This document shows positions 1 to 58,678 of a stretch of 58,678 nt of DNA, in pieces. The stretch is taken from NCBI GenBank assembly GCA_913045275.1, contig CAJWPG010000004.1:1-58678 (forward strand). Reading direction: 5' to 3'. The position numbers were made by a program, and so were the translations under genes. Source of the DNA: an uncultured Pelagibacteraceae bacterium. Lineage in GTDB: Bacteria; Pseudomonadota; Alphaproteobacteria; Pelagibacterales; Pelagibacteraceae. The notes beneath the pieces are model-generated. The model was not told where the DNA came from. It worked only from the letters and a program-made list of their open reading frames with translations, and made no database searches. Each line of letters opens with the position of its first letter. Position 1 is the first letter of the stretch.

Positions 1-4
1 TATT

Positions 5-49
5 GAAGTGTGTACGACAAATTTTGGTAACCTTAACCGTCCACACTTC
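5..49. other. Imperfect stem-loop of unknown identity at the window edge
   Basis: An 8-base inverted repeat, GAAGTGTG at 5-12 and CACACTTC at 42-49, encloses further possible pairing (GAC 16-18 with GTC 39-41; GGT 26-28 with ACC 36-38). It is richer in G and C than its surroundings. It could be the 3' end of a structured RNA or a terminator for a gene to the left of the window. I do not recognise a family and cannot choose the strand. Confidence 0.35.
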
Positions 50-82
50 TCTTCTTAAAATTTTAACAAATTAAATAGCTAA

Positions 83-101
83 TTAGGCTTATAAAGCCTA
101 A
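83..101. terminator. Palindromic hairpin, possible terminator
   Basis: TTAGGCTT (83-90) and AAGCCTAA (94-101) form a perfect 8-bp stem with a 3-nt loop. On the plus strand a T-run (111-116) lies about 10 bases downstream, further than in a textbook intrinsic terminator. It probably ends whatever transcript enters from the left, ahead of the peptidase gene at 230. It could also be an operator palindrome. Confidence 0.4.
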
Positions 102-229
102 TAAATAACATTTTTTCTTATGTTGAGTGCACCGCTTATATTAGAAAAAATTAATAAATCAAGTTATTAGATTTGAAAAAAATATGCTAAAAAACCTTAT
201 AAATCAATGCATTTTTAACCAAGTTATTA

Positions 230-1531
230 ATGACAATAAAAAAAAAAATTAAATTAATTGGTCAATATAGTTATTTTATTTGGCTTATATTTCTAATTTT
301 TTCTACAGTATTAGTTACTTACTTTTATGATCTTAATAAAAAAAATCAAATCAATTATCTAAATAGGTCTTTAAAAAATATTTATCTTAACAGTTCATTA
401 AAAAGAATAACTTCTGAACTAAAACCAAGATACATTTATATAGAACATAAGGTAAAAGAAGGTGACACTTATGAGAGTATTATAAATAATCTCAATATCC
501 AAAAAAAAGAAAAAAAATTATTTTTGAATTCGGTTACTAATAATAAAAATATTAATATTTTAAAATTAAATCAAAAAATTTTTTTTAAAATTGACAAAAA
601 AAATAATACAAAAATTGTAAATTTTACTATCGAAATAGATAAAAAAAAAAATATTTTCTTTGAAAAAATTGACAATGATGAAACTTTTGTTTCAAAAATT
701 ATTGAAAAAAATTTAACAAAAACAATAGCTTTTCAAGAAGGTATTATAAAAAGTAGTTTATACAATGCGGCTCTAAAACTTGGAATTAAACCAAATACAA
801 TAGTTGAATTTGCAAGATTATATGGTTTCCAAATAGATTTTCAAAGAGATATTTGGAAAAACGATTCTTTTCAAATAATCTATGAAGAATTCAAAAACGA
901 AGATGGTTCTGTAGTAGAAGTAGGAAACATTATTTATGCAAATTTAAATACCCAAAATACAGATCTTCAACTTTATAAATTTGAATATGAAAAAAATAAA
1001 ATTGATTATTTTGACGAAAGTGGAAAAAGCATTAGAAAAACTTTAATGAAAACTCCAATTAACGGTGCCAGACTTTCTTCATCTTTTGGTAAAAGAAAAC
1101 ACCCAATACTTGGTTTTACTAAAATGCATACTGGAACAGACTTTGCTGCTCCAAAAGGAACTCCAATAATGGCTTCGGGTCATGGAATTGTTGTTAAATC
1201 AAGCTGGTGTGGAGGAGGAGGAAATTGCGTAAAAATAAAACATAATTCTTCTTATCAAACTGTTTATGCTCATTTATCAAAATTTGGAAGAGGAATCAAA
1301 AAAGGAGTTAGAGTAAAACAAGGACAAATTATTGGATATGTTGGATCTACAGGTTTATCTACTGGTCCACACTTACATTATGAAGTTATTGAAAATGGTA
1401 GAAAGATAAATTCTCAAAAATTAAAATTACCATCAGGAAAAATCCTTAAAGGAAATTTGAGAAAGAAATTTGAAGTAAATAAAATTAAAATAGACGTATT
1501 AAAATCAGAGTTAATTTCAAAAATAAACTAA
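230..1531 (+). CDS. M23-family murein metallopeptidase, membrane anchored
   Basis: Predicted peptidoglycan endopeptidase of 433 residues. Residues about 14-31 form one hydrophobic N-terminal segment, so the rest should be periplasmic. A LysM/OapA-like stretch (VKEGDTYESI) lies near residue 80. The C-terminal third holds the M23 zinc site: H300-x3-D304 (HTGTD) and H381/H383 (HLH in GPHLHYEV). Family members cleave stem-peptide cross-links during cell elongation or division, or act as non-catalytic amidase activators. The zinc residues here look complete, so activity is likely. No partner gene lies beside it. Its 3' end overlaps the convergent DUF4167 gene by 4 bases. Confidence 0.9.
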   Translation: MTIKKKIKLIGQYSYFIWLIFLIFSTVLVTYFYDLNKKNQINYLNRSLKNIYLNSSLKRITSELKPRYIYIEHKVKEGDTYESIINNLNIQKKEKKLFLNSVTNNKNINILKLNQKIFFKIDKKNNTKIVNFTIEIDKKKNIFFEKIDNDETFVSKIIEKNLTKTIAFQEGIIKSSLYNAALKLGIKPNTIVEFARLYGFQIDFQRDIWKNDSFQIIYEEFKNEDGSVVEVGNIIYANLNTQNTDLQLYKFEYEKNKIDYFDESGKSIRKTLMKTPINGARLSSSFGKRKHPILGFTKMHTGTDFAAPKGTPIMASGHGIVVKSSWCGGGGNCVKIKHNSSYQTVYAHLSKFGRGIKKGVRVKQGQIIGYVGSTGLSTGPHLHYEVIENGRKINSQKLKLPSGKILKGNLRKKFEVNKIKIDVLKSELISKIN

Positions 1532-1923
1532 TCTGAAGTATTTAATTCAGGAGAAGGTTTTTTTTCCGCATCATTTTCGTTATAGTTATTGTTTTTAGAA
1601 GTTGTTTTATCTGTATTTGATAAATTTAAATTCAGTTCTTTGGCTAACTCGCGACTCTTTAAAATTCTTGCAAAATGGTCTGCATGTTGTAAATAATTTT
1701 CTGATAAAATCTTATCACCATTCGTAAGAGCTTCTCTTGCAAGATCATTATATTTATCTATTAATTTAGATGCATTTTGATTATTTCTACCTGGATTTTT
1801 TCTTTTAAAATCTAAATTGTTATTAAATTCTCCATTAATTTTGTGTCCATTTCTTTTTCTAAAATTTCTATCTCCATTAGGTTTAAATCTACTTCTTCTA
1901 AAATTATTTTTATAATTATTCAT
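1528..1923 (-). CDS. DUF4167 domain protein
   Basis: A 131-residue basic protein. The first 50 or so residues are low-complexity and rich in Asn, Arg and Lys. The middle (about 54-95) matches the alphaproteobacterial DUF4167 pattern YNDLAREAL...GDKI..ENYLQHADHF.RIL. The tail is acidic. In Alphaproteobacteria this family usually follows prfA-prmC, as here, and the start overlaps the prmC stop in TAATG. The function is not established; the basic disordered N-terminus suggests RNA or ribosome contact, which is inference. The 3' end overlaps the M23 gene through a shared CTAA. Confidence 0.85.
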   Translation of the reverse strand: MNNYKNNFRRSRFKPNGDRNFRKRNGHKINGEFNNNLDFKRKNPGRNNQNASKLIDKYNDLAREALTNGDKILSENYLQHADHFARILKSRELAKELNLNLSNTDKTTSKNNNYNENDAEKKPSPELNTSD

Positions 1924-2768
1924 TAATTAATTTTTGTATTTACTAAACACCTGTCTTTTCCTGAAAAATCTTTACATATTTTGTTAACATAAAATCCATT
2001 TTTTAGTAAAATTTTTATTGTATAGTCTTTTTGCTTCTCTCCAATTTCTATGAGCAGTTTGCCGCTATATTTTAATAATTTAGAACTCTTCTCAATTATT
2101 TTTTTTATTTCTTCGAAACCTGTAATCCCTCCATACAACGCTAATCTTGGTTCATACAGCCTAACATCATCATCTAATCTATTTAAATCTACTTTATTTA
2201 TATATGGAGGATTAGATATGATTAAATCATATTTTTTTGAATTAAACTTGTCAATATCGATATTAAAAAATTTAATTTTATTTTCTAAGTGATGCAATTT
2301 TGCATTAAATTTTGCTACTTTTAATGCTTCTATTGATATATCTATGGCTGTAGCAAGACAATTAGGTCTTTCTTTTAATAAGGAAACTATTAAACAACCA
2401 GAGCCAGTCCCAATATCTAAAATATTCATTGATTTGCCAATTGGCATATATTTTAAGGTTTGCTCTACAAGATGTTCGGATTCTGGCCTAGGTATAAGAG
2501 TTGATTTATTGATATAAAATTTATATTTCCAAAAAAATTTAAAACCCAAGATATAGGAAATTGGATTTTTATTTCTTCTTTTGTTTAAATAAAAAACAAA
2601 TTCATTCTTTTGGTTCTTGTTAATTTTATTATTTAAATTAATTAAAATTTCTTCTCTTGTTTTTTTTAAAACTTTTGACAAAATTAGTTCACAATCTAAA
2701 TTCGAACTTTTTATATTGTTAGCTCTTAATATTTGATTTCCTTTATTTAATATTTCTTGATATTTCAT
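1923..2768 (-). CDS. prmC: Peptide chain release factor N5-glutamine methyltransferase
   Basis: PrmC (HemK) methylates the Gln of the GGQ motif in release factors. The 281 residues have the usual order: a helical N-terminal release-factor-binding domain, the SAM motif ILDIGTGSG (about 117-125) and the catalytic NPPY motif (ISNPPYI, about 185-191). It follows prfA, its substrate gene, with no spacer, and overlaps DUF4167 by one base, so the three are translationally coupled. Length and motifs are normal. Confidence 0.95.
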   Translation of the reverse strand: MKYQEILNKGNQILRANNIKSSNLDCELILSKVLKKTREEILINLNNKINKNQKNEFVFYLNKRRNKNPISYILGFKFFWKYKFYINKSTLIPRPESEHLVEQTLKYMPIGKSMNILDIGTGSGCLIVSLLKERPNCLATAIDISIEALKVAKFNAKLHHLENKIKFFNIDIDKFNSKKYDLIISNPPYINKVDLNRLDDDVRLYEPRLALYGGITGFEEIKKIIEKSSKLLKYSGKLLIEIGEKQKDYTIKILLKNGFYVNKICKDFSGKDRCLVNTKIN

Positions 2769-3842
2769 TTAGCTTAAATTTCTTAGCTCTTCTTGTTGTG
2801 CTTGAATGCTTAAATTTTCAATCATTTCATCAAATATTTCGCCTTGCATAAATTCTTCCAATTTATGCAAAGTTAAGTTTATTCTATGATCGGTGACTCT
2901 TCCTTGTGGAAAATTATATGTTCTAATCCTTTCCGACCTATCTCCTGTTCCAATTTTGCTCTTCCTGTCTTGAGATCTTTCAGCGTCTCTTTTTTGCCTT
3001 TCCTTCTCATAAATTCTTGATCTTAATATTTTAAGTCCTTTTTCTTTATTTCTGATTTGTGATTTTTCATCTTGTTGGCTAACTACTATTCCAGTTGGCA
3101 AATGAGTAATTCTTACCGCAGAGTCGGTTGTGTTTACACTTTGTCCACCTGGTCCACTACTTCTAAAAACATCAATTCTTAAATCTTTATCTTCAATTTT
3201 TACATCCACCTCTTCTGCTTCTGGTAAAACTGCTACTGTTGCTGCCGAAGTATGAACTCTACCTTGTGTTTCGGTATCAGGAACTCTTTGAACTCTATGA
3301 ACTCCGCTTTCATACTTCAAAGAAGAATAAATATTTTTTCCTTTTATTGTTGCTATCACTTCTTTTAATCCTCCCGCATCGCTTTTTGATATAGTTATAA
3401 CTTCCATCAACCATTTTTTTTTGTGACTAACTTTTTCATACATTTTAAAAAGATCTGAAGCAAAAAGACTTGCTTCTAGCCCTCCGGTTCCTGCTCTTAT
3501 TTCTATAATCGCATTTTTTGTATCAGCTTCATCTTTAGGAAGTAAAAACAACTTAATTTTATTTTCATTATTATCATTATTTTTTATTAGATCTTCTAAT
3601 TCTAATTCTGCCAAATCTTTTATATCTTTTTCACTTTGTGTATCATTAATTATTTTTTCTAATTCTTCTTTGTTTTTTTCAAATAAGACATATTCTTTTG
3701 CTTCATGAATTATTTCATTTAATTCTGAGTATTCTTTTGATTTTTCAGCAAAACTTTTTTTATCAACTTCTCCTGAAGAAAGTTCTTTTTCTAATTCAGC
3801 GTGCTTACTGATTAAATTTTGAACTTTTTTATTTGGTAACAT
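2769..3842 (-). CDS. prfA: Peptide chain release factor 1
   Basis: RF1 reads UAA and UAG stop codons. The protein is 357 residues and has the GGQ peptidyl-tRNA hydrolysis motif in [10 protein letters not shown] near residue 230. The stop-codon-reading region begins [13 protein letters not shown], as in RF1 rather than RF2. No frameshift like that of RF2 is present. Its ATG overlaps the ispG stop (TAATG) and prmC follows directly, so the modifying enzyme and its substrate are co-expressed. Confidence 0.96.
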
Positions 3843-4942
3843 TAGTTATTTTTTTCAATTTCTTTGGCTTTTTTTTCAACTAAATTTATAACTTTAGAAA
3901 TAATACTTTCGCTCGCTATTTTTTCTGTCTCAATGCCTTTTAAATAAAGCATATTGCTACCCTTTCCGCCACCTGTTATGCCAATATCGGTTTGCGATGC
4001 TTCGCCTGGTCCATTAACTACACACCCAATAATTGATAATGTTATTGGTGTTTTAATGTATGACAATTTCTCCTCCAGTATTTTTACTGTATCAATAACT
4101 TGAAATGCTTGCCTTGCGCAAGATGGGCATGAAATTATTTTTACTCCGCGTTTTCTAAGATTCAATGATTTTAATATTTCGTTCCCAACTTTTACTTCCT
4201 CAATCGGATTGTCAGATAAAGAAACTCTAATTGTATCTCCAATACCATCTAGCAATAATGTGCCAAATCCTATAGATGATTTAATACTTCCTGGCAAAAA
4301 ACTCCCTGCCTCTGTAATTCCTAGGTGTAAAGGATAATTAGTTTTTGATGATAATTGTTTATATGCGGCTATAGATAAAAAAACATCAGAGGATTTTACG
4401 CTTACTTTAAAGTTAAAAAAATCCTCATTTTCAATAATATCAATATTTCTTAATGCACTTTCAACAAGTGCTTCTGGGCAAGGTTCTTTATATTTTTCTA
4501 ATATATCCCTTTCAAGAGATCCTGCATTTACACCAATTCTTATTGAACAGTTATTGTTCTTTGCAGCATTAATTACTTCTTTGATTTTCTTTTCATCACC
4601 AATATTTCCAGGATTTATTCTTAAACATTTTGCTCCATTATCTGCTGCTTCAATTGCTCTTCTATAGTGAAAATGAATATCAGCCACTATTGGTACCGAA
4701 ACATGTTTAACTATTTCTTTTAAAGCTTTGGTAGAATCTTCATCGGGACATGAAACTCTTACAATGTCTGCGCCTACTTCTGAAATTTGATTTATTTGAT
4801 TTACAGTTTTTTTAACATCTTTAGTAATAGTATTGGTCATTGATTGGACAGAAATAGGATTGTTCCCACCAATTTTTACTTCTCCAACATTTATTTCTTT
4901 TGTTATTTTTCTTTTAATATCTCTAAATGACCTAATGCTCAT
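3842..4942 (-). CDS. ispG: (E)-4-hydroxy-3-methylbut-2-enyl-diphosphate synthase
   Basis: IspG (GcpE) carries out the penultimate step of the MEP isoprenoid pathway using a [4Fe-4S] cluster. The 366 residues start with the family signature [11 protein letters not shown]. The cluster cysteines lie near the C-terminus in SCPSCARQ and [11 protein letters not shown]. It sits 4 bases after lysC and overlaps prfA by one base. Length is typical of the short bacterial form. Confidence 0.96.
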
Positions 4943-4946
4943 TTCT

Positions 4947-6161
4947 TTATACTTCTAATTTAAATTCTTTGTGTAGAGCGACAATTGCTTTCTTAATATT
5001 TTTTTTATCAATTAAAACTGATATTTTTATTTCCGATGTAGAAATGACTTGAATATTAATTTTATGCTTTGCCAATGCCTGAAACATTCTATAGGTTACC
5101 CCTGGAGTTGTTATCATTCCAACACCAATTATTGAAACTTTTGACACATTTTTATCAAATAATAACTTTTTATATTTAATTTTTTTATTAGAATTAGTTA
5201 TTTTTCTTGTTTTGCTTAAATCATCACTTTTAATTGTAAATGTTAAATCAGTTTCTTTTCCATTCGCTGAAATATTTTGAACCACCATATCAACATTTAT
5301 TGAACTTTCGGAAAGAGGCTTGAATATTGAAGCGGCAACTCCAGGTTTATCTTTTATTCCTACCAAGGTAACTTTTGCATCATTTTGTGTAGAAGAGATT
5401 CCAGTAATAATACTATGATTAATTATATTTTTTCTTTTTGTTATTAAAGTTCCAGATTTATTTTTAAAAGAAGATTTAACTTCAATATCTATTCTGCTCA
5501 ATCGAGCATCTTGAATAGAAGTTGGTTGCATTACTTTTGCACCTAATGATGCCATTTCCAACATCTCTTCATAGGATATTACTCTTATTTTTTTAGCTTT
5601 CTTTAATTTTTTTGGATCTGTAGTATATACTCCTTCCACATCAGTATAAATTATACACTTTTCTGCTTTAAAGAATTTTGCCATTATAATTGCGCTTGCA
5701 TCTGATCCACCTCTGCCTATTGTTGTGACTCTTCCTTCTCCATTTATTCCTTGAAAACCTGTAACAATTGGTATGCCACCAGACTTTAAATATTTAATTA
5801 TATTTCTTCTATAAACTTGATTAATTATTGAGTATTTGTGATTATTATCGGTAATAATAGGAATTTGCCAACCCATCCATGATCGTGATTTGTAACCTTT
5901 GTGTATTAATCTTCCTGCAATTAATGCACAAGCCACCTGTTCTCCCGAAGAAACTAATACATCATATTCTGCATTGGAAAAATTATTGCTTATATTCTTT
6001 GATTTATTTACCAAATCATTTGTTGCTCCACTCATTGCTGAAGAAACGACAATTACCTTGTATTTTTTTTTTACATACTTAGTTATTATATTTGTTACTT
6101 TTTTTATTCTATCAATAGTACCTACTGATGTGCCTCCAAATTTTAAAACTACAATTTTCAT
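4947..6161 (-). CDS. lysC: Aspartate kinase
   Basis: Phosphorylates aspartate, the first step toward lysine/DAP, threonine and methionine. The 404-residue monofunctional enzyme begins with KFGGTSVG, has the catalytic-region motif [12 protein letters not shown] (about 146-157), and ends in two ACT repeats (from about 265; [10 protein letters not shown] and [10 protein letters not shown]) that usually bind feedback inhibitors. dapD and dapE for the same route lie at 53511-55488. It heads the lysC-ispG-prfA-prmC-DUF4167 run and is divergent from ubiG across 68 bases. Confidence 0.95.
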
Positions 6162-6229
6162 TAAATTAATTTTTTTAATAAGTTAAAATATATTGATAAA
6201 ATACATCTTGATTATAAAGTCAATTAAGA

Positions 6230-6958
6230 ATGAAAAATAACACATTAGATAAAAAAGAAATAGAAAAATTTTCAAAAATTGCAGAAGAATGGTGGAATCC
6301 AACTGGTAAATTTAGACCTTTACATAAATTTAACCCAATTAGAATAAAATATATAAAAGATAATTTAATTAATGATTTTGATCTAATAAATAATAAAAAA
6401 CCTCTCGATGGTTTAAAAATATTAGATATAGGATGTGGCGGAGGCTTATTGTCAGAACCAATGGCAAGACTTGGAGCGAAAGTTACTGGGATAGATCCTA
6501 TAAAAAGAAACATAGAAATTGCAAAACATCATTTAAATAAGAGCAAGCTTAACATTAAATATTACAACTTTTCTCCTGAGAAATTTAAATCAAATAATAA
6601 ATATGATGTAATTTTAAATATGGAAATTGTAGAACATGTTGAAAACGTTGATATTTTTATAAAACAAAGTGCAAAGTTTTTAAAAAAATCAGGAATTATG
6701 TTTATTGCAACATTAAATCAAACATTAAAATCTTATCTTTTTGCAATAGTCGGCGCTGAGTATATTTTAAAATGGCTGCCTATTGGCACGCATGATTGGC
6801 AAAAATTTATTAAACCCGCTGAACTTATTACAATATGTAAAAAAAATTCACTAAACTTAAAAACTGTTGATGGAATAAGTTTTAATCCAATAATAGATAA
6901 ATGGAATATTTCTATTGATAAATCTGTAAACTATATTGCTAAATTTAAAAAAAATTAA
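6230..6958 (+). CDS. ubiG: Ubiquinone biosynthesis O-methyltransferase
   Basis: A class I SAM-dependent methyltransferase that performs both O-methylations of ubiquinone synthesis. The 242 residues include WWNPTGKFRPLH near the N-terminus, motif I ILDIGCGGGLLSEP (about 64-77), and THDWQKFI in the C-terminal part, all characteristic of UbiG. The lysC/ubiG divergent arrangement is common in Alphaproteobacteria. Its TAA shares a TTAA with the stop of the convergent DUF1178 gene. Confidence 0.95.
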   Translation: MKNNTLDKKEIEKFSKIAEEWWNPTGKFRPLHKFNPIRIKYIKDNLINDFDLINNKKPLDGLKILDIGCGGGLLSEPMARLGAKVTGIDPIKRNIEIAKHHLNKSKLNIKYYNFSPEKFKSNNKYDVILNMEIVEHVENVDIFIKQSAKFLKKSGIMFIATLNQTLKSYLFAIVGAEYILKWLPIGTHDWQKFIKPAELITICKKNSLNLKTVDGISFNPIIDKWNISIDKSVNYIAKFKKN

Positions 6959-7380
6959 TTTTCCTTATCATTAAACCAAGGAATAATCTCTGTTTCAATT
7001 CCTTCATTTTTTAACTCTTTTACTTCTTCCGATGAGGCTTTACCATAAATTCCTTTTTTTTCTTTTTTCTTGTTATAATGAATTGACCTTGCCTCATATG
7101 CAAAATTATCACCAACAAATTCAAAATTGTCCTTAATAAATTTTTGGTAATTTTTAAGTTTATTTTTTACTTCTCTAAGTTTTTGTTCATTTTGTTCAAA
7201 AGTTTTCTTTTTAGCGTTTGTGAGATTTGGTGACATAGGGGATTTTTCTATTTTTATAGAATTACAATTCTGGCAGTTAAGATGCTTAAGTTTTTTTAAA
7301 CGGTCAAATTCTTTCGATGAGCTAAACCAGCTTACAAATTCTAATGAGCAATTTTTACATTTTAAACAATACTTGATCAT
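6955..7380 (-). CDS. DUF1178 family zinc-ribbon-like protein
   Basis: A 141-residue soluble protein of unknown function. The N-terminus has two Cys pairs (CLKCKNC and CQNC, within the first 40 residues) that look like a zinc ribbon. The remainder contains the family's conserved F.VGDNFAYEARSIH segment followed by a lysine-rich stretch. Family members occur widely in Alphaproteobacteria. It lies 39 bases after the argJ start on the same strand. Confidence 0.85.
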   Translation of the reverse strand: MIKYCLKCKNCSLEFVSWFSSSKEFDRLKKLKHLNCQNCNSIKIEKSPMSPNLTNAKKKTFEQNEQKLREVKNKLKNYQKFIKDNFEFVGDNFAYEARSIHYNKKKEKKGIYGKASSEEVKELKNEGIETEIIPWFNDKEN

Positions 7381-7419
7381 AAAATTATCTAATTAAATAT
7401 TTTATAAAATTCAATGCCT

Positions 7420-8721
7420 TCAAGATCTATAATCTGCATTAATTTCTATATATTTTTTTGTTAAATCCATTGTGTATGCAGTAAAATCTTTTTTTCCTAA
7501 ACCAATATCTACAGTAATATCTATTAATTCATTTTTCATATATTCACCTACTATTTTTTCATCATAATCTTGACGTAGATTTCCTTTAACTAAAACTTTA
7601 TAAGGTCCTATGTTAATTGACAACTTTTTTTCATCAATCTTTGCATTGCTTTTTCCTATCGCCATTGCAATTCTTCCCCAATTGGGATCTTCACCGGCAA
7701 TTGCGGTTTTAACTAGAGGAGAGTTGGCTATAGAAAAACATATATTTTTTGCATCCTCTTCTGTTTTGGTATTCTTGCATTTTATACTAATAAATTTAGA
7801 AGAGCCTTCTCCATCTGCAGCAATTCTTTTTGCCAAATTTAACAATACATCTTTTAAAGATTGACGAAAATTTTTTAGCCTTGAGTCTTTGAAGTCTTTT
7901 ATATTTAGATTATTTGCTTTATTGGTTGAAAAAAGTGAAACCATATCATTAGTGCTTGTGTCTCCATCACAAGAGATGGCATTAAATGTAGTTTTTATAC
8001 TTTCATTAAGAATTTTTTGTAAAATTGAAGAAGATAAGCTGGCATCAGTAAAAACAAAACCAAGTGCTGTTGCCATATTTGGATGGATCATGCCTGAACC
8101 TTTGGCAATTCCGTAGATTTTTATATTTGTAGATCCAATTTTACATTCTGACATTGTAAGTTTTGGTTTCGTGTCTGTGGTAATTATTCCCATGGCCGCT
8201 TTAATCCAAATTAGTTTGTTTTGTGTATATTTTATATTGTTAACTAGCTTGGATATTGTATTTTTAATTTTATTAAGAGGAAATTTTTCTCCTATAGTTC
8301 CTGTGCATGCAAATAATATTTCATTTGAATTAATTTTTTTAGGATGTTCCTCATCTAATTTTTGCTTTTCCGTTAATTTTTTAGATAAATCATTAGCAAG
8401 TTCTTTGATAGCAATAAAACCCGTTGATCCAGTCAAAGCGTTTGCGTTTCTTGTATTTATTAGTAAGGCACTTAATTTTTTAGATTTTACTTTTTGATTC
8501 CATTTTATATTCTCAGAAACTATCTTTGATTGGGTAAAAACTGAGGCATAGCTGGCTCCATCTCTAAAATAAAATAAAACTAAATCATCTCTTTTTTGGT
8601 CATATAAATTAGCGCTAACTGTTGAAATAGAAACTCCATCTATATGTTCTAAATCTTGAAAATCAGCTATTTTTGACTTTCTATTTCTATCATCAAAAAA
8701 GTTGTTTATGTTAAAAACCAT
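7420..8721 (-). CDS. argJ: Glutamate N-acetyltransferase / amino-acid acetyltransferase
   Basis: ArgJ recycles acetyl groups between N-acetylornithine and glutamate, and often also makes N-acetylglutamate from acetyl-CoA. The 433-residue precursor has the oxyanion-hole region ACTGTIGE and the self-cleavage site in PNMATALGF, where Thr becomes the new N-terminus of the beta chain. With argB (51972), argD (20466) and argF (19537), it gives most of the ornithine branch in this window. It is divergent from secA across 57 bases. Confidence 0.95.
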   Translation of the reverse strand: MVFNINNFFDDRNRKSKIADFQDLEHIDGVSISTVSANLYDQKRDDLVLFYFRDGASYASVFTQSKIVSENIKWNQKVKSKKLSALLINTRNANALTGSTGFIAIKELANDLSKKLTEKQKLDEEHPKKINSNEILFACTGTIGEKFPLNKIKNTISKLVNNIKYTQNKLIWIKAAMGIITTDTKPKLTMSECKIGSTNIKIYGIAKGSGMIHPNMATALGFVFTDASLSSSILQKILNESIKTTFNAISCDGDTSTNDMVSLFSTNKANNLNIKDFKDSRLKNFRQSLKDVLLNLAKRIAADGEGSSKFISIKCKNTKTEEDAKNICFSIANSPLVKTAIAGEDPNWGRIAMAIGKSNAKIDEKKLSINIGPYKVLVKGNLRQDYDEKIVGEYMKNELIDITVDIGLGKKDFTAYTMDLTKKYIEINADYRS

Positions 8722-8778
8722 GATATTTAAATTAATAAAATAATTACTATATAATCATAATAATTAATTTACATCAAA

Positions 8779-11304
8779 ATGTTTAATCCACTAAATCTAA
8801 TTTCAAAAATAATTAAAAGCAGTAATCAAAAAGAGTTAGATCGAATTCAAAAAATAGTAAAAAATATAAATCTTTTTGAAAAAGATTTGGAAAAATTAGA
8901 CAAAACAGAATTTCCAAAAAAAACAAATGAATTAATTGAACAAATAAAAAATGGAAAAAAGCTTATTGAAATTTTACCAGAAGCTTTTGCTTTAGTTAGA
9001 GAAGCTTCAAAAAGAACAAACAATGAAAGACATTTTGATGTTCAGTTAATTGGAGGTGTTGTGCTTTACGAAAATAAAATAGCAGAAATGAAAACTGGTG
9101 AAGGTAAAACTTTAACTATTGCACTTTCGGCTTATTTAAATGCTCTAGAAAAAAAAGGAGTACATATAGTAACTGTCAATGATTATCTTGCAAAAAGAGA
9201 TAGTCAAAATATGGGAAAAATTTATAATTTTTTGGGCTTGGAATGCGGCTACATTAATACAGGTCAATCTGACGAAGAAAGAAAAGAAAATTATTCTAAA
9301 GACATAACTTACGCAACAAATAGCGAATTAGGATTTGATTACCTTAGAGATAATATGAAATTTTCTGAAGAAGATATGGTTCTGAGAAAACATAATTATG
9401 CAATTGTTGATGAAATTGATTCTTGTTTAATTGATGAGGCAAGAACACCTTTAATAATATCTGGTGCCGCGGAAGACAAAACTAGCCAATATATTGCAAT
9501 AAATAAATTAGTTAATAACTTAAATCACAATGATTTTGAAATAGATGAAAAAGACAAAAATATTCTATTAACAAATGAAGGCATAGACAATATAGAAAAA
9601 ATGTTTTCAAATGCTGGAATTTTAAAAAATGACAATTTTTATGATCCTGAAAATTTACATTTAGTTCATCATGTTAACCAAGCGCTAAGAGCTAATCATC
9701 TTTTTAAAAGTGGAAGAGATTATATTGTAAAAGATGATCAAATTATAATAATTGATGAACAAACTGGCAGACAATTGCCGGGAAGAAGATTTGGAGATGG
9801 ATTACATCAAAGTTTAGAAGCAAAAGAAAAATTATTTGTAAATGCAGAAAATCAAACACTCGCCTCAATCACTTACCAAAATTTTTTTAAACTATACTCC
9901 AAACTTTCAGGATGTACTGGTACTGCTCAAACAGAATCTCAAGAATTTTTTGAAATATATAATCTTCCAGTAGTCTCAATTCCAACAAACAAAAAAATGA
10001 TTAGAAAAGATTGGAATGATCAAATATTCCGAACTATTAAAGAAAAAGATGAGGCGATTGTTAATAAAATTGTTGAATGCAATAAATTAGGACAACCACT
10101 TCTTGTCTTTACAGCAAGTATTAATAAATCTGAACATTATTCAAAGTTATTAGAAAAAAAATCAATAAAGCACATAGTGCTTAATGCAAAAAATCATGAA
10201 AAAGAAGCTGAAATAATTGAAAACGCAGGAAGAAAAAATTCTATAATTATAACAACAAGTATTTCGGGAAGAGGTGTTGATATAAAATTAGGTGGACAAG
10301 ACCAAAGCCAAAAAGAAGAAGTAAAAAAAATTGGTGGATTGTTTGTGATAGGAACCGAAAGAATGGAAAGCAGAAGAGTAGATAATCAAGCACGAGGAAG
10401 ATCTGGAAGGCAAGGAGATGAAGGTAGTTCAATTTTTTTTGTAAGTATTGAAGACGATTTAATGAGGATTTTTGGAACTGAATCCATGAATAATATTCTA
10501 GAAAAACTTGGCTTAAAAGATGGAGAAAGTATTGACCACCCATGGATAAATAAGGCTCTGGAGAGAGCTCAACAAAAAGTTGAATCTAGAAATTTTGACA
10601 TTAGAAAAACCTTATTGAAATTTGACAACGTATTGAATGATCAAAGACAAGTAATTTTTGGACAAAGAAATAATGTTATTAATAATGATAATGTAAATAC
10701 ACTCTCAGATGATTTTTTGAATGAAATTATTAATGATTTAAAAAAAACTAAATCAAAATATCTTGCAAAACCAAACTCTAATGAATTTGTAAATCAATTT
10801 AAATCTTTATTTGGAAAATCTTTTAATCAGGATGAAATTGAGAGCTTAAGAAATGCAAAAGATAATGATTTTGAAAAATTAATCAAAGAAAAATTTTTAG
10901 ATAAGAGAAATGAAAGAATAAAATTGATTGGGGAAAATAAAGCAAAAGAAATTGAAAAAAGAATTTTTTTACAAGTAATCGATGAAAATTGGAAAATGCA
11001 CATACAATATCTTGAACAACTTAGACAGGTTATTGGATTAAGATCTTTTGGTCAAAGAGATCCTTTGGTTGAATACAAAAAAGAAGCTTTTGTTTTATTC
11101 GAAAATTTACTTAGCAAACTTAAGTTTGGTTTAATTACTTTTTTAATTAATATGAAAATAGTAGATAGTTCTGAAAATGAAGATAGTTTTAAAAAGAAGC
11201 AAAATAATAAGTTTGAAGAATTTTCAGCAAAAAAAATTGGGAGAAATGAGCCATGCCCCTGTAACTCAGGAAAAAAATACAAACACTGTCATGGATCTTT
11301 ATAA
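8779..11304 (+). CDS. secA: Preprotein translocase ATPase
   Basis: SecA drives Sec-dependent protein export at the inner membrane. The 841-residue protein has Walker A at about 104-111 (MKTGEGKT), the DEAD-like box DEIDSCLIDEARTPLIISG (about 211-229), motif VI QARGRSGRQGDEG, and a C-terminal SEC-C zinc motif CPCNSGKKYKHCH near its end. It is shorter than E. coli SecA, with a compact linker before the zinc motif. The gene stands alone on the plus strand and its end overlaps accA by 6 bases. Confidence 0.97.
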   Translation: MFNPLNLISKIIKSSNQKELDRIQKIVKNINLFEKDLEKLDKTEFPKKTNELIEQIKNGKKLIEILPEAFALVREASKRTNNERHFDVQLIGGVVLYENKIAEMKTGEGKTLTIALSAYLNALEKKGVHIVTVNDYLAKRDSQNMGKIYNFLGLECGYINTGQSDEERKENYSKDITYATNSELGFDYLRDNMKFSEEDMVLRKHNYAIVDEIDSCLIDEARTPLIISGAAEDKTSQYIAINKLVNNLNHNDFEIDEKDKNILLTNEGIDNIEKMFSNAGILKNDNFYDPENLHLVHHVNQALRANHLFKSGRDYIVKDDQIIIIDEQTGRQLPGRRFGDGLHQSLEAKEKLFVNAENQTLASITYQNFFKLYSKLSGCTGTAQTESQEFFEIYNLPVVSIPTNKKMIRKDWNDQIFRTIKEKDEAIVNKIVECNKLGQPLLVFTASINKSEHYSKLLEKKSIKHIVLNAKNHEKEAEIIENAGRKNSIIITTSISGRGVDIKLGGQDQSQKEEVKKIGGLFVIGTERMESRRVDNQARGRSGRQGDEGSSIFFVSIEDDLMRIFGTESMNNILEKLGLKDGESIDHPWINKALERAQQKVESRNFDIRKTLLKFDNVLNDQRQVIFGQRNNVINNDNVNTLSDDFLNEIINDLKKTKSKYLAKPNSNEFVNQFKSLFGKSFNQDEIESLRNAKDNDFEKLIKEKFLDKRNERIKLIGENKAKEIEKRIFLQVIDENWKMHIQYLEQLRQVIGLRSFGQRDPLVEYKKEAFVLFENLLSKLKFGLITFLINMKIVDSSENEDSFKKKQNNKFEEFSAKKIGRNEPCPCNSGKKYKHCHGSL

Positions 11305-12390
11305 TAAAATAATTATTATTGATAAAAGTAAGATTATTGCGCTAGTAATATAAATAATTTTTCGATTGTTAATTAATTTTTCTAGTACACTTTTTTTCAT
11401 CGATAGTTTTTCTGAATCAGTTTGCATAGCAAATCCTTTGCTTCTTCCTATTGACAAAAATTTATTTTTTCTATGATTTATAATTTCATTTTTATCCATT
11501 GTTGAAAAAAATTCAAAATTTTTTTTTATTGAATCTCTTACATTGTCTAAAATTAAATCTTTGTCTCTATGAGCTCCACCAATTGGTTCTGGTATAATCT
11601 CATCAATAATATTAAGACTTAAAAGATCTTTCGAAGAAAGCTTCATTGCTTTTGATGCTTCTAAAGTTTTTTTTGGATCTCTCCAAAGAATTGTTGCACA
11701 CCCTTCTGGAGAAATTACTGAATAAATAGCATTTTGAAACATTAAAACTTTATTTGAAGATGCTAAAGCAATTGCGCCTCCTGAACCACCTTCTCCTATA
11801 ATTATAGATATTGTTGGCACAGAAAGTTCCATGCAGCATTCTATAGATTTTGCAATTGCTTCTGCTTGACCTCTTTCTTCTGCCCCAACTCCTGGGTATG
11901 CTCCGGGAGTATCTATAAAAGATATTATTGGAATTCCAAATTTATCTGCAAGCTTCATTAGTCTAATTGATTTCCGATAACCTTCTGGCCTCATCATCCC
12001 AAAATTTCTTTCAATTCTTGAATCTAAATTATCGCCTTTTTCTTGACCAATAACTAAAACTGAATTGCTATTAAATTTTCCAAAACCTGCAATCACAGAT
12101 TTATCCTCTCCATAAAATCGATCACCTGAAAGAGGCATAAAATCTTCAAATAAATGATCGATAAAAAATTTTGCTTTTGGTCTTTCTTCGTGTCTAGCAA
12201 CCAATGCGGTTTGCCAAGGATCTAGATTGGAATAAATATCTTTAAGCTTTTCATCTATTTCATTTTGAACTTTGGATATATTCTTTGTATCAACTTCGGA
12301 TAAACCTTCTTGATTATATGGATCTTTTAATTGTTCTAATTCTTTTTCAAGATTTTTTACTTCTGCTTCAAAATTTAAATAATTTTTCAT
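11299..12390 (-). CDS. accA: Acetyl-CoA carboxylase carboxyltransferase subunit alpha, with hydrophobic C-terminal tail
   Basis: Together with AccD (34754), AccA moves the carboxyl group from biotin to acetyl-CoA at the start of fatty-acid synthesis. The first ~315 residues are a normal AccA: SGDRFYGEDKSVIAGFG, RNFGMMRPEGYRK, DTPGAYPGVGAEERGQ and GEGGSGGA are all present. E. coli AccA has 319 residues; this protein has 363. The extra ~48 residues begin after FLSIG, run through a lysine-rich stretch, and end in about 19 straight hydrophobic residues (345-363), like a tail anchor. The tail lies where the gene runs into secA and overlaps it by 6 bases. Confidence 0.93.
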   Translation of the reverse strand: MKNYLNFEAEVKNLEKELEQLKDPYNQEGLSEVDTKNISKVQNEIDEKLKDIYSNLDPWQTALVARHEERPKAKFFIDHLFEDFMPLSGDRFYGEDKSVIAGFGKFNSNSVLVIGQEKGDNLDSRIERNFGMMRPEGYRKSIRLMKLADKFGIPIISFIDTPGAYPGVGAEERGQAEAIAKSIECCMELSVPTISIIIGEGGSGGAIALASSNKVLMFQNAIYSVISPEGCATILWRDPKKTLEASKAMKLSSKDLLSLNIIDEIIPEPIGGAHRDKDLILDNVRDSIKKNFEFFSTMDKNEIINHRKNKFLSIGRSKGFAMQTDSEKLSMKKSVLEKLINNRKIIYITSAIILLLSIIIILL

Positions 12391-12464
12391 ATATATTTTT
12401 TATTATAGTTGTTTATCAACTTAAAATAGGCAATAAAATGTTAAAATTATTATTTTACATCTAA

Positions 12465-14648
12465 ATGAAAAAAAAAGAACAATATATAAAAATTAAAAAC
12501 CTTTCTGTTTCAAAAATTCTATTTGATTTTATAAATAACGAACTTTTGAAAGGAATTCATGTAAAAAAAGATAAATTTTGGGACGGTTTTGACAAAGCAA
12601 TAGGCAAATTAGTACCAATAAATAAGAAACTATTAGAAACAAGAGAAAAATTACAAAAATCAATTGATACTTTTCATTTAGAAAGAAAGAATAAAAAATT
12701 AGATCTTAAAACTTATAAAAATTTCTTAAAAAAAATTGGTTATTTAAAAAAACCTGGTCCAAATTTTAAAATTACGACAAAAAATGTTGATATTGAAATA
12801 TCAAGTATTTGTGGTCCTCAATTAGTTTGTCCAATTTCTAACGTTAGATTTTTATTAAATGCTGCAAATGCAAGATGGATTAGTTTATACGATAGTTTAT
12901 ATGGTACAGATATAATTCCGGAAACTCATGGAGCTTTAAAAGGAAAAACTTACAATCCAATTAGAGGTAAAAAAGTTATTGAGTATGCACGAAATCTTCT
13001 CGATAAATATATACCTTTGAAAAACAATAGTTGGAAAGATTTAAAAAAAATTCCTGAAATCAATAATAATAAATTAAATTTAAAACTAAAAAATCCCAAT
13101 CAATTTGTGGGCTATAATAAAAAATTAAATCAACTATCTTCGTTATTATTTGTTAATAATAACCTTCACATTGATATTTTATTTGACCAGTCTGGTAGTA
13201 TGGAAATTAATAATCCTGATGGCAATCAAGATAAAATAAAAATACACGACATTTTTTTAGAATCTGCAATTTCGACTATTTGTGATCATGAGGACAGTGT
13301 TGCGGCTGTAGATGCTGAAGATAAAGTTATTGGATATCGAAATTGGTTAGGATTAATGAAGGGAAACCTAAAAGTTGAATTTTCGAAAAATGGAAAGAAA
13401 ATTTTTAGAAAACCAAATAATGATAGAAAATATATATCAAAAAACGGTAAAAAATTTAAATTACATGGTAGATCTCTACTATTAAATAGAAATGTTGGTC
13501 ATCTTATGACCAATCCAGCTATACTTTTAAAAGATGGTTCTGAATGTCCTGAAGGAATTCTTGATGCTTTTGTAACTTCACTTGCGTGTATTCATGACTT
13601 TAAAATAAAAGGAAATTCAAGAACTAGTTCGATTTATATTGTTAAACCAAAAATGCATGGTCCTGAAGAATGTGCCTTTACAGATTTAATTTTTCAAAAA
13701 GTTGAAAAAGTTTTAAATTTAAAAAGAAATCAAATACTTTGCGGTATTATGGACGAAGAAAGAAGAACCACTGTTAATCTGAAAGAATGTATTAGAGTTT
13801 TAAAAAAAAGAGTATTCTTCATAAATACTGGATTTTTAGACAGAACTGGAGATGAAATTCACACATCAATGGAAGTTGGCCCAATGATTTTTAAGGGAGA
13901 TATGAAATCTTCAAAATGGATCTCTGCTTATGAAAATAATAATGTTGATGTGGGAATTTCTTGCAGTTTTTCAGGAAAAGCTCAAATAGGAAAAGGCATG
14001 TGGGCGATGCCAGATTTAATGAAAGAAATGATGAAACAAAAAATAACACATCCATTAGCAGGTGCTAATTGTGCTTGGGTACCTTCACCTACGGCCGCAT
14101 CATTGCATGCACTCCATTATCATGAGGTTAATGTCTTTACAAAACAAAAAGAATTATTAAAAAGAAAACCTGCAAAACTTTCTGATTTATTAACTATTCC
14201 AGCTGCAAAAAAACCTAACTGGTCAATTGACAAAATAAATCAAGAACTGAAAAATAATGCGCAGGGAATTTTGGGATATGTTGTTAGATGGATTGATCAG
14301 TCAGTTGGTTGCTCAAAAGTTCCTGATATAAACGGGATTGGCTTGATGGAGGATAGGGCAACCTGCAGGATAAGCAGTCAACACATTGCTAATTGGTTAA
14401 ATCATGGTGTTTGTAGCAAAAAACAAGTTTTAGAAATTATGAAAAAGATGGCTAAAGTTGTAGATAGACAAAACCTAAAAGACCCGACTATGAAAGGGCA
14501 ATCTCCATACAAACCTATGGCTGGAAACTTTGATAAATCTATAGCATTTCGAGTTGCATGTGATTTAGTTTTTCATGGCAAGTTTCAGCCATCGGGCTAC
14601 ACTGAGCCCTTGCTTCATTTTAATAGATTAATAAAAAAATCAGTCTGA
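12465..14648 (+). CDS. glcB: Malate synthase G
   Basis: Condenses glyoxylate with acetyl-CoA to give malate. The 727-residue length and the N-terminal and C-terminal domains fit the G isoform. The catalytic Arg is R342 (RNVGHLM), the magnesium ligands lie in MDEERR (E431 or E432) and FLDRTGD (D459), and the catalytic base is in GLMEDRATCRISSQH. The start is 74 bases from the divergent accA start, and the N-terminal sequence already aligns with the family, so there is no hidden longer leader. No glycine riboswitch is visible, unlike the published Pelagibacter arrangement. The end overlaps recR by 9 bases. Confidence 0.95.
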   Translation: MKKKEQYIKIKNLSVSKILFDFINNELLKGIHVKKDKFWDGFDKAIGKLVPINKKLLETREKLQKSIDTFHLERKNKKLDLKTYKNFLKKIGYLKKPGPNFKITTKNVDIEISSICGPQLVCPISNVRFLLNAANARWISLYDSLYGTDIIPETHGALKGKTYNPIRGKKVIEYARNLLDKYIPLKNNSWKDLKKIPEINNNKLNLKLKNPNQFVGYNKKLNQLSSLLFVNNNLHIDILFDQSGSMEINNPDGNQDKIKIHDIFLESAISTICDHEDSVAAVDAEDKVIGYRNWLGLMKGNLKVEFSKNGKKIFRKPNNDRKYISKNGKKFKLHGRSLLLNRNVGHLMTNPAILLKDGSECPEGILDAFVTSLACIHDFKIKGNSRTSSIYIVKPKMHGPEECAFTDLIFQKVEKVLNLKRNQILCGIMDEERRTTVNLKECIRVLKKRVFFINTGFLDRTGDEIHTSMEVGPMIFKGDMKSSKWISAYENNNVDVGISCSFSGKAQIGKGMWAMPDLMKEMMKQKITHPLAGANCAWVPSPTAASLHALHYHEVNVFTKQKELLKRKPAKLSDLLTIPAAKKPNWSIDKINQELKNNAQGILGYVVRWIDQSVGCSKVPDINGIGLMEDRATCRISSQHIANWLNHGVCSKKQVLEIMKKMAKVVDRQNLKDPTMKGQSPYKPMAGNFDKSIAFRVACDLVFHGKFQPSGYTEPLLHFNRLIKKSV

Positions 14649-15254
14649 TCCCGAATTTAATCCTTTTCTATTTTTAAATGCCGAAATTAAAGTGCCATCG
14701 TCTAAACTTTCAATTTCTCCACCCACGGGTAAACCTTGAGCAAGTTTTGAAACTTTAATATTAATATTTTTTAAACTATCTAGAATATAAAATGCTGTTG
14801 TTTGACCTTCTACTGTAGCACTGGTTGCTAAAATAACTTCATCTATATTATTTTTTTTTACTCTTTCAATTAATGAATCTAAAAGCAAATCTTCTTTCCT
14901 TTGAGAATTTGAATTAGGCAATGTTCCTCCAAGAATATGAAAATAACCTTTGAAAATACTTGAACTTTCAATAGTCCATTGATCTGCTATATTTTCTACC
15001 ACACAAATTTTATTATATTTTTTTGAATTATTCTGACAATTTTCGCAATTTGAATTATTGGATTTTAAAGAACCACAATTTTTACATCTAGCTACATTTT
15101 TATATGCTTCGCTTAATGTTTGGGCTAGTGGTTTCATTAATTCTTGACGATTGTTAATTAATTTTAAAATAATTCTCTTTGCGGATTTTGGGCCTAATCC
15201 AGGTAATTTTGAAATAAGTTTAATTAAGTTATAGATTTCTGAAATATTCTGCAT
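14640..15254 (-). CDS. recR: Recombination mediator protein
   Basis: RecR helps RecO/RecF load RecA at gaps. I start it at the ATG at 15254 (MQNISEIYNLIKLI), giving 204 residues, close to the family's ~200. An upstream in-frame ATG at 15317 would add 21 residues lying inside the ybaB frame. Visible features are the helix-hairpin-helix LPGLGPKSAKRIIL, a four-Cys zinc motif (CKNC...CENC), and the Toprim domain (CVVEN...) ending in GLPVGGEIESLDDGTL. It lies 4 bases after ybaB in the common dnaX-ybaB-recR order. Confidence 0.95.
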   Translation of the reverse strand: MQNISEIYNLIKLISKLPGLGPKSAKRIILKLINNRQELMKPLAQTLSEAYKNVARCKNCGSLKSNNSNCENCQNNSKKYNKICVVENIADQWTIESSSIFKGYFHILGGTLPNSNSQRKEDLLLDSLIERVKKNNIDEVILATSATVEGQTTAFYILDSLKNINIKVSKLAQGLPVGGEIESLDDGTLISAFKNRKGLNSGSD

Positions 15255-15258
15255 TAAA

Positions 15259-15576
15259 TCAAAGTGGCCATTTAAATCCTGGAATGCCAAAGCCACCTGC
15301 TGCTTTAGAAATTTCATCAGAAGTTTTTGACTTTAGTTGATTTTTTGCATTTGAATGGGCTGCTCTTATTAAATCAACAACAATACCTTTTTCTTCTTTT
15401 ATTACTTCATCACTAAGTTCTAAATTAATCATTTCACCTTCACCATTCAATGTTACTTTTACAGCATCACCTCCTGAAACACCTATAACCTCGATTTGTT
15501 TAATTTTTTCTTGGCTCTCCTTCATTTTTGCTTCTACTTCTTTGGCTTTTTCTAATATTTTACTAAAATCAGTCAT
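15259..15576 (-). CDS. YbaB/EbfC family nucleoid-associated protein
   Basis: A small DNA-binding protein of about 105 residues. The N-terminal half is a coiled-coil-like helix rich in Lys and Glu; the middle has VSGGDAVKVTLNGEGEM, typical of YbaB; the end is GGFGIPGF. I chose MTDFSKIL at 15576; an ATG at 15588 would add MNIK. Both overlap the end of dnaX, so translation is coupled. Genomic context (dnaX upstream, recR downstream) is the classic one. Confidence 0.9.
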   Translation of the reverse strand: MTDFSKILEKAKEVEAKMKESQEKIKQIEVIGVSGGDAVKVTLNGEGEMINLELSDEVIKEEKGIVVDLIRAAHSNAKNQLKSKTSDEISKAAGGFGIPGFKWPL

Positions 15577-17200
15577 CTTTATGTTCATTTTTTTTAAATT
15601 CTACCAATTCAGCATCAGGTAAAATTTCTAAAACTGTATTATATATTTTGTTTTTTTTGACATTGTCAAAAATTTTATCTTTATTTGTTTTTTCCTCTTG
15701 TTTTTTTGAAATTAATCCTTTTTTTTTTGAAAGCGAAATAATCCATCTTGTATTGGTCCATTCATATAACTTATTAGATAATTCTTTTATAAAATCTTTA
15801 TCTAAATTTTCATTAAAAGCTATTTCAATTCTACCTTCAACAAAAGTTACAAGATTAACATTAGATTCTAATTCGTATTTTAATTTAATTTCTTTTTTTT
15901 TTATGCACAATTCAATTAATTCTTCAAAATTATTTATAAATAATTTACTAGTAGTTTCTTGAGATTTTATTTTTGGTTTTATTTCATCTTGTTGAGCTAT
16001 ATTTTTAATTTGATCAACAATTTTATTACTAGCTGATGTTTTTTTTTCATTATTTGTATTATCTAATTTATCTTTAGTAATTACTGAATCTTTAAAATCT
16101 TTTAAATACATAAGTCTAACTAAGAACATTTCTACACATAAATTCGGATTTGCAACAATATCCAATTCATCAATAGTATCTATCGTAAATTGCCAAAATA
16201 AAATTATATCTTTTGGATTTATTGTTCTTGAAATTTTGTCAATTGCATTAAATTCATCATCATTTAGTGAAAAATTAGTTCCATCCAATTTTATAGATGA
16301 AATATTTTTTATAAAATATAAAATTTCTAAAAAGTCATTTAAAAATATTTTAGGCTCAACACCAGCCTCATATATTTTTCTATAAATATTAATAACTTTA
16401 TTTTCATCTCCTTTAAATAAATTTTGAAATAATTCAATTAATGAACTTTTATCAAAATAACCATAAATTTTTTGGGCTTTAATTAAATCTAATTCTTCTC
16501 CTTGAGAATTGCTTAATAGTCCTCGATCTAATAAGGATAGAGCGTCTCTAACAGACCCTTCTGAAAGTTTAACAATTAATTTTAAAGCCTCATCGGTTAC
16601 TCTTCCTTTTTCTTTTTCAGTAATTTTTTTTATAAATTGAAATAATTGATCTGATTTTATTCTAGACAAATCAAATCTTTGACATCTCGAAACAATTGTT
16701 ATTGGTACTTTTCTGATTTCAGTTGTTGCGAATATAAATTTTAAATATTCTGGTGGTTCTTCCAAAGTTTTAAGCAAGGAAGCCCAGGCCTGTTTCGATA
16801 ACATATGGCACTCATCTAAAATATATATTTTATACTTAGATGATGTAGGGGCATATCGAGAAAATTCTATAAGTTCACGTGTGTTTTCTACAGAAGATTG
16901 ACTTGCTGCATCAAGTTCGAATATATCTATATGATTTGAGTTGGTAATTGCTTCGCAGTTTTCACAAAAATTATCTTTGCATAAATTTTCAAAACCATTT
17001 TTACAATTTAATACTTTTGCAATTATTCTGGCAATTGACGTCTTGCCTGTACCTCTTATGCCAGTTAATAGATAAGCGTTTGGAACTTTATTTAGTTTTA
17101 TAGAATTGTATATTGTTTCACCGATTAATTCTTGACCTATCAATTGATCAAAATTAACAGGTCTGTATTTTAAAGCCAATACTGTTGAGTTATTTGTCAT
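15569..17200 (-). CDS. dnaX: DNA polymerase III subunits gamma/tau
   Basis: The clamp-loader ATPase. The 543 residues include Walker A GIRGTGKTSIA (about 47-57), a four-Cys zinc site (C66 to about C82, ending CENC), the Walker B variant DECHML, and sensor 1 TTEIRKVP. Domain III ends near residue 360, followed by a lysine-rich linker and a tau-type C-terminal region. Codons 433-436 contain ten consecutive A (15902-15893); loss or gain of one A gives a stop within three codons, making a ~439-residue product close to E. coli gamma (431). The start codon lies 7 bases after the SRP RNA, with no Shine-Dalgarno visible. Confidence 0.95.
   Translation of the reverse strand: MTNNSTVLALKYRPVNFDQLIGQELIGETIYNSIKLNKVPNAYLLTGIRGTGKTSIARIIAKVLNCKNGFENLCKDNFCENCEAITNSNHIDIFELDAASQSSVENTRELIEFSRYAPTSSKYKIYILDECHMLSKQAWASLLKTLEEPPEYLKFIFATTEIRKVPITIVSRCQRFDLSRIKSDQLFQFIKKITEKEKGRVTDEALKLIVKLSEGSVRDALSLLDRGLLSNSQGEELDLIKAQKIYGYFDKSSLIELFQNLFKGDENKVINIYRKIYEAGVEPKIFLNDFLEILYFIKNISSIKLDGTNFSLNDDEFNAIDKISRTINPKDIILFWQFTIDTIDELDIVANPNLCVEMFLVRLMYLKDFKDSVITKDKLDNTNNEKKTSASNKIVDQIKNIAQQDEIKPKIKSQETTSKLFINNFEELIELCIKKKEIKLKYELESNVNLVTFVEGRIEIAFNENLDKDFIKELSNKLYEWTNTRWIISLSKKKGLISKKQEEKTNKDKIFDNVKKNKIYNTVLEILPDAELVEFKKNEHKDD
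15893..15902 (-). other. A10 slippage tract inside dnaX
   Basis: On the coding strand the run reads ATA AAA AAA AAA GAA (codons 433-437). With nine A the frame becomes K K K K L N stop; with eleven A, or after a -1 ribosomal shift, it becomes K K K R N stop. The site lies after the ATPase and oligomerisation domains and before the tau-specific region. Thermus dnaX is known to make gamma by transcriptional slippage on an A9 run. Long A-runs are frequent in this genome, so chance is a real alternative. Confidence 0.4.
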
Positions 17201-17207
17201 TATCTAA

Positions 17208-17295
17208 GGAGACCAACCAACCTAGAAAATACTCATTACCCTTGCTCTCTTTCGAGTCTGGGGGAGTTCATGGTAACACCACCTGATTGGCCTCC
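17208..17295 (-). ncRNA. ffs: Signal recognition particle RNA (bacterial small type)
   Basis: About 88 nt on the minus strand. The 5' arm GGAGGCCAATCA (17295-17284) pairs with the 3' arm TGGTTGGTCTCC (17219-17208), allowing G-U pairs. The apical part reads CCAGACTCGAAAGAGAGCAA, matching the SRP domain IV pattern (CAG / GNRA tetraloop / AGCA) with a GAAA tetraloop on a CTC-GAG stem; flanking TTACC and GGTAA also pair. The RNA binds Ffh for co-translational targeting. Its 3' end lies only 7 bases from the dnaX start, with no terminator between. Confidence 0.88.
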
Positions 17296-17301
17296 AGATT
17301 T

Positions 17302-17330
17302 ATTATATCAATAATGTTTTCTAATCTACA
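17302..17330 (-). promoter_or_regulatory. Promoter of the SRP RNA
   Basis: A perfect TATAAT lies at 17307-17302, six bases before the predicted RNA 5' end at 17295. A weak -35 (TGTAGA, 17330-17325) sits 17 bases upstream. The position agrees with the RNA end inferred separately from stem pairing. This promoter probably also serves dnaX. Confidence 0.6.
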
Positions 17331-17343
17331 GTAAACTTAAAAA

Positions 17344-18171
17344 TTATTTTTGTCTTAATTTATCTGAATTAAAAACACCTAGTACGTGCATATCTTCACA
17401 ATGGAGTCCCAAATCTTTCAAAGAATTTTTAATTTTTTGATCTTCAATATGTCCTTCGATGTCGCAAAGGAAAAAATAAGAAGAAAATGAATTTTTTTCA
17501 GGAAAACTTTGTAGTTTGGTCATGTTAACGCCATTATAGGCCAGTCCTGATAGAGCTTGTACTAGTGCTCCATGTTTGCTTTTTAGCTTAAATAAAATAG
17601 ATGTAATATACATTTCGTTTTTAAATTCTGGTTGATAAATTTCTTTTCCCATCAATAAAAATCTAGTTACATTATTTTTGTCATTTTGAATTTTTTCTTT
17701 TATAATTTCAAGACCATAAATATCTGCGCTTAGACTTGATGCAATTGCTGCTTTAGTTTTGTCTTTTGACTCGGAAACATACTTGGCAGATCCTGCTGTA
17801 TCTGCTCTTACATTTTCAATTAAATTATTTTTTTTTATAAAATCTGATGATTGACTTAAGGCTTGAGCATGAGAATAAACATCTTTTAAATCTGACAATT
17901 TTGATCCTTTTATTCCTAATAAATTATGTTTTATTGGAAAAAAATGCTCAGCATAAATATTTAATCTGTATTTAAATATTAAATATTCAACACCTATATT
18001 GCCTGTTGTTTTGTTTGACTCAGGTATGATGCTTCTTATAGAATTATCTTTACTTGCTTTTTCAAAACATTCATCAAATGTTTTGCAAGATATTGTTTCG
18101 CAGTCAGGATACATTTTTTTTGCACAACTTTCGCTGTAACTGCCTGGTATACCTTGATATGCTATTTTCAT
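17344..18171 (-). CDS. pheA: Prephenate dehydratase
   Basis: Converts prephenate to phenylpyruvate for phenylalanine. This is a monofunctional enzyme of 275 residues with no chorismate mutase domain. The substrate-site motif NVTRFLLMG lies near 165-173, and a C-terminal ACT domain starts at GALVQALSG (about 200). The usual Phe-binding ESRP is QSFP here, closer to the alphaproteobacterial version, so feedback may differ from E. coli. It lies 4 bases after kdsB on the same strand, a common alphaproteobacterial pairing. Confidence 0.95.
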   Translation of the reverse strand: MKIAYQGIPGSYSESCAKKMYPDCETISCKTFDECFEKASKDNSIRSIIPESNKTTGNIGVEYLIFKYRLNIYAEHFFPIKHNLLGIKGSKLSDLKDVYSHAQALSQSSDFIKKNNLIENVRADTAGSAKYVSESKDKTKAAIASSLSADIYGLEIIKEKIQNDKNNVTRFLLMGKEIYQPEFKNEMYITSILFKLKSKHGALVQALSGLAYNGVNMTKLQSFPEKNSFSSYFFLCDIEGHIEDQKIKNSLKDLGLHCEDMHVLGVFNSDKLRQK

Positions 18172-18175
18172 AATT

Positions 18176-18916
18176 TTAATTCTTATATTCCATTAATTTT
18201 TTAATTTCCATATAATCCTCATGGGTATCAACACCAATTGGTGATGAATTTGCTAAAATTACATCAATTAAAATATTATTTTCCATGGCCCTTAACTGTT
18301 CTAATTTTTGTGAAATTTCATTTTCAGTTTGTTTTAAATTAACGAATTTTTCTAAAATTGAAACTTTATATAAATATATTCCAATATGATGATAAACATT
18401 TTCTTGATTATTTTGCAAAACTTTTCTTAAAAATTTTTTTGCCTTGGTAATACTATCTTTCGATATTTTTTCCTCAGAAATTACTTTCACAATATGATTT
18501 TTACTGAACATTATTTCATTTTTTATTTCGCATGCCAATGTTGCTATTTCAGATTTATTATTAATTGCTTGTTTATGAAGATTTTTAACATCCTCAATAT
18601 CTATCATTGGTTCATCACCTTGAAGATTGATTACATAGTCGACTTTTTTATTATTAAGTTTTTGTAAAGCCTCAAAAATCCTATCTGTTCCAGTTTTGTG
18701 ATTTTTTTCTGTCAAAATACATTTGCCACCATTTTTAGTAACTTCTTCGTAAATTCTTTCATCTCCAGTAGCTACATAGGTGTCTCCAATTTCAGCTGAT
18801 TCAGCTTTTTGATAAACATGATTAATAATTGATAAACCATTAATTTTTAAAAGAGGTTTATTGGGTAATCTTGTTGCCGCTAACCTTGAAGGTATTAAAA
18901 TTATTGTTTTAGTCAT
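18176..18916 (-). CDS. kdsB: CMP-KDO synthetase (3-deoxy-manno-octulosonate cytidylyltransferase)
   Basis: Activates KDO with CTP for lipopolysaccharide inner core. The 246 residues open with IPSRLAATRLPNKPL, the nucleotide-binding signature, and contain NLQGDEPMI near residue 95 and NVYHHIGIYLY later. kdsD (24922) makes the sugar precursor and lptC/lptB export LPS, so a KDO-containing envelope is implied. The 5' leader carries a perfect 7-bp hairpin at 18932-18948. Confidence 0.95.
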   Translation of the reverse strand: MTKTIILIPSRLAATRLPNKPLLKINGLSIINHVYQKAESAEIGDTYVATGDERIYEEVTKNGGKCILTEKNHKTGTDRIFEALQKLNNKKVDYVINLQGDEPMIDIEDVKNLHKQAINNKSEIATLACEIKNEIMFSKNHIVKVISEEKISKDSITKAKKFLRKVLQNNQENVYHHIGIYLYKVSILEKFVNLKQTENEISQKLEQLRAMENNILIDVILANSSPIGVDTHEDYMEIKKLMEYKN

Positions 18917-18931
18917 AAATTTAAGCTTTTA

Positions 18932-18948
18932 TGCGTCTTTCAGACGCA
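18932..18948. promoter_or_regulatory. Perfect 7-bp palindromic hairpin between kdsB and the cytochrome gene
   Basis: TGCGTCT, a 3-base loop, then AGACGCA. It is unusually GC-rich for this DNA and lies 16 bases upstream of the kdsB start, in the region divergent from the cytochrome c gene. It could be a leader hairpin on kdsB mRNA or the binding site of a dimeric regulator. It is not an obvious terminator, because no gene ends here. Confidence 0.45.
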
Positions 18949-19014
18949 ATAATTGAAATTAAATTTAGTATTTTTTTTGTTTAACATGTTATACGACCAT
19001 AATAATAAAAAATC

Positions 19015-19545
19015 ATGGATTCCTTTGAAATAAACAAAATAGTTGCAGCAGTTCTCGTTGTTTTTTTAGTGGTTTTTGGAATAGGTAAAATTTCAGATAT
19101 GGTTTTCCATGTCGAAAAACCGAATACTAGCGCCTATAAAGTTGAAATTTCAACGGCAAGTTCAACTGAGGATTCAAATACAGAGCAGCTTGTTGATGTT
19201 ACAACATTATTAGCTATGGGCAATCTAGATGAAGCTAAGAAAGTGTGGAAAAAATGCTCCGCGTGCCATTCAATAAAAAAAGATGGAAAAAATAAAATTG
19301 GACCTGCGCTTTACAATGTGCTTGGTAGGAATGTTGCTGCTCTAAATGACTATAAATATTCTAAAGCTTTTGAGACTTATGGAAAATCTTGGACATTCGA
19401 AGAAATGAACGGATTTTTAACAAAACCACAAGCTTATATTAAAGGAACAAAGATGGCTTTTGCTGGATTAAAAAAAGAAAAAGACAGAGCTTCAATTATT
19501 CTGTTTTTGAATCAAAATTCTGACAATCCACTGCCTCTACCTTAA
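19015..19545 (+). CDS. Membrane-anchored class I cytochrome c
   Basis: A 176-residue electron carrier resembling alphaproteobacterial CycM / cytochrome c552. An uncleaved N-terminal anchor (about 9-25, IVAAVLVVFLVVFGIG) is followed by a linker, then one heme site CSACH near residue 80-84 and the Met ligand in GTKMAF near 140. It would carry electrons from the bc1 complex to the terminal oxidase on the periplasmic side. The 3' end overlaps argF by 9 bases. Confidence 0.9.
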   Translation: MDSFEINKIVAAVLVVFLVVFGIGKISDMVFHVEKPNTSAYKVEISTASSTEDSNTEQLVDVTTLLAMGNLDEAKKVWKKCSACHSIKKDGKNKIGPALYNVLGRNVAALNDYKYSKAFETYGKSWTFEEMNGFLTKPQAYIKGTKMAFAGLKKEKDRASIILFLNQNSDNPLPLP

Positions 19546-20469
19546 TTTTCCAAAACAATATAGTAAAATACTTTTTTGAACATAAACTCTATTTAAGGCT
19601 TGTTGCCATACTTTAGATTGTTTTCCTAAAAAAACTTCATTTGAAACTTCTGAGCCTCTTGGCAAACAATGAAGAAAGATTCCATTTGGTTTTAAAAAAC
19701 TCATAACTTTTGAATTCACTTTAAATTTGTTAAAATCTTTTAGTTTTTTAGATTTATTTACTTTATCGTTCATACTTATTACTTTATCTGTAAATAACAC
19801 ATCGCTACCTATTGTGGCTTGTTTAACATCATTAAATATTTTAATTTTTCCTTTATTTTTTTTTGACCAGTTTATTAACTTTTTGTTAGGTGCATATTTT
19901 TTTGGACAACCAATATTTAATTTAAAAGAAAATTTTACAGAAGCTTCAATTAAACTATTAATGACATTATTATTACCATCTCCAATCCAGCAAATTTGTA
20001 ACTTTGAAATGGGTTTCTTCTTAATTTCTTCAATAGTAAAAACATCACTCAAAACTTGACTTGGATGTGAAGAGGGGCTTAATCCATTTATTATCGGAAT
20101 AACCATATGCTTTTTAAATTCTTCTAATTTTTTGTCACTATCTGTTCTAAGCATAAATGCATTTCCAAAAGTAGATAGAATTTTTGCAGTGTCTGCTATA
20201 CTTTCGCTTCCTTTTGATAGATGCAACTCATCAGACCTTAAAGTTAAAGCACTTCCGCCAAGTTGTTTTATAGCAAGATAAAAACTTAATCTTGTTCTTA
20301 AACTAGATTTTTCAAACATTTGAATTAACATTTTTCCTTTAAGAGGAGAATCTTTGTCTAATTCAAGAACATTAGATTTTTTTCTTTTATTCTTTCTTTT
20401 TTTTGCATCTAAAATTATTTTTTTTAAATCCTTAGATGAAATATCTCTTATATTAATAAAGTTTTTCAT
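19537..20469 (-). CDS. argF: Ornithine carbamoyltransferase
   Basis: Makes citrulline from ornithine and carbamoyl phosphate. The 310 residues include the ornithine-side HCLPRGSEV near the C-terminus and the carbamoyl phosphate HPSQ motif (about 134-137). The usual S-T-R-T-R phosphate loop reads S-L-R-T-R (FEKSSLRTRLSF, near 56-61), replacing the first Thr with Leu. Overall identity as OTCase, not aspartate carbamoyltransferase, is supported by HCLP and by argD, whose stop overlaps its start by 4 bases. Confidence 0.93.
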   Translation of the reverse strand: MKNFINIRDISSKDLKKIILDAKKRKNKRKKSNVLELDKDSPLKGKMLIQMFEKSSLRTRLSFYLAIKQLGGSALTLRSDELHLSKGSESIADTAKILSTFGNAFMLRTDSDKKLEEFKKHMVIPIINGLSPSSHPSQVLSDVFTIEEIKKKPISKLQICWIGDGNNNVINSLIEASVKFSFKLNIGCPKKYAPNKKLINWSKKNKGKIKIFNDVKQATIGSDVLFTDKVISMNDKVNKSKKLKDFNKFKVNSKVMSFLKPNGIFLHCLPRGSEVSNEVFLGKQSKVWQQALNRVYVQKSILLYCFGKLR

Positions 20470-21647
20470 TTTACATTAAATTCTTTGCAAACTTTTCTTA
20501 CAATTTTAATCGCAAGATCTATTTCTGATTTTTTAACATTAAGAGGGGGCAATATCCTTACTACATTTTCTGCCGCTCTTATCGTGAGCAACTTATTATC
20601 CTCTAATTTTTTAATAAATTTTGCTTGATCATTATAAAGCTGTAATCCTATTAACAATCCAACTCCTCTAACCTCCTTAATTAATTCTTTATAATCATTT
20701 TTGATTTTATTTAGTTCATAGTAAAAATATTTAGATATTTTTTCCACATTTTTTAGAAATCCTTTTTTATAAATTTGATCAAGTACAGCATTTCCAACGC
20801 TCATTGCAAGTGGGTTTCCTCCAAAAGTTGAACCATGTGTACCCGCAATATTTATTCCTGAAGCAGCTTTTTTTGTCATTAAAACTGCTCCTATTGGAAA
20901 TCCACCCCCTATACCTTTTGCTATTGGGACTATATCTGGTCTAATTTTTGCCTGTTCAAAATAAAAAAGAGTTGATGATCTGCCAATTCCGGATTGAATC
21001 TCATCACAAATTAACAATATTTTTTTTTCATTACATATTTTTCTTAATTTTTTTAAAAAACTATTGCTATGAACTTTAATGCCACCTTCTCCCATAATTG
21101 GTTCTATCATTATGGCCGCTGTATTTTTAGTTATAGATTTTTTTAGTGATTTAAGATTGTTAAATTCAAAGTGATCAAAACCTCCTGCTTTTGGACCAAA
21201 TCCTTCGATCATTTTTTTTGATCCACTTGCATGAATTGCTGCAATTGTTCTTCCGTGAAATGAATTTTTTATACAAAGAATTCTATTTTTTTTTGATTTG
21301 CCGATAGAATAAAAATATCTTCTAGCAATTTTTATTGCTGCTTCTGTAGCTTCCGCTCCTGAGTTCTGGAAAATAACATAGTCAGCAAAAGTTTTTTGAG
21401 CAAGTCTTTTGGCAAGCTTTTCTCCTTCGGGTATTAAAAATGCATTTGAAACATGCCAAACTTTTTTAGATTGTTTATTAATTGCTTTAATTAAATATGG
21501 ATTAGCATGCCCTAAGGAGTTTACAGCTATACCTTGCACAAAGTCTAAATATTTTTTACCATTAGTTGAATATAAAAAACTTCCCTTGCCTCTTTTAAAA
21601 GCAATTTTTCTTCTGTTATAATTTTTTGCTAAAGCGCTCATCATCAA
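20466..21647 (-). CDS. argD: Acetylornithine aminotransferase
   Basis: A class III PLP aminotransferase making N-acetylornithine; family members often also serve the DAP pathway as DapC. The 393 residues include NSGAEATEAAIKIAR, FHGRTIAA, CDEIQSGIGR and the PLP lysine in PIAKGIGGGFPIGA (near 245), then THGSTFGGNPLA. The gene is sandwiched with 4-base overlaps between a permease gene and argF. No separate dapC is seen beside dapD, so a dual role is plausible. Confidence 0.94.
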   Translation of the reverse strand: MMMSALAKNYNRRKIAFKRGKGSFLYSTNGKKYLDFVQGIAVNSLGHANPYLIKAINKQSKKVWHVSNAFLIPEGEKLAKRLAQKTFADYVIFQNSGAEATEAAIKIARRYFYSIGKSKKNRILCIKNSFHGRTIAAIHASGSKKMIEGFGPKAGGFDHFEFNNLKSLKKSITKNTAAIMIEPIMGEGGIKVHSNSFLKKLRKICNEKKILLICDEIQSGIGRSSTLFYFEQAKIRPDIVPIAKGIGGGFPIGAVLMTKKAASGINIAGTHGSTFGGNPLAMSVGNAVLDQIYKKGFLKNVEKISKYFYYELNKIKNDYKELIKEVRGVGLLIGLQLYNDQAKFIKKLEDNKLLTIRAAENVVRILPPLNVKKSEIDLAIKIVRKVCKEFNVK

Positions 21648-22456
21648 GATTTAATTTTATATCCTTTTCTAAATAACAAATAAGAAATATACCATGTAAT
21701 AAAAGATATAATTAATAGAAACATTATTCCAAATTTTATAGAACCATCCGATTGGCCAATAAATGAATATCTGAAACCATTAATCATATGAAAAAATGGA
21801 TTATAATAACTCAAACTTTTTAAAATATCTGGTAATTTTTCAATACTATAAAAAGTTCCTGATAAAAAAGATAATGGCACTATTACAAAATTTGTTACTG
21901 TTGCCATTTGATCAAACTTATCCGCATAAAGACCGGCAATAATTCCGGCAGAGCCTAAAAAAAAACCAGCAAGAAATAGATACAAAAACCAAAGGAAATA
22001 GTTTTGTACGCTTAAATCTAAAAAAATTATAAATATATATGTTGATATAGAAGCTATACATAATCCTCTTGTTATTGAAGCAAGAACTAACGAAATTGTT
22101 ACTTCTGCTGCTGATAATGGGCTATTTACTATATCAACAATTGTTCCCATTATCTTGCTCATCATAATAGATGAACTGGAATGAGAAAAACTTTGTTGAA
22201 TTACCTGCATCATAATTAAACCATTCGCTAGAAACTCGATGTATGGAACGCCTAGTACATCTGGTCTTTCATCCCCTATTGCTAAAGAAATTACAACTAG
22301 AAATAAAATTGACGTTAGTATTGGTCCTACAAGTGTTTGTCCTGATACAATTAAAAATCGCAATACTTCTTTTTTGTAAAGGCTAAAGGCGCCTACCCAG
22401 TTAATTAAGCCGAAACGACGCACACCAATTTTATATTTATTTTCTAATTCAACCAT
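21644..22456 (-). CDS. ABC-2 type transporter permease
   Basis: A 270-residue membrane protein with about six hydrophobic segments and the ABC-2 arrangement (extended N-terminal region, then TM helices, with LSFLSGTFYSIEKLPDILKSLSYYNPFFHMINGFRY near the end). It resembles the YadH family of exporter permeases. No ATP-binding partner gene is next to it. It begins the run permease-argD-argF with 4-base overlaps, so it is co-translated with arginine genes without obvious functional reason. The substrate is unknown. Confidence 0.85.
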   Translation of the reverse strand: MVELENKYKIGVRRFGLINWVGAFSLYKKEVLRFLIVSGQTLVGPILTSILFLVVISLAIGDERPDVLGVPYIEFLANGLIMMQVIQQSFSHSSSSIMMSKIMGTIVDIVNSPLSAAEVTISLVLASITRGLCIASISTYIFIIFLDLSVQNYFLWFLYLFLAGFFLGSAGIIAGLYADKFDQMATVTNFVIVPLSFLSGTFYSIEKLPDILKSLSYYNPFFHMINGFRYSFIGQSDGSIKFGIMFLLIISFITWYISYLLFRKGYKIKS

Positions 22457-22583
22457 TAATAATTACTCTTAAACTTTTTTTTTAAAAATTGTTAAAAAAC
22501 AAAAAAAAAAGCTTGTTATTAATTAGTATTTATGCTCTCAAGATAGTGTTGTATAAAAACTAATATATACTAAATATTGTGTT

Positions 22584-23078
22584 ATGAGCTGGACTGATGA
22601 AAAAGTTAATAAATTAAAAGAGCTGTGGGGCAAAGGTCAAACAGCGAGTCAAATTGCTGAAATTATTGGTGGATTAAGTAGAAATGCAGTTATAGGAAAA
22701 GCACATAGATTAAGCCTATCTGCAAAAATAAAAATAAGATCAACCATTACACGAAACAAAGAAAATTTTAAATATACAAATCAGGAAACTCAAAAAAAAG
22801 GAAGAAGAAGCAAGTTTAGATCGCTAATATTAAATAAAGACTTTGAGCCGGCAAAAAATTTACAGCTGGAAGAATTAACTGATAATACTTGTAAATATAT
22901 GGAAGGACATCCCGATGATAAAGAATCGTCTTTTTGTGGAAGAAAAAATGTCGAAAAATTTTCTTACTGCCCCCTTCATTTAATGATTGTATTCCAGCCT
23001 AAAGGCAAAAAAGAAAATGTTGTAGAAAAAGAAGATGAAGTTCCTCAATTTATTGAAAAAAAAATAAAATCAGCTTAA
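22584..23078 (+). CDS. gcrA: GcrA-family cell cycle regulator
   Basis: A 164-residue transcription regulator of Alphaproteobacteria that binds sigma-70 and promoters methylated at GANTC by CcrM. The N-terminal helix-turn-helix is clear (MSWTDEKVNKLKELW, then GGLSRNAVIGKAHRL, residues 1-45). A basic linker follows, then a C-terminal Cys/His cluster (CKYMEGH...FCGR...YCPLH) as in Caulobacter GcrA. The gene stands alone, preceded by a 127-base divergent spacer, one of the longer gaps here. Confidence 0.92.
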   Translation: MSWTDEKVNKLKELWGKGQTASQIAEIIGGLSRNAVIGKAHRLSLSAKIKIRSTITRNKENFKYTNQETQKKGRRSKFRSLILNKDFEPAKNLQLEELTDNTCKYMEGHPDDKESSFCGRKNVEKFSYCPLHLMIVFQPKGKKENVVEKEDEVPQFIEKKIKSA

Positions 23079-23167
23079 AGTAGAATTTTTCATTTAACTC
23101 TTTTGAAATCTTTATTGCTTAATATTCCTTGTAATGAATTTTTTCTAATTTATTTTCCATACTACAT

Positions 23168-23332
23168 TTAATCTTTTTCATTAATATTTTTTTTACTTTT
23201 GTATTTATTATAATCATAATCTTTAATTAAATTTTGTTTTGCTTTTATCCCTCTATTGATTGATTTTATTGCTATAACAGATACAAAAAATAATATTATT
23301 AGTATAATAATATAAACTATATAATTTATCAT
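23168..23332 (-). CDS. Small single-span membrane protein, 54 residues
   Basis: The ORF starts at an ATG that overlaps the stop of the upstream NDUFA9-like gene (TAATG) and ends with TAA at 23170-23168. Residues about 3-22 are almost all hydrophobic (NYIVYIIILIILFFVSVIAI); the rest is lysine-rich with a KDYDYNKYK segment, so the protein should have one membrane helix with a basic cytoplasmic tail. I recognise no family. Translational coupling and the otherwise unfilled gap support it being real. Confidence 0.6.
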   Translation of the reverse strand: MINYIVYIIILIILFFVSVIAIKSINRGIKAKQNLIKDYDYNKYKSKKNINEKD

Positions 23333-24294
23333 TAATTTGTATTTGAAAATTTATTTCTAGAAAATTGACCACCAGTTCTCCAATTAAAACTATATTTCTC
23401 TATTTCTTCATCAAAAATTCTATTTGCCTTGAGACCTAAGTCAAAATTAGTTTTGTATTTTCCTGAAGAAATATTATCGCACTTTAATAAATTTATTTGA
23501 TCTACTGTTATTAATGGATTAGGCATTATTTCAAAAATTTTTGCCATCATTTTGGCTATTACCAAAGGTAAGGGGATTAATAATCTTTTTTTATCTATGG
23601 TTTTTAATATTTTTAAAATAATTTCTTTAAAAGAAAAAATTTCTGGCCCGATGCACTCTATAGTTTGTTCATTTGTTTTTCCCTGAACTACATCAAAAAT
23701 TATTTGAACTAAATCCGTAACATGTATGGGTGCAAATTTAGTCTTGCCTTCATAATATATGGGTATAATTGGTAAGCGATTTAATAAAGTCATGAAATTT
23801 GTAGTAAATTTATCATCTACAGAATAAACTATAGAAGGTTTCAGCACTACAGCTCTATCAAAATTATTTTTAATTTTATTTTCTCCATCAAGTTTACTAA
23901 TAGCGTAATTGCTATCTAGAGATTTTTCAATTCCAAGAGAAGAAATATGAATTAATTTTTCAATATTTTGTTTGGCAGATAATTTTGATAGAAGATCTGG
24001 AAAGTCTGTATGAATATTTTTAAAAAAATTTTTTCTTTTTTCAAATAATATTCCAATTAAGTTAATACATATTGAGCATTCCTTCACTAAATTCTTTATC
24101 TTTTCTATATTAAAGTAAGTTAATTCTACAATCTCAAGATATCCAGGATTTGCTTGGGTTTTTAAGATATATCCTTTTTGATGAATATTTCTTGTAACGG
24201 CAACAACTTTATAGTTATTTTTCGTTAACTTTCTTATTAAGTGTCTGCCTATTTGGCCAGTAGCACCGAAAACTAGAATTTCTTTAGGTTTCAT
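23332..24294 (-). CDS. NDUFA9-like NAD(P)-binding protein (complex I-associated SDR family)
   Basis: A 320-residue extended short-chain-dehydrogenase/epimerase fold protein. The N-terminal Rossmann motif is GATGQIGRHL (about 10-19); HISSLGIE and YAISKLDGE mark the central sheet and a Tyr-x3-Lys; FAPIHVTDL follows. This is the alphaproteobacterial homologue of the mitochondrial complex I subunit NDUFA9. Its precise function in bacteria is uncertain. Its start is only 15 bases from the divergent rnd start, and its stop overlaps a small membrane peptide gene. Confidence 0.85.
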   Translation of the reverse strand: MKPKEILVFGATGQIGRHLIRKLTKNNYKVVAVTRNIHQKGYILKTQANPGYLEIVELTYFNIEKIKNLVKECSICINLIGILFEKRKNFFKNIHTDFPDLLSKLSAKQNIEKLIHISSLGIEKSLDSNYAISKLDGENKIKNNFDRAVVLKPSIVYSVDDKFTTNFMTLLNRLPIIPIYYEGKTKFAPIHVTDLVQIIFDVVQGKTNEQTIECIGPEIFSFKEIILKILKTIDKKRLLIPLPLVIAKMMAKIFEIMPNPLITVDQINLLKCDNISSGKYKTNFDLGLKANRIFDEEIEKYSFNWRTGGQFSRNKFSNTN

Positions 24295-24309
24295 ATATAT
24301 ATTCCATCA

Positions 24310-24921
24310 ATGGATTTAGATATTAAATTACATAAAGAAGATTTACCAGACCAAATACATTTTAGTGACAATATTGCAATAGATTGTGAGTTCATGGGTT
24401 TAAACGTTGAAAGAGATAGGCTGTGCTTAGTTCAAATTTCATCTGGAAATAATGATGCTCATATAATTCAGCTAAATAAAGATAAATACAATGCTCCCAA
24501 CCTTAAGAAGTTATTGGTCGACGAAAAAATAAATAAAATATTTCATTACGCAAGAGCCGACCTGTTGTTTATAAAAAAATATTTAAATATTAATGTTAAC
24601 AAAATTGCTTGTACTAAAATAATGAGCAAAATTGCTAGAAGTTATTCTGATAAACATGGTCTAAAGGATTTAATTAAAGAATTTATGAGTATTGATGTAA
24701 GTAAACAATTACAAACTTCAGATTTTGGTGGAGATCTATCAAAAAAACAACTTCAATATTGTGCTAACGATGTTGTTTATCTTCATAAAATTTACGAAGG
24801 TCTTTATAAAATTTTAATCAGAGAAAATCGGTTAGATTTATATAACAAAACTATAAAATTTCTTCCAACAAGAGTTGAACTAGATTTTGCCTCTTTCAAA
24901 GAAGATATTTGGTCTCATTAA
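24310..24921 (+). CDS. rnd: Ribonuclease D
   Basis: A 3'-5' exoribonuclease for tRNA 3' ends. The 203 residues comprise only the DEDD exonuclease domain: DCEFMGLN (near 26-33), a second acidic motif in FHYARADLLFI, and YCANDVVYLHKIY (D-x3-Y type). The HRDC domains of E. coli RNase D (375 residues) are missing, as in the short alphaproteobacterial form. It opens a fourteen-gene plus-strand run. Confidence 0.92.
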   Translation: MDLDIKLHKEDLPDQIHFSDNIAIDCEFMGLNVERDRLCLVQISSGNNDAHIIQLNKDKYNAPNLKKLLVDEKINKIFHYARADLLFIKKYLNINVNKIACTKIMSKIARSYSDKHGLKDLIKEFMSIDVSKQLQTSDFGGDLSKKQLQYCANDVVYLHKIYEGLYKILIRENRLDLYNKTIKFLPTRVELDFASFKEDIWSH

Positions 24922-25899
24922 ATGAAAAATAAAAAGATCCAATTAATCGCAAAAAATGTAATTCAAGATGAAATTTATGCTTTAAAAAAATTAAAATCAT
25001 CTATTGGAAATTCTTTTAATCAAATAGTAAAAACAATTTTAAATTGTAGAAATGGCAAAATAATAATATCTGGAGTTGGTAAAAGTGGAATTATAGGCAA
25101 AAAGTGGGCCGCAATGAATTCATCAATAGGAATTCCATCTTTTTTCTTAGATGCTTCCAATGCTAGCCATGGAGATATGGGACAAATAACTTCTAATGAT
25201 ATTGTAATATTAATAAGTTTAAGTGGACAAAGTGAAGAACTTAAAAATATAATTCAGTATACATCTAGAAATAAAAATATTAAATTAATTGGTATTACAT
25301 CAAAAAAAAAATCTATTCTTTACAAAAACTCAGATATTAAATTTTTATTACCATCTGTAAAAGAGGCAGACCTGGGAAATATAGTTCCTACTTCTACAAC
25401 TGCAATACAACTGGCCTTAGGTGACGCAATTGCAATTACTTGTATGAGATATAATAATTTTGGAGAACTAGATTTTAAAAAATTTCATCCAGGAGGATCT
25501 CTTTCGGTAAAACTTAAAACTGTAAACGATTTGATGTTTACAGGAAATAAAATTCCTTTTGTTAAAGAAAATACCACGATGAAAGATGCTCTTAACACAA
25601 TAACAAGTAAAGGTTTAGGGGTGCTATTAATAAAAAAAAGAAACATCACAACAGGAATTTTAACTGATGGCGACTTAAAAAGATTAAGTCAAAAATATGA
25701 AAATTTTCAAAAATTAACAATAAAAAAAGTAATGAAAAAAAACCCAGTTAGTGTTGATAAAAATACACTTGCAGCTCAAGCACTTTCAATTATGAATGCA
25801 AAAAAAATTACAAGTCTATGCGTTCATAAAGAAAATCAAAAAAATAAAACTATTGGAATAATTCATATACATAATATTTTAAAGGCAAATATAAGCTAA
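24922..25899 (+). CDS. kdsD: Arabinose-5-phosphate isomerase
   Basis: Interconverts ribulose-5-P and arabinose-5-P, the first step of KDO synthesis. The 325 residues have an N-terminal SIS domain (SGVGKSGIIGKKWAA; LISLSGQSEELKN; PTSTTAIQLALGDAIA) and two C-terminal CBS repeats (from about 205). It starts on the base after rnd stops and is followed directly by lptC, the usual alphaproteobacterial LPS cluster order. Confidence 0.95.
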   Translation: MKNKKIQLIAKNVIQDEIYALKKLKSSIGNSFNQIVKTILNCRNGKIIISGVGKSGIIGKKWAAMNSSIGIPSFFLDASNASHGDMGQITSNDIVILISLSGQSEELKNIIQYTSRNKNIKLIGITSKKKSILYKNSDIKFLLPSVKEADLGNIVPTSTTAIQLALGDAIAITCMRYNNFGELDFKKFHPGGSLSVKLKTVNDLMFTGNKIPFVKENTTMKDALNTITSKGLGVLLIKKRNITTGILTDGDLKRLSQKYENFQKLTIKKVMKKNPVSVDKNTLAAQALSIMNAKKITSLCVHKENQKNKTIGIIHIHNILKANIS

Positions 25900-26637
25900 A
25901 TGTCCTTAAAATCTCTAATTCAAGTTATTATAATATTAATAATCGTAATTATTTTAGGTGGTGTTTATTTTAATTATTTTGCAAATAACAACAAAATTTC
26001 TTTAGAAAATAATGAAAAAAAAATTCAAACAGAAATAGATATAAACAAGCCTAAAAAAAAAGAAACTAAGACTTTATCTGATGAACCAAGTGTGAAAACA
26101 GAAATAAATATGAGTAAAGAAGTAAAAGAAGTAAAAGAAGTAAAAGAAGTAATAAAAGAAAACGTTAATCTCAAAAAAAAAATAAAACCAAATAAACCTA
26201 AAATCAATAACATGATAAAAGATATTGAGTATTTAACAACTGATAAAAGTGGAAATAAATATAAAATATTAGCCACCTCCGGAAGAACAAATTCAGAAGA
26301 TAATAATATATTAGGTCTCAACAATGTTAGAGGCATTATAACATCTAATGTAAGATCAACAATCTATATAGTATCTGACTTTGCTGAATATAACTCTTCT
26401 AATTTAAGCTCAAATTTTTATCAGAATGTAGTGATTAATTACGAAGATAAAGAAATCACTTGCGACTATTTTGATGTAGATATGCAAACAAATATTGCAA
26501 TAGCATACAATAATGTTGTAGTAACAGATCCACAGTCTATAATGAAAGCAGGAAAAATTATTCTAAACATTAATACAAAAGTTATCAATATTAATCCGGA
26601 CAATAAAAAAAACAAAGTAACAGTAAAAATAAATTAA
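25900..26637 (+). CDS. lptC: LPS export ABC transporter periplasmic protein LptC
   Basis: LptC links the LptBFG transporter to the periplasmic LptA bridge. The 245-residue protein has an N-terminal membrane helix (about 4-27), a charged low-complexity linker with a KEV tandem repeat, then one LptC/OstA-like beta-jellyroll of about 140 residues (DIEYLTTDKSGNKYKILATSG to the end). It is longer than E. coli LptC (191) because of the linker. lptA, normally next, is absent: lptB overlaps the stop by one base. Confidence 0.85.
   Translation: MSLKSLIQVIIILIIVIILGGVYFNYFANNNKISLENNEKKIQTEIDINKPKKKETKTLSDEPSVKTEINMSKEVKEVKEVKEVIKENVNLKKKIKPNKPKINNMIKDIEYLTTDKSGNKYKILATSGRTNSEDNNILGLNNVRGIITSNVRSTIYIVSDFAEYNSSNLSSNFYQNVVINYEDKEITCDYFDVDMQTNIAIAYNNVVVTDPQSIMKAGKIILNINTKVININPDNKKNKVTVKIN
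26116..26151 (+). repeat. Four perfect tandem 9-bp repeats in lptC
   Basis: The unit AAAGAAGTA is repeated four times, encoding Lys-Glu-Val four times in the linker between the membrane helix and the periplasmic domain of LptC. The length is a multiple of three, so copy-number change would only lengthen or shorten the linker. Confidence 0.9.
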
Positions 26638-27413
26638 TGGCAGTTATAAAGAAATTTAGAATTAAAAACTTTAAGGAACAAGAAACTTTACTTCAATTAG
26701 ATAAAATTTCTATGTTCTATGATAAGAGAAGAATTCTAAATGATATATCATTTAAAGTTAATCGTTCAGAAGTATTAGGATTACTAGGTCCAAACGGGGT
26801 TGGTAAGAGCACAATATTTAAAATAATCATGAATATTGAACAACCAAAAAGTGGAAAAATATTATTGAATGGTATTGACTGCACAAATTTTCCAATTCAT
26901 GAAAGATCAAGCAAATTTCATTTATCATATTGTCCTCAATATGGTGGATATTTTTATGATTTAACTGTTTTGGAAAATTTAACAGCAGTCGCTGAAATAC
27001 ATATAAAAGAAAAAAATTTGAGGACTTCTAAGATTGATAAAATTGTAGGTCATTTTGGATTTGATTCAATTTTTAATGTAAAAGCAAAACATCTATCCGG
27101 GGGTGAGAGAAGAAAGTTGGCAATAGGAATGGCTATAATTAATGATCCTGAGATATTATTGCTGGATGAACCTTACGCAGCTTTAGACATTTTATCAATA
27201 AAGATGATACAAGAAATTATTGTAAACTTACAATCAATAGAAAAAATGTCAATTATTGTATGTGATCACAACGCACGAGATTTATTAACATGCGTTGATA
27301 GAGCAATAGTTTTGTCAAATGGAAAAATTATTGCATCTGGAAGCCCGCATGAAATAATAAATAATACACAGGCTCGATCGGTATATTTTGGTGAAGAATT
27401 TAAAATAAATTAA
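26637..27413 (+). CDS. lptB: LPS export ABC transporter ATP-binding protein
   Basis: The cytoplasmic ATPase of the LptBFG complex. The 258 residues have Walker A GPNGVGKST (about 47-55), Q-loop in YCPQYGG, signature HLSGGERRKLAIG, Walker B EILLLDEPYAALD and the switch His in CDHNARDLL. The N-terminus carries about 15 extra basic residues before the domain. Short spacing (7 bases) to aroA keeps it in the same run. Confidence 0.94.
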   Translation: MAVIKKFRIKNFKEQETLLQLDKISMFYDKRRILNDISFKVNRSEVLGLLGPNGVGKSTIFKIIMNIEQPKSGKILLNGIDCTNFPIHERSSKFHLSYCPQYGGYFYDLTVLENLTAVAEIHIKEKNLRTSKIDKIVGHFGFDSIFNVKAKHLSGGERRKLAIGMAIINDPEILLLDEPYAALDILSIKMIQEIIVNLQSIEKMSIIVCDHNARDLLTCVDRAIVLSNGKIIASGSPHEIINNTQARSVYFGEEFKIN

Positions 27414-27420
27414 TTTCTAA

Positions 27421-28749
27421 ATGCAAAAACATATTTGTATTGATAAAAAAATACCTCCGTATAATAAAATAATCCAAGTTAGTTCAGACAAAAGCTTATC
27501 AATAAGAACTGTTTTGCTAGCTTCTCAAGCTGTAGGTATTTCAAAAATTTCAAATCTTCTTGAGTCTGAGGATGTTTTAAACACACTAAAGACCATTAAA
27601 AAGCTTGGAATAAATTATAAAAAAAAAAAAAATTGTTATGAAATTTATGGTTTTGGCTTAAATGGTTTTAATCCTAAAAATAATACAGTAATTAATGCTG
27701 GAAATTCTGGAACACTTGGTAGACTTATACTTTCTTTGCTTATTAAAACTGATAAAAAAATTAAATTGATTGGCGATAAAAGCTTATCAAAAAGAGACTT
27801 TTCTAGAGTTGTAAAACCTTTAAGACTTTTTGGAGCCAATATAAAATCAAAAAACAATTGCTTGCCGGTAAAAATTCAAGGAACTGAATTTCTTAGACCT
27901 ATAAATTATGTAGAAAATATTGGTTCCGCTCAAATAAAAACAGCCTGTTGTTTTGCTGCATTGAATACTCCTGGAACAACATTTATACGTGCTAAAAAAA
28001 GTAGAAACCACACGGAACTGCTATTTAAATATTTGAAGATTCCAATTAAAGTAAAATCAAATAAAGAGTTTGATTTAATTGAGGTAAAAGGGTTACAGCA
28101 ATACAATGCTTTTAACTACTCAATTCCTGGGGATATCAGTTCAAGTGCTTTTTTTATTGTTCTAACTTTACTTTCAAAAAATTCAGAAATTACAATTCAA
28201 AATGTAAATATAAATAAAAGTAGAATTGGTCTTATAATAATTTTAAAAATAATGAGCGCCAAAATAACTTTTAAAAATAAAAGAATTTATAAAGGTGAAA
28301 CGACTGCAGATATTTTTGTAAAAAGTTCAAAAATATTAAAACCAATCAATTGTCCCTCGAGCTTAAACAGCTTTGCTATAGATGAATTATTATTAGTTTT
28401 TCTTGTTGTAGGCACAAAAACAAAAGGAATATCAACTTTTAAAAAATTGGGAGAATTAAACAAAAAAGAAAGTCCTAGATTAAATATAGCAATCAAATTT
28501 TTAAGAATGATTGGAATAAAAGTTTTAAGAAATAAAGATGATATTAAAATATACGGGAAACCTAATCTAGATTTAAAAAGAAACTTTCACGTAAAAAATT
28601 TTTTAAAAGACCACAGAATTTTTATGATGTCGTGTATTGCCGCCCTAACATTGGGCGGAAATTGGAAAATAAATGATAAAGATTCTATTAATACATCTTT
28701 TCCAAAATTTCTAAATGTTTTAAAAAATCTTGGGGCAAATATAAAATGA
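27421..28749 (+). CDS. aroA: 3-phosphoshikimate 1-carboxyvinyltransferase (EPSP synthase)
   Basis: Sixth step of the shikimate pathway. The 442 residues include VSSDKSLSIRTVLLAS, the PEP site NAGNSGTLGRLI (about 91-102), PGDISSSAFF and DHRIFMMSCIAAL near the C-terminus. Codons about 67-71 contain a run of fourteen A (27619-27632) encoding a lysine string, which is prone to slippage or sequencing error, but the frame is intact. It overlaps cmk by 4 bases; aroA-cmk-rpsA is a conserved order. Confidence 0.95.
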   Translation: MQKHICIDKKIPPYNKIIQVSSDKSLSIRTVLLASQAVGISKISNLLESEDVLNTLKTIKKLGINYKKKKNCYEIYGFGLNGFNPKNNTVINAGNSGTLGRLILSLLIKTDKKIKLIGDKSLSKRDFSRVVKPLRLFGANIKSKNNCLPVKIQGTEFLRPINYVENIGSAQIKTACCFAALNTPGTTFIRAKKSRNHTELLFKYLKIPIKVKSNKEFDLIEVKGLQQYNAFNYSIPGDISSSAFFIVLTLLSKNSEITIQNVNINKSRIGLIIILKIMSAKITFKNKRIYKGETTADIFVKSSKILKPINCPSSLNSFAIDELLLVFLVVGTKTKGISTFKKLGELNKKESPRLNIAIKFLRMIGIKVLRNKDDIKIYGKPNLDLKRNFHVKNFLKDHRIFMMSCIAALTLGGNWKINDKDSINTSFPKFLNVLKNLGANIK

Positions 28750-29402
28750 AAAAACGAAAAGATATTATTACTGTCGCAATCGACTCTCCTGCTGCCGCTG
28801 GAGGAGGTACTCAAGCCAAGTTAATAGCCAAACATTACAACCTTCAACATCTTGACACCGGTCGCATATATAGGCTTATTGGTAAACTGAAATTGGAAAA
28901 TCCTAAAAAATTCAACTATTCTTTAATTAGAAAAAAAATCAAAAATTTAAATATGAGTAGTTTACAAAATAAAAACTTATTATCTGATAAAGTGGCAACT
29001 TCAGCATCAATTATTGCTAAAGATAAAAAAATAAGAGATATAGTTCATCAATTTCAAAAAAAATGTGCTTATGCTCCTCCGTTGAAATATGCGGGCTCTG
29101 TACTTGACGGAAGAGACATAATTACTGTTCAAGTTAGAGATGCAATGTTTAAGTTTTTTATAACAGCAAGTCTTAAAGAGCGTACGAAAAGGAGATATAA
29201 GGAATTAAAAAATCTAAATAAAAAAATTAATTTAAATATTGTGCTTAAAAGCCTTAAAAATAGGGATAAATCTGATCGCGAAAGAAAACATGGTCCTCTA
29301 AAAAAAACAAAAGATTCAATCTTGATTAATACAACTAAATTAAGTAAGAAAGCGTGCTTTATGAAAATTAAAGATATTATGGATAGGAAATTAAAAGCTT
29401 AA
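28746..29402 (+). CDS. cmk: Cytidylate kinase with altered Walker A
   Basis: Phosphorylates CMP and dCMP. Length (218) and context (aroA before, rpsA after) are normal, and later motifs are intact: LDGRDIITVQV, LKERTKRRYKEL and a NRDKSDRERKHGPL lid. The P-loop is unusual: the family's GPxxSGKGT reads S14-P-A-A-A-G-G-G-T22, so the catalytic Walker A Lys is Gly20 and the first Gly is Ser14. The Lys codon would need two base changes, so a single sequencing error is unlikely. Another Lys (K25) lies three residues after the loop. Confidence 0.9.
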   Translation: MKKRKDIITVAIDSPAAAGGGTQAKLIAKHYNLQHLDTGRIYRLIGKLKLENPKKFNYSLIRKKIKNLNMSSLQNKNLLSDKVATSASIIAKDKKIRDIVHQFQKKCAYAPPLKYAGSVLDGRDIITVQVRDAMFKFFITASLKERTKRRYKELKNLNKKINLNIVLKSLKNRDKSDRERKHGPLKKTKDSILINTTKLSKKACFMKIKDIMDRKLKA

Positions 29403-31129
29403 TGGAAATTTACAAAGACTTATCTTCTCCAGCTAGTCAGCAATTCGAAAAATTACTAAACTCTCAATTATCAAAGAACAAAATAGAAGAAGGAAAGGTA
29501 ATTGAAGGTAAAATCACTAAAATTACAGAAAAATATATTTTCTTATTTATTCCAGGTTTAAAAAGTGAGCCTGTAATAGATATTAATGAAATGAAAATGA
29601 TTGGTATGCAAAATAAAATTGCAGAAGGAAAAATAATTTCGGTCTTATTGGAAAAGATTGAAGACAAAAATGGTGATGTAATAGTGTCTGCACAAAAAGC
29701 AAAAAAAATTAAAGGTTGGTATGAATTGGAAAAAGCATATGATGACAACGAATCTATTAATGGAAAAATAATCTCAAAGTGTAAAGGTGGGGTTATTGTA
29801 GAACACGTTGAAACAGAATCATTAATGTTTTGCCCAGGTTCACAAATATCAGATAAACCAATGAAAAATATTGATCATTTAATTGGGGTAGAACAAAAAT
29901 TTGCAATTATTAAATTAGACAAATTAAGAGGAAATGCCTGTGTATCTAGAAGACAAATTGTTTCTTCAAGTAAAAAAGAAGATAAAGCAAAAATAGTAGC
30001 AAAATTTAAAGTTGGAGACATCATTAAAGATGCGGTTGTCAAAGGCTACTCTTCTTTTGGGTGTTTTTTTGAAGTTAATAATGAAATTGATGTCTTGGTT
30101 CATCTTCAAGAAATTTCATACTCTAGAGTAAACCACCCAGATGAAATTTTTAATATTGGCGAAAAGCACGATTTAAAAGTAATTTCAATTGATGAATCAA
30201 AACTACAAATAGGATGTTCAATTAAACAACTTTCACCTGATCCATTTGAGCATATCTCAAATTACGAACAGGGGAAAAAATATAAGGTAAAAGTTGTTAA
30301 GATTGCGGATTATGGGTGTTTTTGTGAACTTGAACCAGGTCTAAGCACCTTACTTCATTCAAGCGAAATTAGTTGGACAAAAAAAAATATATCTGCAAAA
30401 AAAATATTTAAAGTAGGTGATCTTGTCGATTGTATTATTACAGAAATTGATAAAGAAAAAAGAAGAGTGGCAATTTCACATAAACTAACAATTGAAAATC
30501 CTTATTCATCTCTAGAAAAAAAACATCCAGTTGGATCGAAAATAGAAGGTATAGTTACAAACACAAATGAATATGCTGTTTACGTAAAACTAGGAAATTA
30601 TGATATAGACGGATTTTTACATGCTAATGATCTTTCTTATGCTGATAAACCAGAAGAAGAACTAAAAAAATATAAAAAAGGTATTAAATTAATAGTTAAA
30701 ATTTTAGAAATAAACAAAGACGAGTCAAAAATTAGAGTTGGATTGAAACAATTAGAAAAAGATCCATTTGATTGGTTTAAGGATAAGAAAGTAAATGATA
30801 CTATAACTATCCAGGTAATATCATCAGACAATAAAGGTTTAATGGTAAAACCAGAAGGTTCTGATTTACAATTATTAATTAAAAAATCACAAATCGCAGT
30901 AAGTTCAGCTGATGCCAGACCATCACGTTTTGTTGGCGGAGAGAGAATTGATGCTGCAATTGCTGAATTAAATTTTAATAAAAGAAAAGCAAGTTTAAGT
31001 ATTAAATTGCTTGAGGAGCTGATGAACGCTAAAGCTATAAAAGAACATTCTAGTCCATTGAGCGGCAAAAATTTACCTTTTTCATCGCTTTCTGATCAAC
31101 TAGATGATATAAAAAAAAATAAAGATTAA
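29402..31129 (+). CDS. rpsA: 30S ribosomal protein S1
   Basis: Binds mRNA and helps it onto the 30S subunit. The 575 residues contain about six S1 (OB-fold) repeats; those in the middle are clearest (GDIIKDAVVKGYSSFGCFFEV, YKVKVVKIADYGCFCEL, IEGIVTNTNEYAVYVKL), each with a VHLQE- or LLHSSE-like strand. Length is near E. coli S1 (557) and typical for Alphaproteobacteria. It overlaps cmk by one base. S1 matters here because few starts in the window show a strong Shine-Dalgarno. Confidence 0.96.
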   Translation: MEIYKDLSSPASQQFEKLLNSQLSKNKIEEGKVIEGKITKITEKYIFLFIPGLKSEPVIDINEMKMIGMQNKIAEGKIISVLLEKIEDKNGDVIVSAQKAKKIKGWYELEKAYDDNESINGKIISKCKGGVIVEHVETESLMFCPGSQISDKPMKNIDHLIGVEQKFAIIKLDKLRGNACVSRRQIVSSSKKEDKAKIVAKFKVGDIIKDAVVKGYSSFGCFFEVNNEIDVLVHLQEISYSRVNHPDEIFNIGEKHDLKVISIDESKLQIGCSIKQLSPDPFEHISNYEQGKKYKVKVVKIADYGCFCELEPGLSTLLHSSEISWTKKNISAKKIFKVGDLVDCIITEIDKEKRRVAISHKLTIENPYSSLEKKHPVGSKIEGIVTNTNEYAVYVKLGNYDIDGFLHANDLSYADKPEEELKKYKKGIKLIVKILEINKDESKIRVGLKQLEKDPFDWFKDKKVNDTITIQVISSDNKGLMVKPEGSDLQLLIKKSQIAVSSADARPSRFVGGERIDAAIAELNFNKRKASLSIKLLEELMNAKAIKEHSSPLSGKNLPFSSLSDQLDDIKKNKD

Positions 31130-31144
31130 TAATAAATAAAAAAG

Positions 31145-31435
31145 TTGCCAGTTGCAAAATCAGACTTAATAAAAGAACTAGCAGATTCATATCCAAATTT
31201 CCTACGCAAAGATCTTATACGTTTAATAGATATAACCCTATACGAAATGATTAATTCTCTTAAAAGAGGAGAAAGAGTAGAATTGCGAGATGTATTTACA
31301 ATTGAAACTAGAATTCAAAATGCAAGAATATCAAGAAATCCGAAAACAAATGAAAAAGTTAATACACCTGAAAAAAAAAAAATATTGTTTAAAACTTCTA
31401 AAGCTTGGACAAAAAAAATAAATGAAAAAGAATAA
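31145..31435 (+). CDS. ihfB: Integration host factor beta subunit / HU-family protein
   Basis: A 96-residue DNA-bending protein: helical N-terminus (KSDLIKELADSYPNFLRKDLIRLID) and a beta-arm region with RISRNPKTNEKV, the IHF/HU DNA-binding signature. Position after rpsA is that of ihfB in most Proteobacteria. I see no in-frame ATG or GTG that would preserve the N-terminus, so the start is the TTG at 31145. pyrF begins 14 bases before its end. Confidence 0.9.
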   Translation: MPVAKSDLIKELADSYPNFLRKDLIRLIDITLYEMINSLKRGERVELRDVFTIETRIQNARISRNPKTNEKVNTPEKKKILFKTSKAWTKKINEKE

Positions 31436-32117
31436 AATTTTTATTGCTTGTGATACTTCCAATCTAAATCTTGTTAAAAAAATAATTAATCAAACAAAAA
31501 CAAAAAAGTTAGAAATAATACCAAAATTTGGTTTACAATTTTTTTACAGCAAAAAAGGCAGAAAGTTTTTAGAAAAATTTAATAACAATTTCTTTTTGGA
31601 TTTAAAAATCAACGATATTAAGCAAACAGCATTATCAGCAATAGACTCTTTAAAAGATCTAAAAAAATGCAGATATATTACAGTTCATGTAAATGGTGGA
31701 TTGGAGATGTTAAAAGCAGTAAAAAAAAAAGCTACGATAACTAACAAAAATTTAAAAGTTTTAGGTGTGACTGTATTAACAAGCCTAAACAATAAATCTT
31801 TAAAGGAAATTGGTCATACAAAAACTTTGAATCAATTGGTTTTAAAGCAAGTAGGTTTAATTAAAAAAGCTGGTTTGCATGGTGCGGTGTTGTCAGCAAA
31901 AGAGGCAAAATTTGTAAAAAAAAAATATAAAAATTTATTCATTGTAACACCAGGCATAAGACTTTCTGGAGATAAAGCAGATGACCAAGCTAGAGTGGTT
32001 ACTCCTTATGAAGCATTAAAGAAAAATAAAGTAAATGCTGTTGTTATGGGAAGATCTTTGGTTCGAGGAAATATAAAAAATAATATTAAAAAGTTAGTTG
32101 ATCATTTAAGTCAATGA
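31422..32117 (+). CDS. pyrF: Orotidine 5'-phosphate decarboxylase
   Basis: Last step of UMP synthesis. The 231 residues have the core DLKINDIKQTA (the catalytic D-x-K-x-x-D), TVHVNGG, VTPGIRLSGDKADDQ and VVMGRSLV for phosphate binding. It starts inside ihfB and overlaps trpF by 4 bases, so translation is coupled. Confidence 0.95.
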   Translation: MKKNKIFIACDTSNLNLVKKIINQTKTKKLEIIPKFGLQFFYSKKGRKFLEKFNNNFFLDLKINDIKQTALSAIDSLKDLKKCRYITVHVNGGLEMLKAVKKKATITNKNLKVLGVTVLTSLNNKSLKEIGHTKTLNQLVLKQVGLIKKAGLHGAVLSAKEAKFVKKKYKNLFIVTPGIRLSGDKADDQARVVTPYEALKKNKVNAVVMGRSLVRGNIKNNIKKLVDHLSQ

Positions 32118-32734
32118 TTAAAGGTATAAAGATATGTGGGGTCACTGACCTCAAAACTTTAAACTATATTATTGAACATCCTTACCCACCTCAATTCATA
32201 GGATTTGTCACAAATTATAAGAAATCAAAAAGATATGTTGAATTCGAAAAATTAAAAGAACTTATTAATATTGATAAAAAAGGAATTAATTTTGTTTCAG
32301 TACTTGTAAATCCTGATGATGAAATATTAGAGATGATAAAAAATCTTAAGTTTGACTACTATCAACTCTATGATGTTAACCCTGAAACAACAAAATTAAT
32401 AAAAGAAAAATATAAAATTAAAATTATTTCAGCTCTTACAATAAATAATAAAGATGATGTAAATCAATACAAAAAATATGAAACTATATCAGATATTATA
32501 TTATTTGATGGTAAAGGATATGAAAAATCTATTGGATTTAATCATAAATTTATAGAATCTGTACCAAATAAAATCTCAAAAATGATTGCTGGAAATATAA
32601 AAATAGAAGATATTTCTAATTTTAAAAATACAAAGAACTATATATTGGATTTGTCCGGTGCGCTTGAAAAAGAAAAAGGAGTAAAAGACATTAATAAAAT
32701 TGATAAATTATTAAATTCAGTCCATAATAATTAA
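32114..32734 (+). CDS. trpF: Phosphoribosylanthranilate isomerase (divergent)
   Basis: Third step of tryptophan synthesis. The 206 residues begin KICGVTDLKTL, with the catalytic Cys. The catalytic Asp is in IILFDGKG, where most family members have a longer DxxxGGTG loop. The phosphate-binding end is also divergent (AGNIKIEDI, LDLSGALEKEKGVKD). Its place directly before trpB-trpA supports the call despite the divergence. Confidence 0.88.
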   Translation: MIKGIKICGVTDLKTLNYIIEHPYPPQFIGFVTNYKKSKRYVEFEKLKELINIDKKGINFVSVLVNPDDEILEMIKNLKFDYYQLYDVNPETTKLIKEKYKIKIISALTINNKDDVNQYKKYETISDIILFDGKGYEKSIGFNHKFIESVPNKISKMIAGNIKIEDISNFKNTKNYILDLSGALEKEKGVKDINKIDKLLNSVHNN

Positions 32735-32737
32735 CGT

Positions 32738-33946
32738 ATGTCTCAAAATTCATTAAAAAACTCACTAAAAAATGGACCAAATGAAAAAGGTTATTTTGGA
32801 GAATTTGGAGGCAGGTATGCTCCGGAAATATTAATGCCCAATCTAATAGAGTTAGAAAAAGCATTTGAACAAGCTATTAATGATAAAAGTTTTATTGATG
32901 AATTTGAATACTATTTAAAAGAATGGGTTGGTAGACCAAACCCTCTTTACTTTGCTGAAGAATTAACTAATAAAATTGGTGGAGCAAAAATATATTTAAA
33001 GTCTGATCATCTTAACCATTTAGGGGCGCACAAAGTAAATAATGCTCTTTTTCAAATATTGCTAGCAAGATATATGGGTAAAACAAAAGTTCTGTGTGAA
33101 ACAGGAGCTGGAGCTCATTTAATAGCAACTGCTGCTTGTTGTGCTAAATTTAATCTGCCATGCGTCGGTTATATGGGGAAAGACGATATAATAAAACAAT
33201 CCACAAATGTTTTAAAAGCAAAATTATTTGGTTCAAAAGTTGTGGAATGTGTTGATGGTACAGGAAAAAAAGGAGTTTTGAAAGATGCATGTACTGCCGC
33301 ATTAAAAGCTTGGTCTAGTGATCCAGAAGCTTTTTATTGCTGTGGGTCAGCGATTGCCAGCCACCCATTTCCAAGAATTGTTCAATACGCCCAATCAATA
33401 ATTGGAAAGGAAATTAAAAAACAAATTTTAGAAAAAGAGAAAAGATTGCCTGACGCAATTATAGCATGCATAGGTGGAGGAAGTAATTTAATAGGTGCTA
33501 TTCACGAGTTTTTAGATGATAAAGAAGTGGAGTTGTATGGGGTAGAAGCAGAAAATAGTGCGGCGCTAACTAATGGTTCTGTTGGTATCATGCAAGGCTT
33601 TAAAAGTTTTATGTTACAATCTGAAGACGGCTCTGAAACACTTCCAACAAGCTCTTTAGCAAGCGGAATTAATTTTTACTCAGCAGGTCCTGAACACGCA
33701 TATTTAAAAAGTATTGGAAGAGTAAATTATACATATGCAACTGATGAGAAAGCTTTTGAGGCGTTTCAGATACTTTGCAAGACAGAAGGAATATTGCCTG
33801 CTTTTGAACCATCTTTTGCTTTAGCTAAGACTATTGAGTTAGCAAAAACAATGCCTGGAAAAATTCTAGTTTGTAATATTTGCGGGAGAGGCGATAAAGA
33901 TATAGATACCGCTGAAAAAATGTTAGGTGACAAGCTTGACAAATAG
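32738..33946 (+). CDS. trpB: Tryptophan synthase beta chain
   Basis: Joins indole and serine with PLP. The 402 residues contain the PLP lysine in HLNHLGAHKVNNAL (about 84-97), ETGAGAH, and the phosphate-binding GGGSNLIGA. It is the high-identity TrpB1 type that works with TrpA, encoded next with a 20-base overlap. Confidence 0.97.
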   Translation: MSQNSLKNSLKNGPNEKGYFGEFGGRYAPEILMPNLIELEKAFEQAINDKSFIDEFEYYLKEWVGRPNPLYFAEELTNKIGGAKIYLKSDHLNHLGAHKVNNALFQILLARYMGKTKVLCETGAGAHLIATAACCAKFNLPCVGYMGKDDIIKQSTNVLKAKLFGSKVVECVDGTGKKGVLKDACTAALKAWSSDPEAFYCCGSAIASHPFPRIVQYAQSIIGKEIKKQILEKEKRLPDAIIACIGGGSNLIGAIHEFLDDKEVELYGVEAENSAALTNGSVGIMQGFKSFMLQSEDGSETLPTSSLASGINFYSAGPEHAYLKSIGRVNYTYATDEKAFEAFQILCKTEGILPAFEPSFALAKTIELAKTMPGKILVCNICGRGDKDIDTAEKMLGDKLDK

Positions 33947-34754
33947 AATTCAAAAAATTTTTGATAAATTAAAAGCTGAAAATAAAAAAGCTTTTGTAAG
34001 TTTTTCTGTGGGAGGATATCCTGATGAAGAAAGTAGTTTAGAAATAGCAAAAGCTATTACAAATTCAGGTTCTCATATTCATGAAATTTCATTTCCACAT
34101 GCTGAAGCTCAAGCGGATGGGCCAATAATTCAACTAGCTAATATAGAAAGTATTAATAAAGGTATTAATCTCAAAAAAATAATTGATATTTCAAAAAAAA
34201 TTAGAGATTACAACTCTGAAATCGGTCTTTGTTTAATGGGATATCTTAATAATTTATTTATTTATGGAATTGAAAAATTTGCAAAAGATATAACTGGTAT
34301 TATTGATGCTGTAATTTGTGTAGATCTACCATCAGATGTAGTTGAAGAAAAACGACTAAGAGATTCTTTAAAAAAAGAAAATATTGCATTAATAAAATTA
34401 ATTACACCCACTACTTCAGATGAAAGAATAAAAGAAATAGTTAAAGATGCGGAAGGTTTTATTTACAGTGTAAATGTTGAAGGTCAGACAGGAGTTAAAT
34501 CGGCCAATTTAGATAAGGTAAATTTACAAATAGAAAAAATAAAAAAATATACAACTATTCCTGTAGTATCGGGTTTTGGTATAAAAAACGAAGATGATGT
34601 TAAGGCGTTTTCTAAATCAAAAGCCGATGGAATTGTATTAGGTTCAGCTATAGTGAATGAAATACAAAAAAAAAGTAGTGAAGCTATGGATAAACATATT
34701 GTTGCCAACTTTATAAACGATTACTGTAAAAAATTAATTAACAAATTAAACTAA
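33927..34754 (+). CDS. trpA: Tryptophan synthase alpha chain
   Basis: Cleaves indole-3-glycerol phosphate and passes indole to TrpB. The 275 residues keep the two catalytic acids in HEISFPHAEAQADGPIIQ (Glu about 53, Asp about 64), although the usual GIPFSDPLADGP is altered around them. YSVNVEGQTGV and GFGIKNEDDV bind phosphate. The start (MTSLTNRI) lies inside trpB; accD follows with a 1-base overlap. Confidence 0.95.
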   Translation: MTSLTNRIQKIFDKLKAENKKAFVSFSVGGYPDEESSLEIAKAITNSGSHIHEISFPHAEAQADGPIIQLANIESINKGINLKKIIDISKKIRDYNSEIGLCLMGYLNNLFIYGIEKFAKDITGIIDAVICVDLPSDVVEEKRLRDSLKKENIALIKLITPTTSDERIKEIVKDAEGFIYSVNVEGQTGVKSANLDKVNLQIEKIKKYTTIPVVSGFGIKNEDDVKAFSKSKADGIVLGSAIVNEIQKKSSEAMDKHIVANFINDYCKKLINKLN

Positions 34755-35686
34755 TGAATTGGTTAACAAAAGCAATTGGCCTTGGTGAAAAAATAAAGAA
34801 AGTTTTAAGAAAAAGGTCTTCAAAAGAAGAAATTGAAAATTCAGATTGGACAAGTTGTTGCAAAGGTCCAATTTTAAAAAAAGATTTAGAAAATAATTTT
34901 TGGGTATGCAATTCATGCGGCAAACATCATAGAATTTCTTGTAGACAAAGATTTGATATTTTCTTTGGAAAAAATGCTTACGAAATTATAGAAACTCCAC
35001 AACCAGCTGATGATCCATTAAATTGGGTGGATACAAAATCATATAAAGATAGATTAAAAATAGCCAGAAAGAAAACTAATCAAAATTGTGCTGTAATGAT
35101 TGCAGCAGGCATGGTTAACGGAATAGAAATTACCGCAGGTGCAATTAACTTTGATTTTATCGGAGGGTCTTGTGGAGCAGCAGAATCTGAAGCTATAATT
35201 TATGGAGTTCAACATGCTATAGATAATCAAACTCCATATGTTTTTTTTCCTTGTGGAGGTGGTCAAAGAATGTTTGAAAGCCCTATAGCACTTGCTGGAA
35301 TGACAAGAACAACACTTGCAATTAATGAACTTAAAAAAAATAAACTTCCTTATCTCGTTTGTTTTACTGATCCAACTGCCGGTGGAATAACCGCATCATT
35401 TGCAATGCTAGGGGATATTCATTTTGCAGAGCCAGGCTGTTTAATAGCTTTTGCAGGAAAAAGAGTAATTCAGGCTACTGTAAAAGAAGAGTTAAGCCCG
35501 GACTTCCAGACTTCAGAATTTTGTGAAAAACATGGCTTTGTTGACAGAATTGTTCATAGAAAAGACTTAAGAAAAGACATTAGTAATATTTTATCAATAT
35601 TGCTAAAGAAACAATCTGAGGTAAATTCAGAAAATTTAAATGAAACTTCAGAAAATATTGAGCCGTTTACAAAAGCTGCATCCTAA
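34754..35686 (+). CDS. accD: Acetyl-CoA carboxylase carboxyltransferase subunit beta
   Basis: Partner of AccA (11299). The 310 residues have the crotonase-like core (GGSCGAAESEAI, FPCGGGQRM, DPTAGGITASFAMLGD). The N-terminal zinc ribbon is atypical: C35-C36 are adjacent instead of a C-x-x-C pair, while the second knuckle C52-x-x-C55 is present. Many Alphaproteobacteria have lost some of these cysteines, so zinc binding is uncertain. It lies between trpA and folC, as usual in this class. Confidence 0.94.
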   Translation: MNWLTKAIGLGEKIKKVLRKRSSKEEIENSDWTSCCKGPILKKDLENNFWVCNSCGKHHRISCRQRFDIFFGKNAYEIIETPQPADDPLNWVDTKSYKDRLKIARKKTNQNCAVMIAAGMVNGIEITAGAINFDFIGGSCGAAESEAIIYGVQHAIDNQTPYVFFPCGGGQRMFESPIALAGMTRTTLAINELKKNKLPYLVCFTDPTAGGITASFAMLGDIHFAEPGCLIAFAGKRVIQATVKEELSPDFQTSEFCEKHGFVDRIVHRKDLRKDISNILSILLKKQSEVNSENLNETSENIEPFTKAAS

Positions 35687-36902
35687 AGAAATAGACTTAA
35701 GTCTAGACCGAGTTCAAAATCTTTGTAAAAAATTAGGCAATCCGCAAGAAAAATTAAAATGTATTTCTATTGTGGGTACCAATGGAAAATATTCCACAAT
35801 TCAAGCCATAAGAGCAATTCTTAAAGAAGCCAATATAAAGGTTAATATTTATACAAGTCCACATATCCAAAAAATTAATGAGAGATTTGTTTTTAACGAT
35901 AAAGAAATTTCAGATGATAATCTTGCAAAATTATTAACTGAAGTAGAAGAAATTAACGCTGGCGAACCTATTACTTATTTTGAAATATTAACAGCTGCTT
36001 ATTTTCATCATGCAAAAAACTTCGATAATATCAATCTTATCGAAAGTGGGTTATTTCATCGTTTTGATGCAACAAACATTATAAAAGAAAACTTAGCGAC
36101 TATTGTAACCACTATAGGTTTAGATCATTTAGATTGGCTTCCTAAAAATGAAAAAACAATTGAAAAAATAGTTTATGAAAAAACTTCATCTTTATTAAAT
36201 TCAAACATTATCATTGCTAGACAAACTAATAAAGAAACTCTAAATATGATCAAAAAAAATATATCATCAAATACTTCAAAAAAAATTATATTTAATGAGC
36301 AATTCAGTTGCTCAGAAAATGAAAATGGATTTATTTATTATGAAGATGAAATTGGCGGATTAAAGCTTCCTAAATCTAATCTTATAGGAGAATTTCAAAT
36401 TGAAAATATTGCTACTGCCATAGCAACTCTTAGAAGCCTTAAATTGCAGATAGAAGATGGACATATCAATAATGGAATAACTAAAATTAAAAGTGTCGCA
36501 AGACTACAAGAAATTAATAATGGTAGAATAAAAGATTTGTGCAAAAATAACAAAATTTTTATTGATGGTTCACACAACCCTCTTGGTGCAAAAGTATTAA
36601 ATAAATATTTAGAAAGTTTGAATTGTAACAAACATATAATTTTGGGTATGATGTCTAATAAAGATCATAATGAATATATGAATTATTTTAAGAATATTAC
36701 ATCATTAACAACAATCGATATACCAAATCAACCTAATGCAATTACAGGACAAGAGTTAAAACAAAAATTGAATAGATTTCCTAATATTAATTATAAAAAA
36801 TCAATACAAGATGCAATTAAATCAATACTTGTATCTAACAATGATATTATTTTAATAACTGGATCTTTATATCTTGCTGGAGAAGTTTTAAACTTAAATT
36901 AA
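35640..36902 (+). CDS. folC: Folylpolyglutamate synthase / dihydrofolate synthase
   Basis: Adds glutamate to folates. The 420-residue Mur-ligase-fold protein starts 47 bases inside accD; the N-terminal [19 protein letters not shown] is characteristic, so this start is supported. The P-loop reads GTNGKYST (46-53) where most members have GTNGKGS, putting Tyr51 after the catalytic Lys. Later motifs ([22 protein letters not shown]) are normal. It ends the fourteen-gene run and shares TTAA with the convergent trxA stop. Confidence 0.94.
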
Positions 36903-37219
36903 ATATTTTCTTTTATCCAAGAAATAATATCTGATTTTGGAGTGGCGCCTACTTTAGTTGATTTCAACTCTCCATCTTTAAACATTAGCATTGTTGGTAT
37001 TCCCCTTACTCCGTATTTAGTTGGAGTATTTGGCTCTTCATCAATATTATGTTTAGCAATTGTAACTTCATTGGTCATTTCATTTGATATTTCTTCTAAA
37101 ATTGGGCCAATCATTTTGCATGGTCCGCACCATTCTGCCCAAAAATCAACTACAATTGGTTTTGAAGATTTTAAAACTTCTGTATCAAAGTTTTCATCAT
37201 TTACTTTTACTGTCGCCAT
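36899..37219 (-). CDS. trxA: Thioredoxin
   Basis: A small disulfide reductant of 106 residues with the WCGPCKM active site near residues 31-37, the cis-Pro in RGIPTMLMF, and the buried Asp in [12 protein letters not shown]. There is no signal peptide, so it is cytoplasmic. It stands alone on the minus strand with its own likely promoter. Confidence 0.97.
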
Positions 37220-37225
37220 AAGCTT

Positions 37226-37253
37226 TATATATAAATTTATATCGTTAATTCAA
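37226..37253 (-). promoter_or_regulatory. Possible trxA promoter
   Basis: On the minus strand TTGAAT (37253-37248) is followed after 16 bases by TATATA (37231-37226). The -10 lies only 6 bases before the trxA ATG, so use of this promoter would give a leaderless mRNA. AT-rich DNA makes such matches common, so this is weak. Confidence 0.3.
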
Positions 37254-37276
37254 CTAGTAAAAATAATAAATTAAAA

Positions 37277-37285
37277 TTATCCACA
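37277..37285 (+). promoter_or_regulatory. Perfect DnaA-box sequence
   Basis: TTATCCACA lies in the short spacer between trxA and the exonuclease gene. It matches the DnaA box consensus exactly. Two more exact copies occur at 38949-38957 (inside the MGME1-like gene) and 43912-43920 (before tRNA-His). A function is not shown. Confidence 0.35.
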
Positions 37286-38716
37286 CTAAGCATTTTCATA
37301 TTTTTTTTGTATTGACATAACGTGATCATTAAGTTCATCCAAAAATTTTAATTTTTCTTGATCATTTTCATTTGTATATTTGTCTCGCAATGTATCTATT
37401 TCATTAAAACAAGTAGGTACAGTCCACCATTTTTCATATCCCTTACTTAAGATTCTCTTTGCTATTTCTCTCTTGATTGATTTAAGCATATCTTTAGGTA
37501 ATACTTCGGGCGCCTCTTGATAAATTATTTTTTTCCCAAAACCTACTAGCCTTTTGTCATCAAATTTATCTAACAAACTAAGCTTATCTTTCCAGGATGC
37601 AGAATGCCAAGCTGGAAAAAGTGCGGTGTCTTTGTTTGAGGTAAATTTAGTGTAAATACTTTCTTCTGCATATATATCTTCTTGGGATTTTAATTGTTCC
37701 TTTTCTTCTGCTATTTCTCTTAATGCTGTAAGAATATTTTGTGAAAACTTTTCATTTTCTTTAACTAATTTAGCTCTTTTCTTGATTAAATTGGGATCCA
37801 TTGCGTTGTACGGTTCTGTTTTCATGGCATATTCAGCTTCAATAATTATGGGTGCTTTATTGGATCTTATTGTTCTTAAAAATTTTGGTGTTTTTTTCAT
37901 TTCTACTTTTAATTCATTAATTGACATATTTAGTAAAAGTTCTACATCAACTTTCAAATCTACGGCTTGACCCCATTGATATATTGGATGAATACAGTGT
38001 TTGGGATGTAAAGGTGCACATAAATATAGACGAGATTTTCCATAAAAATATTCATTTAAAGTAATAATATTTTCTTTTTTAAAGATAGTTTCGGTATCTG
38101 ATTTATTAGATGTTTTTAAAAAAGTATCCCAAGTTTGAGGCTGTTTTTTCTTTATCAATTTCAGTATTTTCATAGTAAGCGTTGCATCAAAAAAGGCTGA
38201 GTGAGCATCGCTAGAATCAAATCCATTCATTCTGCTTAAAGATTCAAGTTTAAATACAGGATTATTTTTTTCATTAATTTCTGTCTGTAATATATTTGGA
38301 TCAATTGCATATGCGGCTCTTGCTATATTAATACCGTCATGCCTCTTGTTTGGAGAAGCGTTAGTAATATAAGGATATCTAATGTTTTTAAAAAATTCTT
38401 TCCTAATCATCTCGTCATCAAACCCAATATTTGACCATCCCAGGAATATTGCTGGACTCCATTTTTTGAATATTTTTTCAACTTCACCAAGCATTTGGTA
38501 ATGACTTAAATTAACTTGAGTTAGTTGTTTAACGCTTGTTTTGTTAATTATAAGAGCCATTGCTTGAGGAATTTCTCCCTCTGGCAATCTACATCTTAGG
38601 TTAAATCTATCTTTTTCATTAAAGTTTTCGTCAACTAATATGCCTCCAATTTCAATTATGCTCCCAAAATCAGTACTAGCACTTGATGACTCAATATCCC
38701 ATATAACTAAATTCAT
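37286..38716 (-). CDS. sbcB: Exodeoxyribonuclease I
   Basis: A single-strand 3'-5' exonuclease used in mismatch repair and recombination. The 476 residues start with the DEDD motif WDIESSS and continue with GWSNIGFDDEMIRKEF (Exo II) and SDAHSAFFDATLTMKI (Exo III), followed by the SH3-like and C-terminal helical region found in E. coli ExoI. The start codon has an AAGGA-type ribosome site. The next gene on this strand is 129 bases upstream, an unusually wide gap in which I see no ORF. Confidence 0.92.
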   Translation of the reverse strand: MNLVIWDIESSSASTDFGSIIEIGGILVDENFNEKDRFNLRCRLPEGEIPQAMALIINKTSVKQLTQVNLSHYQMLGEVEKIFKKWSPAIFLGWSNIGFDDEMIRKEFFKNIRYPYITNASPNKRHDGINIARAAYAIDPNILQTEINEKNNPVFKLESLSRMNGFDSSDAHSAFFDATLTMKILKLIKKKQPQTWDTFLKTSNKSDTETIFKKENIITLNEYFYGKSRLYLCAPLHPKHCIHPIYQWGQAVDLKVDVELLLNMSINELKVEMKKTPKFLRTIRSNKAPIIIEAEYAMKTEPYNAMDPNLIKKRAKLVKENEKFSQNILTALREIAEEKEQLKSQEDIYAEESIYTKFTSNKDTALFPAWHSASWKDKLSLLDKFDDKRLVGFGKKIIYQEAPEVLPKDMLKSIKREIAKRILSKGYEKWWTVPTCFNEIDTLRDKYTNENDQEKLKFLDELNDHVMSIQKKYENA

Positions 38717-38845
38717 AATTTCATTATCCTTTAAAAAGCTTTGTTTTAATGGGAATTTGTGTAGTTTTTTTAGAACTAAACCATTTGCATCTAAACAAGT
38801 AGCTTCTAGTTAGTAATATCTCTTGTAAGAACTGGCAAACAAAAG

Positions 38846-39532
38846 TCAAGATATATTATTCATCTCAATAAATTTTTTTACTCTTCCTAAAAATAAATTT
38901 TGATACATTTCTAATTCTGCACCTTCAATTTTAAAATCTTGAAATAAATTATCCACAGTACACAATAAAATCACTCCTGAAGTAATATTTGATTTATAAA
39001 CAACATTGTGAGCTAGGGTATAAGCTCCAAGTTGAAGAAAATAATCTTGTATATAATCTACCTTTTTTGGTTTATTTGCTTGTTTAAAATCTATAATAGC
39101 TTCTTGTCCTTGGTAAATCCCAACTAGATCGGCTGTACCGGCATATTTCTCTGGATAATGCAAAGTTGTCTCCATTCCATAAATCTCTTCTAACTTTCCT
39201 TTAATTCCTTTTTCTATTATTTCTTTTGCCATATTTTTATACCGTTCATTGCTTTCAAAAAAACTTTCATTAATTCTTCCTCTTAAAAAATCTTCAATAT
39301 AAGAATGCATAGAAGTGCCTCTACTTGAAGCTTCATTTTTAATTTTATTAGCTTCTACATGTCCCACTCTCTGTTTCCACAATTCTAGAGATGCTTTATC
39401 TTCTTCTGATTTAGTAGCTTGTAAAATAGAAGTAACACTTGGCAATTTCTCTTTTCCAAATAAATACTTTCGCATTCCATCTTCAATAGATCTTGATGAT
39501 TTTGGATAATTAAATTTATTATTCCACTTCAT
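38846..39532 (-). CDS. MGME1-like PD-(D/E)XK exonuclease
   Basis: A 228-residue nuclease related to mitochondrial genome maintenance exonuclease MGME1 and to exonucleases of T4-like marine phages. The start MKWNNKFNYPKSSR at 39532 fits the family; an ATG at 39601 would add 23 residues overlapping rmuC. Visible features: YLFGKEKLPSVTSIL, RGTSMHSYIE, then the PD-(D/E)XK core AGTADLVG...AIIDFKQANKPKK and LQLGAYTLAH. It lies between rmuC and exonuclease I on the same strand, suggesting a role with DNA ends. Function is inferred from family resemblance only. Confidence 0.8.
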   Translation of the reverse strand: MKWNNKFNYPKSSRSIEDGMRKYLFGKEKLPSVTSILQATKSEEDKASLELWKQRVGHVEANKIKNEASSRGTSMHSYIEDFLRGRINESFFESNERYKNMAKEIIEKGIKGKLEEIYGMETTLHYPEKYAGTADLVGIYQGQEAIIDFKQANKPKKVDYIQDYFLQLGAYTLAHNVVYKSNITSGVILLCTVDNLFQDFKIEGAELEMYQNLFLGRVKKFIEMNNIS

Positions 39533-39569
39533 AGAATCTCTTATAAGTGTATTTAAATTGAAAATGAAA

Positions 39570-40664
39570 TTAATTTTTAAGCTGTTTTGAGTGATCTTCA
39601 AATTTTTCTACATTCTCATCTTTAGCTGCTATTTCAATTTGACCGGGATCTTTTATGTTTTCTAAGGTTCTTGTAATTGATCTTGCATCTGTACCAAACT
39701 TATCAACAACACTCATGGCTTCTTCTAATTTTTTTCTAAGAAGAATAACGCCCTCAAAATGTTTTGAAAATCTAGTACTAATTGTTTTTAAATGATCATA
39801 AATCTCAGTTGCATGTTTTTGAACTTTTAATGTTTGAAAACCCATATGCAAAGATTGCAAGTAAGCTGAAAGAGTATTAGGTCCTAAGATAACAACTTTA
39901 TATTTTTGCATTAATTCCTGGGTCAATAATTCTTTTGTTGTTGGATCTTGATATGAAGTTAATTCTGAGAATAAACTTTCAGTTGGGGCATAAACTATTG
40001 CAAAATCTGTACTTTTTGGAGGAACTATATATTTCTCATTCACGCTCTTAGCTTTGTCTCTAAATGCTCTTGCTAATTTTGTTCTAGCTTCTGCTGCTGC
40101 TTTTTTATCATCTGCTTGATAGGCATCATCGATAGCTTTGAATTTTTCTACAGGAAAGTGACTATCTACTGGAACTAAAACATCTCCTTGGAGTTTTATG
40201 GCAAATTCAACATTTTCACCTGTATCCTCTTTCATCTTAACATTAGTCAGGTATTGAGAGACAGGTAATAAATCTTTTATTAAAGCATCTAATGAAAATT
40301 CAGCAAGAGTTCCATATTTTTTAACTCCTGCTAAAACTTTGGTTATGCCTTCTTGGCTTTTATTTAAATTCTCTACCTGGGTATTAAAAGCGGCAACTTT
40401 TTCATCCACTTTAGTTAATGCTCCCGTCATATCTTTTGCTATTTCTTTAGTCATTGATCCAAATGAAGCAGTAAAATCTTTTGCCATGTCTTTGGACATA
40501 GAGCCAAAAGACTCATTTAATGAGTTTCTCAACGAATTTATTTCTTCTTGAATTTTTTCGGTAGGGTTTTCTTCTTGCTTAGGTTTAGCCTTAAGCTGGA
40601 AATATAAAATAACTAAGCTAATTAATATTAAAACACCAACTAATATTATTAATAAACTGTCCAT
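39570..40664 (-). CDS. rmuC: DNA recombination protein RmuC
   Basis: A 364-residue protein: an N-terminal membrane helix (about 4-23), a coiled coil with repeated MTKEIAKDM-type heptads (about 35-110), then the RmuC nuclease-like domain (VPVDSHFPVEKF, PPKSTDFAIVYAPTE, ILGPNTLSAYL). RmuC limits inversions at inverted repeats by an unknown mechanism. It is followed by two further nuclease genes on the same strand, forming a small DNA-end-processing group. Confidence 0.93.
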   Translation of the reverse strand: MDSLLIILVGVLILISLVILYFQLKAKPKQEENPTEKIQEEINSLRNSLNESFGSMSKDMAKDFTASFGSMTKEIAKDMTGALTKVDEKVAAFNTQVENLNKSQEGITKVLAGVKKYGTLAEFSLDALIKDLLPVSQYLTNVKMKEDTGENVEFAIKLQGDVLVPVDSHFPVEKFKAIDDAYQADDKKAAAEARTKLARAFRDKAKSVNEKYIVPPKSTDFAIVYAPTESLFSELTSYQDPTTKELLTQELMQKYKVVILGPNTLSAYLQSLHMGFQTLKVQKHATEIYDHLKTISTRFSKHFEGVILLRKKLEEAMSVVDKFGTDARSITRTLENIKDPGQIEIAAKDENVEKFEDHSKQLKN

Positions 40665-40710
40665 GATTCGTAGGATATACGTGATTAACCAGAAATCAAC
40701 TTTTGGTAAT

Positions 40711-41388
40711 TTACTTAGAAAGTATACTTAAAATCCTTTTTAAACCTTTTATTTTTTGACTTTTTTTAGAAATCATTAAACATGCTTGTGATTTAAGTAT
40801 TTCGCCATCTTTTAAAACTCTTAAATTATTTGCCTTTAATGTTTCTCCGGTTGAAGTGATATCGGTAATAATCTCTGATGATCCTGTGAAAGGATAAATC
40901 TCTGTAGCACCAAGACTTTTAACTAATTTAAATTGAGTAACTCCTTTGGAAAATAAAAATTCTCTTGTTAAATTAGGATATTTGGTTGCAACTCTTAACC
41001 TGCTCTTCTTTTTATCCTTAAATTCAAAAGCTATTTCCTCAAGGTCAGCTATTGTTTGAACATCAATCCATTCATTGGGAATAGCAATCACTAATGTTGC
41101 ATTGCCAAAATTAAATCTTTTCTTAACAATTATTTTCTTTTGAATATTAATTTCACTTTCTTTAAGTAAATCATATCCGGAAAATCCAATATCTAATGAT
41201 CCATCACCAAGTCTTTCGACTATCTCTCTTGCATGAAGATAGATTATTTTGATATTTTTATAATTTTTAATAAATCCAAATAAATCTCTTTCGCCTCTTT
41301 CAGATAAAATTTTTAGTTTTTTCTTACCAAATACTTTTAAAGTATCTTTTCTAAGTCTGCCTTTGCTTGGTATTCCTATTTTAATCAT
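40711..41388 (-). CDS. hisG: ATP phosphoribosyltransferase, short form
   Basis: First committed step of histidine synthesis. The 225-residue length marks the short HisG that lacks the C-terminal regulatory domain and needs HisZ, encoded immediately upstream with no spacer. Core motifs include GIPSKGRLRKDTL, LGDGSLDIGFSGYD, and the phosphoribosyl site EIITDITSTGETLKANNL. Feedback by histidine is expected to act through HisZ. Confidence 0.94.
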   Translation of the reverse strand: MIKIGIPSKGRLRKDTLKVFGKKKLKILSERGERDLFGFIKNYKNIKIIYLHAREIVERLGDGSLDIGFSGYDLLKESEINIQKKIIVKKRFNFGNATLVIAIPNEWIDVQTIADLEEIAFEFKDKKKSRLRVATKYPNLTREFLFSKGVTQFKLVKSLGATEIYPFTGSSEIITDITSTGETLKANNLRVLKDGEILKSQACLMISKKSQKIKGLKRILSILSK

Positions 41389-42441
41389 CTAATTATTTAA
41401 GTTAATAGCCGCTCCAACAGCTGGTATTATTTTAGAGGATCCAAGATCAGCTATGAGATTATTGTATCTACCACCGTTGATTATGTTAATTTTTTTTGAT
41501 TTAGATTTAATATCAATCTTAAAAACCATGCCTGTGTAATATTCAAGCTCTCTTCCAAAAGATGAGGAAAATTTTATATTTAATTTAGAGAGCTTATTTT
41601 TAGTAATTGGAAAATAATTTTCTTGAACTCTTAGATTAATTTTATTTTTTTTAAAAAATAGATTTAACTTATTTGCAGCTTGATCTATTGGGCAGTTTAT
41701 TTTTAGAAATTCTTTTATAATTTTTGAAACATTTCTTCCTTTTTTTGTACGTCTTGGATCTTTAATTTTATTACTAAATCTTGCTAAAATTTCATTAACT
41801 GATCTTCCTGCGATTTGTCTTGATTGATCATCCTTTAACATTCTTTGATATTTTTTCTTATCAATTTCAACAATCGTTGGGTCTACATCTGAATTGGTCT
41901 CTAATCTTTTAAGTAAATCATTAAAATAACTTTCTCTCCAAAAGTGTCTCTTTAATCTTAGTCTCCATCTTTTTGGAATATCAAGTTTGTTTAATAGCAA
42001 TTTAAATATTTCAACATTTCCTATAACTAAATTGCCCGATGAATATTTAAATTTTGATAAAGATTTAAGAGATGTCTCAACGATTTGTTTATCATCTTTT
42101 TTTTCATTTTTAGATCCAATAATTTCAAAGCCTATTTGATTTCTTATTATCGGATCAGTTTTGTTTAAATTCTTCCTAAAGGCTTGGCCATAATAATGTA
42201 CCTTTGCTGTCCCTTTAACTTTTTCATTTAAATATCTAAGGCAAGATGCAATTGTTAGATCGGGTCTTAAGCAAAGTTCATTACCATTTTGATCATTAAA
42301 TGAAAAAATAAATCTTCTGAAAGATTCGCCTGATCTTTCAACAATATGATTTGTTTCAATTACAGAATCCAACTCTATAAATTTAAACCCCTTAGCCTTT
42401 ACCAATCTAAGGATATTTTCAGATAAGTTTTTTGATTTCAT
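41389..42441 (-). CDS. hisZ: ATP phosphoribosyltransferase regulatory subunit
   Basis: HisZ is a histidyl-tRNA synthetase paralogue that assembles with short HisG and confers histidine control, but does not charge tRNA. The 350 residues keep parts of class II synthetase architecture (LCLRPDLTIASCLRYL; HYYGQAFRKN; ELEYYTGMVFKI). It starts 23 bases inside hisS, so the paralogue pair is translationally coupled, and hisG follows directly. Confidence 0.92.
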   Translation of the reverse strand: MKSKNLSENILRLVKAKGFKFIELDSVIETNHIVERSGESFRRFIFSFNDQNGNELCLRPDLTIASCLRYLNEKVKGTAKVHYYGQAFRKNLNKTDPIIRNQIGFEIIGSKNEKKDDKQIVETSLKSLSKFKYSSGNLVIGNVEIFKLLLNKLDIPKRWRLRLKRHFWRESYFNDLLKRLETNSDVDPTIVEIDKKKYQRMLKDDQSRQIAGRSVNEILARFSNKIKDPRRTKKGRNVSKIIKEFLKINCPIDQAANKLNLFFKKNKINLRVQENYFPITKNKLSKLNIKFSSSFGRELEYYTGMVFKIDIKSKSKKINIINGGRYNNLIADLGSSKIIPAVGAAINLNN

Positions 42442-43807
42442 TGATTAGATCGTTTCTATTTATAAAAATTTGATCATTTTCTTTTGAAGAAGTTAATTTT
42501 TTTATAACTAATTTATTCTCATTAAATTCATTTTCACCAGAAATTATTGCTAATTTTACCTTTTTTCGATCAGCATATTGAAGTTGTTTTTTTAGATTTT
42601 TATTTTTATCTAAATATATTTCAGACTGAATTCCATTTGTTCTTAGCTCATTTAAAATATTATAATATTGTTGAATATACTTTTGATCTAATACACAAAC
42701 TAATACTGGTTGTTTTGTATCAACTTTTACATTTTCTAATTGATTTAAAGCATAAAGTAGTCGGTCAATTCCAATTGACATTCCGCTTCCTTTGTAGTCT
42801 GCACCTTTAAATCTTGCTATTAAATTATTATACCGGCCACCAGACGCGCAGCTTCCTAATTCAATTTCTTTTCCTTTTGCATTTTTAGCTTTAAAATTAA
42901 GATTAGTTTCTACTAAAAACCCACTGTAATAGCTTAAGCCTCTAATTTTTGTAACATCAACTTTAACTAATTCTAAATTATTACCATATGAAATTACCTC
43001 GAGTAATTCTTCTAATTCTTGAACACCTTCGACAGAAAGAGGATTTTTTAAATTTGTTTTTAGTTCTTTAATTTTTTTCAAATTCAAGAAACTCAATATT
43101 GCTGAAACTTGCTCGTTAGATAATTCACAACCTTTAGTAAATGCTCCAGATTTATCTTTTCTTCCTTCTTTTAATAACTCACTAACTCCATTTGGACCTA
43201 TTCTGTCTAATTTATCTATAGACTTTAAAACTCTATATTGTTTTTGTTCTTCAACTTTAAGTTCGGCTAATAAACCCTGAAGAATTTTTTTGTTAGATAT
43301 ATTTATGGTAAATTGTTTTTTGTTAAGACCGCAATTTAAAAATGAGTCAGCAATGATATTACAGATTTCAGCATCTACTTGAGCTTCATTAGCATCACCA
43401 ATTACATCTGCATCAAATTGAGTAAACGATCTGAAACGAGCACTATCAGCTTTTTCCTGTCTAAAAACATCTCCATATGCATATCTTTTATAAGGAAATA
43501 TAAGATCCCTAAAATTTTGAGCAACAAATCTGCTTAGTGGGGCACTTAAATCATATCTTAATGTTAAAGATTCCTTTTCATCTTCAAATAAAAACACATC
43601 ACTCATAGGATTAGTTTCATCGTTAGCAAGAAACGAACCTATGTTTTCGCTTTTTTCAAAAGGCGGGGTTTCTAACGGCTCAAAACCATAGTTAATAAAA
43701 ACTTGTTCTATAGTATTTATTAATTTTTTCTTAAGGGCCAACTCTTTTCCCCGCCTATCCTTAAAACCTTTTGCAAGACTAGGAATTAATTTATTTTGTT
43801 TTTCCAT
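42419..43807 (-). CDS. hisS: Histidine-tRNA ligase
   Basis: Charges tRNA-His. The true start is the ATG at 43807 (MEKQNKLIPSLAKGFKD), giving 462 residues; a longer frame would read back into the tRNA-His gene. Class II motif 2 reads YGDVFRQEKADSARFRSFTQFDADVIG, resembling the alphaproteobacterial HisRS type that goes with a tRNA-His lacking G-1. Histidine-site residues (GLSYYSGFLVE, ASGGRYNNL) are present. The start codon is 4 bases after the CCA of tRNA-His, with no ribosome site between. Confidence 0.95.
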   Translation of the reverse strand: MEKQNKLIPSLAKGFKDRRGKELALKKKLINTIEQVFINYGFEPLETPPFEKSENIGSFLANDETNPMSDVFLFEDEKESLTLRYDLSAPLSRFVAQNFRDLIFPYKRYAYGDVFRQEKADSARFRSFTQFDADVIGDANEAQVDAEICNIIADSFLNCGLNKKQFTINISNKKILQGLLAELKVEEQKQYRVLKSIDKLDRIGPNGVSELLKEGRKDKSGAFTKGCELSNEQVSAILSFLNLKKIKELKTNLKNPLSVEGVQELEELLEVISYGNNLELVKVDVTKIRGLSYYSGFLVETNLNFKAKNAKGKEIELGSCASGGRYNNLIARFKGADYKGSGMSIGIDRLLYALNQLENVKVDTKQPVLVCVLDQKYIQQYYNILNELRTNGIQSEIYLDKNKNLKKQLQYADRKKVKLAIISGENEFNENKLVIKKLTSSKENDQIFINRNDLINEIKKLI

Positions 43808-43811
43808 TTTT

Positions 43812-43888
43812 TGGTACACGAGGGCAGATTCGAACTGCCGACCTTCGGTTCCACAAACCGCTGCTCTAACCAACTGAGCTACTCGTGC
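43812..43888 (-). tRNA. tRNA-His (GTG)
   Basis: 77 nt including an encoded CCA. Acceptor GCACGAG pairs with CTCGTGT (one G-U at position 1-72), the T arm is GGCAG-TTCGAAT-CTGCC, and the anticodon loop is TTGTGGA. The base before position 1 is A and the discriminator is A73, so neither the usual G-1 nor C73 is encoded. Loss of this feature is known in a group of Alphaproteobacteria. Only AAAA separates the CCA end from the hisS ATG. Confidence 0.95.
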
Positions 43889-43911
43889 TCCTCTTATTGT
43901 TTTATACTAAA

Positions 43912-43920
43912 TGTGGATAA
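43912..43920 (-). promoter_or_regulatory. Perfect DnaA-box sequence upstream of tRNA-His
   Basis: TTATCCACA on the minus strand, about 24 bases upstream of the tRNA-His 5' end and just upstream of a TATAAA that could be its -10. A role for DnaA in controlling this transcript, or chance, are both possible. Confidence 0.35.
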
Positions 43921-43939
43921 AATTAAATTTATAAAATGA

Positions 43940-44017
43940 TTAAATAGCTAGCATGCAGCCAGCATGAAAATTATGATGTCTGTGTACAGTTCTGAATATT
44001 CTATTTTTTTTAATCAT
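43940..44017 (-). CDS. Possible 25-residue histidine-rich leader peptide
   Basis: An ATG at 44017 opens a 25-codon ORF ending TAA at 43942-43940. It contains four His within seven residues (VHRHHNFHA), very unusual in this proteome, and lies upstream of tRNA-His, hisS, hisZ and hisG. Its last codons overlap a 6-bp hairpin (GCTGGC / GCTAGC, 43963-43947). Against it: the start is preceded by CCTCC, the reverse of a Shine-Dalgarno, and no strong U-run follows the hairpin. Confidence 0.25.
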   Translation of the reverse strand: MIKKNRIFRTVHRHHNFHAGCMLAI

Positions 44018-44059
44018 TGGAGGTTAAATAACACCTTAAAATGAAAATGCAAGAATGAA

Positions 44060-44106
44060 TTGTATAGGAATAAATATAGCTTTTAAACTACCTTATCCCT
44101 ATACAA
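44060..44106 (-). terminator. Long stem-loop after the cold-shock gene
   Basis: Perfect 9-bp inverted repeats (TTGTATAGG at 44106-44098, CCTATACAA at 44068-44060) with further inner pairing (ATAA/TTAT, TAG/CTA) form a hairpin of about 47 nt starting 22 bases after the csp stop. The downstream strand is only moderately T-rich. It may be a terminator or a stabilising 3' structure of csp mRNA, or a small structured RNA. Confidence 0.45.
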
Positions 44107-44127
44107 ATGTTTTAAATGAAATAAATT

Positions 44128-44340
44128 TTAAGATGTTTTCTTTAAATTCACTGCGCTTGGACCTTTGTCTCCGTCCTGAATTTCAAATTCTACAGCGTCG
44201 TTCTCATTCAAAAAACGAAGTCCTGCTTCACGAACTGCGCTTGCATGAACGAAACAATCTTTTTCTCCGTCTTCTCTTTCTATAAACCCGTAGCCCTTCT
44301 TACCGTTGAACCACTTTACTTTTCCTTTTAATGTACTCAT
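44128..44340 (-). CDS. Cold-shock domain protein
   Basis: A 70-residue RNA chaperone with both RNA-binding motifs of the cold-shock fold: GYGFIER (RNP1-like) and DCFVHASAV (RNP2-like), preceded by [11 protein letters not shown]. It stands alone between tRNA-His and tRNA-Phe. Its leader is about 160 bases to the tRNA-Phe end, with a possible promoter TTGCAA-17-TAATTA near 44405-44433. Structured leaders are common for this family, but I see no clear one here. Confidence 0.95.
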
Positions 44341-44502
44341 ACTTATTTTTACTCTTTCTTTATTGTATTAAACTTAGCTAAACTTCAGCTAGCGGATAAT
44401 TAGTAGATTTTAAAATTGATTGCAAGCTTAATAATATTCATAAAATCAAAGAAAGATCTTTTAAATTAAATAAATTAATGAAATATTATGCAATTCGTGA
44501 TG

Positions 44503-44578
44503 TGGTGGGCCCTCCAAGAATCGAACTTGGTCTTTTAGATTTTCAGTCTAACGTACGCACCAGCTATACCAAAGGCCC
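44503..44578 (-). tRNA. tRNA-Phe (GAA)
   Basis: 76 nt with encoded CCA. Acceptor GGGCCTT/AGGGCCC, anticodon stem TTAGA/TCTAA, loop CTGAAAA giving anticodon GAA, T arm CCAAG-TTCGATT-CTTGG, discriminator A. The D loop ends in C where A21 is usual. It begins 6 bases after the infA stop with only A's between, so it is probably transcribed with infA and cut out by RNase P. Confidence 0.95.
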
Positions 44579-44584
44579 TTTTTT

Positions 44585-44800
44585 TTAAAATCTAAAAATA
44601 ATTCTACCCTTTGTCAAATCATAAGGTGTAACTTCCACATTAACATTGTCAGAATTTAAAATACGTATACGGTTTTTTCTGAGCTTTCCTGCTGTATGTG
44701 CAGTTATAATATGCCCATTTTCCAATAAAACTCTAAATTGAGCATTTTTTAAAATCTCAACAACCTTTCCTTTGAATTGCAAGACATCTTGTTTTGACAA
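44585..44800 (-). CDS. infA: Translation initiation factor IF-1
   Basis: A 71-residue S1-fold protein: [37 protein letters not shown] and [19 protein letters not shown] are all standard. It lies 2 bases after hisD in the murA-DUF2948-hisD-infA block known from other Alphaproteobacteria, and is followed directly by tRNA-Phe. Confidence 0.97.
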
Positions 44801-44802
44801 AT

Positions 44803-46068
44803 TTATTTTCTCCTCATTCTAGATCTTATACTTAACATATGAGCCGTTAGGCTTTCATAATTTGCAAGATGTATCGCACTTTCACCAATTTTTTCAACTC
44901 CTTTTTTTGAAAGAGTTATATAGCTAATTTTTTTATAAAATTCGCTCAAGTTTAGTCCTGAGGAAAATTTTGCCGATCCTAATGTTGGCAAAGTATGGTT
45001 GCTACCTGCATTGTAATCAGTAACTGCCATAGGGCTGAATTTACCAATACAAATGCTGCCAGCATTATAAATTTTGCTAATATATTTTTTATAATTAGAG
45101 ATATTTAACTCTAGATGCTCGGGTGCAATCTCATTAACAGCATCTATTATTTGATTATCATTTTGACAAAGAACGATAAGACCATGATTTTTTAAACTTT
45201 TTGAAACAATTTTTTTTCTAGATAATTTTTTTAAATTGATATTAAGATCTTTTTGAACTTTTTTAATTAAATCCTTATATTTTGTAACTAGTATACTTTG
45301 CGAATTTTTACCATGTTCTGACTGTCCTAATATTGAAGTGGTAATTTCATTAAGTTCTGTTTTATTATCTGCAACAATACAAATCTCTGAAGGACCAGCA
45401 ATCATACCTTCAATTCCAACGTCTCCAAATACCAACTGTTTAGCTTTTGCAACATAATCGTTACCTGGCCCTGTAATTTTGTTTACTTGTTGAATATAAG
45501 CCAAGCTTCCAATTGCTTGGGCTCCACCACAGGTTATAATTTCATCAACACTACATTTTTTTGCAGCATATATTACAGCTGCATTTAGATGTCCATTTAA
45601 TATCGGGTTAGCAACTACAATTCTTTTAACTCCAGCAATTTTTGCGGGTATAACGTTCATTAATAATGTTGAGGGTAAATTTGCAGGCACATAAACTCCA
45701 ATTTTCTGGATTGGAACATGTTTATATTCAATTTTATTTTTAAATTGATCTACATATTTTATATTTTTTGCTTTTTGCAAAGAATGAAATTTGAATATTC
45801 TTGAATAAGCAAAATCTATGGCTTTTTTTACCTTAGGATCTAAAGTTTTAATCGATTGGTTTATTTCTCTTTGGGTTGGCTTAATTTTTGTATTTTTACT
45901 AAACTTCTTTTCATATTTAATTAAGGCTTTAAGTTTATTTTTTTTAATATCTTTTATTATTTTAGAAACCATTGAAGTATCAACAATTTTTCCAGATCTT
46001 CTTTTTTCTAAAAAAATTTTTAATTTATTTTTATAGTTTTTATTTTTACAATTAATTACTTTTATCAT
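44803..46068 (-). CDS. hisD: Histidinol dehydrogenase
   Basis: Last two steps of histidine synthesis, NAD- and zinc-dependent. The 421 residues contain [56 protein letters not shown] and [16 protein letters not shown], covering NAD and zinc sites. It starts 17 bases inside the DUF2948 gene. Other his genes (hisG, hisZ) are nearby at 40711-42441 but in a separate transcript. Confidence 0.95.
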
Positions 46069-46459
46069 CTTCTAATTTTTGATCTTCTAAAGTTACCTCA
46101 ATAATTTCAGTTGTGAGGGTTATAAATCTATTTTTTGAAAATAATAGCGTAATTTCAAAATTATGGTCTCTTTTAAAAATATCTATAGCAAGTAATTCTA
46201 ATAATAAATTAGAATTATTTTGATCGATGTTTTTGGACTTAGACGATTCAATAAATTCAAATTTAATAATACTATTTATTAAATTTTTATTATTTTCATT
46301 TTCTTTATCAATTCTTAATATTGATAATAAAAATATTTTATTTGAAGGAAGATATTTTATTTCTAAAGTATTAACTTTGGCTTCCGAGCAGCACGCTGAT
46401 ATTACTTGTAAATCTTCTGGAGATTGTGCAATAATTTTTTTAAGAAACTTTTTATCCAT
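46052..46459 (-). CDS. DUF2948 family protein
   Basis: A 135-residue protein of unknown function. The N-terminal part SPEDLQVISACCSEAKV and the central KFEFIESSK fit DUF2948, a family found between murA and hisD in Alphaproteobacteria, exactly as here. The ATG overlaps the murA stop by one base. No catalytic motif is recognised. Confidence 0.8.
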   Translation of the reverse strand: MDKKFLKKIIAQSPEDLQVISACCSEAKVNTLEIKYLPSNKIFLLSILRIDKENENNKNLINSIIKFEFIESSKSKNIDQNNSNLLLELLAIDIFKRDHNFEITLLFSKNRFITLTTEIIEVTLEDQKLEDDKSN

Positions 46460-47727
46460 TAAGACAATCTTTTAATATCTACTCCAATTTTTCTAAGTTT
46501 ATTTTCTATTTTTTCATATCCTCTATCTAGATGATAAATCCTATTTATCACCGATTGACCTTTTGCAACAATTGCAGCAAGAACTAAAGCGGCAGAAGCT
46601 CTTAAATCACTAGACATTAATTCGGCACCTAAAAATTCTGTATTCCCTTCTATAATAGCCTTATTATCTTTAATAATAATTTTTGCACCCAGTCTTTTTA
46701 GTTCCGCTACGTGCATGAATCTATTTTCAAATATACTTTCAGTTATTGTGCTTCTTCCATTAGCTTTACATAATAAAACCATAAATTGAGCCTGCAAATC
46801 TGTTGCTAATGAGTTGGGATATTCTTTAGTGACAATATTACTTATGTTTTTTATTTTTTGAGGTCCTTTAATATGAATTTCATCTTTAGACGTTTTAATC
46901 GTAGCTCCAGTTTTTTTTAAAAGGTTTAATTCTGTTTGAATTAATTTTGGATTAAAATTTTTAATTAATAAATCTCCTTTAGCAAGAGTTGCTGCCACAC
47001 AAAAAGTTCCTGTTTCTATTCTATCACCCATTACAGAATATTTGGTTTCTTTAAGAGAATTTACTCCTATAATTTGACAAGTTCTTTTGCCAGTCCATTT
47101 AATTTTTGCGCCCGCCTTGTTTAAAAAATTTGTAAGATCATTTTTTATTTCTGGTTCTATTGCACAATTTTTTAAAATAGTTTTTCCTTTTGCAAGGCAA
47201 GCAGCAGTAATCGAATTTTCTGTTGCTCCAACACTGATATTTGAAAACTTAAAATTTGTTCCTTTAAGTTTGCCTTTTGAAATTGCGTGTATGTATCCTT
47301 TTTTAATTTCGTACATCATTCCAAATTTTTTTAATGCGTTTAAATGATAGTTTACTGGCCTAGCTCCTATTAAACATCCACCGGGCAGTGAAGTTACTGA
47401 TTTATGATATTTTGCAATCATTGGTCCAAGAACTAGAATTCCTGCTCTCATAGTTTTAACTAAAGAGTAAGGTGCAAATATTTTCTGTTTTTTATTCTTT
47501 GTTATTTTTACTGTTTTTTTATTATTTAAAAATTGAATCTTGGAACCTAGAGATTTTAATAAATTTACCATAGTATCTATATCTTTAACTCTTGGAAGGT
47601 TTTCTATAATTACCGTCTTATCAAAAAGAATAGTTGATGCTAAAATTGGTAAGGCTGCATTTTTACTACCAGATATGGAAACTTGCCCCTTGATTTTGCA
47701 AGGACCTTTAATTAAGAACTTATCCAT
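46459..47727 (-). CDS. murA: UDP-N-acetylglucosamine 1-carboxyvinyltransferase
   Basis: First committed step of peptidoglycan synthesis. The 422 residues include SGSKNAALPILAS, MRAGILVLGPM and the catalytic Cys in LPGGCLIGARPVN (near residue 118), the residue alkylated by fosfomycin; the Cys is retained. It lies 3 bases after dcd. Confidence 0.96.
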   Translation of the reverse strand: MDKFLIKGPCKIKGQVSISGSKNAALPILASTILFDKTVIIENLPRVKDIDTMVNLLKSLGSKIQFLNNKKTVKITKNKKQKIFAPYSLVKTMRAGILVLGPMIAKYHKSVTSLPGGCLIGARPVNYHLNALKKFGMMYEIKKGYIHAISKGKLKGTNFKFSNISVGATENSITAACLAKGKTILKNCAIEPEIKNDLTNFLNKAGAKIKWTGKRTCQIIGVNSLKETKYSVMGDRIETGTFCVAATLAKGDLLIKNFNPKLIQTELNLLKKTGATIKTSKDEIHIKGPQKIKNISNIVTKEYPNSLATDLQAQFMVLLCKANGRSTITESIFENRFMHVAELKRLGAKIIIKDNKAIIEGNTEFLGAELMSSDLRASAALVLAAIVAKGQSVINRIYHLDRGYEKIENKLRKIGVDIKRLS

Positions 47728-47730
47728 AGA

Positions 47731-48282
47731 TTATTTTGCTTTGGCTAATTGGATGCCCACCTGGTTTTGATATTTTCCCTTACGCTCAGCGTATGAAATT
47801 TCGGGTTGTTCACCTTGAAAAAATAAAATTTGAGCGGCACCACTATTTGCATAAAGCCTAATTGAATTACTAGTATGATTAGAAAACTCCAAAACTAAAT
47901 TACCATGCCATCCAGCTTCCAAAACGGTAGGAGGAGTTCCTAGACCACATCTTGCATATGTTGATTTTGCTGTAACTAAGCCAGTCACATTTCTTGGCAT
48001 TTTGAAGAATTCATGCGACGATGATAAGGCGAAGCTGTTTGGTGGAATTAAAATTGAAGGCTCTCCTTTTACAGTAACAAAGTTGTCTTCACTAAAGTTT
48101 TTTGGGTCAGCCGTAGCACCTTTAATATTTGTAAAAATTTTAAATTCATCACTACATCTAAGATCATATCCAAATGAATTTAAGCCATGGCTAATTCCTT
48201 GCGCAATAGATTTATCAACAAAAGGGTTTATCATATCATTTTCTTCTGCTAATTTTTTTATCTGCTTATCGTTTAATATCAT
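47731..48282 (-). CDS. dcd: dCTP deaminase
   Basis: Converts dCTP to dUTP for thymidylate synthesis. The 183 residues include SSHEFFKMPRNVTGLVTAKSTYARCGL and the catalytic Glu in VLEAGWHGNLVLEFSN. It is the monofunctional Dcd with the C-terminal GAAQILFFQGEQPE segment, ending in YQNQVGIQLAKAK. Its start overlaps a possible 38-residue ORF. Confidence 0.95.
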   Translation of the reverse strand: MILNDKQIKKLAEENDMINPFVDKSIAQGISHGLNSFGYDLRCSDEFKIFTNIKGATADPKNFSEDNFVTVKGEPSILIPPNSFALSSSHEFFKMPRNVTGLVTAKSTYARCGLGTPPTVLEAGWHGNLVLEFSNHTSNSIRLYANSGAAQILFFQGEQPEISYAERKGKYQNQVGIQLAKAK

Positions 48283-48382
48283 TTCTTTTTTTATATTTTT
48301 TGTGAAAAATTTTTCTTTTCTTTAGGTTTTTACGTAGAGCGCTTTTTAAATCAAGCTCTGAAGCTCTCCTTTTCTTATACAT
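48266..48382 (-). CDS. Possible 38-residue basic peptide
   Basis: The ORF runs from an ATG at 48382 to TAA at 48268-48266. About half of its residues are Lys or Arg (begins MYKKRRASELDLKSALRKNL), suggesting RNA binding. It begins 8 bases after the stop of the upstream 66-residue gene and ends 17 bases inside dcd, filling a gap that would otherwise be over 100 bases in an operon with near-zero spacing. That positional logic is the main support; I recognise no family. Confidence 0.45.
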   Translation of the reverse strand: MYKKRRASELDLKSALRKNLKKRKIFHKKYKKRNDIKR

Positions 48383-48390
48383 TAAATAAA

Positions 48391-48591
48391 TTACTTATTA
48401 TCTGGATCCGTGAGGTGAGCCAAAGTTATAGTTTCATTTAATGGGATTGTGTTATCTTCATTTTTTTTTATTGTTGGACCTGACTTAGCTTGTTTCTTGG
48501 CTCTTTTTTCAGCAAGTTTTTTCTCTCTCTTGGCTTTTTTTTCCATAAGCCTTGATCCTTTGTTCGCGCCAAATGTGTAATGTATGCCCAT
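48391..48591 (-). CDS. Small basic hypothetical protein, 66 residues
   Basis: Starts MGIHYTFGANKGSRLMEKK, followed by a helix made almost only of Lys, Arg, Glu and Ala (about 17-40), then an acidic tail. An AAGGAA ribosome-binding site precedes the ATG. It heads the minus-strand run to dcd and murA. I do not recognise the family; the composition suggests a nucleic-acid or ribosome-associated role, which is inference. Confidence 0.7.
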   Translation of the reverse strand: MGIHYTFGANKGSRLMEKKAKREKKLAEKRAKKQAKSGPTIKKNEDNTIPLNETITLAHLTDPDNK

Positions 48592-48687
48592 AACATTTCC
48601 TTATAATTAGATATAACCGATTTTTAAAAAAAATTAAGTCTTTTATATGACCAAAACAATCTTATACACTAATTATTTTTTTATTAA

Positions 48688-48765
48688 GCCCCTGTAGTTT
48701 TAGCCTGGTTAAAACAGGCCCTTGGTAAGGGTCAGTCAGGAGTTCGAATCTCCTCGGGGGCACCA
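48688..48765 (+). tRNA. tRNA-Thr (GGT)
   Basis: 78 nt with encoded CCA. Acceptor GCCCCTG pairs with CGGGGGC, anticodon stem CCCTT/AAGGG with loop TTGGTAA giving GGT, T arm AGGAG-TTCGAAT-CTCCT, discriminator A. The last base of CCA is next to the stop codon of the convergent TVP38 gene, so a terminator must lie inside that gene. Confidence 0.95.
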
Positions 48766-49485
48766 CTAATTTTTATAAAAAATATTTTTAATAAATATTC
48801 CAGCTATTAATAAAATTATAAAAGCAATAATTGGAATATAAATTTCGGGAGAGAGCAATATTTCTATTAAAGATGGTGCCTCAATATTTTTTTGTATTAT
48901 TTCATTTAAACCGGCACCAAGGGAAACGCCAACAAATATCTGGGGTGACAATCCAATTATGGATCCAAAGAAAAAATTTTTTAACTTTACATTAAAAATA
49001 GTTGGCAAAATATTTGAAATAAAAAAAGGTATTCCTCCGACAAACCTATAAATTAAAAAGAACATAAATTCATTTTTTTTAAACTTTTCATTTAAATTAG
49101 AAAATCTTTTAGAAAACTTTTCTTCTACCAAGTCTTTAAGAAAATAGTTTGCAAAAATATAAAGTAAAGTAGCTCCAATGGATAAGCTTAGAACTGCATA
49201 AGTCGTTCCCACCCATTTTCCAAAAATGAAACCTGATAAAAGTAATATTGGAGACCCAAATCCTAGAAGGAAAACCCAAATTATTGTAAAAATAAAAAAA
49301 ACTAAACTTATTAGAAAAAAGTTTTTATTTTTAAGTTGATTAAAGTAGTCATTATTACTTTTTATAAATTCATAACTGCTTATCTCACTTAGGGAAAAAT
49401 TATCAAAAAATACCCATAAAAAACTTAAAATTATAAGAACATAAGTCGACCCTAAAAAAAATTTTAACTTTTTTTCTTTTTTCAT
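48766..49485 (-). CDS. TVP38/TMEM64 (SNARE-associated) family membrane protein
   Basis: A 239-residue protein with about six hydrophobic segments. The family signature FGSPILLLSGFIFGKWVGTTYAVLSLSIGATLLY (about 75-108) and FLIYRFVGGIPFFISNILP (about 143-161) mark the VTT/DedA-related fold, some of whose members move phospholipids. No partner gene is adjacent. It has its own promoter region, divergent from rpmH across 83 bases. Confidence 0.85.
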   Translation of the reverse strand: MKKEKKLKFFLGSTYVLIILSFLWVFFDNFSLSEISSYEFIKSNNDYFNQLKNKNFFLISLVFFIFTIIWVFLLGFGSPILLLSGFIFGKWVGTTYAVLSLSIGATLLYIFANYFLKDLVEEKFSKRFSNLNEKFKKNEFMFFLIYRFVGGIPFFISNILPTIFNVKLKNFFFGSIIGLSPQIFVGVSLGAGLNEIIQKNIEAPSLIEILLSPEIYIPIIAFIILLIAGIFIKNIFYKN

Positions 49486-49568
49486 AGATATTTAACTTAT
49501 TAAAAATCGCTTTACTTATATATATATATTTCTATAACTACCTAAATTTAACAATAATATATTTAACT

Positions 49569-49706
49569 ATGAAACGAACTTATCAGCCTTCAAATCGGGT
49601 CCGGAAAAAATCTGTAGGTTTTCGGGTAAAAATGAAAACTAAAGGTGGAAGAGCCATCTTAAAAAGAAGAAGAGCTAGAGGTAGAAAAAAACTAACGAAT
49701 GCTTAA
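49569..49706 (+). CDS. rpmH: 50S ribosomal protein L34
   Basis: 45 residues, MKRTYQPSN... through [17 protein letters not shown], the standard L34 pattern. Its TAA overlaps the rnpA ATG (TAATG). It opens the conserved rpmH-rnpA-yidD-yidC block. dnaA and oriC, adjacent to this block in many bacteria, are not seen here. Confidence 0.97.
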
Positions 49707-50047
49707 TGAAGAGCAAAATAGTTACTCTTTCAAAAAATGAAGATTTTAAATCAATACTTGGTGGAAAAAAAATATCCAATAAATATTTAACAATTTTCTT
49801 TAAAAAGTTATCTAATAAAGATAGTAAAAAATTAAACATTTCTATTGTAACCAAAAAAAAAATTGGTAACGCAGTAAAAAGAAATAAAATAAAAAGAAGA
49901 CTTAGAAATATAATGAATGATGTTGCAAAAAAAATAGATCTTAATTTAAAATATTGCTATTTGTTAATTGCAAAGATATCGGTCTTGAATGAACCATATG
50001 AGAATATTAAACAAACTTTATTTACTGATTTTGAAAAAATAAAATAA
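49706..50047 (+). CDS. rnpA: Ribonuclease P protein component
   Basis: 113 residues with the RNase P protein signature KKIGNAVKRNKIKRRLRNIM (about 52-71), which contacts the RNA subunit. Translation is coupled to rpmH before it and yidD after it, each by a one-base overlap. The P RNA gene is not in the window. Confidence 0.94.
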   Translation: MKSKIVTLSKNEDFKSILGGKKISNKYLTIFFKKLSNKDSKKLNISIVTKKKIGNAVKRNKIKRRLRNIMNDVAKKIDLNLKYCYLLIAKISVLNEPYENIKQTLFTDFEKIK

Positions 50048-50289
50048 TGAAATCAATTAAGTACATATTAATTAAAATTATTAAATTATATAAACTATAT
50101 ATATCACCTTATCTCGGTAATAATTGCAGATATTTACCAACTTGTTCTGAATATTTTATAGACAGTTTAAATGAAGAAGGTGTTTTTAAAGGAACAATTA
50201 AAGGAACAAAAAGAATTTTATCTTGTCACCCAATTAAATTTTTAGGGGGTGGCGAAGGTTTCGATCCTGTAAAAAAGAAAAGTAAATAA
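50047..50289 (+). CDS. yidD: Membrane protein insertion efficiency factor YidD
   Basis: 80 residues with the family core YISPYLGNNCRYLPTCSEYF and GTKRILSCHPIKFLGGGEGFDPV. YidD is a small amphipathic protein at the inner face of the membrane that assists YidC. It sits between rnpA and yidC as in most bacteria. Confidence 0.94.
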   Translation: MKSIKYILIKIIKLYKLYISPYLGNNCRYLPTCSEYFIDSLNEEGVFKGTIKGTKRILSCHPIKFLGGGEGFDPVKKKSK

Positions 50290-50291
50290 AA

Positions 50292-51968
50292 ATGGATACA
50301 AAAAATATCATCGCAGCAATATCTTTAAGTGCAGCAGTAATAATTCTCTATAGTTTATTTTTTGCACCCTCTCCACAAGACAGAAAGCAAATTCAACCAG
50401 AAAAAAATATAACTAGCGAAAGTACTGACGCTCCTAGTCTTGAACAAAACGAGCCAGTTTCTAAAATTTCCAGAACAGATGCAATAAATGAAGGAAATAG
50501 AATATTATTTGAAAATGATAGTATCAAAGGATCAATTTCTTTAACAGGAAGTTCGATAGATGATTTAACATTTAAAAAATACACCAAAACATTAAATGGA
50601 AAAGATAATATCGTCCTATTAAATCCTAAAAAAGTTCAAAATGGATATTTCGTAGAGACTGGCTGGGTAACAGCAAATAAAAATATAGAAATTCCAAATT
50701 CAAAAACTATATGGAAAATTGAAGGGAATAATAAACTTACCCCTAATTCACCGGTTAAATTAGTTTGGACTAATAATGATGGTATTAAATTCGAAAAAAA
50801 AATAAGTATTGATAATCAATATTTATTTACAATTAATCAAACTATAATAAATAACTCTGACAAAACCTACAATTTTTATACCTATGGTCAGATTATAAGA
50901 AATGAAGCGCCAGAAGTAACTAATTTTTATATTCTTCATGAAGGTTTGTTGGGTGTTTTTGATGATCAACTTATTGAAGAAGATTACGACGATATCGAAG
51001 AAAAAAAATATTCAGTTAATGCAGAAGCAGGTTGGTTGGGTATTACCGACAAATATTGGATAACAAGTTTAATACCAGAAGAAGAAAAGAAATTCAGAGC
51101 TGAATTTGATTATAAAAATAAATTTAAGGCTAATTTTATCGAAACAAATGCAACTGAAGTTGGTGCCAATGAAACTAAATCAAATAATATTAAAATTATA
51201 ATAGCTGCAAAAGAAGTAGATATTATTGACGGTTATGCAGAAAGTCTAAATATTAATAAATACGATTTAGCAATCGATTGGGGTTGGTTTTATTTTATAG
51301 TAAAACCATTATTCTTTGTAACTGATTATTTCTTTAAACTTACAGGAAACTTTGGAATATCAATAATATTAATCACATTCTGTATAAGACTAATCTTCTT
51401 TCCTCTTGCCAACTACTCGTTTAGATCCATGGCTAAAATGAAAGTCTTGCAGCCTGAGATGGCAAGATTAAAAGAGCTTCACAAAGAAGATAAGATGAAA
51501 CTCCAACAGGAAATGATGGCTCTTTATAAGAAAGAAAAAGTTAACCCAGTAAGTGGTTGTTTACCTATTTTTATTCAAATACCCTTCTTCTTTGCAATTT
51601 ATAAAATGCTATTTGTAACAATTGAAATGAGACATCAGCCTTTCTTTGGTTGGATCAAAGATTTAAGCGAAAGAGACCCAACTTCAATTTTCAATTTATT
51701 TGGACTTATACCTTGGGACCCTCCATCGTTTTTATTAATTGGTGCATGGCCAGTATTAATGGGTGTTACTATGTTCCTTCAACAAAAACTAAATCCAGCA
51801 CCACCTGATCCGGTACAGGCAAAAATATTTATGTTTTTTCCTCTTTTTTTGACAGTAATTCTAGCACCATTTCCATCGGGTTTGGTAATCTACTGGACAA
51901 TTAACAACGTACTTACTATGGCACAACAGTACGTAATAATGAAAAGAACAACAGTTAAAACTGTATAA
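50292..51968 (+). CDS. yidC: Membrane protein insertase YidC
   Basis: 558 residues: an N-terminal membrane helix (about 5-24), a periplasmic beta-sandwich (about 60-320), and the conserved C-terminal five-helix insertase core (from about 345: GNFGISIILITFCIRLIFFPLANYSFRSMAKM). The core Arg (IRL) in the hydrophilic groove is present. engB, usual between yidC and argB in related bacteria, is absent; argB begins 3 bases later. Confidence 0.96.
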   Translation: MDTKNIIAAISLSAAVIILYSLFFAPSPQDRKQIQPEKNITSESTDAPSLEQNEPVSKISRTDAINEGNRILFENDSIKGSISLTGSSIDDLTFKKYTKTLNGKDNIVLLNPKKVQNGYFVETGWVTANKNIEIPNSKTIWKIEGNNKLTPNSPVKLVWTNNDGIKFEKKISIDNQYLFTINQTIINNSDKTYNFYTYGQIIRNEAPEVTNFYILHEGLLGVFDDQLIEEDYDDIEEKKYSVNAEAGWLGITDKYWITSLIPEEEKKFRAEFDYKNKFKANFIETNATEVGANETKSNNIKIIIAAKEVDIIDGYAESLNINKYDLAIDWGWFYFIVKPLFFVTDYFFKLTGNFGISIILITFCIRLIFFPLANYSFRSMAKMKVLQPEMARLKELHKEDKMKLQQEMMALYKKEKVNPVSGCLPIFIQIPFFFAIYKMLFVTIEMRHQPFFGWIKDLSERDPTSIFNLFGLIPWDPPSFLLIGAWPVLMGVTMFLQQKLNPAPPDPVQAKIFMFFPLFLTVILAPFPSGLVIYWTINNVLTMAQQYVIMKRTTVKTV

Positions 51969-51971
51969 TCA

Positions 51972-52820
51972 ATGAATATTGAAAAGATTTTACCTAAAGA
52001 AGGTCCATCTATAGAAGAAGTAGAAAAATATATTAAAAAGTATTCTAACGAAATCATAGTAATAAAATGTGGAGGAAGTGTTTTGATTGATGAAAATTTA
52101 TTCAATCAATTTATTGAGGATATCTCTATAGTCAATAAATTAGGATTATCATCAATAGTTATTCATGGTGGTGGCAAAAATATTAAAAAAAAACTTGAAA
52201 AACAAAACATAGAGACAAGGTTTATAAATGGGTTAAGAGTTACTGATGAAAGAACGATAAAAATTGTTGAAGAAGCTTTATTAGAATTAAATTTTGAAAT
52301 ATTAAAAAATATAAATAATAGTCAAGCAAATGCACAATCGGTAACTCCCAAAAGTGGCAATATAATTAAAATTGCTCCGGAAAAAAAAGAGCTTGGATTT
52401 GTTGGTACACCAAAAGAAATAAATAAAGATTTACTTTTAAATATAATTAAAGAAAAAATAGTTCCAATTATAATGCCAATGGGAACTGGAGATGATGGAA
52501 ATATTTATAATATAAATGCTGATGTAGCGGCAGGGTCAGTTGCAAAAAGTCTAAATTCTAGAAGATTATTGTTAATGACAGACGTAGAGGGTTTACTTGA
52601 TAAAAATAAGAAATTAATTTTAGAAATAAATTCAGAAGTTGCAAAAAAAATGCTTGAAGAAGAAACCATTTCTGGTGGAATGATACCAAAAATTAATACA
52701 TGTATAGACGCTGTAGAGAATGGTGTGACAGGTGTTGTGATTGTTGATGGAAGAAAACCTCATTCAATCTTATTTGAATTATTTTCTGATAAAGGCTCAG
52801 GAACTCTCATTAGGAAGTAA
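51972..52820 (+). CDS. argB: Acetylglutamate kinase
   Basis: Second step of ornithine synthesis. The 282 residues show VIKCGGSVLIDE (about 33-44), VIHGGGKNIKKKL, NINADVAAGSVAKSL and GGMIPKINTCIDAVENGV. The N-terminal helix before the core is the extension found in arginine-inhibited hexameric enzymes, so feedback inhibition is plausible. It overlaps the HAD gene by one base. Confidence 0.95.
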   Translation: MNIEKILPKEGPSIEEVEKYIKKYSNEIIVIKCGGSVLIDENLFNQFIEDISIVNKLGLSSIVIHGGGKNIKKKLEKQNIETRFINGLRVTDERTIKIVEEALLELNFEILKNINNSQANAQSVTPKSGNIIKIAPEKKELGFVGTPKEINKDLLLNIIKEKIVPIIMPMGTGDDGNIYNINADVAAGSVAKSLNSRRLLLMTDVEGLLDKNKKLILEINSEVAKKMLEEETISGGMIPKINTCIDAVENGVTGVVIVDGRKPHSILFELFSDKGSGTLIRK

Positions 52821-53506
52821 TGAATCTCAAAAATATAAAATACATTATCGCGGATATGGATGGTTGTTGCTACAATCCTAGGTATTTGAAGACTTTATTT
52901 GGACAAGTTAGTTCCAGAATGACTGATTTTATCTCTCTTAAACTTGGTATTGAAAAAACTAAAGCAAAAGAAATTCAGCAGGAATATTTTTATAAGTATG
53001 ATACTTCCTTAAATGGGTTAATGAAGAATTACCCAAAATTGATAGACCCTCATGAATTTCTTAAGTACGTCCACAATATCAACTACGACTGTCTTGAAAA
53101 GGATACAGAACTTAGAGAAGAACTAATAAAATTAGATGTAAAAATATATTGTGCAACGAATGGTAGTAAGGAGCATGCAGTTAATTGCATGAAAAAAATA
53201 GGAATTGATGATTTGTTTGAAGGAAAAATTATGGACATTGTAGATTTTGATTTTAAACCAAAGCCTAATTCTGAATCGCTTAAATTAATGTGTGATAAGT
53301 TTCAAATTCCAACTAATGAAGAAACTGTTTATATAGAAGATATTGCCAAAAATCTCTCCTCTGATATTGCAAAAGACATGATAAAAGTTTGGTTTATCAA
53401 TGAAGAACCTATTAATAATATAGATAAACATAAAAATGTGATTGATTATAAAATTGATAATCTTGCTTTATTTTTAAAAAAAATAAGGCTATTAAAAGAG
53501 GCATAA
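52820..53506 (+). CDS. HAD-family pyrimidine 5'-nucleotidase-like phosphatase
   Basis: A 228-residue haloacid dehalogenase-type phosphatase. Motif I is DMDGCCYNP, where most relatives have DLDNTLYP but with the same two Asp; motif II is CATNGSKEH; motif III/IV include KPKPNSES and YIEDIAKNL. In Alphaproteobacteria this gene lies between argB and dapD, as here. Its substrate is uncertain; nucleotides are suggested by the family (SDT1/YjjG-like). Confidence 0.85.
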   Translation: MNLKNIKYIIADMDGCCYNPRYLKTLFGQVSSRMTDFISLKLGIEKTKAKEIQQEYFYKYDTSLNGLMKNYPKLIDPHEFLKYVHNINYDCLEKDTELREELIKLDVKIYCATNGSKEHAVNCMKKIGIDDLFEGKIMDIVDFDFKPKPNSESLKLMCDKFQIPTNEETVYIEDIAKNLSSDIAKDMIKVWFINEEPINNIDKHKNVIDYKIDNLALFLKKIRLLKEA

Positions 53507-53510
53507 TATT

Positions 53511-54341
53511 ATGAGTGATATTGAAAAAATTATTAATGATGCTTGGGAAAATAAAGACCAAGTAAATCAAAATTCAGATAAAAACTTAAAAGATATAATT
53601 AATCAAACTATTGATGATTTGGACAATGGCAAAGTAAGAGTTGCTGAAAAAATAAATGGCGAATGGATTACTCATCAACATATTAAAAAAGCCATAATTC
53701 TTAGTTTTAGAATATATCCTATGGAAAATTTAAGTGGTCCTTACAGCAGTTGGTATGACAAAGCTCATTTGTTAAAAGGCAAAACGGCAGGGTGGACTAA
53801 AGAAGATCATGAGAGAGCAGGGTTTAGAATGGTTCCTAATTCACCAGTAAGAAAAGGTTCGTTCGTTGGAAAAAATGTTGTCTTAATGCCATGTTATGTA
53901 AACATTGGCGCATATATTGACGAAGGTACTATGATTGATACTTTTGCAAGAGCTGGGAGCTGTTGTCAAATTGGTAAAAACTGTCATATATCAGCCGGCA
54001 CAGGAGTTGGTGGAGTTTTAGAGCCTGCTCAAGCACTTCCAACAATTATAGAAGATAATGTATTTCTTGGGGCAATGTCCGAAGTGGTAGAAGGAGTTAT
54101 AGTTGAAGAAGGCTCTGTATTAAGTATGGGAATGTATATTGGACAATCAACAAAGATTGTTAATAGAAAAAATGGAGAAATAACTTATGGAAAAATACCT
54201 CCTTATTCAGTAGTAGTTCCAGGTTCTTTACCTGATAAAAATAATCCCTCTGCGCCATCATTATCATGTGCTGTAATTATTAAACAAGTTGATGAAAAAA
54301 CAAGATCTAAAACATCAATTAACGATTTATTAAGAGAATAA
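53511..54341 (+). CDS. dapD: Tetrahydrodipicolinate N-succinyltransferase
   Basis: Commits the succinylase branch of DAP/lysine synthesis. The 276 residues have a helical N-terminus, the substrate segment FRMVPNSPVRKGSFVGKNVVLMPCYVNIGAY, then left-handed beta-helix hexapeptide repeats (GAYIDEGTMIDT, GKNCHISAGTGVGGVLEP). dapE follows 4 bases later, confirming the succinyl route. Confidence 0.96.
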   Translation: MSDIEKIINDAWENKDQVNQNSDKNLKDIINQTIDDLDNGKVRVAEKINGEWITHQHIKKAIILSFRIYPMENLSGPYSSWYDKAHLLKGKTAGWTKEDHERAGFRMVPNSPVRKGSFVGKNVVLMPCYVNIGAYIDEGTMIDTFARAGSCCQIGKNCHISAGTGVGGVLEPAQALPTIIEDNVFLGAMSEVVEGVIVEEGSVLSMGMYIGQSTKIVNRKNGEITYGKIPPYSVVVPGSLPDKNNPSAPSLSCAVIIKQVDEKTRSKTSINDLLRE

Positions 54342-54345
54342 ATCA

Positions 54346-55488
54346 ATGAAAAATTTTGATGAAATAAAATTAGCTAAAGAGCTAATTAGGTTTCCTACAA
54401 TTATGACAGAAGACAGAGGTATTATGAAGTTTTTATCTAAAAAACTATCTTCTATGGGATTTAAATGTAAAATTATCAAATCAAAAGGTTTAAACTCTAA
54501 ACCTGCTTTAAATCTTTTTGCAAAATTTGGAAATTCTAGACCTCATATAAGTTTTCTAGGTCATACTGATGTCGTTTTGAATCTGGAAAATTGGAGTTTC
54601 TCTCCTTTTAAAAGTGTTATTAAAAAAGGTTATCTATATGGAAGAGGCGCTCAAGATATGAAAGGTGGTATAGCATGTTGGATAAGTGCAGTAAGAAAAT
54701 TTATTAAAAGTGATAATTTTAAAGGTTCTATTTCAATAATTATAGCAGCAGATGAGGAAACTACGGGCTATGGCACACCTACGGTAATAAATTATTTAAG
54801 AAAAAGAAAAGAAAAAATAGATTTTATAATTGTTGGAGAGCCGTCATCAAATAAAAAAATAGGTGATGAGATTAGAATTGGAAGAAGAGGCTCTATGAAT
54901 GCAATACTTACAGTGATTGGAAAAAGTGGCCATACTGCGTTCCATGGATCTTATATAAATCCTTGCACAACATTAGCAAGAATAATTGCTAAATTGAAAA
55001 ATACAAGATTAGATTCGGGAACAAAATATATGCCTCCTTCTCATTTAGAAATATCTAAAATGAATGTAGATAATTTGTCAGAAAATGTAGTGCCACAATC
55101 AGCCGAAGCTTATTTTAATGTAAGGTTTAACTTAAAACATAAATCTTCTTCTCTGAAAAAAAAATTAAACAGAATAATTTCCACTGTAGTTAAAAAGGAT
55201 AAATGTAAATTTAAAATTGATTACAGAGTTTCGGGGGAAGCTTTTTATACAAAACCAAATAAAGAAATTTATATGGTTAAAAAAGTAATTAAAAAAATCA
55301 CTAATACATCTGCTAAATTGAATTGTCGAGGAGGTACTAGTGACTCAAGGTTCCTTGGCTCAATTCCAAGATTAGAATTGGGTTTAAGAAATAACACCAT
55401 ACATATGGTTGATGAAAGAACTTCAGTTTCTGATATGAAAAAATTGTCTAAAATATATTATAGTATTTTGGATAATTACTTTGCATGA
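54346..55488 (+). CDS. dapE: Succinyl-diaminopimelate desuccinylase
   Basis: A di-zinc M20 peptidase-family enzyme of 380 residues. Metal ligands are visible in LGHTDVV (H-x-D), GRGAQDMKGG, ADEETTGYGT (catalytic Glu and a ligand), VGEPSS and, near the end, RNNTIHMVDE. With DapD it makes LL-DAP. The next gene, a histone-deacetylase-like hydrolase, starts 4 bases before its end. Confidence 0.95.
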   Translation: MKNFDEIKLAKELIRFPTIMTEDRGIMKFLSKKLSSMGFKCKIIKSKGLNSKPALNLFAKFGNSRPHISFLGHTDVVLNLENWSFSPFKSVIKKGYLYGRGAQDMKGGIACWISAVRKFIKSDNFKGSISIIIAADEETTGYGTPTVINYLRKRKEKIDFIIVGEPSSNKKIGDEIRIGRRGSMNAILTVIGKSGHTAFHGSYINPCTTLARIIAKLKNTRLDSGTKYMPPSHLEISKMNVDNLSENVVPQSAEAYFNVRFNLKHKSSSLKKKLNRIISTVVKKDKCKFKIDYRVSGEAFYTKPNKEIYMVKKVIKKITNTSAKLNCRGGTSDSRFLGSIPRLELGLRNNTIHMVDERTSVSDMKKLSKIYYSILDNYFA

Positions 55489-56408
55489 GCACAGGAATTA
55501 TTACTTCTGATACTTCTATAGATCATTTAACGGGAAATGGTCATCCTGAAAAACCAGATCGAGTAACCTCAGTTATCAATTATTTAAAAAAAAATAAAAA
55601 TTTAATTTGGGATAAAAGTAAAAAATTTGATGAATCCTTGCTAAGCTTGACTCATTCTTCTAATTATGTATCTGGAGTTAAAAAATCATTTCCTGAACAT
55701 GGGTTGAGCTTTCTTGACGGTGACACAATTATTTCACCAGGCAGTAAACAAGCAACCTTGGATGCAGTTGGTTCTATTATTTCTGCAATAGACAGCATAG
55801 AAAATAAAAAATTTAATAACGCTTTTTGTGCTGTAAGACCGCCCGGACATCATGCTGAAAAAAACAAAGCTATGGGTTTTTGCATTTACAATAATATTGC
55901 GGTTGGAGCTAAATATTTAATTAATAAATATGAGTATAGCAAAATCGCAATTATCGATTTTGATGTTCATCATGGCAATGGGACTCAAGATATTTTTTAT
56001 GAAAATGAGAAAGTTTTATACATATCAACACACCAATACCCATATTATCCAGGAACTGGCAGTGAAAATGAAAAAGGGAAATATAATAATATTTTAAATA
56101 TTCCTTTGCCTGCTGGCACTAACTCAGAAGAATATTTGAATGCATACAATTTTGTGATTAAAAAACTAATAGAATTTAAACCTCAATTTATGATGTTTTC
56201 TGCAGGTTTTGATGCTCACAAAAACGATCCATTGGCTCAATTACATTTAAATTCTCAGGATTTTTATGAGATAACTAAAAGAACTATTCTATCCACTCAA
56301 CAATTTAGCAAGGGTAAAGTTGTTTCAATACTAGAAGGTGGTTATGATCTAAACGCACTAGCTGAAAGTGCAAACGAACACGTTAATGCACTACTAGAAT
56401 TTAATTGA
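55485..56408 (+). CDS. Histone deacetylase / acetylpolyamine amidohydrolase family protein
   Basis: A 307-residue zinc deacetylase of the class II HDAC-like type. The diagnostic motifs are intact: RPPGHHAEK (tandem His), IIDFDVHHGNGTQDIFY (Asp and His zinc ligands), SAGFDAHKNDPLA (third ligand), and EGGYDLNAL. The substrate could be an acetylated protein lysine, polyamine or another small amide. It overlaps dapE by 4 bases and is followed 25 bases later by a SET-domain gene. In related genomes dapE is usually next to truA, so this pair looks inserted. Confidence 0.9.
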   Translation: MSTGIITSDTSIDHLTGNGHPEKPDRVTSVINYLKKNKNLIWDKSKKFDESLLSLTHSSNYVSGVKKSFPEHGLSFLDGDTIISPGSKQATLDAVGSIISAIDSIENKKFNNAFCAVRPPGHHAEKNKAMGFCIYNNIAVGAKYLINKYEYSKIAIIDFDVHHGNGTQDIFYENEKVLYISTHQYPYYPGTGSENEKGKYNNILNIPLPAGTNSEEYLNAYNFVIKKLIEFKPQFMMFSAGFDAHKNDPLAQLHLNSQDFYEITKRTILSTQQFSKGKVVSILEGGYDLNALAESANEHVNALLEFN

Positions 56409-56433
56409 AATAAAAAAATTTTTCATTAAAGAA

Positions 56434-56916
56434 ATGCATATGAAACTATATAGAATTAATAAATCTAATATTGATAGAAAAGGAAACGGACTTTGCGCTG
56501 CCAAAAATATTAAAGCAGGTACCAGAATTATAGATTATGTTGGAAACATTATTACAAAAAAACAAACTGAAAATTCTGATAAGTTTGATAATGCAAAACC
56601 AATTTATTTATTTAATTTAAATAGTAGATATGATCTAGATGGTGATGTTTCATGGAATACAGCTCGTTTGATCAATCATTCTTGTTCAAATAACTGTGAA
56701 TACGAGGGAAAAGGCTTAAAACTTTGGATAAATTCAATTAAAGACATTAAAAAAGATGAAGAATTAACTTGTGATTATGGTTTTGGTTATGATTCAGATT
56801 ACAAACAATTTCCTTGCAAATGTAAGTCTAAAAATTGTTGTGGTTATATCGTTAGAACAGAAAGCCGTTGGCGAATTAATAAAAAATTCAAAAAAAACTT
56901 AAGAATTAGTAGATAA
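56434..56916 (+). CDS. SET-domain protein (lysine methyltransferase-like)
   Basis: A 160-residue protein that is almost only a SET domain: KGNGLCAAKNIKAGTRIIDYVG at the start, the pseudoknot motif ARLINHSCSNNCEY, KKDEELTCDYGFGYD, and a post-SET zinc cluster (CKCKSKNCCG). All SAM- and lysine-channel motifs appear present. MKLYRI at 56440 is an alternative start. Bacterial SET proteins are of uncertain role; chromatin-like targets (IHF at 31145) or ribosomal proteins are possible. The end overlaps truA by 11 bases. Confidence 0.88.
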   Translation: MHMKLYRINKSNIDRKGNGLCAAKNIKAGTRIIDYVGNIITKKQTENSDKFDNAKPIYLFNLNSRYDLDGDVSWNTARLINHSCSNNCEYEGKGLKLWINSIKDIKKDEELTCDYGFGYDSDYKQFPCKCKSKNCCGYIVRTESRWRINKKFKKNLRISR

Positions 56917-57646
56917 TTTTTTCAAGATATAATCCACATGCTGGCGCTGGTGGTGCAACTTTTTTTCTATCTTTCATAATAATAATATTCTGAAATTTTT
57001 TTAAATTCCATTTCTTTTCTCCAAGATATTTTAAACAACCAACCATTGATCTAACTTGATTTTTTAAAAAAGATTTTGATTTAAATTTTAATTTAATACG
57101 ATTTTTTGACTTACTTACTATAATTTCATTTATTGTTCTTACTGGACTTTTTGCACTACAATTAGAAGCTCTAAATGTGGAAAAATCATGTTTTCCAATT
57201 AATTTTTTAGATCCTTTTTTAATTAAAGTTATATCTAATTTTTTTCTAATGTGCCATTCTCTATCTTTATTTACAGTCGAAGGTGAGAGTCTATTTTGAA
57301 TTAAATATATGTATATTCTTTCTTTAGCTGAGTGTCTTGCATGAAAATTAATTTTTTTCTTTTTAATGTTAATTATTGAGATCATTTTTTTATTTAAAAA
57401 AAAATTTAGTGATTTGATTATTTTTTCAATATTTTGAATTTTATTTTTCACATCAAAATGAGCTGATTGTTCCAATGCATGGACTCCAGCATCAGTTCTG
57501 CCAGATCCATATAAGATAATTTTTTGTCTCAATAATTTTGATAAAGCTGATTGAACTGTTTTTTGAATAGAATTTCCTTTTTTTTGAATTTGCCAACCCA
57601 CAAATGAAGTTCCAACATATTCAATTAAAATTTGATATCTATACAT
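56906..57646 (-). CDS. truA: tRNA pseudouridine synthase A
   Basis: Makes pseudouridine at tRNA positions 38-40. The 246 residues have YVGTSFVGWQIQ near the N-terminus, the catalytic Asp in GSGRTDAGVHALEQSAHFD, and KHDFSTFRASN. It follows fmt with a one-base overlap in the conserved def-fmt-truA order. Confidence 0.95.
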   Translation of the reverse strand: MYRYQILIEYVGTSFVGWQIQKKGNSIQKTVQSALSKLLRQKIILYGSGRTDAGVHALEQSAHFDVKNKIQNIEKIIKSLNFFLNKKMISIINIKKKKINFHARHSAKERIYIYLIQNRLSPSTVNKDREWHIRKKLDITLIKKGSKKLIGKHDFSTFRASNCSAKSPVRTINEIIVSKSKNRIKLKFKSKSFLKNQVRSMVGCLKYLGEKKWNLKKFQNIIIMKDRKKVAPPAPACGLYLEKIIY

Positions 57647-58569
57647 TAGACAATATTGGCGCCTTTTTTTATTTGGGTACCAAGTAAAAATTCGTTTATT
57701 TGTTGAACTCTTTTACCTTCTCGCTGAATAGTTAATACTTTTATAGATCCTTCCCCGCAACATATTTCAAAATCTTCACTTATTATATTTCCGGCTTTCC
57801 CTTTTGAGTGAGATTTTTCTGCTTTTAATATTTTATATCTTTTTCCATTATATGAAAAGAAAGCTCCCGGATAAGGATAAAGCCCATTTATTTTTCCAAT
57901 TATTTTATCTGCATTTTCATTCCAATTAATTTTTCCTTCAACTTTTTGAATTTTTTTTGCATAGGTTGCTTTTGAATGTTCTTGATCTATAAATTTTATA
58001 TTACCATCATAAATATTATCTAAAATATCTAAAATTTTCTCCGAGGCTAGTTGTGATAATTTTTCAGATAATTCTTCTGCATTCATTTTTTCTGAAATTT
58101 TTATTGAATATTGATTGCAAACTGGACCTTCGTCTAAATTTTCATTTATTTTCATTATACTAATTCCTGTTTCTTTATCTAAATTCATTATTGATCTTTG
58201 TATAGGAGCAGCCCCTCTCCATCTTGGTAATAGAGAAGCGTGAACATTTAAAAATCCATTCTTAGGAATACTTAATAGATTTTTTGGGATAATCTGACCG
58301 TACGAAACTACTACAATTAAATCCGGTTGTAATTCACTTAAATATAATTCTTCCTCATTGTTGTTTTTTAAAGTTTGTGGAGTTCTGACGTCTAAGCTTA
58401 TGTTTTCAGAAAATAAATTTATTGGTGATTTATTTAATTTTTGACCTCTGTTAGATTTTTTAGGTGGTTGAGTATAAACAACAGAGATTGGATATCCATT
58501 TTGATACAATGATTTGAGAATAGGAACCGCAAAATATGAGGTCCCCATAAAAACAATTTTTTTATACAT
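57646..58569 (-). CDS. fmt: Methionyl-tRNA formyltransferase
   Basis: Formylates initiator Met-tRNA. The 307 residues show VFMGTSYFAVPIL, the catalytic region NVHASLLPRWRGAAPIQRSI and the Asp in NENLDEGPV. The C-terminal tRNA-binding domain begins near 210. It starts 2 bases after the def stop, matching enzyme and deformylase in one operon. Confidence 0.96.
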   Translation of the reverse strand: MYKKIVFMGTSYFAVPILKSLYQNGYPISVVYTQPPKKSNRGQKLNKSPINLFSENISLDVRTPQTLKNNNEEELYLSELQPDLIVVVSYGQIIPKNLLSIPKNGFLNVHASLLPRWRGAAPIQRSIMNLDKETGISIMKINENLDEGPVCNQYSIKISEKMNAEELSEKLSQLASEKILDILDNIYDGNIKFIDQEHSKATYAKKIQKVEGKINWNENADKIIGKINGLYPYPGAFFSYNGKRYKILKAEKSHSKGKAGNIISEDFEICCGEGSIKVLTIQREGKRVQQINEFLLGTQIKKGANIV

Positions 58570-58571
58570 TG

Positions 58572-58678
58572 CTAAACAATAATTCTATCTGGTCTATTTT
58601 TTTGTTTTGATAATTTTTTAATAATCATTGTTTTTTTTAATTTTGACAAATAATCAATAAATAAAATTCCTTCTAAAT
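58572..58678 (-). CDS. def: Peptide deformylase, C-terminal end (cut by window)
   Basis: The visible ~34 codons end in TAG at 58574-58572 and read LEGILFIDYLSKLKKTMI..., the helix that follows the zinc HExxH motif in deformylases. The catalytic His motif lies outside the window. The position before fmt supports the call. Confidence 0.85.
   Translation of the reverse strand, partial: LEGILFIDYLSKLKKTMIIKKLSKQKNRPDRIIV

Follow-up and report, generated by a model that had tools for sequence, protein, structure and literature searches.

A Pelagibacteraceae lineage of CMP kinases without the Walker A lysine

Results

The cytidylate kinase (Cmk) encoded in the window (the whole stretch of 58,678 nucleotides that was analysed) lacks two Walker A residues, the lysine and the first glycine, and it belongs to a group of SAR11 proteins that share this loss and whose genes are under purifying selection. 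A hallmark residue of a conserved enzyme has genuinely changed, and it has done so across the lineage. We consider it quite probable that these lysine-less proteins represent a functional CMP kinase of a SAR11 family (Pelagibacteraceae, going by public record names), in which both residues were lost once.

Family membership, fold and P-loop

The window gene is full length, as the preliminary description had stated: the product of 218 aa matched the Cytidylate_kin Pfam domain (PF02224) over positions 1–205 of 211, with 136.2 bits against a cut-off of 26. The score for the (d)CMP kinase equivalog of NCBIfam (TIGR00017) was slightly below its cut-off (133.2 and 135.55 bits, respectively). The AlphaFold2 model, obtained from an alignment of lysine-less proteins, had a mean pLDDT of 85.7, with uncertain loops near residues 126–128 and 181–190. 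Its nearest solved structures were CMP kinases (3r20, Z 24.7; 2cmk, Z 24.3; 3akc, Z 21.4). Solved CMP kinases gave Z values of 16–25 against the model, mostly above 20, while non-CMP kinases gave 15.4 and lower (adenylate kinases about 14), and the predicted fold of the window Cmk is that of an NMP kinase, of the same type as CMP kinases.

The canonical P-loop of other Cmk reads G-P-x-x-x-G-K-G/S/T-T. The corresponding codons of the window are tct cct gct gcc gct gga gga ggt act (Table 1), and the gap-free alignment of the P-loop to E. coli Cmk places Gly20 at Lys18 and Ser14 at Gly12; the canonical Walker A pattern GxxxxGK[GST] is not matched, with Ser14 and Gly20 standing instead. The missing lysine, which had been noticed earlier, was confirmed by the GGA codon, the full-length reading frame and the agreement of the relatives.

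Table 1. Features of the cmk region of the window, with coordinates in the whole stretch.
Feature	Coordinates	Strand	Basis or conservation
aroA, upstream neighbour; 4-base overlap with cmk	27421..28749	+	ORF, conserved synteny
cmk, 218 aa	28746..29402	+	ORF, PF02224, predicted fold, clade dN/dS about 0.2
Altered P-loop S14-P-A-A-A-G-G20-G-T22	28785..28811	+	Codon reading, alignment
Ser14 codon TCT, replaces first Walker A glycine	28785..28787	+	Ser in 106/106 lysine-less proteins
Gly20 codon GGA, replaces Walker A lysine	28803..28805	+	Ala 100, Gly 6 among 106 lysine-less proteins
Lys25 codon	28818..28820	+	Q, E, L or R in 5/106
Arg40 codon CGC, candidate compensating charge	28863..28865	+	K/R in 105/106 lysine-less proteins
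D121-G-R-D124, CMP-binding motif, intact	29106..29117	+	Alignment
Arg149-Arg150 (E. coli R157-R158), intact	29190..29195	+	Alignment
Lid motif R173-D-K-S-D177-R-E-R180, key Arg and Asp intact	29262..29285	+	Alignment
rpsA (ribosomal protein S1), downstream neighbour	29402..31129	+	ORF, conserved synteny

Distribution of lysine-less Cmk

We surveyed Cmk in 297 genomes of the order Pelagibacterales. About 114 genomes in the family to which the window belongs carried a window-type Cmk, with roughly 48–85% identity to the window protein, and a public genome collection yielded 54 loci, whose titles were nearly all Pelagibacteraceae. Among the 106 distinct window-type proteins from SAR11, residue 20 was Ala in 100, Gly in 6 and Lys in none, and residue 14 was Ser in all of them. 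Both the glycine and the lysine of Walker A were kept in E. coli Cmk and in 113 out of 113 sampled lysine-bearing Cmk, namely the SAR11 types t2a, t2b, g3, fusion and f2 plus 30 other alphaproteobacterial proteins.

Ala is thus the usual state of the clade at residue 20, and the Gly20 of the window is a minority variant limited to its near relatives (L125, L127, L128, L130 and L174). One of them, the independently titled contig L125 (NYYU01000013.1), carries a Cmk that matches the window protein at 100% identity. The title of this record names the Parcubacteria MAG ARS72; given the identity of the Cmk, the contig is probably SAR11 DNA misbinned into that MAG. Another variant, the divergent L089 (G164), had the more strongly altered P-loop DATAGSGSTS, with Ala14 and Ser20; it also has Leu25 and Asn121, the rest of this Cmk being intact.

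The alignment of SAR11 and other alphaproteobacterial Cmk, suggested earlier as a check, placed the lysine loss in all window-type proteins and in no lysine-bearing sister type. Relatives with a normal GKGT loop, which would have pointed to an error, never occurred within the window type and were only found in the sister types, so the missing lysine is a trait of the lineage rather than an error. We also searched 385 genomes of the class with a DNA pattern for the lysine-less P-loop, limited to the window-like form of the loop; besides the window there were five matches, none of which translated to Cmk. No description of lysine-less Cmk in SAR11 was found in the literature searched (open-licence papers).

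Evolutionary history of the loss

A tree of 96 Cmk was calculated with columns 14 and 20 left out, using a quick method, so that its support values are approximate. One change suffices for the lysine loss on this tree: the lysine-less group, including the Ser20 variant L089, had an SH-aLRT of 95, and the t2, fusion, g3 and f2 types and the other alphaproteobacteria, all lysine-bearing, fell outside. On this topology the loss is old and, in our sample, unreverted, and a single origin is the simplest account of it. The ancestral replacement of the lysine was most likely by Ala, and Gly20 is a later, local Ala-to-Gly step in the subclade of the window, made by the single base change GCA to GGA. 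A path of two base changes leading from AAA to GGA, the distance counted in the preliminary description, does not describe this history, as the lysine was already lost once in the ancestor.

Selection and conserved active-site residues

Lysine-less cmk is under purifying selection, in agreement with the preliminary description: the median dN/dS was 0.20 (449 pairs with dS of 0.2–1.0), inside the range of the lysine-bearing SAR11 types (0.10–0.29). The codons of Ala20 span all four synonyms (GCT 46, GCA 43, GCG 8 and GCC 3), with the residue constant. The statement that the other motifs are intact also held, since eleven CMP-binding, catalytic and lid residues were kept in 105 out of the 106 lysine-less Cmk and the remaining protein ends at a contig edge. 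In particular, the CMP-binding residues S36, R41, R110, R131 and D132 of E. coli correspond to T38, R43, R97, R123 and D124 in the window (Thr at 38 is also usual in other alphaproteobacterial Cmk), and R173, D177 and R180 (R181, D185 and R188 in E. coli) were present in every lysine-less protein long enough to include them.

Gene copy number and locus

Only one protein in the genome of the window (83% complete) passed the PF02224 cut-off, and the second complete cmk that could have spoken against an active enzyme was not found there. The lysine-less gene was also the sole Cmk match in the one-contig genomes G011, G013, G020 and G026, and exactly one Cmk match was present in 210 of the 214 genus genomes that have a Cmk of any type. 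A scan for the related family PF13189 gave no evident second candidate, recovering the same genes or short, weak P-loop stretches.

The gene order aroA-cmk-rpsA, previously described as conserved, was shared by most relatives sampled, and 114 out of 120 lysine-less loci had it. All 18 t2b genes occupied this same place between aroA and rpsA, and all 32 t2a genes were located away from it. Genome G179 carried a t2b gene at the aroA-rpsA place and a lysine-less copy elsewhere; in G088 the lysine-less copy between aroA and rpsA (L088) was wrecked by many stops and an intact lysine-less copy was found elsewhere. Together with the single Cmk match in most genomes, whichever its type, this pattern looks like swapping between enzymes with one job. 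Damaged lysine-less genes were those of G159 and one of the two G088 copies, and the gene of G233 was frameshifted. Finally, most near-complete genomes apparently without cmk were also missing rpsA, so the locus is probably absent from these assemblies.

Several other arrangements were observed. The intact G088 copy (L287:5538-13919) is part of an island that also contains NeuB and a HAD-like phosphatase, genes of the CMP-sugar type. Extra-locus lysine-less cmk genes adjoin ATP-sulfurylase in G241 (L289:3014-8915), G101 (L290:6131-12017) and G179 (L288:402-2103), and those of G241 and G101 are also near APS kinase, a sulfotransferase-like gene, an FAD/NAD-binding protein and a 304-aa protein. 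In several genus genomes (L186, L188-L195) aroA abuts rpsA directly, without an intervening cmk ORF, and some of these genomes encode a t2a Cmk elsewhere. Two other genera of the family have an aroA-cmk fusion in one reading frame (L124, L202 and L203; genomes G032, G007 and G001).

Candidate residues for the lysine charge

Lys25, which had been put forward as a supplier of the missing charge, was rejected as a general substitute, because 5 of the 106 lysine-less proteins have Q, E, L or R in its place. A scan for basic columns in the Cmk alignment picked residue 40. Lys or Arg was found at this position in 105 out of the 106 lysine-less proteins, in L089, in 3 of 3 g3 proteins and in 81% of the f2 type, and was rare in other lysine-bearing types (0 of 32 t2a, 2 of 18 t2b, 0 of 3 fusion proteins and 1 of 30 other alphaproteobacteria). 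The 163 Cmk of the family comprised 106 with K/R40 only, 51 with K20 only, 5 with both and a single one with neither (L073, with Leu40 in an otherwise intact gene).

Residue 40 (Arg in the window) follows the D-T-G motif and is aligned with Asp33 of adenylate kinase, which lies near the Mg-phosphate site. Placed by this alignment, it would be near the phosphates, and it is a better candidate than K25 for the substitute charge. As the g3 proteins and most f2 proteins carry both K20 and K/R40, the basic residue at 40 probably came first and permitted the lysine loss. The pattern is suggestive but falls short of proof, because few independent changes lie beneath it.

Discussion

CMP kinase is a housekeeping enzyme that recycles an RNA building block. 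In P-loop kinases the Walker A lysine is held to be near-indispensable, and proteins without it are usually taken to have lost their function. In the CMP kinase of Thermus, this lysine binds the beta-phosphates of ADP and CDP, bridging both, and also binds the CMP phosphate, while Arg153 and Arg171 sit at the phosphate being transferred (PMC7259600); loss of the lysine should therefore hurt. In mycobacterial dephospho-CoA kinase (CoaE), the K14A change lowered kcat by only 19% and raised the Km for ATP about 1.5-fold, and G8A, at the first glycine, made little change (PMC3019153), so the loss of the lysine in a P-loop kinase need not be fatal.

We infer that lysine-less Cmk very probably retains phosphate transfer to CMP: no other Cmk was found in four one-contig genomes, and CMP phosphorylation is therefore most likely preserved. 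Because the rest of the enzyme is kept, it probably works through a modified active site or a rearranged mechanism. We propose that the ancestor of this SAR11 family lineage lost the Walker A lysine and the first glycine once and that they stayed lost. The donor phosphates would be held mainly via P-loop backbone amides and the lid arginines (R149/R150, R173 and R180), and the bridging charge between the two nucleotides would be taken over by Lys/Arg40, which is located where helix 2 begins and was already present in lysine-bearing relatives; its earlier presence would have made the loss tolerable. This combination of backbone amides, lid arginines and residue 40 is offered tentatively, at somewhat less than an even chance. 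That the whole lineage has an active CMP kinase, with the lysine replaced for good and the charge coming from a pre-existing K/R40 on the acceptor side, is a possible but still doubtful reading.

An active CMP kinase may also have its charge elsewhere, in K/R131, K187, K168 or a potassium ion, or may rely on lid arginines and backbone without any substitute, which is conceivable though short of probable. Column 131 is K/R in 81 of the 106 lysine-less proteins and Pro in nearly all other Cmk, column 126 has changed from Gly to Thr/Ile, column 187 is K/R in all 105 lysine-less Cmk covering the site, and CoaE K14A was mostly active with no designed substitute (PMC3019153). However, 25 lysine-less proteins have Pro at 131, which makes K131 unlikely as the ancestral fix, and K168 and K187 are present in many lysine-bearing type-2 proteins as well.

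We consider it unlikely that these proteins use a different donor or acceptor (another NTP, polyphosphate or an unfamiliar nucleotide). Such a change would fit the altered P-loop, both ends of which changed together in 106 out of 106 proteins, and the extra copies adjoining ATP-sulfurylase (3 genomes) and APS kinase and sulfotransferase-like genes (2), but the CMP-binding residues are unchanged and the core copies stay between aroA and rpsA. The absence of two hallmark Walker A residues throughout the clade could also mean that phosphate transfer was lost and CMP binding kept for a regulatory or structural role; this is quite unlikely, as R149, R150, R173, D177 and R180 of the lid region, which should be important for transfer, do not vary, and genomes have one Cmk each, with lysine-bearing types at the same locus. 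An artefact of sequencing or assembly, or a gene in decay, has a negligible probability despite the few broken genes described above, being ruled out by the 106 distinct proteins, several of the genomes being single contigs, by Gly20 in close relatives and by the dN/dS.

In the very abundant SAR11, a housekeeping enzyme thus appears to have shed the lysine once and yet remained under selection, which makes lysine-less Cmk a natural test of the role of this residue and cautions that a motif alone is poor ground for declaring such proteins dead. Lysine-bearing and lysine-less relatives occur in one family, often at one locus, and provide ready pairs for comparison. If residue 40 did take over the charge, this would be a natural "with no lysine" P-loop kinase.

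Comparison with known systems

The window Cmk shares its predicted fold with E. coli Cmk (PDB 1CKE/2CMK) and the Thermus enzyme (3AKC), with Z values of 21–25, and it has the gene order, CMP-binding residues and lid residues of canonical Cmk. It differs from them in the Ser that replaces the first glycine, the Ala or Gly that replaces the lysine, and the altered loop after DGRD (G126 to T/I and P131 often K/R). The t2a, t2b and aroA-cmk fusion types belong to the same family (t2a and t2b also to the same genus) and likewise come as a single Cmk in each genome, with t2b occupying the locus of the window type. In contrast to the window type, these types keep the Walker A glycine and lysine, mostly lack K/R40 and have E or another residue at D121. 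From its residues, t2a (L215-L244) is another unusual Cmk, with the Walker lysine kept, Ala at window positions K136 and R146 (otherwise conserved basic residues), Thr at D174 and, in most members, Arg at window position 195.

Mycobacterial CoaE K14A is a P-loop kinase that likewise tolerates a Walker lysine-to-alanine change (PMC3019153). It is a laboratory mutant acting on another acceptor, whereas the change in the window type is natural and fixed. The WNK ("with no lysine") protein kinases lost a conserved catalytic lysine that is replaced from another position; their fold is unrelated to that of Cmk, and the analogy is one of idea only.
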